Virus record (IMG/VR): IMGVR_UViG_3300012039_000021
Span: 1-35,600 of that record
DNA length: 35,600 bases
Direction: 5' to 3' (one strand)
DNA from: a virus
Within the stretch, counting starts at the first letter, position 1. The number at the start of each line of letters is the position of its first letter. The position numbers and the translations under genes were made by a program. This document shows positions 1 to 35,600 of the stretch, piece by piece. Under the pieces are notes generated by a model that was given only the letters and a program-made list of their open reading frames with translations, was not told the DNA's origin and did not search any database.

Positions 1-12
1 GGAGTGAGTGAG

Positions 13-186
13 ATGGCAATCAACAAAGAGAAACTAAATAACCAACAAAAGGTTCTACTAGAGAAGTCGCGTAAAGGGCCTGGCCATCTAGACTCTGACA
101 AGGAGCGTGGGCAGAAGGCTACGCTCCAGCAAGAGAGATTACTTCGTAATAAAATAGCTAAGTACCACAAAGGGGGTCGTCCATGA
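13..186 (+). CDS. small basic hypothetical protein
   Basis: A 57-residue, lysine- and arginine-rich, hydrophilic protein with no membrane segment or motif that I recognise. The frame is also open from a GTG at 4. I prefer the ATG at 13 because the GGAG at 1-4 then sits 8 nt upstream, normal Shine-Dalgarno spacing. The window begins just before the gene, so nothing is known of its upstream context. Its stop overlaps a downstream ATG (ATGA at 183-186), which suggests it is the first visible member of a translationally coupled early/replication operon. A nucleic-acid-binding role would fit its charge but is only a guess. Confidence 0.55.
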   Translation: MAINKEKLNNQQKVLLEKSRKGPGHLDSDKERGQKATLQQERLLRNKIAKYHKGGRP

Positions 187-224
187 CATATGAGGATTTC
201 AGCAGAAACCGGAGCGAAGCATGA
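183..224 (+). other. 13-codon ORF coupling two genes
   Basis: A 13-codon frame whose ATG overlaps the stop of the gene before (ATGA, 183-186) and whose stop overlaps the ATG of the gene after (ATGA, 221-224). It exactly fills the gap between them. It may be a translated coupling peptide, or simply a chance frame around the GGAG at 211-214 that serves the gene at 221. No function is claimed. Confidence 0.2.
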
Positions 225-454
225 GCTTTAGGGATTTAGTATTACAGCGTCTATTAGTCATGTCTGAGAAGTACGGGGAGCATCACAGCCCTATTCACTA
301 TTTTAAACAGGCGCACAAGTGGGCTCTTGACGCGTGGCAGGAGGCTGATCGGTGGCTAGAGCCTAAGCCGTCTGTTAAGAAACAAGCGGACAGTGTTCTT
401 GAAGCTCAAAAGCTAAAAGAGAAAAAGAGCGAGGCCTCTCACCGCTCTGTGTAG
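221..454 (+). CDS. small hypothetical protein
   Basis: A 77-residue protein with an amphipathic helical N-terminal half rich in Leu, Trp, His and Tyr, and a strongly charged Lys/Glu C-terminal tail. I do not recognise the family. GGAG at 211-214 lies 6 nt before the ATG, so the start is well supported. It lies directly upstream of the replication genes, and small proteins at this position in phage genomes are often early accessory proteins. Here that is inference from position only. Confidence 0.55.
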   Translation: MSFRDLVLQRLLVMSEKYGEHHSPIHYFKQAHKWALDAWQEADRWLEPKPSVKKQADSVLEAQKLKEKKSEASHRSV

Positions 455-533
455 TTATAAATATCTTGACCCACTCTTTTGATTGAGTGATTTGTTTTAA
501 TACAAGACGATCACAAATCTATCTGGGGGGTAG
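455..533 (+). other. intergenic leader before replication genes
   Basis: A 79-nt AT-rich gap before the replication gene. It holds TTGACC at 466-471 and TAATAC at 498-503, but these are 26 nt apart, too far for a sigma70-type promoter. A weak inverted repeat (CACTC/GAGTG around 472-488) is also present. The run of G at 525-530 is the likely ribosome-binding site for the ATG at 534. I see no convincing promoter or terminator. Confidence 0.3.
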
Positions 534-1298
534 ATGCCAAGAATAAATATCGAAGATTCTCTGTTTAGGGATATCCGTTTTTTTGACCTATGTCTTTCTG
601 TTGGAAGCAGGAGTCTGGCAATAGGGCTACTAGTAGAGGCATGGATTGTTGCTCAAAAATTCTTTCTTGAGTTTGGCGAAATTCCACAGGCTGAGTGGGA
701 AGAGGCCAAGCTAAATAATAAAATAATAGAGTTTGGACTAGCCTGTAAAACAGACACGGGAGTTAAGATGCGCGGGCAAGATAATCAGTTTGCGTGGCTT
801 AAACTTTGTCAGGATGCAGGGCGAAAAGGAGGGAAGGGGAGACCACAGGGTACCCTAACGAAGGCCAATCCTTCGCTAACCTCTTCCTCTTCCTCTTCCT
901 CTACTACAAAGAATACATACGTCGAATCGAAACAACAAAACCAACCAACTAAGACAGAAATACAGAAACCAAAGAACGGTACTGACGTACCTAGGTGTGA
1001 GTTATTTTTTAAAGAATTATGGAATACAAAGGTCTCACCTTCGGTGAGAAGGGTTTCAGTAATAACAGAACGAAGAGCGCGCTGCTGTGCGGCAAGATGG
1101 CGCGACAGGCCAGACGAGTCTTACTGGGCGGCTGTCATTGATCGAATTAATTCCACGCCGTTTTTGTTGGGCGAGGGTAAGGGTGGGTGGCTTATAACCT
1201 TCGATTTTTTTATTAGACCAGATTCACACATTAAGATAATGGAGGGCACCTATGAACGCCCCAACGATTATTCGGATAAGACAGTGACGCCGGTATGA
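534..1298 (+). CDS. phage replication protein, initiator/helicase-loader-like
   Basis: A 254-residue protein in two parts. Residues 1-100 look like the winged-helix N-terminal domain of phage replisome organisers (start MPRINIEDSLFRD). The C-terminal 100 residues carry the pattern common to phage helicase-loader/replication proteins: Phe-Phe-x-x-x-Trp, then an ITERR segment, a Trp-rich helix, SxPFLxGEGxGGW, a phenylalanine-rich FDFFIRP and KIMEGTYE. The two are joined by a low-complexity linker with a run of seven serines encoded by a hexanucleotide repeat. It overlaps the helicase gene by 4 nt (ATGA at 1295). Loading the adjacent DnaB-type helicase at the origin is the likely role, by family and by position. 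No origin iterons were seen inside the gene. Confidence 0.65.
   Translation: MPRINIEDSLFRDIRFFDLCLSVGSRSLAIGLLVEAWIVAQKFFLEFGEIPQAEWEEAKLNNKIIEFGLACKTDTGVKMRGQDNQFAWLKLCQDAGRKGGKGRPQGTLTKANPSLTSSSSSSSTTKNTYVESKQQNQPTKTEIQKPKNGTDVPRCELFFKELWNTKVSPSVRRVSVITERRARCCAARWRDRPDESYWAAVIDRINSTPFLLGEGKGGWLITFDFFIRPDSHIKIMEGTYERPNDYSDKTVTPV
881..904 (+). repeat. hexanucleotide (CTCTTC) microsatellite
   Basis: Three perfect CTCTTC units followed by a variant CTCTAC, inside the replication-protein gene, encoding its serine run. The unit is 6 nt, so copy-number changes keep the reading frame and would only lengthen or shorten the linker. Confidence 0.75.
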
Positions 1299-2164
1299 CA
1301 GATGAAATGGACCCAAAGATTAAATCCCTTCGCCAGCTTTATGCTGACTCGATGGTTGAGTTCCTTAAGCCATTTCCAAGTGTCAGGATTAATGGTCTTG
1401 ATAACTTTAACGAGATGACGGGTGGTTTTAGAACAAATGAATTTACAATACTATGCGGCGCAACAGGGGTTGGCAAGACCTGCTTCTTAGCAAACATAGC
1501 TAAGTGCCTAACTGAGCAAGAGACCCCGTATTTTGTTGCTTCGGTTGAAACCGGAGCCAATGATTTTATAAAGCGAATGCTTTCGGTTTATCACGGTAAG
1601 GACATAAATAGGGGTGACCCTGTTCCTCCGGAAGAAATCAGGCAGCTCAATTTAAAAGTTTTAGAAAAGGCATGCAGAGCAAACGCATGGTTTAGTTTGT
1701 ATGACGACAGATTTTCCGTCGATACGCTGATGAGTGATATTAAAAACTGTGTCCAAACCAAGGGAGTTAAGATTGCTCTAGTTGACAATATTAACTTCTT
1801 CCTTGAGGTCACATCACAACAGAATGCCATAATCGAGATGGACCGCGTTATTCATCAGTTGATTATATTTTGTAAACGGGTTAATGCGCACATAGTCATG
1901 GTTATGCATCCAAAGAAGACAGATGGGGGCAGGGTTGAGTCTGAGTTTGATATTAAAGGCTCGTCTACGGCCGTCCAGGAGGCCCACAACGTGTTTTTAT
2001 TCAACAGACCACACCCTGACCTTATCCGGAGGGGCTATGCTGATCCTAGCGACAGGGAGCTTAAGATTGTAAAAATGAGAAGACGCGGAAAATACGTTGG
2101 GTCCAGTCTTCTTTTTTCGTGTCCAGACGGAGTCTCATACAAAGAAAAGGCGCTAATCACATGA
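1295..2164 (+). CDS. DnaB/gp4-type replicative helicase (RecA-fold domain only)
   Basis: A 289-residue hexameric-helicase ATPase core. It shows Walker A GATGVGKT (residues 55-62), a hydrophobic strand ending LVDN (162-165) as Walker B, a VMVMHPKK strand (201-208), the DIKGSS segment (219-224) typical of DnaB-family motif H4, and a basic KMRRRGK stretch (260-266) at the position of the arginine finger. Family members with a primase-binding N-terminal domain are usually about 450 residues, so this copy lacks that domain, as several phage helicases do. It unwinds DNA 5'-3' at the phage fork. The start overlaps the upstream replication gene (ATGA) and the stop overlaps the next ATG, so all three are coupled. 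Confidence 0.85.
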   Translation: MTDEMDPKIKSLRQLYADSMVEFLKPFPSVRINGLDNFNEMTGGFRTNEFTILCGATGVGKTCFLANIAKCLTEQETPYFVASVETGANDFIKRMLSVYHGKDINRGDPVPPEEIRQLNLKVLEKACRANAWFSLYDDRFSVDTLMSDIKNCVQTKGVKIALVDNINFFLEVTSQQNAIIEMDRVIHQLIIFCKRVNAHIVMVMHPKKTDGGRVESEFDIKGSSTAVQEAHNVFLFNRPHPDLIRRGYADPSDRELKIVKMRRRGKYVGSSLLFSCPDGVSYKEKALIT

Positions 2165-2499
2165 GTGCGTTGTTTTTTTCAAAACTCATAAACGAAGTCG
2201 AATCTGCAATCAGTATGGAGTACCTGCCTGATTGTATTGCGTGGGCCGACAAAACTCATAACAATGCATGGAGTAATGCTATTGAGAGATTTGAAAATGC
2301 TCTATCTGAGGACATCGCAACAAGAGCACCGGACGACAAAGGCAACACTGAGTTTATTTACAAAGAAGCAGAGATTTACAAAAATACATGCCTTGGTCTA
2401 ATCAAAGAGTTTAAGCCGATTTATAAAATTAAAGAAACAGACGTAGTAGAAAACTCGATAAGGCTTGATACGTGGGAACCACAGGACAATTTATACTAA
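2161..2499 (+). CDS. hypothetical protein after helicase
   Basis: A 112-residue, mainly helical, acidic protein with three Trp and no recognised motif. The frame is open from a GTG at 2119. The ATG at 2161, which overlaps the helicase stop (ATGA 2161-2164), is the more likely start because it gives the same coupling as its neighbours. It ends the plus-strand replication operon and meets the minus-strand phosphoesterase gene tail to tail with a 4-nt overlap (2496-2499), leaving no room for a terminator. Confidence 0.6.
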   Translation: MSALFFSKLINEVESAISMEYLPDCIAWADKTHNNAWSNAIERFENALSEDIATRAPDDKGNTEFIYKEAEIYKNTCLGLIKEFKPIYKIKETDVVENSIRLDTWEPQDNLY

Positions 2500-3185
2500 A
2501 GAGAAATGAATCTGGGGCCGTATTGATCTTCTAACCCAAACCCCTTAGTCCATGCGTTCCACTTCTGTGGTGAGTATTTTAGGGCTCCAGACTCGTGTTC
2601 TGGATCGGCTAGGTATCCACAGTTAAGCTCCCAAATGGGATCTTCGTTCCCGAACTCAGGAAGCAGTAAGACATTCCCACGATGCGAGTGGCCGACGGTC
2701 GTCTTCTTTCTGTAGAATCTGGCGTGGCTACCTAGCTGCGTTTTCCATCCGTGATGAAAAACACGGTCTAAAATTACAAGCTCTTCCCTTGCGTCATGGA
2801 TTGTGTTTACCCCTGGGAAGTCCCATAGGGGCTTGGGCACGAAGTAGGAGAAAAGCTCTGGTGCAAGCTCCATGAGCTTCTTATTTGGCCTGATGCAGTG
2901 ATTGCCTTTTAGCTGGTAGCACTCTGCTTTGGGCGCCCTGTTTTTAATAGAGGCCCAGACTTGTTCTGCTGCTTCTCTTCCCCATAGGACTTCCTGATCT
3001 GGAGTAATGGCGTTTGGGTTCTTAGCAAACCTGCTGGCAGAGTAAAAATCGTATAGATCGCCGATTTGGATTATATAGTCTGGTTTTTTCTCCATCTCTT
3101 CAATGAAGCGAAGCAGTTTCCCAAAGGCTGTCTTGTCTACAAACGGGAGATGGAGATCTCCGATTGAAAGAATAACCTTGTCTAT
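2496..3185 (-). CDS. metallophosphoesterase; N-terminus lacks a normal start codon
   Basis: A calcineurin-like metallophosphoesterase. From the first ATG (3095) the protein shows IIQIGDLYD (motif II), LKGNH (motif III), an FHHGWKT segment and a late GHSHRG (final metal-binding GHxH). Motif I is missing from that ATG version but lies upstream in the same frame: 3185-3150 reads as ATA-GAC-AAG-GTT-ATT and so on, giving [M]DKVILSIGDLHLPF with the GDxH metal ligands. The frame is closed by TGA at 3200-3198, and no ATG, GTG or TTG lies between, so I place the start at the ATA at 3185-3183, giving about 229 residues. ATG frames at 3215 and 3205 read into this gene in other phases, so a one-base error is also possible. 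The substrate is unknown; phage relatives are thought to act on nucleotides or nucleic-acid ends. Confidence 0.75.
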   Translation of the reverse strand: MDKVILSIGDLHLPFVDKTAFGKLLRFIEEMEKKPDYIIQIGDLYDFYSASRFAKNPNAITPDQEVLWGREAAEQVWASIKNRAPKAECYQLKGNHCIRPNKKLMELAPELFSYFVPKPLWDFPGVNTIHDAREELVILDRVFHHGWKTQLGSHARFYRKKTTVGHSHRGNVLLLPEFGNEDPIWELNCGYLADPEHESGALKYSPQKWNAWTKGFGLEDQYGPRFISL

Positions 3186-3215
3186 AAATAAATTGTTTCA
3201 CACATTTATTAAACA

Positions 3216-3515
3216 TCAATAGTTTAAATCGTCTTTGATCTTCTTAATAAGACGCATCACGAGAACCCTCTCTTCTTTTTCCGCTAGATCAAACACGGCG
3301 GCTTCCCCGTAAAGTATTTTATACACGTCTTGTTGAATAAGGTGCAGCTCTTTGGGTGGTGACTTTAGGTGAACGCCCGGATCTATCCCATCGACCTTCC
3401 CAGCCCACAGTTCGTCTACGAAATAGTCCCAGAAGTCTCTCACAGAACCGATACGGCGTGCGGTTTCTTTTAGAGACTCTTTTAGTTTTTCTTTTTCTTC
3501 TTTATCTATAGACAA
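3216..3515 (-). CDS. small charged hypothetical protein
   Basis: About 99 residues, helical and very rich in Lys/Glu, with a central DFWDYFVDELW segment. I do not recognise it. There is no ATG. TTG codons at 3521 and 3515 are both possible, and CTGGGGT on the minus strand (3530-3524) sits 8 nt from the second, which I prefer. Its start lies within the end of the upstream gene, as is usual in this minus-strand operon. It ends about 30 nt before the phosphoesterase frame. Confidence 0.5.
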   Translation of the reverse strand: MSIDKEEKEKLKESLKETARRIGSVRDFWDYFVDELWAGKVDGIDPGVHLKSPPKELHLIQQDVYKILYGEAAVFDLAEKEERVLVMRLIKKIKDDLNY

Positions 3516-3828
3516 GAACAATGACCCCAGAGTCTAGCGAGATTACGTCTTGAGGTTGTGATGTCACATTACTATTTATGAAATTATTTATAGCCGTCTC
3601 TGTAGCTACTATCCCATTAGCCTGAATGGCATCCACCAATCCAAATATCTTAACCTTAATTGGAAGACCAACAAGTGGTGCATTCGTGTAATGCGCCATT
3701 ATAAACTCATCACATACGGCAAGCTTTGTGACAGTCTTGTCGGCCAGAAAGTTATTTATGGCTACAGTTTGGGAATCAAGATTAGCTTGTGTTGATCTAT
3801 AGTCAAGCGGAGCTATTCGTACAGTCAT
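3502..3828 (-). CDS. small hypothetical protein, probable virion/fibre accessory
   Basis: A 108-residue protein starting MTVRIAPLDYRS. The frame is open from 3900, but an ATG at 3828 has GGGGAAC with 5-7 nt spacing on the minus strand and lies directly after the stop of the gene upstream (3831). It has hydrophobic beta-like segments, few charges and a motif repeated within the protein: AINNFLAD near residue 48 and AINNFINS near residue 84. It follows two fibre-like genes in the same operon, so a virion role is a reasonable inference, but no family was recognised. Confidence 0.55.
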   Translation of the reverse strand: MTVRIAPLDYRSTQANLDSQTVAINNFLADKTVTKLAVCDEFIMAHYTNAPLVGLPIKVKIFGLVDAIQANGIVATETAINNFINSNVTSQPQDVISLDSGVIVLVYR

Positions 3829-3830
3829 AT

Positions 3831-5030
3831 TTAGTTCCCCATATTCCCTTCCCGTGATGAATACATCCACGGCGAATAAGTAAAGTAAGCTATCGACCAA
3901 CCAAGATCAGTTGTTGAAGTCCCGCCACTAAGAGTTGCCTTGATACTAACCTCATCGTCGTCTTGGACTTCCACATAATCAGTAGAGTTTGTAGCCACAG
4001 TGGCAGTGTCTGACAATGTTACTGTAATTGTGTCGACTCCATTAACCACTAAGGTAATGCTTGTGCTTTGTCCGGAACCGGGCGCTGTTCCGGATGTTAT
4101 TGCAAAATTGCTCATTATCCCCATTTTAACTCTAGTTCTTACAGACGTTTCCGTAGCAGTCCATAATTCGCCAGCCGAGAACAAGGAATTATATTCTCCA
4201 TTTGCAGGAAAATCCGTACTTTCTCCAAATACTGGATATTTGTATGGCTCATCAGGTTCAAAACAAAAACCCCAAAAAGCGTATCTTGCTGTAGGTGTAT
4301 TTGTCGGATTACTGTCCATTCTAATATTATCTCCAACTGATACTGTCGATGAACCAGTATCGCTACCAGATGTATTTGTTCCAGAAATTGTTACAGACAA
4401 TAAAGCGGCGGCACCAAGTTGTAAACTAATCACAAAATTTGTCCCAGCTCCAGGCGCGGCGCTTAATTGCACAAATAAATTTCTCACTGTTCCAGATATT
4501 GGAACCGGAGCCCTTCTGCCGTTAAATCCTGCAAGTACCGTAGCCCATGTATCTCCACCTGCAACTGAATTTTTCTCATTTAATAAAGGACTCATTGTGT
4601 TGTTATGCCCACCAGTAATCCAACATCTATTCACATCATCCGTGTCTTCAACTATGAAAGACCATTGAGCCGTGGGTGTTGCTGTTGGGCTACCGCTTGG
4701 AGCACATTCTAAATTCCACCTGTCTCCCGCGACTAGAGCCGCTTCGGTGGTTGTTATTTCTGCGCTTGTCGCAGGATCAGTGATTGTAACAGCTACCGCT
4801 GTCGCGGCATTTTGCACTCGTAAGGTAAACACATACGCACCACCACCTCCCGGAGCCGCTGACAAAAAAACTTTGAGCGAGTGTGCTATTCCATTACCTG
4901 GAATTATTTGCCGTCTCACAGCTTGGGCTGAGTTCCAAGTGTTCGCCTCACGACCATAAATAGTGTTGTATTCAGTCGCCGCTGTATTAAGTGGGTCGGT
5001 AGAATACCCGCCGACAATTACTTGTCTCAT
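3831..5030 (-). CDS. three-repeat beta-structured virion protein (fibre or decoration)
   Basis: A 399-residue protein rich in Thr, Ser, Gly, Ala and Val with little Lys, typical of phage fibre or decoration proteins. It is built from three diverged repeats of about 130 residues. Repeats 1 and 2 carry LSAAPG (56-61 and 189-194), then alternating hydrophobic strands, a GD turn, and PTATPTAQW or PTNTPTARY. Repeat 3 has SGTAPGSGQ (313-321) followed by the same strand pattern and ends LGWSIAYF. Each repeat probably folds as one beta-sandwich. There are no catalytic motifs. Its ATG overlaps the stop of the upstream gene (ATGA, 5027-5030). It lies outside the main virion operon and on the other strand. 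Confidence 0.6.
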   Translation of the reverse strand: MRQVIVGGYSTDPLNTAATEYNTIYGREANTWNSAQAVRRQIIPGNGIAHSLKVFLSAAPGGGGAYVFTLRVQNAATAVAVTITDPATSAEITTTEAALVAGDRWNLECAPSGSPTATPTAQWSFIVEDTDDVNRCWITGGHNNTMSPLLNEKNSVAGGDTWATVLAGFNGRRAPVPISGTVRNLFVQLSAAPGAGTNFVISLQLGAAALLSVTISGTNTSGSDTGSSTVSVGDNIRMDSNPTNTPTARYAFWGFCFEPDEPYKYPVFGESTDFPANGEYNSLFSAGELWTATETSVRTRVKMGIMSNFAITSGTAPGSGQSTSITLVVNGVDTITVTLSDTATVATNSTDYVEVQDDDEVSIKATLSGGTSTTDLGWSIAYFTYSPWMYSSREGNMGN

Positions 5031-6469
5031 ACGTTCTTATTCACTACTACGTTATAACAAACAGTAGCCGTGTTGTTGGTTTGCACTGTCCAGCTTCCAC
5101 CACCTGTTGTCTGCTTAAACCCCGTGGCCATCGGCCAAGTTTTTACCAAGATACCTTTTGGCGGAATCTCATACCTTAATCTAACCGTCCCAGCAGAAAC
5201 GTCCCTAATTGAAACAAAAGTTGAAAATTGACTTCTGTTTGAAATGTCTAAAGAAACAAGGTGATTAAAAACAGTTGTAGCAGAGCCGGCAAATAAATCC
5301 GTCTCTGCTGAGCTACTTACTTGTATTGAATTTTGTTCCTGAAGATCCTGAACGTGTCCAAGAATTACTACTTGTCTTCCAATGTCATCCGCGATACCGC
5401 GAACGCGATCCGCGTCTGCCACTGGGGTTGGATTTGTTTGTCTGGCATTAAAGCCGACAGAAATAGGGTTTCCAGATTCGGAAGAATCGTGGGCAATAGA
5501 TCCACCAACCATAAGACCAAGCACTGATCCCTCAAGTCTTATTCGATCCATATCGGTGCCATCAAAGGCATAAAGAGTTGATACGCATTGAACACCAGGG
5601 AATGAAGATGGCGTAACATTATCTGAACCTGGTGCGCCAACTCTAACGCGATCCCAAGTGGATCCATCGAAACCCATAAGACGAGCACCAACGGAAGGAA
5701 CTGCGTTTGCGTTTAGTTCATTGTCCGCAAGAGCGGCGGCGGCTGGAAGCTCAGTGTCAGCCGTTACTGTTCCGGTTACTACAGCAGAGACGGTGTTGGT
5801 AACTACGACAGACCCAGTAATAACTGCTGATATCGTGTTCGTAACAACCACGCTTCCGGTTATTACGGCGCTAACAGTTCCTACAATATTTGTGACAGTG
5901 ACCTGGCTCGTCCCGAATTGTGAGATGTGATCACCAGAGGAGTTATAAACTGCGATCTTTAATGCAAGATTGCTTGAGAGCTCTATGACCTGTAAATTTT
6001 TAATTGTCTGCGAAGCACCAACAGCCATCGCTACGGTTCCAACAGGGACGCTGGCCGTCACCCCGGCTGAATACTGGGTACCCCCGCCAAAACTCACAAT
6101 CTGGTTTCCGGCAGAATCAACAAGCGCCGTCTTTAACGCGATGGTTCCAGTTAATTCAAAAGCCTGTATTTGATGAGCAGCGGTAGAAGATCCCGCGAAC
6201 GCAACAATTGCAACACCCTTGTTAAATTGGGAGCCAGATGCATGCACAACGTCGTCTAGCAATTGTAGAGATGTGACAGCCGTGACTAGCGTCGTCTCAG
6301 TAGCAAGATTCCCCGTTGCAGAAATATTTACACTAGATGCGCCGCCATCTGGCTTAACGCGAAGCACACCAGAGCTGTCGCAAATAAGATTTGTCCAAGA
6401 ATCAGAGATTGGTTCTAGACCTTGGAGCCTTGCGTGTTTGGATTGCGCAATGTCAGTTTTTTCAGGCAT
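5027..6469 (-). CDS. Ser/Thr/Val-rich fibre-like virion protein with repeats
   Basis: A 480-residue protein dominated by Val, Ser, Thr, Ala and Gly. An internal duplication is visible: residues 84-128 and 143-186 share the pattern x-x-x-QxFELxxxxALKxALVxSxGxxIxxFG. Residues 200-240 are tandem 14-residue units (SAVITGSVVVTNT then I or V), as in fibre shafts. FDGSTWDRVR and FDGTDMDRIR, about 30 residues apart, repeat a motif seen in other phage structural proteins. The C-terminus (PPKGILVKTWPMATGF) looks like a beta-sandwich tip. It is the first gene of the minus-strand operon. It starts at an ATG without a clear Shine-Dalgarno, in an AT-rich divergent region. Confidence 0.6.
   Translation of the reverse strand: MPEKTDIAQSKHARLQGLEPISDSWTNLICDSSGVLRVKPDGGASSVNISATGNLATETTLVTAVTSLQLLDDVVHASGSQFNKGVAIVAFAGSSTAAHQIQAFELTGTIALKTALVDSAGNQIVSFGGGTQYSAGVTASVPVGTVAMAVGASQTIKNLQVIELSSNLALKIAVYNSSGDHISQFGTSQVTVTNIVGTVSAVITGSVVVTNTISAVITGSVVVTNTVSAVVTGTVTADTELPAAAALADNELNANAVPSVGARLMGFDGSTWDRVRVGAPGSDNVTPSSFPGVQCVSTLYAFDGTDMDRIRLEGSVLGLMVGGSIAHDSSESGNPISVGFNARQTNPTPVADADRVRGIADDIGRQVVILGHVQDLQEQNSIQVSSSAETDLFAGSATTVFNHLVSLDISNRSQFSTFVSIRDVSAGTVRLRYEIPPKGILVKTWPMATGFKQTTGGGSWTVQTNNTATVCYNVVVNKNV
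5760..5872 (-). repeat. tandem 42-bp coding repeats (14 aa)
   Basis: Two full units and one partial, diverged unit of a 14-codon repeat within the 480-residue fibre-like gene, encoding SAVITGSVVVTNT plus one aliphatic residue. The DNA copies differ at third positions, so the repeat appears to be kept by protein selection more than by recent slippage. Confidence 0.7.
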
Positions 6470-6479
6470 ATTTTAATTT

Positions 6480-6508
6480 TAGACTACGGCCCCATTTCCC
6501 ACTAGAAT
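6480..6508 (+). promoter_or_regulatory. sigma70-like promoter for the recombination/packaging genes
   Basis: TAGACT (6480-6485), a 17-nt spacer and TAGAAT (6503-6508) lie in the 69-nt divergent gap between the minus-strand fibre operon and the plus-strand gene at 6539. The predicted transcript would start near 6515, giving a 5' leader of about 24 nt with no recognisable Shine-Dalgarno. Supported by consensus match only. Confidence 0.45.
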
Positions 6509-6538
6509 ATTTATCAAACCTGATGTTAATCCAAAATC

Positions 6539-7210
6539 ATGAAAACATTTAAAACAAAAAGCGGTACTGAACTAACTACAATTGATTTAAAAGGTAGGCC
6601 ATACCTAGAGGTTGCGCAACGGATTCTATGGTTTAGAGAAGAATCTCAGGGGTGGTCTCTTCAAACAACGCCGCATCAACAGGAAGGTGTTTGGTGGTTT
6701 AGGGCAGAAGTTCGTGATGAAAAAGGAACCCTTGTTGCTACGGGACACAGGAAAGTTCTAGATCCAAAACTTGAAAACGAGTTCGAGGTGGCAGAGACCG
6801 GGGCAATTGGAAGAGCCCTCGCAAATTCAGGCTTTGGAACCCAGTTTGCCTTAGAGCTTTCAGAAGGCACAAGGCTAGCCGACGCGCCAGTTACTGTCCC
6901 CAATTCTTTTAATGGGGGCTTTTATTCTAACGTTCAAACAGTAGAGCCATCACCAGAGCTTTTAAAAAACACAAGCGATTACGTTATTAGAATAGGAAAG
7001 AAATATTTAGGTCGAACGCTAAAGTCTCTCACCGCTAGAGAGATCGAAGGGTATATGGATTATTTTGTAAGCGACTCAAAGAAAAACAACAAGCCACTCA
7101 GCAAAGACGTCTCTGAGTTTTTATTTGTGGCTGAGAAATATTTATCTGAAACACCAGGGCTCTTTAATGCGGAGTCAGTAAACTCAGAGCAAGCAGTTAC
7201 TCAACAATGA
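6539..7210 (+). CDS. probable phage single-strand annealing/recombination protein
   Basis: A 223-residue protein. Residues 1-115 match my recollection of a phage family with an N-terminal KGxxYLEVAQRIxWFREE segment, a Trp-rich strand, then TGHRK and the hallmark AETGAIGRALANSGFGTQF (residues 85-103). That last motif resembles the helix-turn found in Rad52-like annealing proteins. Residues 149-203 contain a second small domain (IGKKYLGRTLKSL...) like the C-terminal modules attached to phage exonucleases and annealing proteins. It probably binds ssDNA and promotes strand annealing during replication or recombination, consistent with the RusA resolvase elsewhere in the window. The exact family was not confirmed. 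The ATG at 6539 lacks a clear ribosome-binding site. The stop overlaps the zinc-ribbon gene. Confidence 0.5.
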   Translation: MKTFKTKSGTELTTIDLKGRPYLEVAQRILWFREESQGWSLQTTPHQQEGVWWFRAEVRDEKGTLVATGHRKVLDPKLENEFEVAETGAIGRALANSGFGTQFALELSEGTRLADAPVTVPNSFNGGFYSNVQTVEPSPELLKNTSDYVIRIGKKYLGRTLKSLTAREIEGYMDYFVSDSKKNNKPLSKDVSEFLFVAEKYLSETPGLFNAESVNSEQAVTQQ

Positions 7211-7383
7211 TCATGGAAGAAATAAAATGTGTGTTGTGTTTAGATGCTGGGTTTACAAAAGACCCTGTTCTTTTTAGGTTGAATAAGTGCTGGGCTTGTA
7301 AAGACGCCCACAAGAAAGAGGATCTCATTGGAAGAGAAGAAGAAGGAAAAAGAGATAGTCTTCTCAAGGCCTCCTTTCGCTAG
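7207..7383 (+). CDS. 58-residue zinc-ribbon-like protein
   Basis: A short gene starting ATG at 7207, overlapping the stop of the annealing-protein gene (ATGA). It encodes 58 residues with two CxxC pairs, KCVLCL (Cys 8 and 11) and KCWACK (Cys 28 and 31), 16 residues apart, and a charged Lys/Glu/Arg tail. Four cysteines in this spacing suggest one structural zinc site. Its last 56 nt overlap the terminase small-subunit candidate in another frame. A DNA-binding or protein-adapter function is likely for such a ribbon, but no partner can be named. Confidence 0.55.
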   Translation: MIMEEIKCVLCLDAGFTKDPVLFRLNKCWACKDAHKKEDLIGREEEGKRDSLLKASFR

Positions 7384-7801
7384 AGAGGTCTTTACAGAAG
7401 AGGCCAACAAGAAGTTTGATGAATTGCCAGGCTGGCAGCGCCACCTAATCAAACAAATATTAAAGCACGGCAATTTAAAATTAGCAGCCAGAGAAGCTGG
7501 CGTTTCAACCTACACCAATAAAGAAATAGATCAGACAAAGGCCGAGAATAAAACAGTTCAAGACGCCCTTCTTGAAAATGGAGTGGACTCCACTTTTATT
7601 GTGACGCACCTTAAAGATTGTCTTGAAGCCAACACAATCAAGTTCGACAAGTTTGGAAACCCACAACCAATGGTAGACCTCAAGCTCAAGCTCGAGACCA
7701 TTAAAACAATCCTTCAGGTGTGGGGAGCGTTTGATGGAAAGAAACAAATATCAAGCGTATCGCCCATGGATCTTTTTGAAGACACGAAGTTGGATGAATA
7801 G
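7328..7801 (+). CDS. terminase small subunit candidate
   Basis: A 157-residue protein starting at TTG 7328, with GAGG (7318-7321) 6 nt upstream. A charged N-terminus is followed by a helix-turn-helix-like segment (residues 44-60: ILKHGNLKLAAREAGVS), the usual N-terminal DNA-binding element of TerS, then a helical region suited to oligomerisation (about 85-135). It lies two genes before TerL, separated only by a small membrane-protein gene. Recognising the packaging site on phage DNA and regulating TerL is the expected role. The assignment rests on the HTH, the size and the position. Confidence 0.6.
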   Translation: MEEKKKEKEIVFSRPPFAREVFTEEANKKFDELPGWQRHLIKQILKHGNLKLAAREAGVSTYTNKEIDQTKAENKTVQDALLENGVDSTFIVTHLKDCLEANTIKFDKFGNPQPMVDLKLKLETIKTILQVWGAFDGKKQISSVSPMDLFEDTKLDE

Positions 7802-8002
7802 ATGCCAATAGCGCTTGGAATAATTTTAGCTGCTTTAAGGGCCGGTGAAATAATAAACTGGCCATGGGTGTGGGTTCTTTCTCCGTTATGGGTTTTGGCT
7901 GCTGTAAATTTTGCACTTATTGACATTCAAAAATTTATGGAGGAGCTAGCAAATGAGCGAGAACGACAAGCTCAAAGAGATCTTCCTAAAAGCGAAGAGT
8001 GA
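7802..8002 (+). CDS. small two-TM membrane protein (Tmemb_185A-like phage family)
   Basis: A 66-residue protein with two closely spaced hydrophobic segments (residues 3-13 and 19-40) around a conserved-looking core NWPWVWVLSPLWVL, then a charged tail. The WxWVLSPLW core resembles small phage proteins annotated as transmembrane Fragile-X-F (Tmemb_185A-like). It starts directly after the TerS stop, and its last 50 nt overlap the terminase large-subunit gene. Such proteins often sit beside packaging genes. Their function is unknown. Confidence 0.55.
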   Translation: MPIALGIILAALRAGEIINWPWVWVLSPLWVLAAVNFALIDIQKFMEELANERERQAQRDLPKSEE

Positions 8003-9449
8003 TTATTTCTTTTTGTGTAAAGAAATTCTTGGCTACAAAGACCTAAGGGTTGTCCCACATAAAGAGCTTTGCTGGACGCTTGAGAAAAAAGACAGGCGCA
8101 AAAAACTAGTCCTAATGCCACGAGGCAGCTTTAAAAGCTCCGTTGTCACTGTTGGATATGCCGTTCGTAGCATCATAAAAAATCCAAACATACGCATTCT
8201 GATTAGCGGAGAGACCCAGCGCAATAGCATTAAATACGTTCAAGAAATAAAATCCCACTTTGATAGCAACAATAAATTTAAAGCGATCTTTGGTGACTGG
8301 TCACAAGGGGCCCCCACCTGGAGAGACAACGAATTTACTGTAGGAAAAAGGACCAAGTTCCCAAAAGAACCAACCGTCATGGCGGCCTCCCTAGAAAAAC
8401 AAGCAGTCACAGGCCTTCACTTTGATCTTATTATCCTAGACGACCCAGTCAGCTCTCTTAACGTGAACCACCCAGAGCAGATCCAAAAGACGATTGACCA
8501 CTATCGATTACTCCTCTCGGTCCTAGACCCTGGCGATGACAAGCAGGTTATTGTTGTTGGAACCAGGTATCACTTTGGAGATCTATACGGTTGGATCATG
8601 GACTCAGACTCCGGCGAGAGAGATCAGTTTGATATCTTTCTAAGACAAGCTATCGACAAAGACGGGAAGCTTTTATTGCCAGACAGGCTCACAAAAGAAT
8701 TTCTAGACGAGCAAAGGAAAACACAAAGCGAATACATCTTTGCCTGTCAATATATGAACCAACCTATCTCGGACGCTAACACCACGTTTCGTCAGGAGCA
8801 GGTTCAGTTTTATAGCGAGCCACCAAAGAATCTTTATGTGTTCATGTCTATTGATCCAGCCATCTCAACAAAGGACAGATCTGACTTTAGTGCCATTATT
8901 GTTAATGGAGTCGATAGCGATCAGAACTGGTGGATCCTTGAAGCCATCGAGTTCAAGATGGATCCCTCAACCCTGGTGGATGAGATCTTTAAGCTAGTTC
9001 AAAAATATAATAAGTACGACATGGATGGGGTGATCAAGTGCCTGGCAATGGAGAAATACGTAATAGAAAAGGTTCTTAAGATCACTCTGGCCATGGAAAT
9101 GGAACGTCGAGATGTCTTCTTCCCAATCCAAGAAGTGCCTACCAATAACCGGGAATCTAAAGAAGCTAGGATCAGGGCCCTTCAACCAAAGTTTGAACAA
9201 AAGAAGATCTTTATCCATAAAGACCACGCAAGCCTTTATCACCAGATCTGCTACCATCCACAGCTTAAACATGATGATCTTTTAGATGCCCTAAAGACCC
9301 AGCTTCAAATAGTGTTTGCCCCTGCGCCGCAACAAACCGACGAATCAGACAAATACAAGCATCTTAGTGCCAACGAACGAAGAGTGTGGGAAAACGTTGA
9401 TAAGGCTATACGTAAACGTGTGAGGAGAACAAAGTGCTTGAACATTTGA
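7953..9449 (+). CDS. terL: terminase large subunit
   Basis: A 498-residue packaging motor. The ATPase domain has a Walker A-like PRGSFKSS (residues 56-63), Walker B LIILDD (159-164) with the following acidic residue, and the coupling motif VGTRYHFGD (202-210). The C-terminal RNase H-type nuclease begins SIDPAISTKDRSDF (metal Asp 301) and ends near KHDDLLDAL, which supplies further acidic ligands. It translocates DNA into the prohead and cuts concatemers at the portal. GGAGGAG at 7939-7945, 7 nt before the ATG, supports the start inside the preceding gene. The deviant Walker A (Arg-Gly-Ser-Phe before Lys) is usual in this family. Confidence 0.93.
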   Translation: MSENDKLKEIFLKAKSDYFFLCKEILGYKDLRVVPHKELCWTLEKKDRRKKLVLMPRGSFKSSVVTVGYAVRSIIKNPNIRILISGETQRNSIKYVQEIKSHFDSNNKFKAIFGDWSQGAPTWRDNEFTVGKRTKFPKEPTVMAASLEKQAVTGLHFDLIILDDPVSSLNVNHPEQIQKTIDHYRLLLSVLDPGDDKQVIVVGTRYHFGDLYGWIMDSDSGERDQFDIFLRQAIDKDGKLLLPDRLTKEFLDEQRKTQSEYIFACQYMNQPISDANTTFRQEQVQFYSEPPKNLYVFMSIDPAISTKDRSDFSAIIVNGVDSDQNWWILEAIEFKMDPSTLVDEIFKLVQKYNKYDMDGVIKCLAMEKYVIEKVLKITLAMEMERRDVFFPIQEVPTNNRESKEARIRALQPKFEQKKIFIHKDHASLYHQICYHPQLKHDDLLDALKTQLQIVFAPAPQQTDESDKYKHLSANERRVWENVDKAIRKRVRRTKCLNI

Positions 9450-9631
9450 TAATGGAAGCGTTTTTAATGGGACTGATCGTTTTTCTAAAGGTCCAGCATT
9501 GGATGGAAAGCAAGGATCTTCTGAATAGGCTTATGGCCAGGGACCTGCCAGAATTGTTATCTTGGGAAAATGAGAAGAGAAAATTAAAAATCCCTGATAA
9601 GATTAGACATAAAGACGGCATCCCCCTTTAG
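9434..9631 (+). CDS. small protein with N-terminal hydrophobic helix
   Basis: A 65-residue protein starting GTG at 9434 with AGGAG at 9423-9427 (6 nt spacing), inside the end of terL. Residues 6-19 (IMEAFLMGLIVFLK) could form a short membrane helix; the rest is charged and helical. It lies between terminase and portal. No family recognised. Confidence 0.55.
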   Translation: MLEHLIMEAFLMGLIVFLKVQHWMESKDLLNRLMARDLPELLSWENEKRKLKIPDKIRHKDGIPL

Positions 9632-9655
9632 GGCAAACCATAAGGAGGCCAGGGA

Positions 9656-11662
9656 TTGGCAGACCTAAAAAAGTATTTAAAGTTACCAAAAAAGAACTAT
9701 AAGCAAGGCGACCTACCGGACACAAAAGAGGGTTGGAGTGATTACATTGAAGACCTTCATGATCACGGTCTGGTGATGAGGAAGAAACATGAATTTCAAT
9801 GGACTATTAATCTCGCTTATTATCTTGGCTATCAGCACCTTCTATTTAATCCTAGAACCGGCCTCCTTGAGCTACCAAGAGAGATGGAACAGCCTCTCAT
9901 TATCAACCGAATTGGGTCCTTCATTGACTCTAGACAAGCCAAGCTCACCAAGAACAGACCCCAAACAAGAGTAATTCCAGATACAAACGACGTTCCAGAC
10001 ACTAGGGCCGCTAAGTATAGCGACGACGTTTTAACCCATCTTTGGCGAAAGCTAGAGATGGAAACGGAATACGATAAACTCAACATGCTCATGCTCATTA
10101 TGGGCAACGCCTTCATGGTCAATATCTGGGACCCATTGGCGGGAGAGCACGTCGAGGTTAATAAGACCAATTCTGACAACGAGCTATTCCTAGACGAAGA
10201 AGGCCTTGTTGAAAAAGAAAAGATCTTCATGGGAGAGATATCGTCTAGACATAAAAGCTGCTTTGCTGTCATCCCTGGCAATGAAAATATTACCAACATG
10301 AAAGATCAGCCGTGGATGATGATGCGCGAACATCGGGCTGTCTCTGAGTGTGAAGATGTCTGGCCACACCTAAGGGGCAAGCTTCAGAAAATGGGCGATG
10401 ACGATTCCCTTAGAACTGAGTACGAGAAGATTGCTAATAGGCTAGCAAGTCCACTGTTTACATCGACAGGAACAGTGCACTCTCAAAAGTCTGACTCTCT
10501 AAATAGCGAAGTGCTTTGTAAATATTTTTGGATGAGACCCAATGCTCAATATGAGAAGGGTCTTTTTATTGTCAAAGTCGGTAAGGAAATAGCCTACATT
10601 GGTTCTTTCCCAAATGATTATGGTGATAATATTTATCCGATTGTTCGTTTTACTGAGAAAGAAGACGGCCTTCATTTCTGGTCACAAGCCACCCTTGAAA
10701 AGCTTATCCCAGTACAGAGAGCCTTTAATATCCTGCGAGAGCAGAAGCTTAAAAATGCAGTCACAATGGGCAATGCTAAATGGCTTCTTGCAAAGGGTAG
10801 CGGTGTTTCAGAAGAAGCCATTAACGATGAAGAAGCAGAGATTATTGAATATAACTCTGCTCTCCCAGAACCCCACCCAGCTCAGATTGCACCACTACCA
10901 AACTATCTAGCAGAGCTTGCTCAAAACCTAATTATCGACTTTAGGGACGTTGGTGGTCAGCGCGAGAGCTCAGTAAGCCCTCCCCCGAATCTTACAGCCG
11001 CTGTTGCACTTCAGGTTTCAGCAGAGCAAAGCGACGAGATCATTGGTCCAATCCTAAGACGAATGGCTAGATCTATGAGCACTGTTGCTACACAGCAATT
11101 ATTGCTTGTAAGCCAAGAATGGATTGAAGCTCGTAAGATTAAAGTGATTGGTTTAGATGGCAGGATGGGCGCTCAGTGGCTTAGCGCCGCTGATCTAAGA
11201 AACCAAACAGATGTTCATATTGAGATTGAAAGCATGTTCCCAGACTTTAGGGGAGCAAAGCTTGAGCGCTTATTCAATCTTTGGGACAGACGAATTATCG
11301 ATGACCCAGCTAAGATGATGAAGGCTTTACGCTTTGGTAACTTCGACATGCTCTATGAGGACGTTGAAAAAGCAGAAGAGACGGTCTTCCTAGACATCCA
11401 GATGATGAAGAAGGGCAAAGAGCCGCAGATCTTCCAAGCACAAAATCACGTTCTTTACATGAAGGAACTCTCTAAGTTTATGGGAACACCAGAGTTTTTA
11501 AGACTAATCCCAGAGCGCAAGCAGCTCTTTAATGCTGTGTTACAAGCACATACTCAACTATTTATGGCGTCTCTCCCTAACCAAGGGCAAGCAATGCCCC
11601 AAACAAATCAAGCAGCAGTAGGAACCCCAGCAGGACCACAGGTCCCAGTAGGGGCCGGTTAA
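9656..11662 (+). CDS. portal protein
   Basis: A 668-residue portal protein that starts at TTG 9656, supported by a strong AAGGAGG at 9642-9648. It sits directly after terminase and before the scaffold and coat genes, the conserved place for the portal. The sequence shows a portal-like N-terminal wing (INRIGSFIDSRQAKLTKNRPQTRV), a clip/stem region around residues 330-400 (EKLIPVQRAFNILREQKLKNAV, here read in two parts), and a long helical C-terminal region ending in a Gln/Pro/Ala-rich tail. The length fits portals of podovirus-like phages. Twelve copies form the DNA channel at one capsid vertex, to which the terminase and the head-tail proteins bind. Confidence 0.85.
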   Translation: MADLKKYLKLPKKNYKQGDLPDTKEGWSDYIEDLHDHGLVMRKKHEFQWTINLAYYLGYQHLLFNPRTGLLELPREMEQPLIINRIGSFIDSRQAKLTKNRPQTRVIPDTNDVPDTRAAKYSDDVLTHLWRKLEMETEYDKLNMLMLIMGNAFMVNIWDPLAGEHVEVNKTNSDNELFLDEEGLVEKEKIFMGEISSRHKSCFAVIPGNENITNMKDQPWMMMREHRAVSECEDVWPHLRGKLQKMGDDDSLRTEYEKIANRLASPLFTSTGTVHSQKSDSLNSEVLCKYFWMRPNAQYEKGLFIVKVGKEIAYIGSFPNDYGDNIYPIVRFTEKEDGLHFWSQATLEKLIPVQRAFNILREQKLKNAVTMGNAKWLLAKGSGVSEEAINDEEAEIIEYNSALPEPHPAQIAPLPNYLAELAQNLIIDFRDVGGQRESSVSPPPNLTAAVALQVSAEQSDEIIGPILRRMARSMSTVATQQLLLVSQEWIEARKIKVIGLDGRMGAQWLSAADLRNQTDVHIEIESMFPDFRGAKLERLFNLWDRRIIDDPAKMMKALRFGNFDMLYEDVEKAEETVFLDIQMMKKGKEPQIFQAQNHVLYMKELSKFMGTPEFLRLIPERKQLFNAVLQAHTQLFMASLPNQGQAMPQTNQAAVGTPAGPQVPVGAG

Positions 11663-11834
11663 TCTTGACTCTATAGCTTAAACGCCACAGTATAGAAGTA
11701 TTCAAAGAACCCTTGACGTTTTTATCTAGATCAGGGGTCGAACTAAAAAACATAAACAACGAATCCTTTTTATCGCCCCGACAGATATGGCGTTAAACAG
11801 TCGTTAAAACACCTAAAAAAGGAGAACACTGAGC
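11663..11834 (+). other. 172-nt gap before scaffold, possible internal promoters
   Basis: The largest non-coding gap in the packaging/head module. TTGACT (11665-11670) is followed after 20 nt by TATAGA (11691-11696), a long but possible sigma70 spacing. A second TTGACG lies at 11713-11718 without a good -10. An 8-bp imperfect hairpin (ACCCTTGA at 11710-11717 with TCAGGGGT at 11731-11738, one G-U) has no U-run after it. GTTAAA occurs twice near 11793 and 11803. It probably holds a promoter that boosts scaffold and coat expression, but none is convincing on sequence alone. GGAG at 11821-11824 is the scaffold ribosome-binding site. Confidence 0.35.
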
Positions 11835-12590
11835 ATGGGAGCAAAAGTTCCACCGGCTGGTGAAAAGATTCCCGTAAAACAAGGGAATCAAGACGTAAAA
11901 GCTTCAAGCGAACCGTCAACGCATGAACCAGAAGTTAGTTCAAATGAATCAAAAGTTGGTGCCAAGGAAAACGAGGCAGTCTCTTTTGATGAGTCTGATC
12001 TAAAGCAATTCGAGGAAGAGAAGAAGATTCCCTACACTCGTTTCAAGGAAGTGAATGAGAAGGTAAGATCTCTTCAGGACCAGATTGCCGAGCTAAACCT
12101 TAAACATCAAGAAGATGTAAAAAGGGTAGCCGATGAGGCCGAACGTAAAGCTGAATCCAAGCTCAAAGCCAGGGAAAGTAATGTTTTTTCTGATCCCTAT
12201 GTTTCTGACAATCAGAATTTGTTAGACGAGCTTCAACAACTACGGACAGAAGTTAAGCAAGTCAGGACAGAATCTGAAGAGCAAAGACTCGATAGTTTGT
12301 TCAAGTCCTTAGCTCCGGTGTTCCCGGAAGCCGATAAACTTGCAGTCCTTGGATGGGCTAAAAGTACAGGCAAGAAAGACGCTAGGGCCATTGAGGAATA
12401 TATGGAGCTTTCTCACACCAGAAATCTAGAAAGAGCAGAGGCCAAGCTTAAGTCTCTTTTGGAAACAAAAAAGCAAAAGGCAAAAGCCGCATTACCAACC
12501 AGGAACGTTGGGCCACGTCTCAATGAATCGGACAGGCCAAAGTCTTTAAAAGACGCCCACAAGGCTGTGAAGCGTTTTTTTACTGGCTAA
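11835..12590 (+). CDS. scaffolding protein candidate
   Basis: A 251-residue hydrophilic protein without cysteine. The N-terminal 60 residues are disordered (Ser, Glu, Lys, Pro), then come long heptad-like helices (about 70-160, many Glu/Lys/Gln/Leu), and a basic C-terminal tail (KSLKDAHKAVKRFF) like the coat-binding end of known scaffolds. It lies immediately upstream of the coat gene, the classic scaffold position. It would guide prohead assembly and leave before or during packaging. Identification is by position and composition, not by a signature motif. Confidence 0.7.
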   Translation: MGAKVPPAGEKIPVKQGNQDVKASSEPSTHEPEVSSNESKVGAKENEAVSFDESDLKQFEEEKKIPYTRFKEVNEKVRSLQDQIAELNLKHQEDVKRVADEAERKAESKLKARESNVFSDPYVSDNQNLLDELQQLRTEVKQVRTESEEQRLDSLFKSLAPVFPEADKLAVLGWAKSTGKKDARAIEEYMELSHTRNLERAEAKLKSLLETKKQKAKAALPTRNVGPRLNESDRPKSLKDAHKAVKRFFTG

Positions 12591-12629
12591 ACGAAAACCA
12601 ATGTCTCTTTAAACTAGGGGGTAACTTAT

Positions 12630-13886
12630 ATGGCATTAAGCCTATCAACCTTCGATAACGTCCTTAAGGACTTCTACGAAGGCGCAATCAGAGAAACCTT
12701 AAACTCAGAGGTTCCTCTTTTTAAACATCTTGATGAGTCCGACAAAGAGTGGTCGGGCAGACGAGTAGTGTGGCCAGTCCATACTGCACGTAACTCTGGC
12801 GTAGGTGCTAGGGCAGACGCAGGAACTCTTCCGTCGGCTGGAAACCAAACACACCTATTGTCGGTCGTCAGTTCAACTTATCAATACCTACGAATTCAAG
12901 TCACTGGTCCTACGATCAGAGCAGGCAAAAACGCCTTCGCTGAAGCAATGGCAAGTGAAATGGATGGCGGGGTAAAAGATTTTCGCAACGACCTCGGTCG
13001 TCAGACATGGGGAACAGGCGATGGAAGGCTTGCCCAAGTCGGTGCAGACGTGGCAGCCGATCTTACGACTGCAACGGTTTATAACCGGTTCTTTGAATCG
13101 GGCCAACCAGGAGCGAGATATCTTTACCAAGAACAATTGCTTGATGGTGGAACTGTTGCATCACCAACAGCAGATGGCAGCGTAAAGGTTGTTTCGATTT
13201 CTGTGTCCAACTCACCAGGAACCACGGTTGACACAATCGTCACCTCCGGATCTCACGGCGCATGGTCACAGTGCGAAACCTTCTTCTTCAATCGAGGAGC
13301 AGGCGGTGCTGGTATTGAAATGAACGGTGTTCTCGCTCTTGTGGATGATTACACCCAAAGTAACTTTTGGGGTTCAAACGCATTTGCTGGAAGCGCCATT
13401 CAGGGAATTAACAGGGCTGCAAACTCTCAATGGAATTCGATCATTCTTGCAAACTCAGGTACCGAACGAATTATCGACGGGAACCTTATTCAGCAAGCTT
13501 TCGACAGGGTGAACATTGAGTCTGGCGAAGATCCAGATATGATCATGGGCGAACACGGTGTAGTCCGCGCGTTCCTGGATCATGTCAGTTCTGACAGACG
13601 ATATGGAACCATGAATTTTGATGCCGGTATGAGCGCTTTAAGCTATAACGGTGTCCAAATTGAACGAGACAGGCAGGCTCCGTATAACTCGCTACTCGTC
13701 TTTAAAAGAGACGCACTCAAACTCTATACGTTGTTGGACTTTGAGTGGGCGGATGACGACGGTTCTATCTTAAGCCGAGTTTCTAACCAAGATGCCTTCG
13801 AGGCTTTCTTGCGAAGTTACCGACAAATCGGCTTAGATAAATCGCCTAAATGTCTAGCGATGATTCGCGATATTAGGGTTGATTAA
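12630..13886 (+). CDS. major capsid protein (HK97-fold type)
   Basis: A 418-residue protein between scaffold and a decoration-type gene, with its own strong ribosome-binding site (AGGGGG near 12615). The N-terminus (STFDNVLKDFYEGAIRETLNSEVPLFKHLDE) resembles the N-arm of HK97-fold coats whose genes follow a separate scaffold. FKRDALKLYTLLDFEWADDDGS and a terminal DKSPKCLAMIRDI look like the P-domain/A-domain end. No protease or delta-domain is fused to it, fitting use of a separate scaffold. It forms the icosahedral shell. Confidence 0.82.
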   Translation: MALSLSTFDNVLKDFYEGAIRETLNSEVPLFKHLDESDKEWSGRRVVWPVHTARNSGVGARADAGTLPSAGNQTHLLSVVSSTYQYLRIQVTGPTIRAGKNAFAEAMASEMDGGVKDFRNDLGRQTWGTGDGRLAQVGADVAADLTTATVYNRFFESGQPGARYLYQEQLLDGGTVASPTADGSVKVVSISVSNSPGTTVDTIVTSGSHGAWSQCETFFFNRGAGGAGIEMNGVLALVDDYTQSNFWGSNAFAGSAIQGINRAANSQWNSIILANSGTERIIDGNLIQQAFDRVNIESGEDPDMIMGEHGVVRAFLDHVSSDRRYGTMNFDAGMSALSYNGVQIERDRQAPYNSLLVFKRDALKLYTLLDFEWADDDGSILSRVSNQDAFEAFLRSYRQIGLDKSPKCLAMIRDIRVD

Positions 13887-13914
13887 TATCGGCTTCCAAA
13901 GGAGGAAATAGCCA

Positions 13915-14346
13915 ATGGCAATCCGAATTAAAAACCTAGATCTAAACTCAGCCGGAATGAAAAGACAGTCCATTGATTGTTTGGGAGATATTGCATCGGG
14001 CACCATCACGCGAGTGATGTTTGTTGCGCCGGTCGCTTGTGTGGTAGAGAAGGTTTCTTTCTACACCGCAAACTCTATCTCAGCAAACACATCGGACTCC
14101 TTTAAGTTCACCGTTGCTCTGGGCACAGCGTCGGGCTCGACCTTACAGGTTAGAGGCGCCGCTGTATCAGCAAACACATCAAATGACCTTGTGGCTTTTA
14201 CTGCTTATACGCTGACACCATCAGCAAATAACAGTTTAAGCGTGGGGACTCCATTAAGTCTTCAGACGTCTTGTGTGTGTCAGAGCTTGAGCGGTGTTTT
14301 GGCGATAACAACCTACAGACCACTTCTTCACAAAGAAACGAAGTAG
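13915..14346 (+). CDS. putative head decoration/structural protein
   Basis: A 143-residue beta-rich protein (Ala, Ser, Thr, Val) with a strong AAAGGAGG ribosome-binding site before the ATG at 13915. It lies directly after the coat gene, a common place for capsid-stabilising proteins. Two similar SANTS segments (ISANTSDSFKF near 60 and VSANTSNDLVAF near 85) suggest paired strands in one sandwich. It resembles in style the small structural proteins at 15583 and 16246. The decoration role is inferred. Confidence 0.5.
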   Translation: MAIRIKNLDLNSAGMKRQSIDCLGDIASGTITRVMFVAPVACVVEKVSFYTANSISANTSDSFKFTVALGTASGSTLQVRGAAVSANTSNDLVAFTAYTLTPSANNSLSVGTPLSLQTSCVCQSLSGVLAITTYRPLLHKETK

Positions 14347-14377
14347 TTTGTACTAGGTAAAAAAGAATAGGGGGATC

Positions 14378-14896
14378 ATGTACACACCTGATCGCAATAT
14401 TGTGCGAAAGATACGTGAATATGATCCCCATCTTTTTGTCCTATGGAATAATCAGTTTGGATATTTTGAGATCTGGCGACACATGACGCTGGGTCGGAAA
14501 CTCATCACTCCAGTGACCCAAAGCATTTTTATTCAAGGTGCATCAAAGACCTATCACCCGCTAGACGAAAGAATACTTCCAAAGCTTTTTAATGCCGATT
14601 CGCATAGGTGGAGAAGCTCCAGGGAATATGCAAAGTTTCAAGATGACGCTTGGAAAAAAGAGGTTTTAACCAACGACAGAAAACAGCACGAACGAAATAA
14701 AGATAAAGCAAAAGAGATCTATAGTCTCATCACAAATTTCTATACAACTAAGCACGCCTCTAAAAACAACAAGCATCCTAATTTAAACAAGAAGCCAAAG
14801 AATGCCTGGATCAGGCCAGACGTTCAGGCTTGGAATAGTCCGAACCTGTTCTCAAGATCCGCTGCAAATGCTTTACGATATGGGTTTAAAAAATGA
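14378..14896 (+). CDS. hypothetical protein in the head-tail cluster
   Basis: A 172-residue basic protein. The N-terminal half (IREYDPHLFVLWNNQFGYFEIWRH) is a tryptophan/tyrosine-rich segment that I have seen in uncharacterised proteins from phage head clusters. Residues 80-125 form a charged helix, and the C-terminus is rich in Asn/Lys/Pro. GGGGG before the ATG supports the start. It overlaps the adaptor gene by 4 nt (ATGA at 14893), so the two are coupled and probably work in the same step of head completion. Confidence 0.5.
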   Translation: MYTPDRNIVRKIREYDPHLFVLWNNQFGYFEIWRHMTLGRKLITPVTQSIFIQGASKTYHPLDERILPKLFNADSHRWRSSREYAKFQDDAWKKEVLTNDRKQHERNKDKAKEIYSLITNFYTTKHASKNNKHPNLNKKPKNAWIRPDVQAWNSPNLFSRSAANALRYGFKK

Positions 14897-15579
14897 CCCT
14901 AATCCAAGCGATAGATCAAGCCAGGGCCCTTCTAAACGAACCCCTGAACACAGCAAGAACCTTTCCTGATAACACGAGTTCTTTTTGGACTGACAATATT
15001 ATGATTGGCTACCATAACCTCATCCAATCAGAGATCCAACAGGAGCTCATACAGGCTGACGAGAACTATTTTGTCACACAAACAAGCATCACTTTTGTGG
15101 CTGGTACTGGAAATTATACTCTCCCCACTGACCTTGTGAAAATCAGAAGAGTCGAAGATTTAAGAGGAGACCAAACAAACCCTCTTGAGATTGCCCCAGT
15201 TAAAATGAGTGAGAGGGACAAAGCACAACGATCGATCGTAGACACAAACCCACCGCTTCATGGGGGGTATTATTTGGTAGGAAATCAGATTCATTTTATT
15301 GAAACACCAACAAACTCTTTGGCTTCAGCAGTGAGGCTGTTTTATGTTCAAAGGCTGACCGATGTCTCAGCAGGATCTAATTCAAGCGAGATCCCAGCAG
15401 AGTATCATCCGATCTTGGTGTGGGGCATTGTGAAAAATTGTCTCTTCCAGCAACAAGCCGATACAAGTATGGCCGATAAAGAGTACAATAGCCTTATGAG
15501 TAAAATGAAGAAACAGGCCGAAAGCAGGCAGATCCAGAGGCCTAGGAAAGTATCAATTAGAAATGGGCGAGGGTGGTAA
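14893..15579 (+). CDS. head-tail connector/adaptor protein
   Basis: A 228-residue protein with the signature style of phage adaptor proteins. It has an N-terminal helix pair starting with an ALLNEP-type helix, then FWTDNIMIGYHNLIQSEIQQE (here split as FWTDNIMIGYHN and LIQSEIQQE), a beta region GTGNYTLPTDLVKIRRVE, then EIPAEYHPILVWGIVKNCLFQQQ as the long C-terminal helix. Such proteins form a ring beneath the portal. The position after coat and before the hub agrees. The C-terminal tail is strongly basic. Confidence 0.72.
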   Translation: MTLIQAIDQARALLNEPLNTARTFPDNTSSFWTDNIMIGYHNLIQSEIQQELIQADENYFVTQTSITFVAGTGNYTLPTDLVKIRRVEDLRGDQTNPLEIAPVKMSERDKAQRSIVDTNPPLHGGYYLVGNQIHFIETPTNSLASAVRLFYVQRLTDVSAGSNSSEIPAEYHPILVWGIVKNCLFQQQADTSMADKEYNSLMSKMKKQAESRQIQRPRKVSIRNGRGW

Positions 15580-15582
15580 AAA

Positions 15583-15969
15583 ATGAGCATTGGATATAAA
15601 AATGTTGAAACTTACAATTCAGTTCCTTTAACGACGGCCACTGCGTCTTTAATACTTGGACCAATCGACATCAGGGGTTTTGATAAATTTTCTGTGTATT
15701 TTCAAAACAACCTAACGGCCATTGCATTCCTAGATATGAAGGTTCAGGTGGCTGCTGATCCATCTGGAACGGCTGCAAACCTTGCTCCAAATTGGGTCAA
15801 TTTATCCACCGCCACACTAGAGGTTCCAAGTGCGCTTGGGGCCACTTCTGTAGCCATTTCTTCACGGGTAGATAATGTTCATGGATTCATGAGGATTCTT
15901 GGACATGTTTGCCAAACGGCAGGTCTTCAGGTGTTTAGGGTCTCGGTGTCTGGGTTTCAACGGTACTAG
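15583..15969 (+). CDS. small beta-structured virion protein
   Basis: A 128-residue protein rich in Ser/Ala/Val with alternating strands (DIRGFDKFSVYFQNNLTAI, SVAISSRVDNVHGFMRI, FRVSVSGF). No motif marks an enzyme. It lies between the adaptor and the hub, among other small beta proteins, so a head-completion, decoration or tail-accessory role is likely. It starts 3 nt after the adaptor stop. Confidence 0.5.
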   Translation: MSIGYKNVETYNSVPLTTATASLILGPIDIRGFDKFSVYFQNNLTAIAFLDMKVQVAADPSGTAANLAPNWVNLSTATLEVPSALGATSVAISSRVDNVHGFMRILGHVCQTAGLQVFRVSVSGFQRY

Positions 15970-15984
15970 AAAGATTGGTGATTT

Positions 15985-16236
15985 ATCGCAATCATAACTA
16001 GGGCGTACAGTGAGGTTAACGGGCAGATTGCTCAAGCCAGCTCGGTGAATCGCGTTATCGATGATCTTTATACGCTACAGGCTGGCAATATTAATTCAGC
16101 CAACATAATCAACTCAGGCGTTGGCGCTGGAAATTTAGAAACAAGTTCGGTGATTACGAGGACCATTAACGCATTAGGTGTGACGTATCCAAAGCTTGAT
16201 TTATCGGTGTATTTAGCAATTCAGGTTTTTAGCTAG
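15985..16236 (+). CDS. small virion-cluster protein with apparent AUC start
   Basis: An 83-residue protein if read from ATC at 15985, giving [M]AIITRAYSEVNGQIAQASSVN and onward. The first standard start in frame is a GTG at 16045 (63 residues), but it has no ribosome-binding site and would remove the well-formed ITRAYSxVNGQ beginning, which looks like the conserved start of small phage virion proteins. An in-frame TGA at 15979-15981 blocks any upstream start. The ATC stands where ATG would give MAIITRA. GGTG at 15977-15980 is a weak ribosome-binding site. The function is unknown; many Asn, Ser and Val suggest a structural protein. Confidence 0.5.
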   Translation: MAIITRAYSEVNGQIAQASSVNRVIDDLYTLQAGNINSANIINSGVGAGNLETSSVITRTINALGVTYPKLDLSVYLAIQVFS

Positions 16237-16245
16237 GAGACAAAA

Positions 16246-16608
16246 ATGGCAGCAATTACAAAAAGAGTATTAAGCGGATCGGTGGATGGACTAGCAATCG
16301 CCGTTTCATCTACTTCTGGCGGGGTGATTACTGCCCACACTGGACCAAGCTCTTCAAGCATCATAGATGAAGTTTGGCTTTATGCCACAAACGAACTAAC
16401 GACCACAATTAGTCTTGTCGTAGAATGGGGCGCATCTAGCTCTCTAACAGCAATCTATCAAGACATTGTTCCAAGAGAAGGGCCGCAGCTTGTTGCACCA
16501 GGACTAGTGATTCAGGGGAATGCGACACCAAAAGTAATATCTGTGTGGGGAACGGTTAAGGATCAGTTAGTCATCCATGGATATGTAAACAGATTGGATC
16601 AAAGTTGA
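16246..16608 (+). CDS. small beta-structured virion protein
   Basis: A 120-residue protein starting MAAITKRVLSGS with AGGAG 7-8 nt upstream. Strands such as LTTTISLVVEWG and PKVISVWGTVKDQLVIHGYV indicate a beta-sandwich, similar to phage collar or decoration proteins. Its stop overlaps the next TTG start (TTGA, 16605-16608). No known domain was recognised with confidence. Confidence 0.5.
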   Translation: MAAITKRVLSGSVDGLAIAVSSTSGGVITAHTGPSSSSIIDEVWLYATNELTTTISLVVEWGASSSLTAIYQDIVPREGPQLVAPGLVIQGNATPKVISVWGTVKDQLVIHGYVNRLDQS

Positions 16609-17063
16609 GACGCTCTTTAAAGCTTAGACAGCCTCAAACGATTATGGCTTTTTACCAGTCAACGGCGGGTCAGGCCATACCAGGCAGTAACACAATCACC
16701 ATTATTGATTATGGGACAAAAGTAATAGACACACACTCAGCGGTTACAACCGGAGCATCGTGGGTTTTTACCGCACCAAAAAGAGGGTATTATCATGTGT
16801 CAGCAAGATGCGCTTTCACTAGTACCTTTGATGCTACTTCATCTAGGCTTGCTATTAATAAAAACGGGGCGACATTATTTGTGACTGTTGCGTCTACTGA
16901 TCCGGGAGCTGTCCCTGACGGATTTCAATGCGCTGGCACTGTTTTTCTGGATCGCGGAGGGACAGTTAACGCGTTGATTGACCATAATGACGCAAGCGGC
17001 GCCGAAGGTTTATCGACAACGGCAACAGAGAACAACATAACAATTGTTTATATAGGAAGCTAA
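16605..17063 (+). CDS. C1q/TNF-like beta-sandwich virion protein
   Basis: A 152-residue protein starting at TTG 16605, overlapping the stop upstream. After a basic N-terminus, residues 45-152 have the order of a C1q-like jelly roll: GASWVFTAPKRGYYHVSARCAF, then RLAINKNGATL, a central loop, TVFLDRGGTVNALID and a final ITIVYIGS strand. C1q-like domains are common trimeric tips or decoration modules in phage structural proteins. Two cysteines (near 93 and 131) could pair. An ATG at codon 14 (MAFYQS) is an alternative start. Confidence 0.55.
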   Translation: MRRSLKLRQPQTIMAFYQSTAGQAIPGSNTITIIDYGTKVIDTHSAVTTGASWVFTAPKRGYYHVSARCAFTSTFDATSSRLAINKNGATLFVTVASTDPGAVPDGFQCAGTVFLDRGGTVNALIDHNDASGAEGLSTTATENNITIVYIGS

Positions 17064-17064
17064 T

Positions 17065-18885
17065 GTGGCACTATTTTTACCACCAGCAGTCTCTGTACAA
17101 AGGTTCAGGGGTGGGTATAAGGCAGTATCTGATTATACCGATCTCCAAGATACAGAAACATCCGATGCTCAAAATGTCGTCTATGGTCCAAATGGAGACA
17201 TAGATCAGCGCTTCGGTTCCCAGAAAATATTAAACTCTAGGCTGGCAAACTCTGCCACGCCCACCACTGGTGAGAATATAACTGGGCATTATTTTTTTAG
17301 AAAGTCTGGAGCATCTGCTTCATTTCACGTAGTTTGCGCTGGGAATTCTATTTACAACTATACTTCCTCTACGGCAAACGCAATTTTAACTGGGCTTGGA
17401 TCTGTCTCTAGCACCTTCTATACCTTTACACAAATACAGGACCCAAGATCAGCAACAGATGACGTTGTCATAGCATCAAATGGTTTAGATCCAATGGTTT
17501 TATGGAATGGTTCTGGCTCTGCTATTTATCTTTCAAGCGTTGCCTCATCGACGGGTGTTCCAATAGCGAAGTATGTCATCTCCCATAAAAACAGAATCTA
17601 TGCAGCCAACATTATTGACAGCACGAACGTTGATGGAAATCTCAAAGTTGCCATGTCTAGCTTCGGCACAGATGCGGCGCCAGATCCCCACAGGTTCCTA
17701 GATTCATTCTTTCTTGGCTCTGGCAAGGGTGGTGGAATAAACGGTCTTCGTGTATTAAATGACCAGATTATTATCTATACAGAGAACTCTGTTTGGAAGT
17801 TTAGCCCAGGCTCAGGCAATACCATAGACACCTCTACCTTAATACAAATGCAAGAAAGCGTTGGCCTATTTGCCCCAGCATCTTTGGTGGACTGTGGGAA
17901 CTTTCATATATTCCTCTCAGAGAGGGGTATATTTGCATTTGATGGGAACAATTTCGTTCACTTGTCTGAAAAGGTTGACGAAGAATTGCTCGATAATCCA
18001 ACTAAAGCACAGCTTGCAAATGCGAAAGCTGTCTTCAACAAAAGGCTCAATCAGTATATTATATACTTTCCCTCTAACTCAGCGACACATAACAATCGCG
18101 GTCTAGTCTATGACTTAAGAGATGGCATGAAATGCTGGCAACCTCCGATCACGGGCAGGCGTGTGAGCTACATTTCTAACTTTGAAAAATCCACTGGTGT
18201 AGAGACGGTCATATATGGAGACTATCGTGGATATTTATATGAGGACGATATTGGTGACAATGATGGAATAGTTGAGGGGTATAATGGAACTACCACAAGC
18301 GCCACAGCCTTTACTTTAATAGACGCATCAGCAAGCTTTCTTACTACTGGTGATGGGCTTTCTGGTCTCATGATTAGAATTTGTGAAGGCACTGGTGCTG
18401 GACAAGAGCGCGTTATTGAATCAAACACAGGAACGGTCATCACAGTAACGGAATCGTGGCAGGTTTTGCCAGACACAACATCAGAGTATGCCATAGGTGG
18501 AATAGACGCCTACTGGCGCAGTAAGGACTATTCTTTTGGAAATGAGGACCTGGCTAAGATTTTTACCAAGATTCAGCTTCGGGTCAGAGAAGAGGGAAAT
18601 TTCAGTTTAAATGTTTATCATATTGTCGATTTTAACGATCTAGTAAACGCGACCCTTAATGAAGTCACTCTTTTAGAAGACGGGTTTGCTTGGGGGCTTG
18701 GCGTGTGGGGTTCTGTGGTCTGGGGTGGGAGAACAACCATCAGAAGAAAGGTGTTTTTCAGGTCCACAAACACACAAAGCACCATAGGAACCCATCTGGC
18801 CCTAAGGTTTTCAAACTGTCACGCTAACGAGAAATTCAGAATTTCGGGTTTTGATGTAGAATTAAAAGCAATAGGAAAGAGATAA
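17065..18885 (+). CDS. tail hub/stabilisation protein (beta-propeller-like)
   Basis: A 606-residue protein starting GTG at 17065 with GGAAG upstream. The beginning (FRGGYKAVSDYTDLQDTETSDAQNV, read in parts) and NGDIDQRFGSQKI are typical of phage proteins that form the tail tube or hub below the adaptor. Repeated segments such as VIASNGLDPMVLWNG, HKNRIYAAN, FLSERGIFAFDGN and GLVYDLRDGMKCW look like the blades of a beta-propeller, as in P22 gp10-type tail accessory factors. Residues near 400-480 are a GxGxGQERVI insert. It would join the portal/adaptor to spikes and seal the head. Confidence 0.6.
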   Translation: MALFLPPAVSVQRFRGGYKAVSDYTDLQDTETSDAQNVVYGPNGDIDQRFGSQKILNSRLANSATPTTGENITGHYFFRKSGASASFHVVCAGNSIYNYTSSTANAILTGLGSVSSTFYTFTQIQDPRSATDDVVIASNGLDPMVLWNGSGSAIYLSSVASSTGVPIAKYVISHKNRIYAANIIDSTNVDGNLKVAMSSFGTDAAPDPHRFLDSFFLGSGKGGGINGLRVLNDQIIIYTENSVWKFSPGSGNTIDTSTLIQMQESVGLFAPASLVDCGNFHIFLSERGIFAFDGNNFVHLSEKVDEELLDNPTKAQLANAKAVFNKRLNQYIIYFPSNSATHNNRGLVYDLRDGMKCWQPPITGRRVSYISNFEKSTGVETVIYGDYRGYLYEDDIGDNDGIVEGYNGTTTSATAFTLIDASASFLTTGDGLSGLMIRICEGTGAGQERVIESNTGTVITVTESWQVLPDTTSEYAIGGIDAYWRSKDYSFGNEDLAKIFTKIQLRVREEGNFSLNVYHIVDFNDLVNATLNEVTLLEDGFAWGLGVWGSVVWGGRTTIRRKVFFRSTNTQSTIGTHLALRFSNCHANEKFRISGFDVELKAIGKR

Positions 18886-18888
18886 AAT

Positions 18889-19770
18889 ATGGCTGAAGAA
18901 CCCACGCAGTCTACTAACCCAACAGAACCTCAAAGGTATTTTGAAGAATCAGAAGAAGAAAAACGTTTTAGAGAAATAGAAGGAGACATTGCCCAGGTTG
19001 AGAGGCGCAAAGAACGCCTTCAGGGATTCGCTTATGCCGATGAGAACTTTCAAAACTTCGTTGGTGGTATTGGTCCTCAATTAGCTGACGCCTATTACGA
19101 CACTGGGGAAGGCCATCTTGGATATGACGCCGATAAGATGGCTCAGACAAAGAGCTTCTATCGCAACATCTTAAACCAACGAATCGAAGGACTTCAAAGA
19201 GAGCAATCAGAACTCTCTCCAAAGATCCGTGAATACCATATTGGACAAATTAAAAAGAGAGAGGGCGAACTCACACAAAACCTCATGGAACAAAGAGGCA
19301 AGTTTGGTGAGGCTGTGGATAAACAACTAGCTAATATGCTTGAAGAGACTGGTTATCAAGCAGGTCAAGCAAGGGTGCAATCTGGCGCGTCTCTTTCTGG
19401 TCGTGGGCTTCTAAGGTCCACGGCTGCAGAGAACCAGCTTGGAGAAATCGGACAAGCGGAGCTTCAACAAAAACAAACCCAAAGGGCCCGTGCTGATGTT
19501 CAAAAATCACAAGCTGCCCGCTTTACTCGTGGAGTGACTGAGGACATCGCAGCAAGAAGAAGGGCCGCTCAAGCGTCTCAAGGTCTAGAGGAGTTGCGTG
19601 TTGCTGAAGATCTTGTCTTTAATTTTGATACACAGGCTGCTCATCAAAGGTTTCAAGAAGAACTTCAGACGATGAACATCCACGCACAAGACGAGGCGTT
19701 TTTTACAGAGGCTCTTGGTGCAATTGTTGGAACTGGCATTAATCTTGGTGCTAAGGCTGCTGCTGGTTAA
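18889..19770 (+). CDS. internal virion/ejection protein candidate, coiled coil
   Basis: A 293-residue, almost entirely helical and charged protein, very rich in Gln, Glu, Arg and Ala. Heptad-like stretches cover about 20-60 and 90-260. The C-terminus (LGAIVGTGINLGAKAAAG) is hydrophobic and glycine-rich, like the membrane-active ends of phage ejection proteins. It is the first of four such genes after the hub. Internal podovirus proteins of this style leave the head with the DNA and form a channel across the envelope. Assignment is by position, composition and the hydrophobic tail. Confidence 0.55.
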   Translation: MAEEPTQSTNPTEPQRYFEESEEEKRFREIEGDIAQVERRKERLQGFAYADENFQNFVGGIGPQLADAYYDTGEGHLGYDADKMAQTKSFYRNILNQRIEGLQREQSELSPKIREYHIGQIKKREGELTQNLMEQRGKFGEAVDKQLANMLEETGYQAGQARVQSGASLSGRGLLRSTAAENQLGEIGQAELQQKQTQRARADVQKSQAARFTRGVTEDIAARRRAAQASQGLEELRVAEDLVFNFDTQAAHQRFQEELQTMNIHAQDEAFFTEALGAIVGTGINLGAKAAAG

Positions 19771-19781
19771 AAGGGGGATAG

Positions 19782-20375
19782 ATGGCTGATCCAAATTCAT
19801 TAGAAGAAGGCCTCATGAAAGATCTTTCAGAGGCTGAAACGGCTCGTGCTGAAGAAGCTCAAGCCATTGGATCAGTCTCAGAAGGGGCCCAGACTAAGGC
19901 TAGGGTCACAGCCCTCCGTTCTAAAAAGGGCGTAGTCTTTCAAAGAGAGCTAGATGAGAATAACGAAGCCATAAATCAAGCTGCAAAGATTCTAGGTCAG
20001 GAAGCTCATTTGCTTGACCAACAAGAAAGAGCAAAGTTTGAGGCTGCCATTAGGAAAAAACTACAGGCCGCCCAACTTAGGTTGATCGAAAAGGGTGGGG
20101 AGTTTGATAAGCGCTTACGGGCTCGCGGCATTGAACAAGAAAAGAAATATGCTTTCTATCGCGCTCTTGGTGTTGGAGTGGGATCGGCTGCAAGTGCTGG
20201 AGTGCAAAGCGCTGGATCAGGCGGCGGCCAGCAACAAAACCAAGGAAGAAATACGTATAGCGGAAGCCAGGTTAATTTTAACGATGGCTATCAGGAAACC
20301 TACCAAACCAATGACATGGGATACAGCGGCGGGTCTAGCGGATATGACGATGGTGGTAGTGGCGGATACGCATAA
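19782..20375 (+). CDS. internal virion protein candidate with Gly-rich tail
   Basis: A 197-residue protein. Residues 1-125 are a charged helix rich in Glu, Ala, Arg and Gln. A short hydrophobic glycine/alanine segment follows (about 128-142, ALGVGVGSAASAGV). The last 50 residues are low complexity (Gly, Ser, Gln, Asn, Tyr), likely disordered. It follows an 11-nt gap after the previous coiled-coil gene with GGGGG before the ATG. The arrangement of helix plus membrane-active patch fits an ejection protein. Confidence 0.5.
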   Translation: MADPNSLEEGLMKDLSEAETARAEEAQAIGSVSEGAQTKARVTALRSKKGVVFQRELDENNEAINQAAKILGQEAHLLDQQERAKFEAAIRKKLQAAQLRLIEKGGEFDKRLRARGIEQEKKYAFYRALGVGVGSAASAGVQSAGSGGGQQQNQGRNTYSGSQVNFNDGYQETYQTNDMGYSGGSSGYDDGGSGGYA

Positions 20376-20384
20376 GGGGAATTT

Positions 20385-21248
20385 ATGGAACGAAACCTAG
20401 TGGCAGCACTTCTTCAGGGACTTACTAGCGGGATTAAAGAAGGTGTTGAAAAAAGACAAGAGAGCAAACTTCAAAGAGAAAAGCTTGCTGCTGAGGTTGA
20501 ACTTAAAAATAAGGAGCTAGCTCTTAGAGAAAGAGAACTCTCAATAAAAGAAACAAAGACTGATCGGATGTCATTGGCCGACATGTACGCTGCCGAAAGA
20601 CTTGGCCTGCAAGCCGAAGAAGTTGGTATCAAAAGACAATCTCAGAAATCATCAGAGATCGACAAGATTAATGACAACATAATGGGCACAACTAAAAGCA
20701 GAGGAGACATCATGAAAGAATATGATGTTTACCTAAAGAAGTTTAACAACCCAGACTCAACCCCAGAAGACCTTCAAAAGATTGCTCCGATCATGGATCA
20801 ATATGAAAAGACTCTCTCCCAGCTAGACGATCAGTATGACCAACAATCTAGGCTTCTTTATGAAAAGTCTGGTGGAAAGCTTGGGAATGCGCCGATTGTT
20901 GTACCAGCGAGATCAGCGGATACGCCACTACCACAAAATGAGGTTCAGTTTAATTTCGATAGGGCACCCAAACAAGTTAAAGAAGCATGGAATCGTGGCA
21001 TCAGCATCTCTAATCAGCCGGACGCATCTGTGGATGAAGTGAGAGCCCTTGTTGCTTCACAACAGGCTTCTTTTAAAGACCCAAAAGAGTTTACTGCGTT
21101 CGCTTCTGCTATGGGCGCTAGATTCAACGAGGGACAAAAAAGACTCTCTGCTGCTGCAGCAGACAAACAAGAAGCCGCTAGACAACAAGCCCAAAGAGCG
21201 GCCCTTAATCAGCAAAGTGCGGTAAGGCGACAAGAAAGAGGAAGATAG
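20385..21248 (+). CDS. coiled-coil internal virion protein candidate
   Basis: A 287-residue protein with long Lys/Glu heptads in residues 15-65, a less charged middle, a short beta/Pro segment (PIVVPARSADTPLP, about 168-183) and an Ala/Gln/Arg-rich C-terminus. It has no hydrophobic segment long enough for a membrane helix. It lies between the Gly-rich protein and the 1074-residue protein and starts at an ATG after GGGGAA. It probably belongs to the same ejection apparatus. No family was recognised. Confidence 0.5.
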   Translation: MERNLVAALLQGLTSGIKEGVEKRQESKLQREKLAAEVELKNKELALRERELSIKETKTDRMSLADMYAAERLGLQAEEVGIKRQSQKSSEIDKINDNIMGTTKSRGDIMKEYDVYLKKFNNPDSTPEDLQKIAPIMDQYEKTLSQLDDQYDQQSRLLYEKSGGKLGNAPIVVPARSADTPLPQNEVQFNFDRAPKQVKEAWNRGISISNQPDASVDEVRALVASQQASFKDPKEFTAFASAMGARFNEGQKRLSAAAADKQEAARQQAQRAALNQQSAVRRQERGR

Positions 21249-21251
21249 CAA

Positions 21252-24200
21252 ATGGCCGATGGTTTAGAGGCTTTTGATCAAGCTGTTGCTGGGGAACCTC
21301 AACCAGAGATTAAAGCCCAAACGCCAAAGGTCACAGCAAGGGATCTTAAGCAAGCCCCGTTTGTTACTGGGGATCTTTCTAAGGCACTAGCGCCATCGGT
21401 TCTTACAAAGAAAAACATGGGTCTTGATGCATTCGATGCCGCATACGAAAAGGCAGCATTCGGTTACACTCGTTCGAAGCCACAAGCTATATTGCCGTAT
21501 GAACCGACAAAAGAAGTCGTAGAGAAAAATGAGAAGTCTGGGCTTAGCGCGTTTGATAGCGCTATTGCTGATGGTGATATGCCTCTTCGGCCTAAATCAT
21601 ATGACCCTAAATCCGGGTCAGAGTTCTTTCATAGTGCTTTAAGCGTTCTGTCAGTAGATGAGAACCTGATTGTAAAAGGAATGAGTAAAGCGTTTGGTTT
21701 GAAAGACAGAAAAGATCTTTCTGATTACACCTACACAAACATGTTTAAAGAGCTTGGAATGCCAGATAACACGATGACTGATGCGATTGGGTTAACGGCA
21801 TCTATCCTTGGATCACCATCAACCTACCTTTCGTTTGGTGTTGGAACTGCTGCAAAGATTGGAAAGGCCGGAGCTGAAGTTGTGGCTCTCTCTAGTAGAG
21901 GGAAAAAGGTCGCAAATTCCATCATAAAAGACAGGGTAGAAAAAGAACTAGCCACACAAGCTGAGGCCGCTGCTGCAAAGGGTGTTGCATTTTCAGAAAG
22001 AAAAGCATCTCAGGAGCTTGCTCAGAAGATCGCACCAGAGGTTCATAGCGAGCTTATCCAAAAGTTTAAATCTGTCAGAGATCCAAAAGTAGAACTAAAA
22101 GGCGTCTCTAAAGAAGTGGCCGATGCTCATGATAAGATCTTTGATCTGGGTGGGATGAAGTTATTTGGGACTACCATCCTAGAAGGCAAGACTGTTGCAA
22201 AGATGGCAGATCAGGTTGGGCTTCCAAAAGTCATGCAGGCCATTAAAGAGAGCGACACGGTTGGGCCAATGGCTGATTACGCAGCACAAACATACAACCA
22301 GACAAAAGACGTTCTTGGAAAAATGTTTGTCCCTTTTTACAAGGTAGAAAAAGAATTAATCGAAACATGGGACAGCACACAGAAGATCTCTCGGGCTATC
22401 AAGCTAGACAATGTGAAAGAATATGAAGCGTTCTTTTCTGGGCTCAATAAAGAAGAGAGAAAAGAGTTTTCTAAAGTAGCTCTAGATGCATCAAAGCTTG
22501 GAGAAAAAGTTACGGTCTCGGCTGGCGCAAAGAGCCCAAAGGTTCAAGACAAGCTAGATCAGTTCTATGCTCAAGGAAAATATAGTGGTGGCAAGTCTAT
22601 CGCTGATGAGCTTGCTGATCGATCAAAGCTTGTAGAAGATAAAAGGCTTGCAAACTGGTTCCCTGGCATCATTGAAGAAGCGGATATATCCGATCTTAAG
22701 TTAGCCAAAGATTACACCCCAAGTGAGAAGCTCTTCTTAAGCGAACGAAGGAAGGCGTATGAGGCGACCTACACCGCCGACCCGGTGAAGGCCCTGGCCT
22801 ACCGTAAGACAGAAATCATGTTCGCTGAGATGCAAGATCACATGTATGACGACATTGTTAAAAAGGGGATGGGTGGTCTTTATAAAGGAAAGACTCCTCC
22901 GGGCGAGGGCTATGCTCTGTTGCGCAGACCAATGCGAAAGTCTCTTAATTACTCAGACAACGTTGTAGACGCCACCGATGACCTTATTAAGAGGGGTGAT
23001 GAACCAACCTATTGGGTTAAGCAAGAATTTGCTGACCATTACAATGCTTTAATACGTGACCAGGGTCCTAGCAAAAATCCACTAAGTCAGTTTACAAATA
23101 CATTTAAGAGGGCGGTGACCACATATTTCCCAAGCTTTTATGCCAGAAACTTTAATTCTAATATTGTTCTTAATGCTGCTTCTATTGGAAGACAGGCATT
23201 AAACCCAAAGACTCATGCTCTGTCTCTAGACATGGTTCGTGGCAAAAACCTAGATAAGGCTTTTATAAATGACATCGGAGAGCGCCTGTCTTTAAAAGAC
23301 GTACTCGAAGAAGCCAAAGTCGAAGGAGCTATGAAAGACTTCTTCCAAGATCTTGGTGGTGAGGGTTTAAGTCCAAAGGCTCAAAAGACATGGATTGCAA
23401 ATATTAATAAGGCCAATCCATTTGATAAAGATTTCAAAGTGGTCCAATGGGGCGGAAAACTAAACACAGCCATAGAAAATCAAGCGCGCATGGTGAACTA
23501 CCTTACGTGGCGACAAAGGGGTCTTTCTCCAAAGCTTGCTGCAATGGAAGCAAACGAAGCGATGTTTGATTATGCAAAGCTCACGGACTTTGAACAGCAA
23601 TACGCAAAAATGGTTATTCCATTTTACACCTTCTCTAGGAAAAACATGGAAGCCCAGATGCGTTTATTTGCCCATCGTCCTGGTGCTATCATGGGGCAGA
23701 TTAAAGCATTTAGAGATCTTGGACCAACTAACAAACAATGGGAAGGATACCCTGAGTGGGTGCAAAACAAGCTAGCACTAAACTTTGGAAAGAAGCTTGT
23801 GACTGGTTTTGGTCTCCCCATTGAAGATGTTCTTGAGCTTGGTGGATCTGGATTTGCAGACATCGCAAGACGCACAAATCCTATCCTTCGTTATTCTATG
23901 GAGAAGTTTGTCACAGGCAGAGATCTTTATACCGGAAGAAGGATTGAAGAGATCAATAATGCGAATGAGTTTAAATTTGTAGCAAAGGCAGCGACCAACA
24001 GAAACCTTCCAGATCCAATCAGGAAAGCAGCCAGCGAACTTAGTCGGTTTCTAAAGCTAGAGATAGACGATCACGGGAAAGTTGTTGGAAATCCGGATTA
24101 TCTTCATATGCTTAGAAACTCATTCACATCTAGGTTTCAGTCTACTGTTGGGCTTTTAGGTAAAGATGACAAAACTGGGTTTGAAAAAGCACTTCAATAC

Positions 24201-24476
24201 ACTCTTGGATTTGTAACTGTCCCTAGAGACATTGAGCTCGCTGTCTCTATTGCAAAGAGAAAGTACGGCGAAGAGTTTGTTAAAGAGGCCAGACGCATGA
24301 ACGTCAAGATCATGGATAAACCCATCGGTATAGGTCCAGATAAATTCGCGGTGGATATTTTTAATAGCTACTTCCACGATGTTCAAAAAGAAGATTCCAA
24401 AAGGGCCATTCATCAAATGATGAACGAGTCTCTGAAAGAGCTTAAATATGAACAAAAAGGCCGCATCGCTAAATGA
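21252..24476 (+). CDS. very large internal virion protein (DNA ejection candidate)
   Basis: A 1074-residue, mostly helical protein, the largest in the window. It starts ATG at 21252 after AGAGGAAG, 4 nt after the previous stop. The N-terminal 120 residues contain a repeated Gly-Leu-x-Ala-Phe-Asp motif (GLEAFDQA near 4, GLDAFDAA near 56, GLSAFDSA near 97). The C-terminal half holds FYARNFNSNIVLNAASIGRQ and the aromatic FDYAKLTDFEQQYAKMVIPF (read in parts) followed by FYTFSRKN, a signature I know from giant internal or polyvalent proteins of podovirus-like phages. It may be processed or extruded during DNA ejection. A tape-measure role is less likely because no other long-tail genes are present. 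Confidence 0.6.
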   Translation: MADGLEAFDQAVAGEPQPEIKAQTPKVTARDLKQAPFVTGDLSKALAPSVLTKKNMGLDAFDAAYEKAAFGYTRSKPQAILPYEPTKEVVEKNEKSGLSAFDSAIADGDMPLRPKSYDPKSGSEFFHSALSVLSVDENLIVKGMSKAFGLKDRKDLSDYTYTNMFKELGMPDNTMTDAIGLTASILGSPSTYLSFGVGTAAKIGKAGAEVVALSSRGKKVANSIIKDRVEKELATQAEAAAAKGVAFSERKASQELAQKIAPEVHSELIQKFKSVRDPKVELKGVSKEVADAHDKIFDLGGMKLFGTTILEGKTVAKMADQVGLPKVMQAIKESDTVGPMADYAAQTYNQTKDVLGKMFVPFYKVEKELIETWDSTQKISRAIKLDNVKEYEAFFSGLNKEERKEFSKVALDASKLGEKVTVSAGAKSPKVQDKLDQFYAQGKYSGGKSIADELADRSKLVEDKRLANWFPGIIEEADISDLKLAKDYTPSEKLFLSERRKAYEATYTADPVKALAYRKTEIMFAEMQDHMYDDIVKKGMGGLYKGKTPPGEGYALLRRPMRKSLNYSDNVVDATDDLIKRGDEPTYWVKQEFADHYNALIRDQGPSKNPLSQFTNTFKRAVTTYFPSFYARNFNSNIVLNAASIGRQALNPKTHALSLDMVRGKNLDKAFINDIGERLSLKDVLEEAKVEGAMKDFFQDLGGEGLSPKAQKTWIANINKANPFDKDFKVVQWGGKLNTAIENQARMVNYLTWRQRGLSPKLAAMEANEAMFDYAKLTDFEQQYAKMVIPFYTFSRKNMEAQMRLFAHRPGAIMGQIKAFRDLGPTNKQWEGYPEWVQNKLALNFGKKLVTGFGLPIEDVLELGGSGFADIARRTNPILRYSMEKFVTGRDLYTGRRIEEINNANEFKFVAKAATNRNLPDPIRKAASELSRFLKLEIDDHGKVVGNPDYLHMLRNSFTSRFQSTVGLLGKDDKTGFEKALQYTLGFVTVPRDIELAVSIAKRKYGEEFVKEARRMNVKIMDKPIGIGPDKFAVDIFNSYFHDVQKEDSKRAIHQMMNESLKELKYEQKGRIAK

Positions 24477-24874
24477 CCATCAAGAAGGCTCACACCATCA
24501 CAAGATTTAACGATAGTGCTGCTCCTCTATTAGAGGAAAATGTGCAGCGACTCTATGTGAACAAAGTCGAATCTCGTTTCAGGAGAGATTCCGCAACAGT
24601 CTCTCAATTTTCTTATCAGTCTATAGAACATGGTCTCTTCTCGGTTTCTGCTGCTGGAGTCTCCAGTATCACGACGACGCTGCCACTGGCGGAAACTCAC
24701 AACACAATCATTTGGGCTGTGGCTCATGCAAGGAGTGCGGGAATCACAGCCCATGTGACAGATGTTACAAACACAAGCATCTCTGTCACAGTGACAAGCC
24801 CCGCGGCTACATTGAGCGCAGTCACAACCAGTTCTTTTATTGTGCAGTATCAGGTTATAGGATCAAGTCCGTAG
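24473..24874 (+). CDS. small beta-structured virion protein
   Basis: A 133-residue Thr/Ser/Val-rich protein (strands TVSQFSYQSIEHGLFSVSA, TIIWAVAHA, SISVTVTSPA, SFIVQYQVIG). It overlaps the stop of the 1074-residue gene (ATGA, 24473-24476) and is the last gene of the plus-strand virion operon. It meets the dehydrogenase gene tail to tail with a 12-nt overlap. A tail-tip or fibre-accessory role is inferred from composition and place. Confidence 0.5.
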   Translation: MTIKKAHTITRFNDSAAPLLEENVQRLYVNKVESRFRRDSATVSQFSYQSIEHGLFSVSAAGVSSITTTLPLAETHNTIIWAVAHARSAGITAHVTDVTNTSISVTVTSPAATLSAVTTSSFIVQYQVIGSSP

Positions 24875-25711
24875 AGAGTCTTTTTTATCTAACCACTTGA
24901 TTGTTTTATTCAGAATAAACTTATCAGTCATCACTCTATCTTCAATCGTGTTTCCAGCATTGTGAGGCGTGACGATTAGATTTGGGATATCGCGAGGCAG
25001 GATTCCACGGTCTGCCACAACATCAAGAGCTGCTCCGGCGATACGTCTTTCACTGAGAGCTTCATAAAGAGCCCACTCATCCACCACACTAGCTCGTGAG
25101 GTGTTGATAAAATAGGCCGTCTCTTTCATGAGTCCGATTAGCTTCTTGCTAACCAGGCCTTCATTATCTCTTGATTCAGGAACATGCACAGAAATGAAGT
25201 CACTCTCTTTAAAAAGAACTTCAATAGAGCCCTCGTGCTTATCCACAGGATAGACTTCCATTCCAAAGCCACGAGCGATTTGTTCGACGTGTTTACCAAT
25301 TCGACCATATCCAAGAATCCCAATTGTCTTGCCAGACAAGAGGTGCCCAATAGAGGCTCCTGGTCTCATTAGTCTAAAGATGAGCGCAAAGACAAATTCA
25401 GATACAGACTTTACGTGTTTTAGAAAATCGCCCTCTCCCCTTAAAGAGACAAGACCGATTCTGTGCTCTTCTAACTCTGCTGTGATATGTGTGTGTCCTG
25501 TGTTTGCTGAGACAACAACCTCAAGATTTTCGAATCTATTTATTAGGGCCTCATCCACCTCGACTCTGTGATCTATAACAAGCACTCTGATTGCTTTTGC
25601 GATTGGGCCCTTGTCAGCGATCCTAAAGACTGGGCCGATCTCGCGCCACCTGTCATAAAACCCCGGGTCATGTGGATTGTTTGTAGCTAGGACTAGTACA
25701 GGTCGTGGCAT
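24863..25711 (-). CDS. D-2-hydroxyacid dehydrogenase-like protein
   Basis: A 282-residue member of the D-isomer-specific 2-hydroxyacid dehydrogenase family (SerA/lactate dehydrogenase type). The NAD-binding fold has GYGRIG (134-139) followed by Asp157 at the end of the second strand. The catalytic Arg is R206 in NTSRASVVDE and the His is H250 in VTPHNAGNT. At the place of the usual catalytic Glu (the E of DVFxxEP) this protein has DVVADRG, so Arg235 stands there. It is also shorter than the usual 310-330 residues. It is the only gene on the minus strand between 6469 and 33364, next to the nonulosonic-acid block. It might make or consume a hydroxyacid for surface sugars, or have lost catalysis. 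No Shine-Dalgarno is visible. Confidence 0.8.
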   Translation of the reverse strand: MPRPVLVLATNNPHDPGFYDRWREIGPVFRIADKGPIAKAIRVLVIDHRVEVDEALINRFENLEVVVSANTGHTHITAELEEHRIGLVSLRGEGDFLKHVKSVSEFVFALIFRLMRPGASIGHLLSGKTIGILGYGRIGKHVEQIARGFGMEVYPVDKHEGSIEVLFKESDFISVHVPESRDNEGLVSKKLIGLMKETAYFINTSRASVVDEWALYEALSERRIAGAALDVVADRGILPRDIPNLIVTPHNAGNTIEDRVMTDKFILNKTIKWLDKKDSLRT

Positions 25712-25727
25712 CTGTTGCTGATTTTAG

Positions 25728-25756
25728 TTGATTTTTATTAACATTGCTTATTAAAT
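25728..25756 (+). promoter_or_regulatory. putative promoter of the glycan/lysis operon
   Basis: TTGATT (25728-25733), 17-nt spacer and TTAAAT (25751-25756) lie in the AT-rich divergent gap before the methyltransferase gene, with a predicted start near 25763 and AGAGG 4-8 nt before the ATG at 25777. Each hexamer matches consensus at four positions, so this is moderate evidence. Confidence 0.4.
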
Positions 25757-25776
25757 CTTAACAAACAGAGGATAGA

Positions 25777-26721
25777 ATGCCATCGGAAGAGCTTTCTACG
25801 TACGAACAAGATGTTAATGAGTTTTTCACCCGACTAAGGCCGGATGATTTTGAAGCGGCGCACTGTTTGTTTTGTGGCCAAAACCCAAAGTCCCAAGTCC
25901 TATTTAAAACAAAAACAATCGAAATATCTCGCTGCTCTTGTGGGTTTGTCTATAACTCAAGGCAGCCAAAGCTTTATAAGCTAAACGAATTCTATCAGAG
26001 ATCTAGCGCCATCAATGTCTGGGCAAAACTTAAGACTTCTCAATCCGAGCTAGAAAGGCAGCAGCGTAAGTTTGGGCAAGCGGCGCTATGGCTAGCGAAC
26101 TCAAAAGCGAAATCGGTCCTCGATGTAGGCTGTGGGAACGGCGTGTTCCTTCGTGGTCTAAAAGAACTTAATCATAAAATTGAAGTGTGTGGCATCGATC
26201 AGAGCGCAGCAGCAATTCAAGAGTGTCATAACCAAGATATCCCGGCGCACAATCAGAGCATTGTGGACTTTTTCCAGGACAATAAGAAGGAATGGGATGC
26301 GATCACCTTATGGGGATGTCTTGAGCATTTAAAGGATCCTGTCGCACAGCTTCGACTGATTGCTAAAAAGATCAGCGTAAACGGAGTCCTTGTGGTGTGT
26401 GTCCCGAACGTGGCGTCACGCGTGGTGAGGATGCTTTGGGATAAATGCTTTACGTTTTGCCCTCAGCACCTTTGGTACTTCGATGGGCATACACTCGTGC
26501 GTCTCTTAGACGAAGTGGGCTTCTCAATCGTTAGACGCCAGACAATAGAGCCCGAAAGCCTACCTATCATGAAATACACCCATGGGTTTCAACCATATCA
26601 AGACTTACCAGCGTGGGCTGAATCTAGGTACACGCCTCAGCCGCTTGTGGAGCATTATGACAAGACAATCCTAGATGCTAACGAAGGATACAAGCTTGTC
26701 TATATAGCGAGGAAGCGATGA
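25777..26721 (+). CDS. SAM-dependent methyltransferase with N-terminal zinc motif
   Basis: A 314-residue class I methyltransferase of the Methyltransf_23 style. Residues 30-55 hold a putative zinc site (CLFC at 30-33 and CSC at 53-55). Motif I VLDVGCGNG is at 114-122, Asp141 ends strand 2, and the post-motif GCLEHLKDP is at 180-188. HLWYFD (231-236) is typical of methyltransferases found in surface-sugar gene clusters. It heads the operon with NeuA, NeuC, Maf and NeuB, and its stop overlaps the NeuA start (ATGA at 26718). The likely acceptor is a sugar of the same pathway, for example an O-methyl on the nonulosonic acid or on a nucleotide sugar. That is inference from neighbours. Confidence 0.75.
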   Translation: MPSEELSTYEQDVNEFFTRLRPDDFEAAHCLFCGQNPKSQVLFKTKTIEISRCSCGFVYNSRQPKLYKLNEFYQRSSAINVWAKLKTSQSELERQQRKFGQAALWLANSKAKSVLDVGCGNGVFLRGLKELNHKIEVCGIDQSAAAIQECHNQDIPAHNQSIVDFFQDNKKEWDAITLWGCLEHLKDPVAQLRLIAKKISVNGVLVVCVPNVASRVVRMLWDKCFTFCPQHLWYFDGHTLVRLLDEVGFSIVRRQTIEPESLPIMKYTHGFQPYQDLPAWAESRYTPQPLVEHYDKTILDANEGYKLVYIARKR

Positions 26722-27389
26722 ATCATGTCGCTCTTATCCCAGCTAGGGCTGGCTCGAAGAGCATTATAAATAAGAACCTTCAGCGGCTTGGATCACATAC
26801 GATCGTAGACCGCGCTATCTCATCGGCAAAAAGTTTTGGAAAGTTTAGTAAAATAATACTCTCGACCGACATTCAGTGTTTGGTTGACCAATACTTGGGT
26901 TCAAGCGAGGTGATACTGAGGCCGCGTCCTGAGGCCTTATGCACAGACGACGCTCTGATGCGGGACGTATTGCTAGATGCGATCGACGCCCTTAAGCTTC
27001 CAGCCGATGCGTGGATATGGATTTTACAACCGACTTCTCCCTTTAGGAAACAATCAGACTATCACCACATCGAAGAGCTTCTTAGTCTTAGGGGAACTGG
27101 CTCTGTCATATCTGTTAAACCTGTTGGCGCTCACCATCCTAATCGGTGCTACTCGATAAAGATGCGCTCCCTGTACCCCATCGGGTACACCAATTTTAAG
27201 AACAAACAAGATCTTGATTTAATCTACACTAGGTCTGGAAATTACTACGTCGTCCAGTGTGGGAGATTTAAAAAACAAAAAGACTTTTATTTAAAGAAAT
27301 GCAGACCTTTCGTTGTCTCTGAAAAAGACGGGATCAATATAGACAACGAGATGGATCTTCTTTTGGCTAGGGCTATATTCAATGAGTAA
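26718..27389 (+). CDS. neuA: CMP-nonulosonic acid (sialic acid) cytidylyltransferase
   Basis: A 223-residue nucleotidyltransferase of the CMP-KDO/CMP-NeuAc synthetase family. The N-terminal CTP-binding motif IPARAGSKSIINKN (7-20) is intact. LQPTSPFR (103-110) and the later RSGNYYVV (172-179) and GINIDNEMDL (205-214) are the family's conserved elements. It activates a nonulosonic acid with CTP to CMP-sugar and pyrophosphate. The 220-230-residue length equals bacterial NeuA/LegF/PseF enzymes without fused domains. Which acid (Neu5Ac, legionaminic, pseudaminic) cannot be decided from motifs. NeuC and NeuB nearby favour Neu5Ac- or Leg-type chemistry. Confidence 0.88.
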   Translation: MNHVALIPARAGSKSIINKNLQRLGSHTIVDRAISSAKSFGKFSKIILSTDIQCLVDQYLGSSEVILRPRPEALCTDDALMRDVLLDAIDALKLPADAWIWILQPTSPFRKQSDYHHIEELLSLRGTGSVISVKPVGAHHPNRCYSIKMRSLYPIGYTNFKNKQDLDLIYTRSGNYYVVQCGRFKKQKDFYLKKCRPFVVSEKDGINIDNEMDLLLARAIFNE

Positions 27390-27744
27390 TGTCTTTAGTT
27401 ACCCCCTTACACAAGATCTAAATAAGAATAACGCCAAGATGGTTTTTAAAAGGGGCAAGGGAATCCGGTTTGGATTAAGACCAGGCTATCGAAGGTCGCT
27501 TACTGACCTAGCCATGGCGCTTGAGTGTTTCTATAGAGGCGTACCCTTTAAACCAAAAACAAAGACCTGGCTTAACCTAAAAGTCTTTAAACCAAACAAT
27601 AGATCTGACGCCGTAAACTTTGTGGATGGCATCAGCGATGCTCTCAAGAAGGCCATCAAGATAGACGATCGTTATTATTCAATGATTATTGATTGGGAAA
27701 TAGACAAAGAACAGCCGCGCTTTGAGCTAGTCGTATGGCAGTAA
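27382..27744 (+). CDS. rusA: RusA-family Holliday-junction resolvase
   Basis: A 120-residue protein whose second half shows the RusA pattern: a Lys-rich strand, SDAVNFVDGISDALKKAI (75-92) with conserved Asp76, Asn79, Asp82 and Asp86, then IDDRY (94-98) and a final strand ending LVVWQ. The acidic residues bind the metal for symmetric cutting of four-way junctions. It is a standard phage recombination enzyme but sits inside the nonulosonic-acid operon, overlapping NeuA by 8 nt and NeuC by 10 nt. It would debranch replicating phage DNA before packaging. Confidence 0.78.
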   Translation: MSNVFSYPLTQDLNKNNAKMVFKRGKGIRFGLRPGYRRSLTDLAMALECFYRGVPFKPKTKTWLNLKVFKPNNRSDAVNFVDGISDALKKAIKIDDRYYSMIIDWEIDKEQPRFELVVWQ

Positions 27745-29063
27745 ACATGCGTTATGTAACAAATTTCAATCACCCAGAGATAAAGAGAAAGCTCTGTCTC
27801 GCTATTTTCAATAGGGCCACTTATTCTAGATGTAAGAGCCTTATTGATGAGATTGCTCTCGTTGAGTGGCTCGACTTGACAGTGGTTCTGTCTAGTAGCC
27901 TGCTCATGGAGGAATTTGGCAATGCTAGCAACTATATTAGCGGTAACAACAGTCGTGTTAATTACCATTGTATTAGGGTTGATCTCGCAGGATATTCGCA
28001 CAATGATTCAGCGAAAGCTTCCGGAGAAATTGTTTCAAAATTTAGCGATTACCTGTCTAACAATTCTTTCGATGCTGTCATACTTGTTGCTGATCGATTT
28101 GAGGTACTTCCTGCAGCCATTGCTGCAAGCTATAACAACATCCCAATAATCCACCTTCAGGGTGGGGAGATAACGGGAAATATAGACGACAAGGTCAGAT
28201 GGGCAGTCTCGCAATTAGCTGATTATCATTTCTGTTGTACGAACCTTGCCAAGAAATATTTAATCGAGCACGGAGAACAAGCAGCCAGAGTCTTTGATGT
28301 CGGGTGTCCGTCTTTAGATTTGCTTCATGCTCTTCGTATAAAGAGGCGTGTGCCAAGAGAGCGATACTGTATCTCAATATTTCATCCGGAGACTGAAAGT
28401 GCGGACGAGGCTTACGAACAAACCAAGATAGTCATGTCAGCGACGATGGCTTATTGCGCTAAGGAAGGCGTAATTTGTCATTGGTATTGGCCAAACCCAG
28501 ACCCAGGTCGAGAGAACGTGGTTCAATATTTAAAAGAAGCTGAGAAGGAGTTCCCTTTTTATTTAAAGAAGGCCATCAATATGCAGCCGGATCAGTTCCT
28601 GCGTAGCTTGGCTGGGGCAAGACTTGTTGTTGGGAACTCAAGCTGTGGGATTAGGGAGTGTTCTTTCCTCGGCGTGCCTGCTGTAAACGTTGGACAGCGC
28701 CAACGAATCAGAGAGCGCGCTCAAAACATAGTGGACGTGAAATATGGTGCAGATGAAATCCTAAGCGCCCTTGTCTATCAAGACGATATGCTTAGATACA
28801 CTCCAAGCTATCTCTATGGGAACGGACTCGCTGCTAGGGCGATGGTTAGATATCTTCTGCGTATCGACTACACTCTAAAGAGCCACATCACATATCCATT
28901 ACAGGCAAAGTTTAGATCAGAGCATTTTGGAGAGGGACGTTTCAGGCTTCAAAATAAACACAAACGAGCAAGTTATAAATCGGGGGATCAACATGGAACA
29001 GAAGTCTCAAGGCACGGCAACACCCAAGAAGAAGATACAGGAGCCGAACCTAAGCCTTTATAA
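27735..29063 (+). CDS. neuC: UDP-GlcNAc 2-epimerase (hydrolysing), NeuC-type
   Basis: A 442-residue GT-B-fold epimerase. VADRFEVLPAAIAAS (118-132), IIHLQGGEITGNIDD (138-152) and VVGNSSCGIRECSFLGVPAVN (298-318, read in parts) are the hallmarks of hydrolysing UDP-GlcNAc 2-epimerases of sialic/legionaminic acid pathways. The enzyme makes ManNAc (or a related sugar) and UDP. The family usually ends near residue 390. The last 40 residues (from about 402) are charged and low-complexity and overlap the start of the Maf gene in another frame, so they look like an extended tail. The first codons overlap RusA. A second ATG at codon 5 is an alternative start. Confidence 0.85.
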   Translation: MAVNMRYVTNFNHPEIKRKLCLAIFNRATYSRCKSLIDEIALVEWLDLTVVLSSSLLMEEFGNASNYISGNNSRVNYHCIRVDLAGYSHNDSAKASGEIVSKFSDYLSNNSFDAVILVADRFEVLPAAIAASYNNIPIIHLQGGEITGNIDDKVRWAVSQLADYHFCCTNLAKKYLIEHGEQAARVFDVGCPSLDLLHALRIKRRVPRERYCISIFHPETESADEAYEQTKIVMSATMAYCAKEGVICHWYWPNPDPGRENVVQYLKEAEKEFPFYLKKAINMQPDQFLRSLAGARLVVGNSSCGIRECSFLGVPAVNVGQRQRIRERAQNIVDVKYGADEILSALVYQDDMLRYTPSYLYGNGLAARAMVRYLLRIDYTLKSHITYPLQAKFRSEHFGEGRFRLQNKHKRASYKSGDQHGTEVSRHGNTQEEDTGAEPKPL

Positions 29064-30930
29064 AGCAAATCTAGAGGTTCTAGGTAGGGATATGGCTGGT
29101 CTTCTGATGAAGAATCCTGAGAGGCCTATCGCTATCGAGCACGACATCAAAGTACAGGGCCTCAAAAACCCAAACTACCTTGTGATTGTGGGCTTCTCTA
29201 CAACAAAGATCCTAGACAACGCGATGCTCGCTGTTGATAAATCTGGGCGCTACAAAGAAATAACCTATATCGTTATCATTGAGCCAGATCTTGGGGTTTT
29301 TCACCAGACAGTTCGTAGAGAGTGGATTAGGCCACTTGCTGAAAACAAAAGAATTGACATGCTTATTGGTGTACAGCCACAGGACTTAGTCCCACATCTT
29401 TACAATATATTTTCTAAAACTGATGACGCCGCTGGGTGTAGGGCCGCTAGGGCCCAGCAACCAGAGGTTATATTCGATCCGTTTGTTTATCCAAATACGC
29501 CCGAAGGAAAAATGCATCCTGTGGTAGACGCCTGCGCAAAGGCTGTGGCCGATGCTTCTAACCAAGTATTTCAAGCCATGGGTTGTGCTAGCGATAGCTT
29601 CTTTAGGTGGGAACAAACAGTTAGAAATGAAAAGAACCTGGCTAATTGTCATAGAATAGAGCCTCTATTTGATAAGTTTAAAGAGTACCCTGTCGTTGTC
29701 CTTGGTGCTGGGCCGTCTCTTAAAGACTTCATTTATTATTGTAAGGAGTACGATCTAGAAAACAACAGCCTTATTATCGCTTGCGACGCAGCTCTTGGTC
29801 TTCTCCTTGAGAACAACATCAAGCCACATATTGTCACTCGGTGTGAAAGAAAGTTTACAAGCATCTTTAAGGGAGTTACTCGTGAAAAAACTGGGGGCGT
29901 TTACTATGCTGCTTATCCGTGGACTGATCCAAATTATTTCGATCTTTTTGATAATTCTTTTATGCTCTTTAGGGATAATGGCGTTTGCAAGTGGTCTGGT
30001 TACAATCCGGGATCGGTTAACGGGGGGGTTTCATCCGCTAACGCTGCCCTGGAATTAGCGTATCTCTTAAACGCTAAAGAAATTGTTCTGTCCGGAGTCG
30101 ATCTCTGTTTCATTGGAGAGAAGTCCCACATCGATGGGACAGAGGTCGAATTCGACGTAGAGAAATCAAAACCTAAGTGGTTCCAAATCAAGGGCAACAA
30201 TGGGGAACTTGTGACTACTATCCCCGTTTGGTTTCGTTGTTTAAACGAGTATTGCCACTCGATCATGAAGCACGCTAGTCGTAACATACAGGTCTATAAC
30301 ACATCAGATAAGGGCGTTAGAATTGATGGAACAAAATTTGAGCCATGGTCTGAGCTTAAGCCTCTCTTCACAAAGAAGGTGAACCCTGCTTTTAAAATGC
30401 TTGGCTTGCTTGAAAAACATAATCAAAATTATACCGATACGTATCTTGCTAACAAAAAGAAGCTTGCTGAATTTTTAAAAGAAGCGTCTTCGGCATTTGA
30501 AAAGCTAAACCTAAATATTAGAGACCTGATGCTGATTTATCGAAGGGAAGAAGAAAAGCTTATTCAAAGGCTGTCTGAGAACGTAAACCCAGAAAGTTTT
30601 TTTGATATTATAGACCAAGCCAAGAAGAGTCTTTCTGTTTGTATTCAGGAGCCATGTCGCTTAATCGATTCAGCTAAACAGAAGTATTTTACGGCTGGCC
30701 AATTTAGCATGTCTGTTCTTGATATCTGTCAGGTGGATTATTTCATTGCAGAGAACAAATCGTCTTCTCTAAAAAACCTAATCTCAAACGAGCATGAGCG
30801 ACTTAAACAATACGTGAACATATGGATGAATTTTATCCTTACCGCCAAACACTATTGTGACCAGATGGCGAAGCTTATGATTGATGGCCCAAACCAAGAA
30901 GTGGATTTTAAAGAGAAGATCCCAGAATGA
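28993..30930 (+). CDS. Maf/DUF115-type nonulosonic acid glycosyltransferase
   Basis: A 645-residue protein of the motility-accessory-factor (MAF_flag10/DUF115, MptE-like Rossmann) family. The core has VVVLGAGPSLKDF (234-246), the family's nucleotide-sugar-binding glycine loop, then LIIACDAALG, NNIKPHIVTRCERK, NGGVSSANAALELAYLL and IVLSGVDLCF with SHIDGTE. N- and C-terminal helical regions fit the usual three-domain plan. Maf proteins transfer CMP-activated pseudaminic, legionaminic or sialic acid to Ser/Thr of flagellin. The frame is open from 28927, but GGGGGAT before the ATG at 28993 is the clear ribosome-binding site. It lies between NeuC and NeuB and overlaps NeuB (ATGA). The target in this phage is unknown. 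Confidence 0.8.
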   Translation: MEQKSQGTATPKKKIQEPNLSLYKANLEVLGRDMAGLLMKNPERPIAIEHDIKVQGLKNPNYLVIVGFSTTKILDNAMLAVDKSGRYKEITYIVIIEPDLGVFHQTVRREWIRPLAENKRIDMLIGVQPQDLVPHLYNIFSKTDDAAGCRAARAQQPEVIFDPFVYPNTPEGKMHPVVDACAKAVADASNQVFQAMGCASDSFFRWEQTVRNEKNLANCHRIEPLFDKFKEYPVVVLGAGPSLKDFIYYCKEYDLENNSLIIACDAALGLLLENNIKPHIVTRCERKFTSIFKGVTREKTGGVYYAAYPWTDPNYFDLFDNSFMLFRDNGVCKWSGYNPGSVNGGVSSANAALELAYLLNAKEIVLSGVDLCFIGEKSHIDGTEVEFDVEKSKPKWFQIKGNNGELVTTIPVWFRCLNEYCHSIMKHASRNIQVYNTSDKGVRIDGTKFEPWSELKPLFTKKVNPAFKMLGLLEKHNQNYTDTYLANKKKLAEFLKEASSAFEKLNLNIRDLMLIYRREEEKLIQRLSENVNPESFFDIIDQAKKSLSVCIQEPCRLIDSAKQKYFTAGQFSMSVLDICQVDYFIAENKSSSLKNLISNEHERLKQYVNIWMNFILTAKHYCDQMAKLMIDGPNQEVDFKEKIPE

Positions 30931-31739
30931 TAATAGCGGAAGCTTGCCAGAACCATAACGGAGACATGCATTTACTCCATGATATGGTCTTTAAGGCAGC
31001 AGAGGCTGGCGCGGCCTTTATTAAAATCCAAACATTCTTTGCTGATGATTTGTCTCCCGAGTGGCAGACGGATCATAAGCGCATCAAGGGAAATGAGATC
31101 TCATGGAAGGATCATGAGAACTTTGCCATGTGGTGTGCTGAGGCTGGCATTGCACCAATGACGACAATCTATGATTTTAAATATGCAAAACAGCTTCAAG
31201 ACCTTGGGTTTAAATATATAAAGATTGGTTCGCCTCAGTCCACAAACTCTGATCTTTTAAAGAAACTAATCATCACCGGGTTTAAAGTCATCGTGTCTAC
31301 TGGCGGTCGTAAACTAAAAGATGCGGTGCCTGTGTTCCCAGTGCACGCCGTGCTCCACTGTGTGAGCGCTTACCCGCACTCTCCTTTTCAAAGCGATTTA
31401 GCAAGAATGCTTGAGATAAAAAAATACTATCCATCGGCGCATATTGGATTTTCAGACCACTCAGATCCGGTGGTTCACATGTGGGACATGCCATCTAAAT
31501 TAGCGATGTATCTTGGGGCTCACTATATTGAGAGGCACTTTACGCTTTTGCCTCGTAACGAAACAAAAGACGGGTGTGTTTCAATCACATTTGATCAACT
31601 CAAAGAGCTTGTTAGGTTTGAGAAGCTCTCTAAAGAACAGCAATTCGAAGAGAGGCCCATGTTTGGTCTCTTTTCTTGTCCTAAAGAGCAATCAGAGTAT
31701 GATTTAATCAAACGATTTGAGGAGAGATGGAGAAAATAG
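30927..31739 (+). CDS. neuB: nonulosonic acid synthase, NeuB-type, lacking the SAF domain
   Basis: A 270-residue TIM-barrel synthase that condenses PEP with ManNAc or a related hexosamine. It has IAEACQNHNGD (3-13), IKIQTF (32-37), IKIGSPQ (98-104), VIVSTGG (121-127), HCVSAYP (144-150), GFSDHSD (174-180, metal His178) and GAHYIERHFTL (197-207, His204). Family members are about 340-350 residues with a C-terminal antifreeze-like SAF domain that caps the active site of the partner in the dimer. Here the protein ends right after the barrel. The gene starts inside the Maf stop (ATGA) and overlaps the amidase gene by 13 nt. With NeuC and NeuA it completes the pathway. Confidence 0.85.
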   Translation: MIIAEACQNHNGDMHLLHDMVFKAAEAGAAFIKIQTFFADDLSPEWQTDHKRIKGNEISWKDHENFAMWCAEAGIAPMTTIYDFKYAKQLQDLGFKYIKIGSPQSTNSDLLKKLIITGFKVIVSTGGRKLKDAVPVFPVHAVLHCVSAYPHSPFQSDLARMLEIKKYYPSAHIGFSDHSDPVVHMWDMPSKLAMYLGAHYIERHFTLLPRNETKDGCVSITFDQLKELVRFEKLSKEQQFEERPMFGLFSCPKEQSEYDLIKRFEERWRK

Positions 31740-32191
31740 CCGCCATTAAACCGTATCGAATTACCATTCACTGCTCTGCTTCTCAGAACAATAAACCATT
31801 CTGGGCAAAAGATATCATCTCGCTACATCAACAAAAGGGCTGGACAACAATGGGCTACCATCTAGTTATACAGCCATCAGGTGAGGTCGAGCCTGGTCGT
31901 CCGTTAAATGAGCAGGGCGCCCATGTGGTCTCCGATAACGAGGGGAATATTGGGATTTGTATGGTTGGCAATGACAAATTCACGGCTCTTCAGTTTGAGG
32001 CTTTAAGGCGTCAGCTTGATTCAATCACGAGGTGTTTTGATATCCCAAGGTATAAAATCTATTGCCATAACCAGTTTTTCTCTGCTCAAAAACAAGGGAA
32101 GACCTGCCCAAACATTTCTATAAACGAGCTTCTTTGTTGGTACATCCTTCATGATGAAGGCGCCATCGCTCCATATTTATTAAACGTTTAA
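31727..32191 (+). CDS. endolysin, N-acetylmuramoyl-L-alanine amidase
   Basis: A 154-residue type-2 amidase/PGRP-fold enzyme like T7 lysozyme. The zinc ligands are His15 (TIHCSAS), His114 (YCHNQF) and Cys127 (KTCPN), with Tyr44 in GYHLVI and Lys125 at the positions of the T7 catalytic Tyr and Lys. GRPLNEQGAHVV (58-68) is also typical. It cuts the amide between MurNAc and L-Ala. There is no signal peptide, so release needs a holin. It overlaps the NeuB stop by 13 nt, tying lysis to the glycan genes in one transcript. AGGAGAG lies before the ATG. Confidence 0.9.
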   Translation: MEKIAAIKPYRITIHCSASQNNKPFWAKDIISLHQQKGWTTMGYHLVIQPSGEVEPGRPLNEQGAHVVSDNEGNIGICMVGNDKFTALQFEALRRQLDSITRCFDIPRYKIYCHNQFFSAQKQGKTCPNISINELLCWYILHDEGAIAPYLLNV

Positions 32192-32204
32192 AGGAGATAG
32201 ACGT

Positions 32205-32375
32205 ATGTGTGATGATTTTTTATTGCTAGTGATTACGCTTATGGGCGTTGGATGGCTTCTCACAAGAAGGGGAGCCATTATGCGGGAGTTGTGTTTTAGA
32301 GGAAGGGGGAAGCGGTTCATGAAAAAGGCAAAAAAGAAGACTAAAAAAGCTAAAGTGAAGAAGTCCAGTTATTAA
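32205..32375 (+). CDS. 56-residue membrane protein with lysine-rich tail
   Basis: A short gene starting ATG at 32205 after AAAGGAGAT. Residues 4-20 (DFLLLVITLMGVGWLLT) form one membrane helix. The rest is strongly basic, ending in a 17-residue stretch that is mostly lysine. It follows the endolysin directly, where holin, antiholin or spanin partners occur. An internal ATG at 32320 has GGAAGGGGG shortly upstream and would give a separate 18-residue Lys-rich peptide in the same frame. The function is not known. Confidence 0.55.
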   Translation: MCDDFLLLVITLMGVGWLLTRRGAIMRELCFRGRGKRFMKKAKKKTKKAKVKKSSY

Positions 32376-32383
32376 AGAAGAAG

Positions 32384-32411
32384 TTTAAAAGATCCCACGT
32401 CTTGGTATAAT
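32384..32411 (+). promoter_or_regulatory. extended -10 promoter inside the lysis region
   Basis: TGGTATAAT at 32403-32411 is a perfect -10 hexamer with the TGn extension. TTTAAA at 32384-32389 is a weaker -35 with a 16-nt spacer. It would start transcription near 32418 and serve the holin-like gene at 32451, allowing separate timing of lysis. The -10 lies in the loop of a hairpin (32395-32429). Confidence 0.5.
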
Positions 32412-32433
32412 CTGAATATTAAGGCGTGGTTTT
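32395..32433 (+). terminator. hairpin plus T-run, possible terminator/attenuator
   Basis: CCACGTCTT (32395-32403) pairs with AAGGCGTGG (32421-32429) in a 9-bp stem with one G-U, followed directly by TTTT. The 17-nt loop is long for an intrinsic terminator but can be shortened by G-U pairs at its base. It could end or reduce read-through from the glycan/endolysin transcript just where the internal promoter lies. Confidence 0.35.
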
Positions 32434-32450
32434 AAAACAAGGAGAGTTTT

Positions 32451-32669
32451 ATGGAACAAATGATAATTGACCTGTTGGTGTCTAAAGTCCCTGGCGCATT
32501 GCTTGGCCTAACCGTTCTAGGAAGCCTAGTGGTCCTAGGACAAGTCGTAGTAGCGCTGACCCCATCACCAGATGACGATGCGAAGCTTGCAAGTGTGTTT
32601 ACTATCCCGGTTCTAGGACCCTTGCTTTTGCTTGTTTCTAAGTTTGCCCCTTTTCAAAAGAAGCCATAG
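32451..32669 (+). CDS. holin-like two-TM protein
   Basis: A 72-residue protein with two hydrophobic helices (about 14-36, LGLTVLGSLVVLGQVVVAL; and 47-65, FTIPVLGPLLLLVSKFA) separated by a PSPDDDAK turn, and a short basic tail. Size, topology and position after the endolysin fit a class II-type holin. AAGGAG before the ATG is strong. A holin would let the amidase reach the wall. Similar small proteins are widespread in phage lysis regions and most are not tested. Confidence 0.5.
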   Translation: MEQMIIDLLVSKVPGALLGLTVLGSLVVLGQVVVALTPSPDDDAKLASVFTIPVLGPLLLLVSKFAPFQKKP

Positions 32670-32677
32670 GCGGATAT

Positions 32678-32890
32678 GTGGCGGATATAATTGCGGCCCT
32701 AAAAGCCATCCCATATTTAGTGGACCTTCTAAAGTCCATTGCTAAATATCTAAACAAACAATTCGGTGATAACCCTGCGAAGTTTCTCATTGACTCTTCC
32801 TTGGCTTTCAAGGATCTAGAGCAAGCAAATACAAAGGAGAAAAAACTTGAAGCTGCCAAGAAGATTCAGGAACTTATTTCGAGGCTATAG
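32678..32890 (+). CDS. small amphipathic helical protein in the lysis region
   Basis: A 70-residue protein starting GTG at 32678 after AGGCGGA. Residues 1-28 are an amphipathic helix (IIAALKAIPYLVDLLKSIAKYL), and the second half is charged with heptads. There is no true membrane span. It overlaps the lipoprotein gene by 44 nt. It may be a partner of the holin or the lipoprotein, but nothing specific is seen. Confidence 0.5.
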   Translation: MADIIAALKAIPYLVDLLKSIAKYLNKQFGDNPAKFLIDSSLAFKDLEQANTKEKKLEAAKKIQELISRL

Positions 32891-33119
32891 CATCTTTCTG
32901 GTGGTGCTCCTTGCCGGTTGTAAAGACGCGCCTAAGGTTACGGTGTGTATTAGTGATCCGGGGAACTTGGGCTTTCAATGTAAAAGGCATGATCGATCAG
33001 AGTTCTTCTTGCCATACGACATGAGCGAAAACTATGTGGCGCTTTCACCGCGTGATGCTGAACAGCTTTTAAACTATTGTAAAATTAGGGGCGAAGAAGA
33101 CCCAGCGCTAGAAGAGTAA
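32847..33119 (+). CDS. lysis-region lipoprotein
   Basis: A 90-residue protein starting at TTG 32847, with AAGGAG about 7 nt upstream. The N-terminus is a textbook lipoprotein signal: basic n-region (KLPRRFRNLFR), hydrophobic stretch (IFLVVLL) and lipobox LAGC, with the cysteine near residue 25. The mature part has four more Cys-containing or aromatic segments and the pattern ALSPRDAEQLLNYCK that I have seen in uncharacterised phage lipoproteins. It would be anchored to the outer or inner membrane. An outer-membrane spanin (Rz1-like) role is possible, but the mature part is not Pro-rich, as many Rz1 proteins are. Confidence 0.65.
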   Translation: MKLPRRFRNLFRGYSIFLVVLLAGCKDAPKVTVCISDPGNLGFQCKRHDRSEFFLPYDMSENYVALSPRDAEQLLNYCKIRGEEDPALEE

Positions 33120-33139
33120 TAACCAAGGGAGACGCTGTC

Positions 33140-33325
33140 ATGGATGACGGGATGTTAGAGTATTTCATAACCCAGACGAATAGGCGTCTAGAGGACATTG
33201 AAGAAAAGCTAGACGTTCTAATAGAGTTTCAGATAGCCGTTAAAACAAACCACAAGACCGTAGCATTTTTTGTTTCTTTCGTGGTGTCTGCCGTAGTGGG
33301 TTTACTGCCGCTACTCCTTAGGTAA
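33140..33325 (+). CDS. small coiled-coil protein with C-terminal TM helix
   Basis: A 61-residue protein. Residues 6-35 form heptads (RRLEDIEEKLDVLIEF) and residues 40-60 are a membrane helix (VAFFVSFVVSAVVGLLPLLL). This layout matches XhlA-type holin-associated proteins and inner-membrane spanin-like proteins. GGGAGA lies before the ATG. It ends the plus-strand lysis operon. It may act with the lipoprotein in the final membrane step, or with the holin. Confidence 0.5.
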   Translation: MDDGMLEYFITQTNRRLEDIEEKLDVLIEFQIAVKTNHKTVAFFVSFVVSAVVGLLPLLLR

Positions 33326-33363
33326 AGACTCCCCACAAATACTTTACTTCTGAAACACGATTT

Positions 33364-34380
33364 CTAAACTAGTTGAAAGGTAACTTCCTGTCCATCAACC
33401 AGAGCCCTTAAAAACTTCTGTTCTAAATTGAGTTCTAGAACTTGGAAGTTAGAAGGTCCTGGATCTCCCTTCGGACCTTGAGGTCCAACCGGTCCAACGT
33501 CTCCTTGGATGCCTTGAATGCCTTGTGGACCTTGCACGCCAGGAACACCATCAGCCCCAGAAACACCTTGGGGGCCCTCAGCGCCACTAGGACCAGGCTC
33601 GCCTTGAGGACCTTGAGGTCCCTGAGCACCTGGTTCTCCTGGGTCTCCTTTGTCGCCTTTTTCTCCTGCTGGTCCAATAGGCCCCTCAGGTCCAACATCA
33701 CCTTCTGGTCCAAGTTCGCCTTGCTCGCCTCTAGGGCCTGGTTCACCGCGTTCTCCAACGTCTCCTTGCAATCCTCTTTCACCTTGTTCTCCTTGAGGGC
33801 CTTGAGCGCCTTCTGCACCAGCGGGACCCACATCCCCTTGAGGGCCTTGAACGCCCGCAGAACCTTGATCGCCTTGTAAACCCTGTAAGCCTTGTGGTCC
33901 TTGTGGTCCTGGTTCACCTTGAATTCCCTCCACACCCTGAGCCCCAGCGGGTCCCTGAGAACCTTCGGGGCCTTGCGGCCCTACATCACCCTGGTCTCCT
34001 TTGTCGCCCTTAGAACCTTCGGGTCCAGTGGCACCATCAGCGCCAGAGAGTCCTTGAGGACCTTGTGCGCCGTCTAAGCCGTCCCTGCCATCAACACCAT
34101 CACGGCCGTCCCTGCCATCAAACCCTGGATCTCCCTTATCGCCTTTGTCGCCCTTTGGGCCTTGAACACCTTCGGGACCTTTAGCTCCGGCGGCTCCGGC
34201 TTCACCTGCAGGTCCACGCTCTCCTTGAACACCTTGCGATCCAGCGGGTCCTTGAGGACCAGCAGCGCCCTGTGGTCCTTGTGGACCAGGAGGACCTTGC
34301 GTCCCACCACCACTACCGCCACCACAATTTATGATTAAAGTTCTTTTGTTGTCTACTAAATCGTTGTCTTCTTTGTGCAC
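33364..34380 (-). CDS. collagen-like phage protein
   Basis: About 338 residues. After an N-terminal part of some 25 residues and a Gly/Ser linker, roughly 280 residues are uninterrupted Gly-X-Y triplets (GPQGPQGAAGPQG style), rich in Pro, Gln, Glu, Asp and Lys, some being GDKGDKGDPG. Such bacterial/phage triplets form trimeric collagen helices without hydroxyproline. The final 27 residues (FQVLELNLEQKFLRALVDGQ and on) are a likely trimerisation cap. Start codons TTG 34386 and GTG 34380 are possible; the GGGGG upstream is better spaced for GTG. It lies beside the tailspike on the same strand, so it is probably a fibre shaft, possibly adhesive to host or environment. Confidence 0.85.
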   Translation of the reverse strand: MHKEDNDLVDNKRTLIINCGGGSGGGTQGPPGPQGPQGAAGPQGPAGSQGVQGERGPAGEAGAAGAKGPEGVQGPKGDKGDKGDPGFDGRDGRDGVDGRDGLDGAQGPQGLSGADGATGPEGSKGDKGDQGDVGPQGPEGSQGPAGAQGVEGIQGEPGPQGPQGLQGLQGDQGSAGVQGPQGDVGPAGAEGAQGPQGEQGERGLQGDVGERGEPGPRGEQGELGPEGDVGPEGPIGPAGEKGDKGDPGEPGAQGPQGPQGEPGPSGAEGPQGVSGADGVPGVQGPQGIQGIQGDVGPVGPQGPKGDPGPSNFQVLELNLEQKFLRALVDGQEVTFQLV

Positions 34381-34419
34381 GATCAATCCCCCTAAGAATA
34401 TTTTTCACTGCGTAATAAT

Positions 34420-34447
34420 ATAATAAGGGGAAATTCGTTTTTGTCTA
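34420..34447 (-). promoter_or_regulatory. promoter for the collagen-like gene
   Basis: On the minus strand TAGACA (34447-34442), a 16-nt spacer and TATTAT (34425-34420) match sigma70 at five of six positions each. Transcription would start near 34413, about 30 nt before the collagen-like start. The -35 resembles the TAGACT at 6480, which may be a preferred form in this phage. Confidence 0.5.
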
Positions 34448-34451
34448 CTGC

Positions 34452-34474
34452 TTACAGTCCGATGGAAACTGTAA
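34452..34474. repeat. 7-bp inverted repeat after the tailspike gene
   Basis: TTACAGT (34452-34458) and ACTGTAA (34468-34474) form a perfect 7-bp stem with a 9-nt loop, immediately after the tailspike stop on the minus strand and before the collagen promoter. No U-run follows on either strand, so it is not a standard terminator. It could be an operator or a weak processing signal. Confidence 0.35.
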
Positions 34475-34475
34475 A

Positions 34476-35600
34476 CTACCAGTTCATGCCTTGACTGACG
34501 TACCTAATTGGAAAGCTTGGCTGATATGCTTCATGGGTCGTGTCCATACCGATACTTTGTGCGTAGATTTTTAGGCTTGGCGTATTTGAGTTCTGTAATT
34601 TCCCAGTGCCTGGATCAATATTACCAACCGTAACAATCATTTTTGGACCCCAAAGAGACACTTGATTAATCAAGAGCCCCCGAGCAGATTTCTGACCACC
34701 ACCGTTAGTAGCGAGCCTAACAAGATTATTCCGCCAATCAACAAGGGAAGCTCCGTACGCTGCAATTTTCTCAATGTGTACAAATCCGTTGCCGTACCCA
34801 CTCCCAATCGCACCCGTTTGTTGATCGTATGATGACCCTTCAGCAGAGAGACCAATTGCCATACTCCTAGAATTAGAGTCAACGTTAGGATAAAAACCAC
34901 CACAGTTAAGAGCGACCCCCCCATGAAACGAACTCCTTTCAATCACAATATGTGCTGCCGATCCCTGAACCACTACACCGGCTCCGCCCCTCCAGGAATG
35001 ACATTGATACCAATCACGAAAAATTGAGTCAGCAATATAAATAACTTGATTAGGTCCAGCCCATCTGGTTTCTGTAGAATCGCTTCTGACCTTAAATCCT
35101 TCGGCACCACAAGAATAAAACATTGAGTTTACAATTGTAGCTCCATGTTGTGCAAAGCCATGCATGTATGAACAATGCTCAACGGATTGTTTTGAATTCG
35201 ACCAAACGTTATTCATGAATAAATCAGCGTTGTATCCGAACCAAAGCCATTTCGGTCTAGCGCCCATGTCTACTTTACAGCCAGAGCCGACAGGAGACGA
35301 CATCGCTGTTCCACCTGTTCCAAAGCTTGGCGCAGATGTATAACTTCCACTTGTAACAATTTGCAATCCTGTGACGTTTCCGCTTGCACCAACCGATGAC
35401 ACACGGAAGCTTGCCGCCGTTCCAACTCCTCCAATTGCCGTGAGTTCTGTTCCGACAACGTATCCAGAGCCTTGATTAACAATTCTAAATTGTCCGTTTC
35501 GCTTAAAGTATTGATATGGGGCATCTGTTACACCTTTCACGTTTACTAATTCAATTTGAAATCCTGGAAAGTTATCTTTTGCTAGGTTTTGCGCACCAAA
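34476..35600 (-). CDS. tailspike/receptor-binding protein, beta-helix (5' end outside window)
   Basis: The C-terminal 375 or so residues of a larger protein. The frame stays open through the window edge (GAQNLAKDNFPGF precedes the GTG at 35540), so the N-terminal, virion-attached part is missing. The part seen begins with a GSGYVVGTELTAIGG / VTSGSYTSAPS type beta module, common in phage fibres, and then short repeated strands with Asn, Ser and Gly turns (NNVWSNSKQSVEHCSYMHG, ATIVNSMFYSCGAEGFKV, HIVIERSSFHGG, LLINQVSLWG), as in a right-handed parallel beta-helix. Such spikes often bind or cleave surface polysaccharide. No catalytic residues can be named. Confidence 0.72.
   Translation of the reverse strand, partial: FGAQNLAKDNFPGFQIELVNVKGVTDAPYQYFKRNGQFRIVNQGSGYVVGTELTAIGGVGTAASFRVSSVGASGNVTGLQIVTSGSYTSAPSFGTGGTAMSSPVGSGCKVDMGARPKWLWFGYNADLFMNNVWSNSKQSVEHCSYMHGFAQHGATIVNSMFYSCGAEGFKVRSDSTETRWAGPNQVIYIADSIFRDWYQCHSWRGGAGVVVQGSAAHIVIERSSFHGGVALNCGGFYPNVDSNSRSMAIGLSAEGSSYDQQTGAIGSGYGNGFVHIEKIAAYGASLVDWRNNLVRLATNGGGQKSARGLLINQVSLWGPKMIVTVGNIDPGTGKLQNSNTPSLKIYAQSIGMDTTHEAYQPSFPIRYVSQGMNW

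Follow-up and report, generated by a model that had tools for sequence, protein, structure and literature searches.

Maf-dependent O-glycosylation of flagellin has been described in Campylobacter, Aeromonas, and Clostridium botulinum; the Maf of the latter (CbMaf) transfers Neu5Ac or Kdo from the CMP-sugar onto Ser/Thr residues of flagellin, as described in PMC11339370. These systems share with the locus analyzed here the genes for a CMP-nonulosonate and a Maf of 5mu5-like predicted fold. Here, however, the set is borne by a phage and lies in a block of virion and lysis genes, includes a NeuB without the SAF domain and a D-2-hydroxyacid dehydrogenase (2HADH), and comes without a flagellin match. 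Bacterial NeuC-NeuB-NeuA capsule sets, such as that of Moritella (L008), have the three enzyme types in common with it; the Moritella locus differs in a NeuB with SAF, a NeuC with its Glu kept, the accompanying capsule genes, and the lack of an annotated Maf in the stretch shown.

Two phage systems are also related. In the glycosylation of mycobacteriophage virions, the sugar donors are made by the host, whereas the phage studied here has sugar-synthesis genes of its own and a Maf-type enzyme. The mycobacteriophage glycans are found on the capsid and the tail tube (Freeman et al. 2023, as cited in PMC12619734). EpaA and EpaB are phage enzymes that convert pseudaminic acid in the capsule of an Acinetobacter host; they act on nonulosonates, as do the genes of our phage, but the abstract of PMC12053666 describes neither a full synthesis set nor a Maf. 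An earlier note on this DNA had stated that no characterized phage system resembles it. We found no description of one in the literature either, a judgment based largely on titles and abstracts, but related, uncharacterized cassettes do exist in other phages. The system is real, conserved, and apparently undescribed, and is related to known phage-encoded glycosylation.

Organization of the gene block

The window (the whole stretch of DNA analyzed, 35.6 kb) is the entire record of an uncultured phage, with genes for a helicase, terminase, portal, major head protein, tail-type protein, and lysis. The features of the block, in window coordinates, are as follows.

24473 to 24874, plus strand: Ser/Thr-rich protein of 133 amino acids (28% Ser/Thr), candidate acceptor
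24863 to 25711, minus strand: 2HADH, divergent from the operon (PF02826, E value 7.9e-39)
25777 to 26721, plus strand: class I SAM methyltransferase with an N-terminal Cys-rich motif (PF13489, 2.7e-25)
26718 to 27389, plus strand: NeuA/PseF-type CMP-sugar synthetase (cytidylyltransferase; PF02348, 2.6e-12)
27382 to 27744, plus strand: small RusA-like protein, weak (PF05866, 0.009, below the cut-off)
27735 to 29063, plus strand: NeuC-type hydrolyzing UDP-sugar 2-epimerase (PF02350, 4.2e-48; TIGR03568, 269.6 bits)
28993 to 30930, plus strand: Maf/PseD-type (MptE-like, DUF115) glycosyltransferase (PF01973, 1.8e-29)
30927 to 31739, plus strand: NeuB-type synthase without SAF domain, 270 amino acids (PF03102, 8.7e-39)
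31727 to 32191, plus strand: endolysin, N-acetylmuramoyl-L-alanine amidase (PF01510, 7.1e-13; phrog_822 amidase, 6.6e-32)

All frames are open, and from the methyltransferase onwards the genes form an overlapping chain (methyltransferase, NeuA, RusA-like, NeuC, Maf, NeuB, endolysin), in which NeuA and NeuC are separated by the RusA-like ORF and NeuB overlaps a phage gene, the endolysin. The methyltransferase, NeuA, NeuC, Maf, and NeuB genes are placed, intact and overlapping through to the endolysin, as the earlier note had them, although its inventory of five enzymes overlooked the 2HADH on the minus strand. For Maf, the ATG at 28993, with the stretch GGGGGATCAAC closely upstream, is a better start than the TTG at 28927. 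Since its neighbors are virion and lysis genes, the block is probably expressed late. Beyond the endolysin, small holin- and spanin-like ORFs, including a transmembrane and a lipoprotein-like one, can be recognized by eye at 32451 to 33325 and suggest a Gram-negative host. A collagen-like Gly-X-Y protein of 340 amino acids, with only 4% Ser/Thr, is encoded at 33364 to 34386 on the minus strand.

Conservation in a sister phage

Through a 2HADH scan of IMG/VR we reached a contig (L103) that shares with the window, in the same order, the portal (44 to 45% identity), the tail-type protein (46%), and the head protein (54%). The gene order of the block, which the earlier note had suggested searching for in other phage genomes, was found in this contig: the 133-amino-acid protein, the divergent 2HADH, methyltransferase, NeuA, NeuC, Maf, NeuB, and endolysin are all kept, with order and orientation unchanged. 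Identities are about 35 to 46% in the block and 35 to 56% in the virion genes, with individual values of 37% for the methyltransferase, 45% for NeuA, 41% over 632 amino acids for Maf, 48% for NeuB, and 37% for the 133-amino-acid protein. Over 2,102 aligned codons, 52, 64, and 33% of the first, second, and third positions are identical, which is the pattern of purifying selection.

These data bear on the view that the block is a recent insertion of host origin or functionless, decaying cargo. The enzyme families of the block are all bacterial in origin, as such an insertion would be. However, the frames are open, the codons show purifying selection, and L103 shares the gene order at a divergence like that of virion genes, so that the block is not a host insertion peculiar to one strain with broken genes, the case that the earlier note had named as its refutation. 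We consider this view extremely unlikely. The RusA-like gene has no match in L103, where NeuA leads straight into NeuC; hence, it looks like a passenger, and judging from these sequences it is probably one.

Predicted enzymes for synthesis of the sugar

Of the proteins in the block, NeuC alone reaches a curated NCBIfam cut-off; the scores of NeuA, NeuB, and Maf are far short of the cut-offs for the characterized subfamilies. Against TIGR03568, the window NeuC exceeds the cut-off of 235.9 bits, and the NeuC of L103 scores 251.9. The best PDB match of the window NeuC is 4zht, the human GNE epimerase, and most active-site residues are retained, D120, R121, and D151 among them. Of Asp100, Glu122, and Asp131, important residues of Escherichia coli NeuC, the equivalents of both Asp residues are kept, but Gln142 occupies the position of Glu122. 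Gln is also found there in L103 and in another phage contig (L089), and Glu in the L050-type cassettes described below and in the Moritella NeuC.

NeuB contains the PF03102 domain and keeps the PEP and metal residues (E5, K33, Q35, K99, S102, H178, H204, and D215), but scores only 132 bits against TIGR03569 (cut-off, 399.65). At the position of Glu134 of Neisseria NeuB it has Gln104 (E134Q). The SAF domain (PF08666) had no match in the NeuB of the window or in any of the 17 phage records tested, whereas the NeuB of Moritella, used as the bacterial control, has it. In a phylogenetic tree of NeuB, the window sequence falls with a marine SAF-less branch, on a long branch. One PDB match of NeuB, 6ncs, is a solved Leptospira sialic acid synthetase of 290 residues; SAF may thus not be universal in bacteria, and a short NeuB by itself leaves the product unfixed.

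NeuA is a CTP_transf_3 protein (PF02348, 47.5 bits; cut-off, 22.6) whose PDB matches include the CMP-NeuAc synthetases 6ifd and 1eyr, and it scores 87.4 bits against the PseF model TIGR03584 (cut-off, 205.7). Asn207 stands at the equivalent of Asp209 (D209N), as Asn does in L103 and others. Glu134 of Neisseria NeuB and Asp209 of NeuA are important residues in the characterized enzymes. Since the Gln of NeuC recurs in L103 and L089 and the Asn of NeuA in L103 and others, altered enzymes that are still in use are favored over decay. Together with the missing SAF, the E122Q, E134Q, and D209N changes could mean other substrates or reduced activity.

The 2HADH keeps Arg206 and His250, and its canonical Glu is not at the usual place. 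A 2HADH homologue lies no more than 3 kb from NeuB in 37 of the 43 NeuB-seeded phage loci with at least 3 kb on both flanks, a count that is independent of 2HADH and in which the loci include mutual close relatives; conversely, NeuB lies beside 2HADH in 20 of 31 loci seeded with the latter. It is therefore probable that 2HADH is part of the sugar module. The methyltransferase also has a relative in L050 (PF13489, 2.3e-16).

With the changed residues of NeuC, NeuB, and NeuA, a NeuB without SAF, and an additional 2HADH, the sugar need not be Neu5Ac, and the mass shift of about +291 Da expected for it is one possibility. It has to be weighed, then, whether the product is a related but different 3-deoxy-ulosonate, made by a distinct branch defined by SAF-less NeuB and 2HADH and used by Maf or another transferase. 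The uniform lack of SAF matches in the phages tested against its presence in Moritella, the pairing of NeuB and 2HADH in both directions, and the Gln of NeuC common to L103 and L089 argue for it, while the NeuC/NnaA cut-off passed by NeuC and the precedent of the 290-residue synthetase 6ncs argue against it. We regard this as a serious possibility, somewhat short of evenly balanced. It concerns the sugar and not the acceptor and is compatible with the explanation that we prefer, given below.

The Maf-type transferase

The transferase has the MptE-like core (PF01973, 103 bits; cut-off, 34.6) and scores 84 bits against the PseD model NF050051, far from its cut-off of 670. The AlphaFold model (mean pLDDT of 62.7, better in the core) retrieved the solved Maf 5mu5 with a Foldseek E value of 1e-17 and a VIA Z score of 27.4 over 485 residues (rmsd, 11.7); MptE and GT42 sialyltransferases were the next structural matches. 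The predicted structure thus matches a full-length Maf fold. The Maf of the window shares only 24% identity with one from Leptospiraceae (L007), and a search of plasmids with Maf gave no match.

The sugar could in principle be destined for DNA, a lipid, or a surface polysaccharide instead of a protein. Elsewhere, DNA is a known substrate of phage glycosyltransferases (studies cited by PMC12619734), and in a marine contig (L003) the relatives of NeuB and 2HADH belong to a larger cluster, which also has GT2, radical SAM, and aminotransferase genes and looks more like a polysaccharide set. Against this, the sole transferase recognizable in our block is a Maf, a type known as a protein O-glycosyltransferase, and no polymerase or flippase gene was recognized in it, making a nonprotein destination quite improbable.

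Related sets in other uncultured phages

A scan of IMG/VR with a NeuB alignment recovered 59 viral contigs. Alignments were needed as queries for detection in this database, single-protein scans with Maf, NeuC, and MCP having found nothing. All three of NeuB, NeuC, and NeuA are present in 23 contigs (L103 included, one locus per contig), 19 of which also have 2HADH and four a Maf (L103, L077, L078, and L089). These co-occurrence counts are subject to ascertainment bias, since genes of the set itself served as queries to retrieve the loci. The 23 contigs correspond to 24 loci, L082 belonging to the L075 contig, and a portal or TerL match was obtained in 15 of the loci. That these are phages is supported by a T4-type portal in 11 of the 22 NeuB contigs tested and by terminase and portal genes of phage type in others.

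The NeuC and 2HADH scans revealed a recurrent cassette, in the order TerL, 2HADH, (methyltransferase), NeuB, NeuC, NeuA, portal, in the following contigs.

TerL-portal cassette: L050, L072 to L076, L108 to L111, L119, L121, L125, L132

These cassettes resemble the block of the window in their enzyme families and in lying in the structural gene region, but they sit between the terminase and the portal, PF01973 was not found above the cut-off in those tested (L050, L069, and L071 to L076), and many carry an unnamed protein, m75. PF01973 was also unmatched in the NeuB contigs L002 to L006; Maf is therefore not constant in the wider NeuB/2HADH group. The m75 family (L071, L073, L074, L075, and others) consists of phage proteins mostly of 245 to 280 amino acids encoded beside NeuB/NeuC, which could not be usefully named from Pfam or PHROGs. 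The nearest structures to the predicted model are those of GT42 sialyltransferases and Maf (Z score of about 10.5, with a Foldseek E value of only 0.01 to 0.02), and m75 may be the transferase of the cassettes without Maf, which we offer as a lead and not as a claim. In Microcystis phage Mvi-Yong1342-1, the sequence of one relative falls under a gene whose annotation is type 11 methyltransferase. Another protein, of about 235 amino acids and with weak similarity to UDPG_MGDP_dh, is encoded between NeuA and the portal (L075, 5932 to 6639; L074, 10696 to 11400; L073, 12737 to 13450).

Among 50,697 GenBank phage records we found no comparable set. The window NeuB had three matches there, all below 30% identity: the capsule contig of Moritella, plus two records without annotation, from uncultured or single-cell sources, in neither of which a full set was seen. 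The first (FPLJ01000048.1, Moritella viscosa, L008) is filed among phages but annotated as a bacterial capsule locus and was not counted. Two Mafs used as queries against the same records had no match, and the NeuC of L050 matched 14, at no more than 29% identity or over short stretches.

Probable target of the proposed glycosylation

The 133-amino-acid protein has the highest Ser/Thr fraction of the listed ORFs and no Pfam or PHROG match, and its relative sits at the equivalent place in L103. From the place of its gene, it would be a virion protein. Two other Ser/Thr-rich proteins, of 399 and 480 amino acids (23 and 21% Ser/Thr), are encoded at 3831 to 6469 on the minus strand; they were unmatched in Pfam, PHROG, and the two halves of the L103 contig.

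With the same pathway, Maf could instead modify host flagellin or another surface protein and so block receptors or superinfecting phages. Characterized Mafs act on flagellin, the phage acceptor is a candidate, and phage enzymes that alter the nonulosonate of a host capsule have been reported (PMC12053666). However, the genes lie in the virion and lysis region, and other phages likewise have them next to virion genes: the Maf-like gene of L099 (7593 to 8834) is flanked by those for a neck/connector and a major tail protein, and the Maf of L089 precedes terminase and portal genes. Flagellin (PF00669) had no match in the window or in the L103 contig, and a tyrosine integrase, the single sign of lysogeny looked for, had none in the window. 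The placement of Maf in L099 and L089 and these absent matches favor a virion acceptor, which is thus deduced from gene position, and superinfection exclusion via flagella, which the earlier note had entertained, finds no specific support. A host target seems unlikely, if less so than a nonprotein destination.

We prefer to explain the block as an operon, maintained by vertical descent in the phage, that would O-glycosylate proteins with a nonulosonate-type sugar of the phage's own making, a virion protein being the acceptor. NeuC would remove UDP from a UDP-HexNAc and epimerize the sugar, the SAF-less NeuB would condense the NeuC product with PEP, and NeuA would use CTP to activate the resulting 3-deoxy-2-ulosonate. 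Either the sugar or a substituent would be modified by the methyltransferase and 2HADH, and Maf would move the sugar from CMP to Ser/Thr, most likely of a virion protein, the adjacent 133-amino-acid protein being the first candidate. For this statement as a whole we see the case for and against as about equal; the making and transfer of the sugar, taken alone, we consider quite likely. The sequences themselves establish which genes are present, that their frames are intact and conserved, the families to which they belong, and the fold predicted for Maf, whereas the substrates, the product, the timing, the acceptor, and the benefit to the phage are deduced. That the phage makes and attaches its own nonulosonate, as the earlier note proposed, is the most economical reading of the open genes, the Maf fold, and L103, but Neu5Ac made from UDP-GlcNAc is only one candidate for the sugar.

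Implications for phage biology

A wider reading is that de novo CMP-nonulosonate pathways of the SAF-less NeuB and 2HADH branch, with Maf- or GT42-like transferases encoded in the virion region, are carried independently by several unrelated lineages of uncultured phages, which would use them to make a sialic-acid-like sugar, possibly a new one, and coat their own virions with it. We put this forward tentatively, as doubtful. If true, both the sugar and its transferase would come from the phage, so that the glycosylation of virions or proteins would no longer be under host control, and the sugar genes found amid the virion genes of uncultured phages would have a testable reason to be there. 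The Maf and SAF-less NeuB enzymes would be new to glycobiology, and there might be a link between sialic-acid-like coats and the recognition of phage particles.
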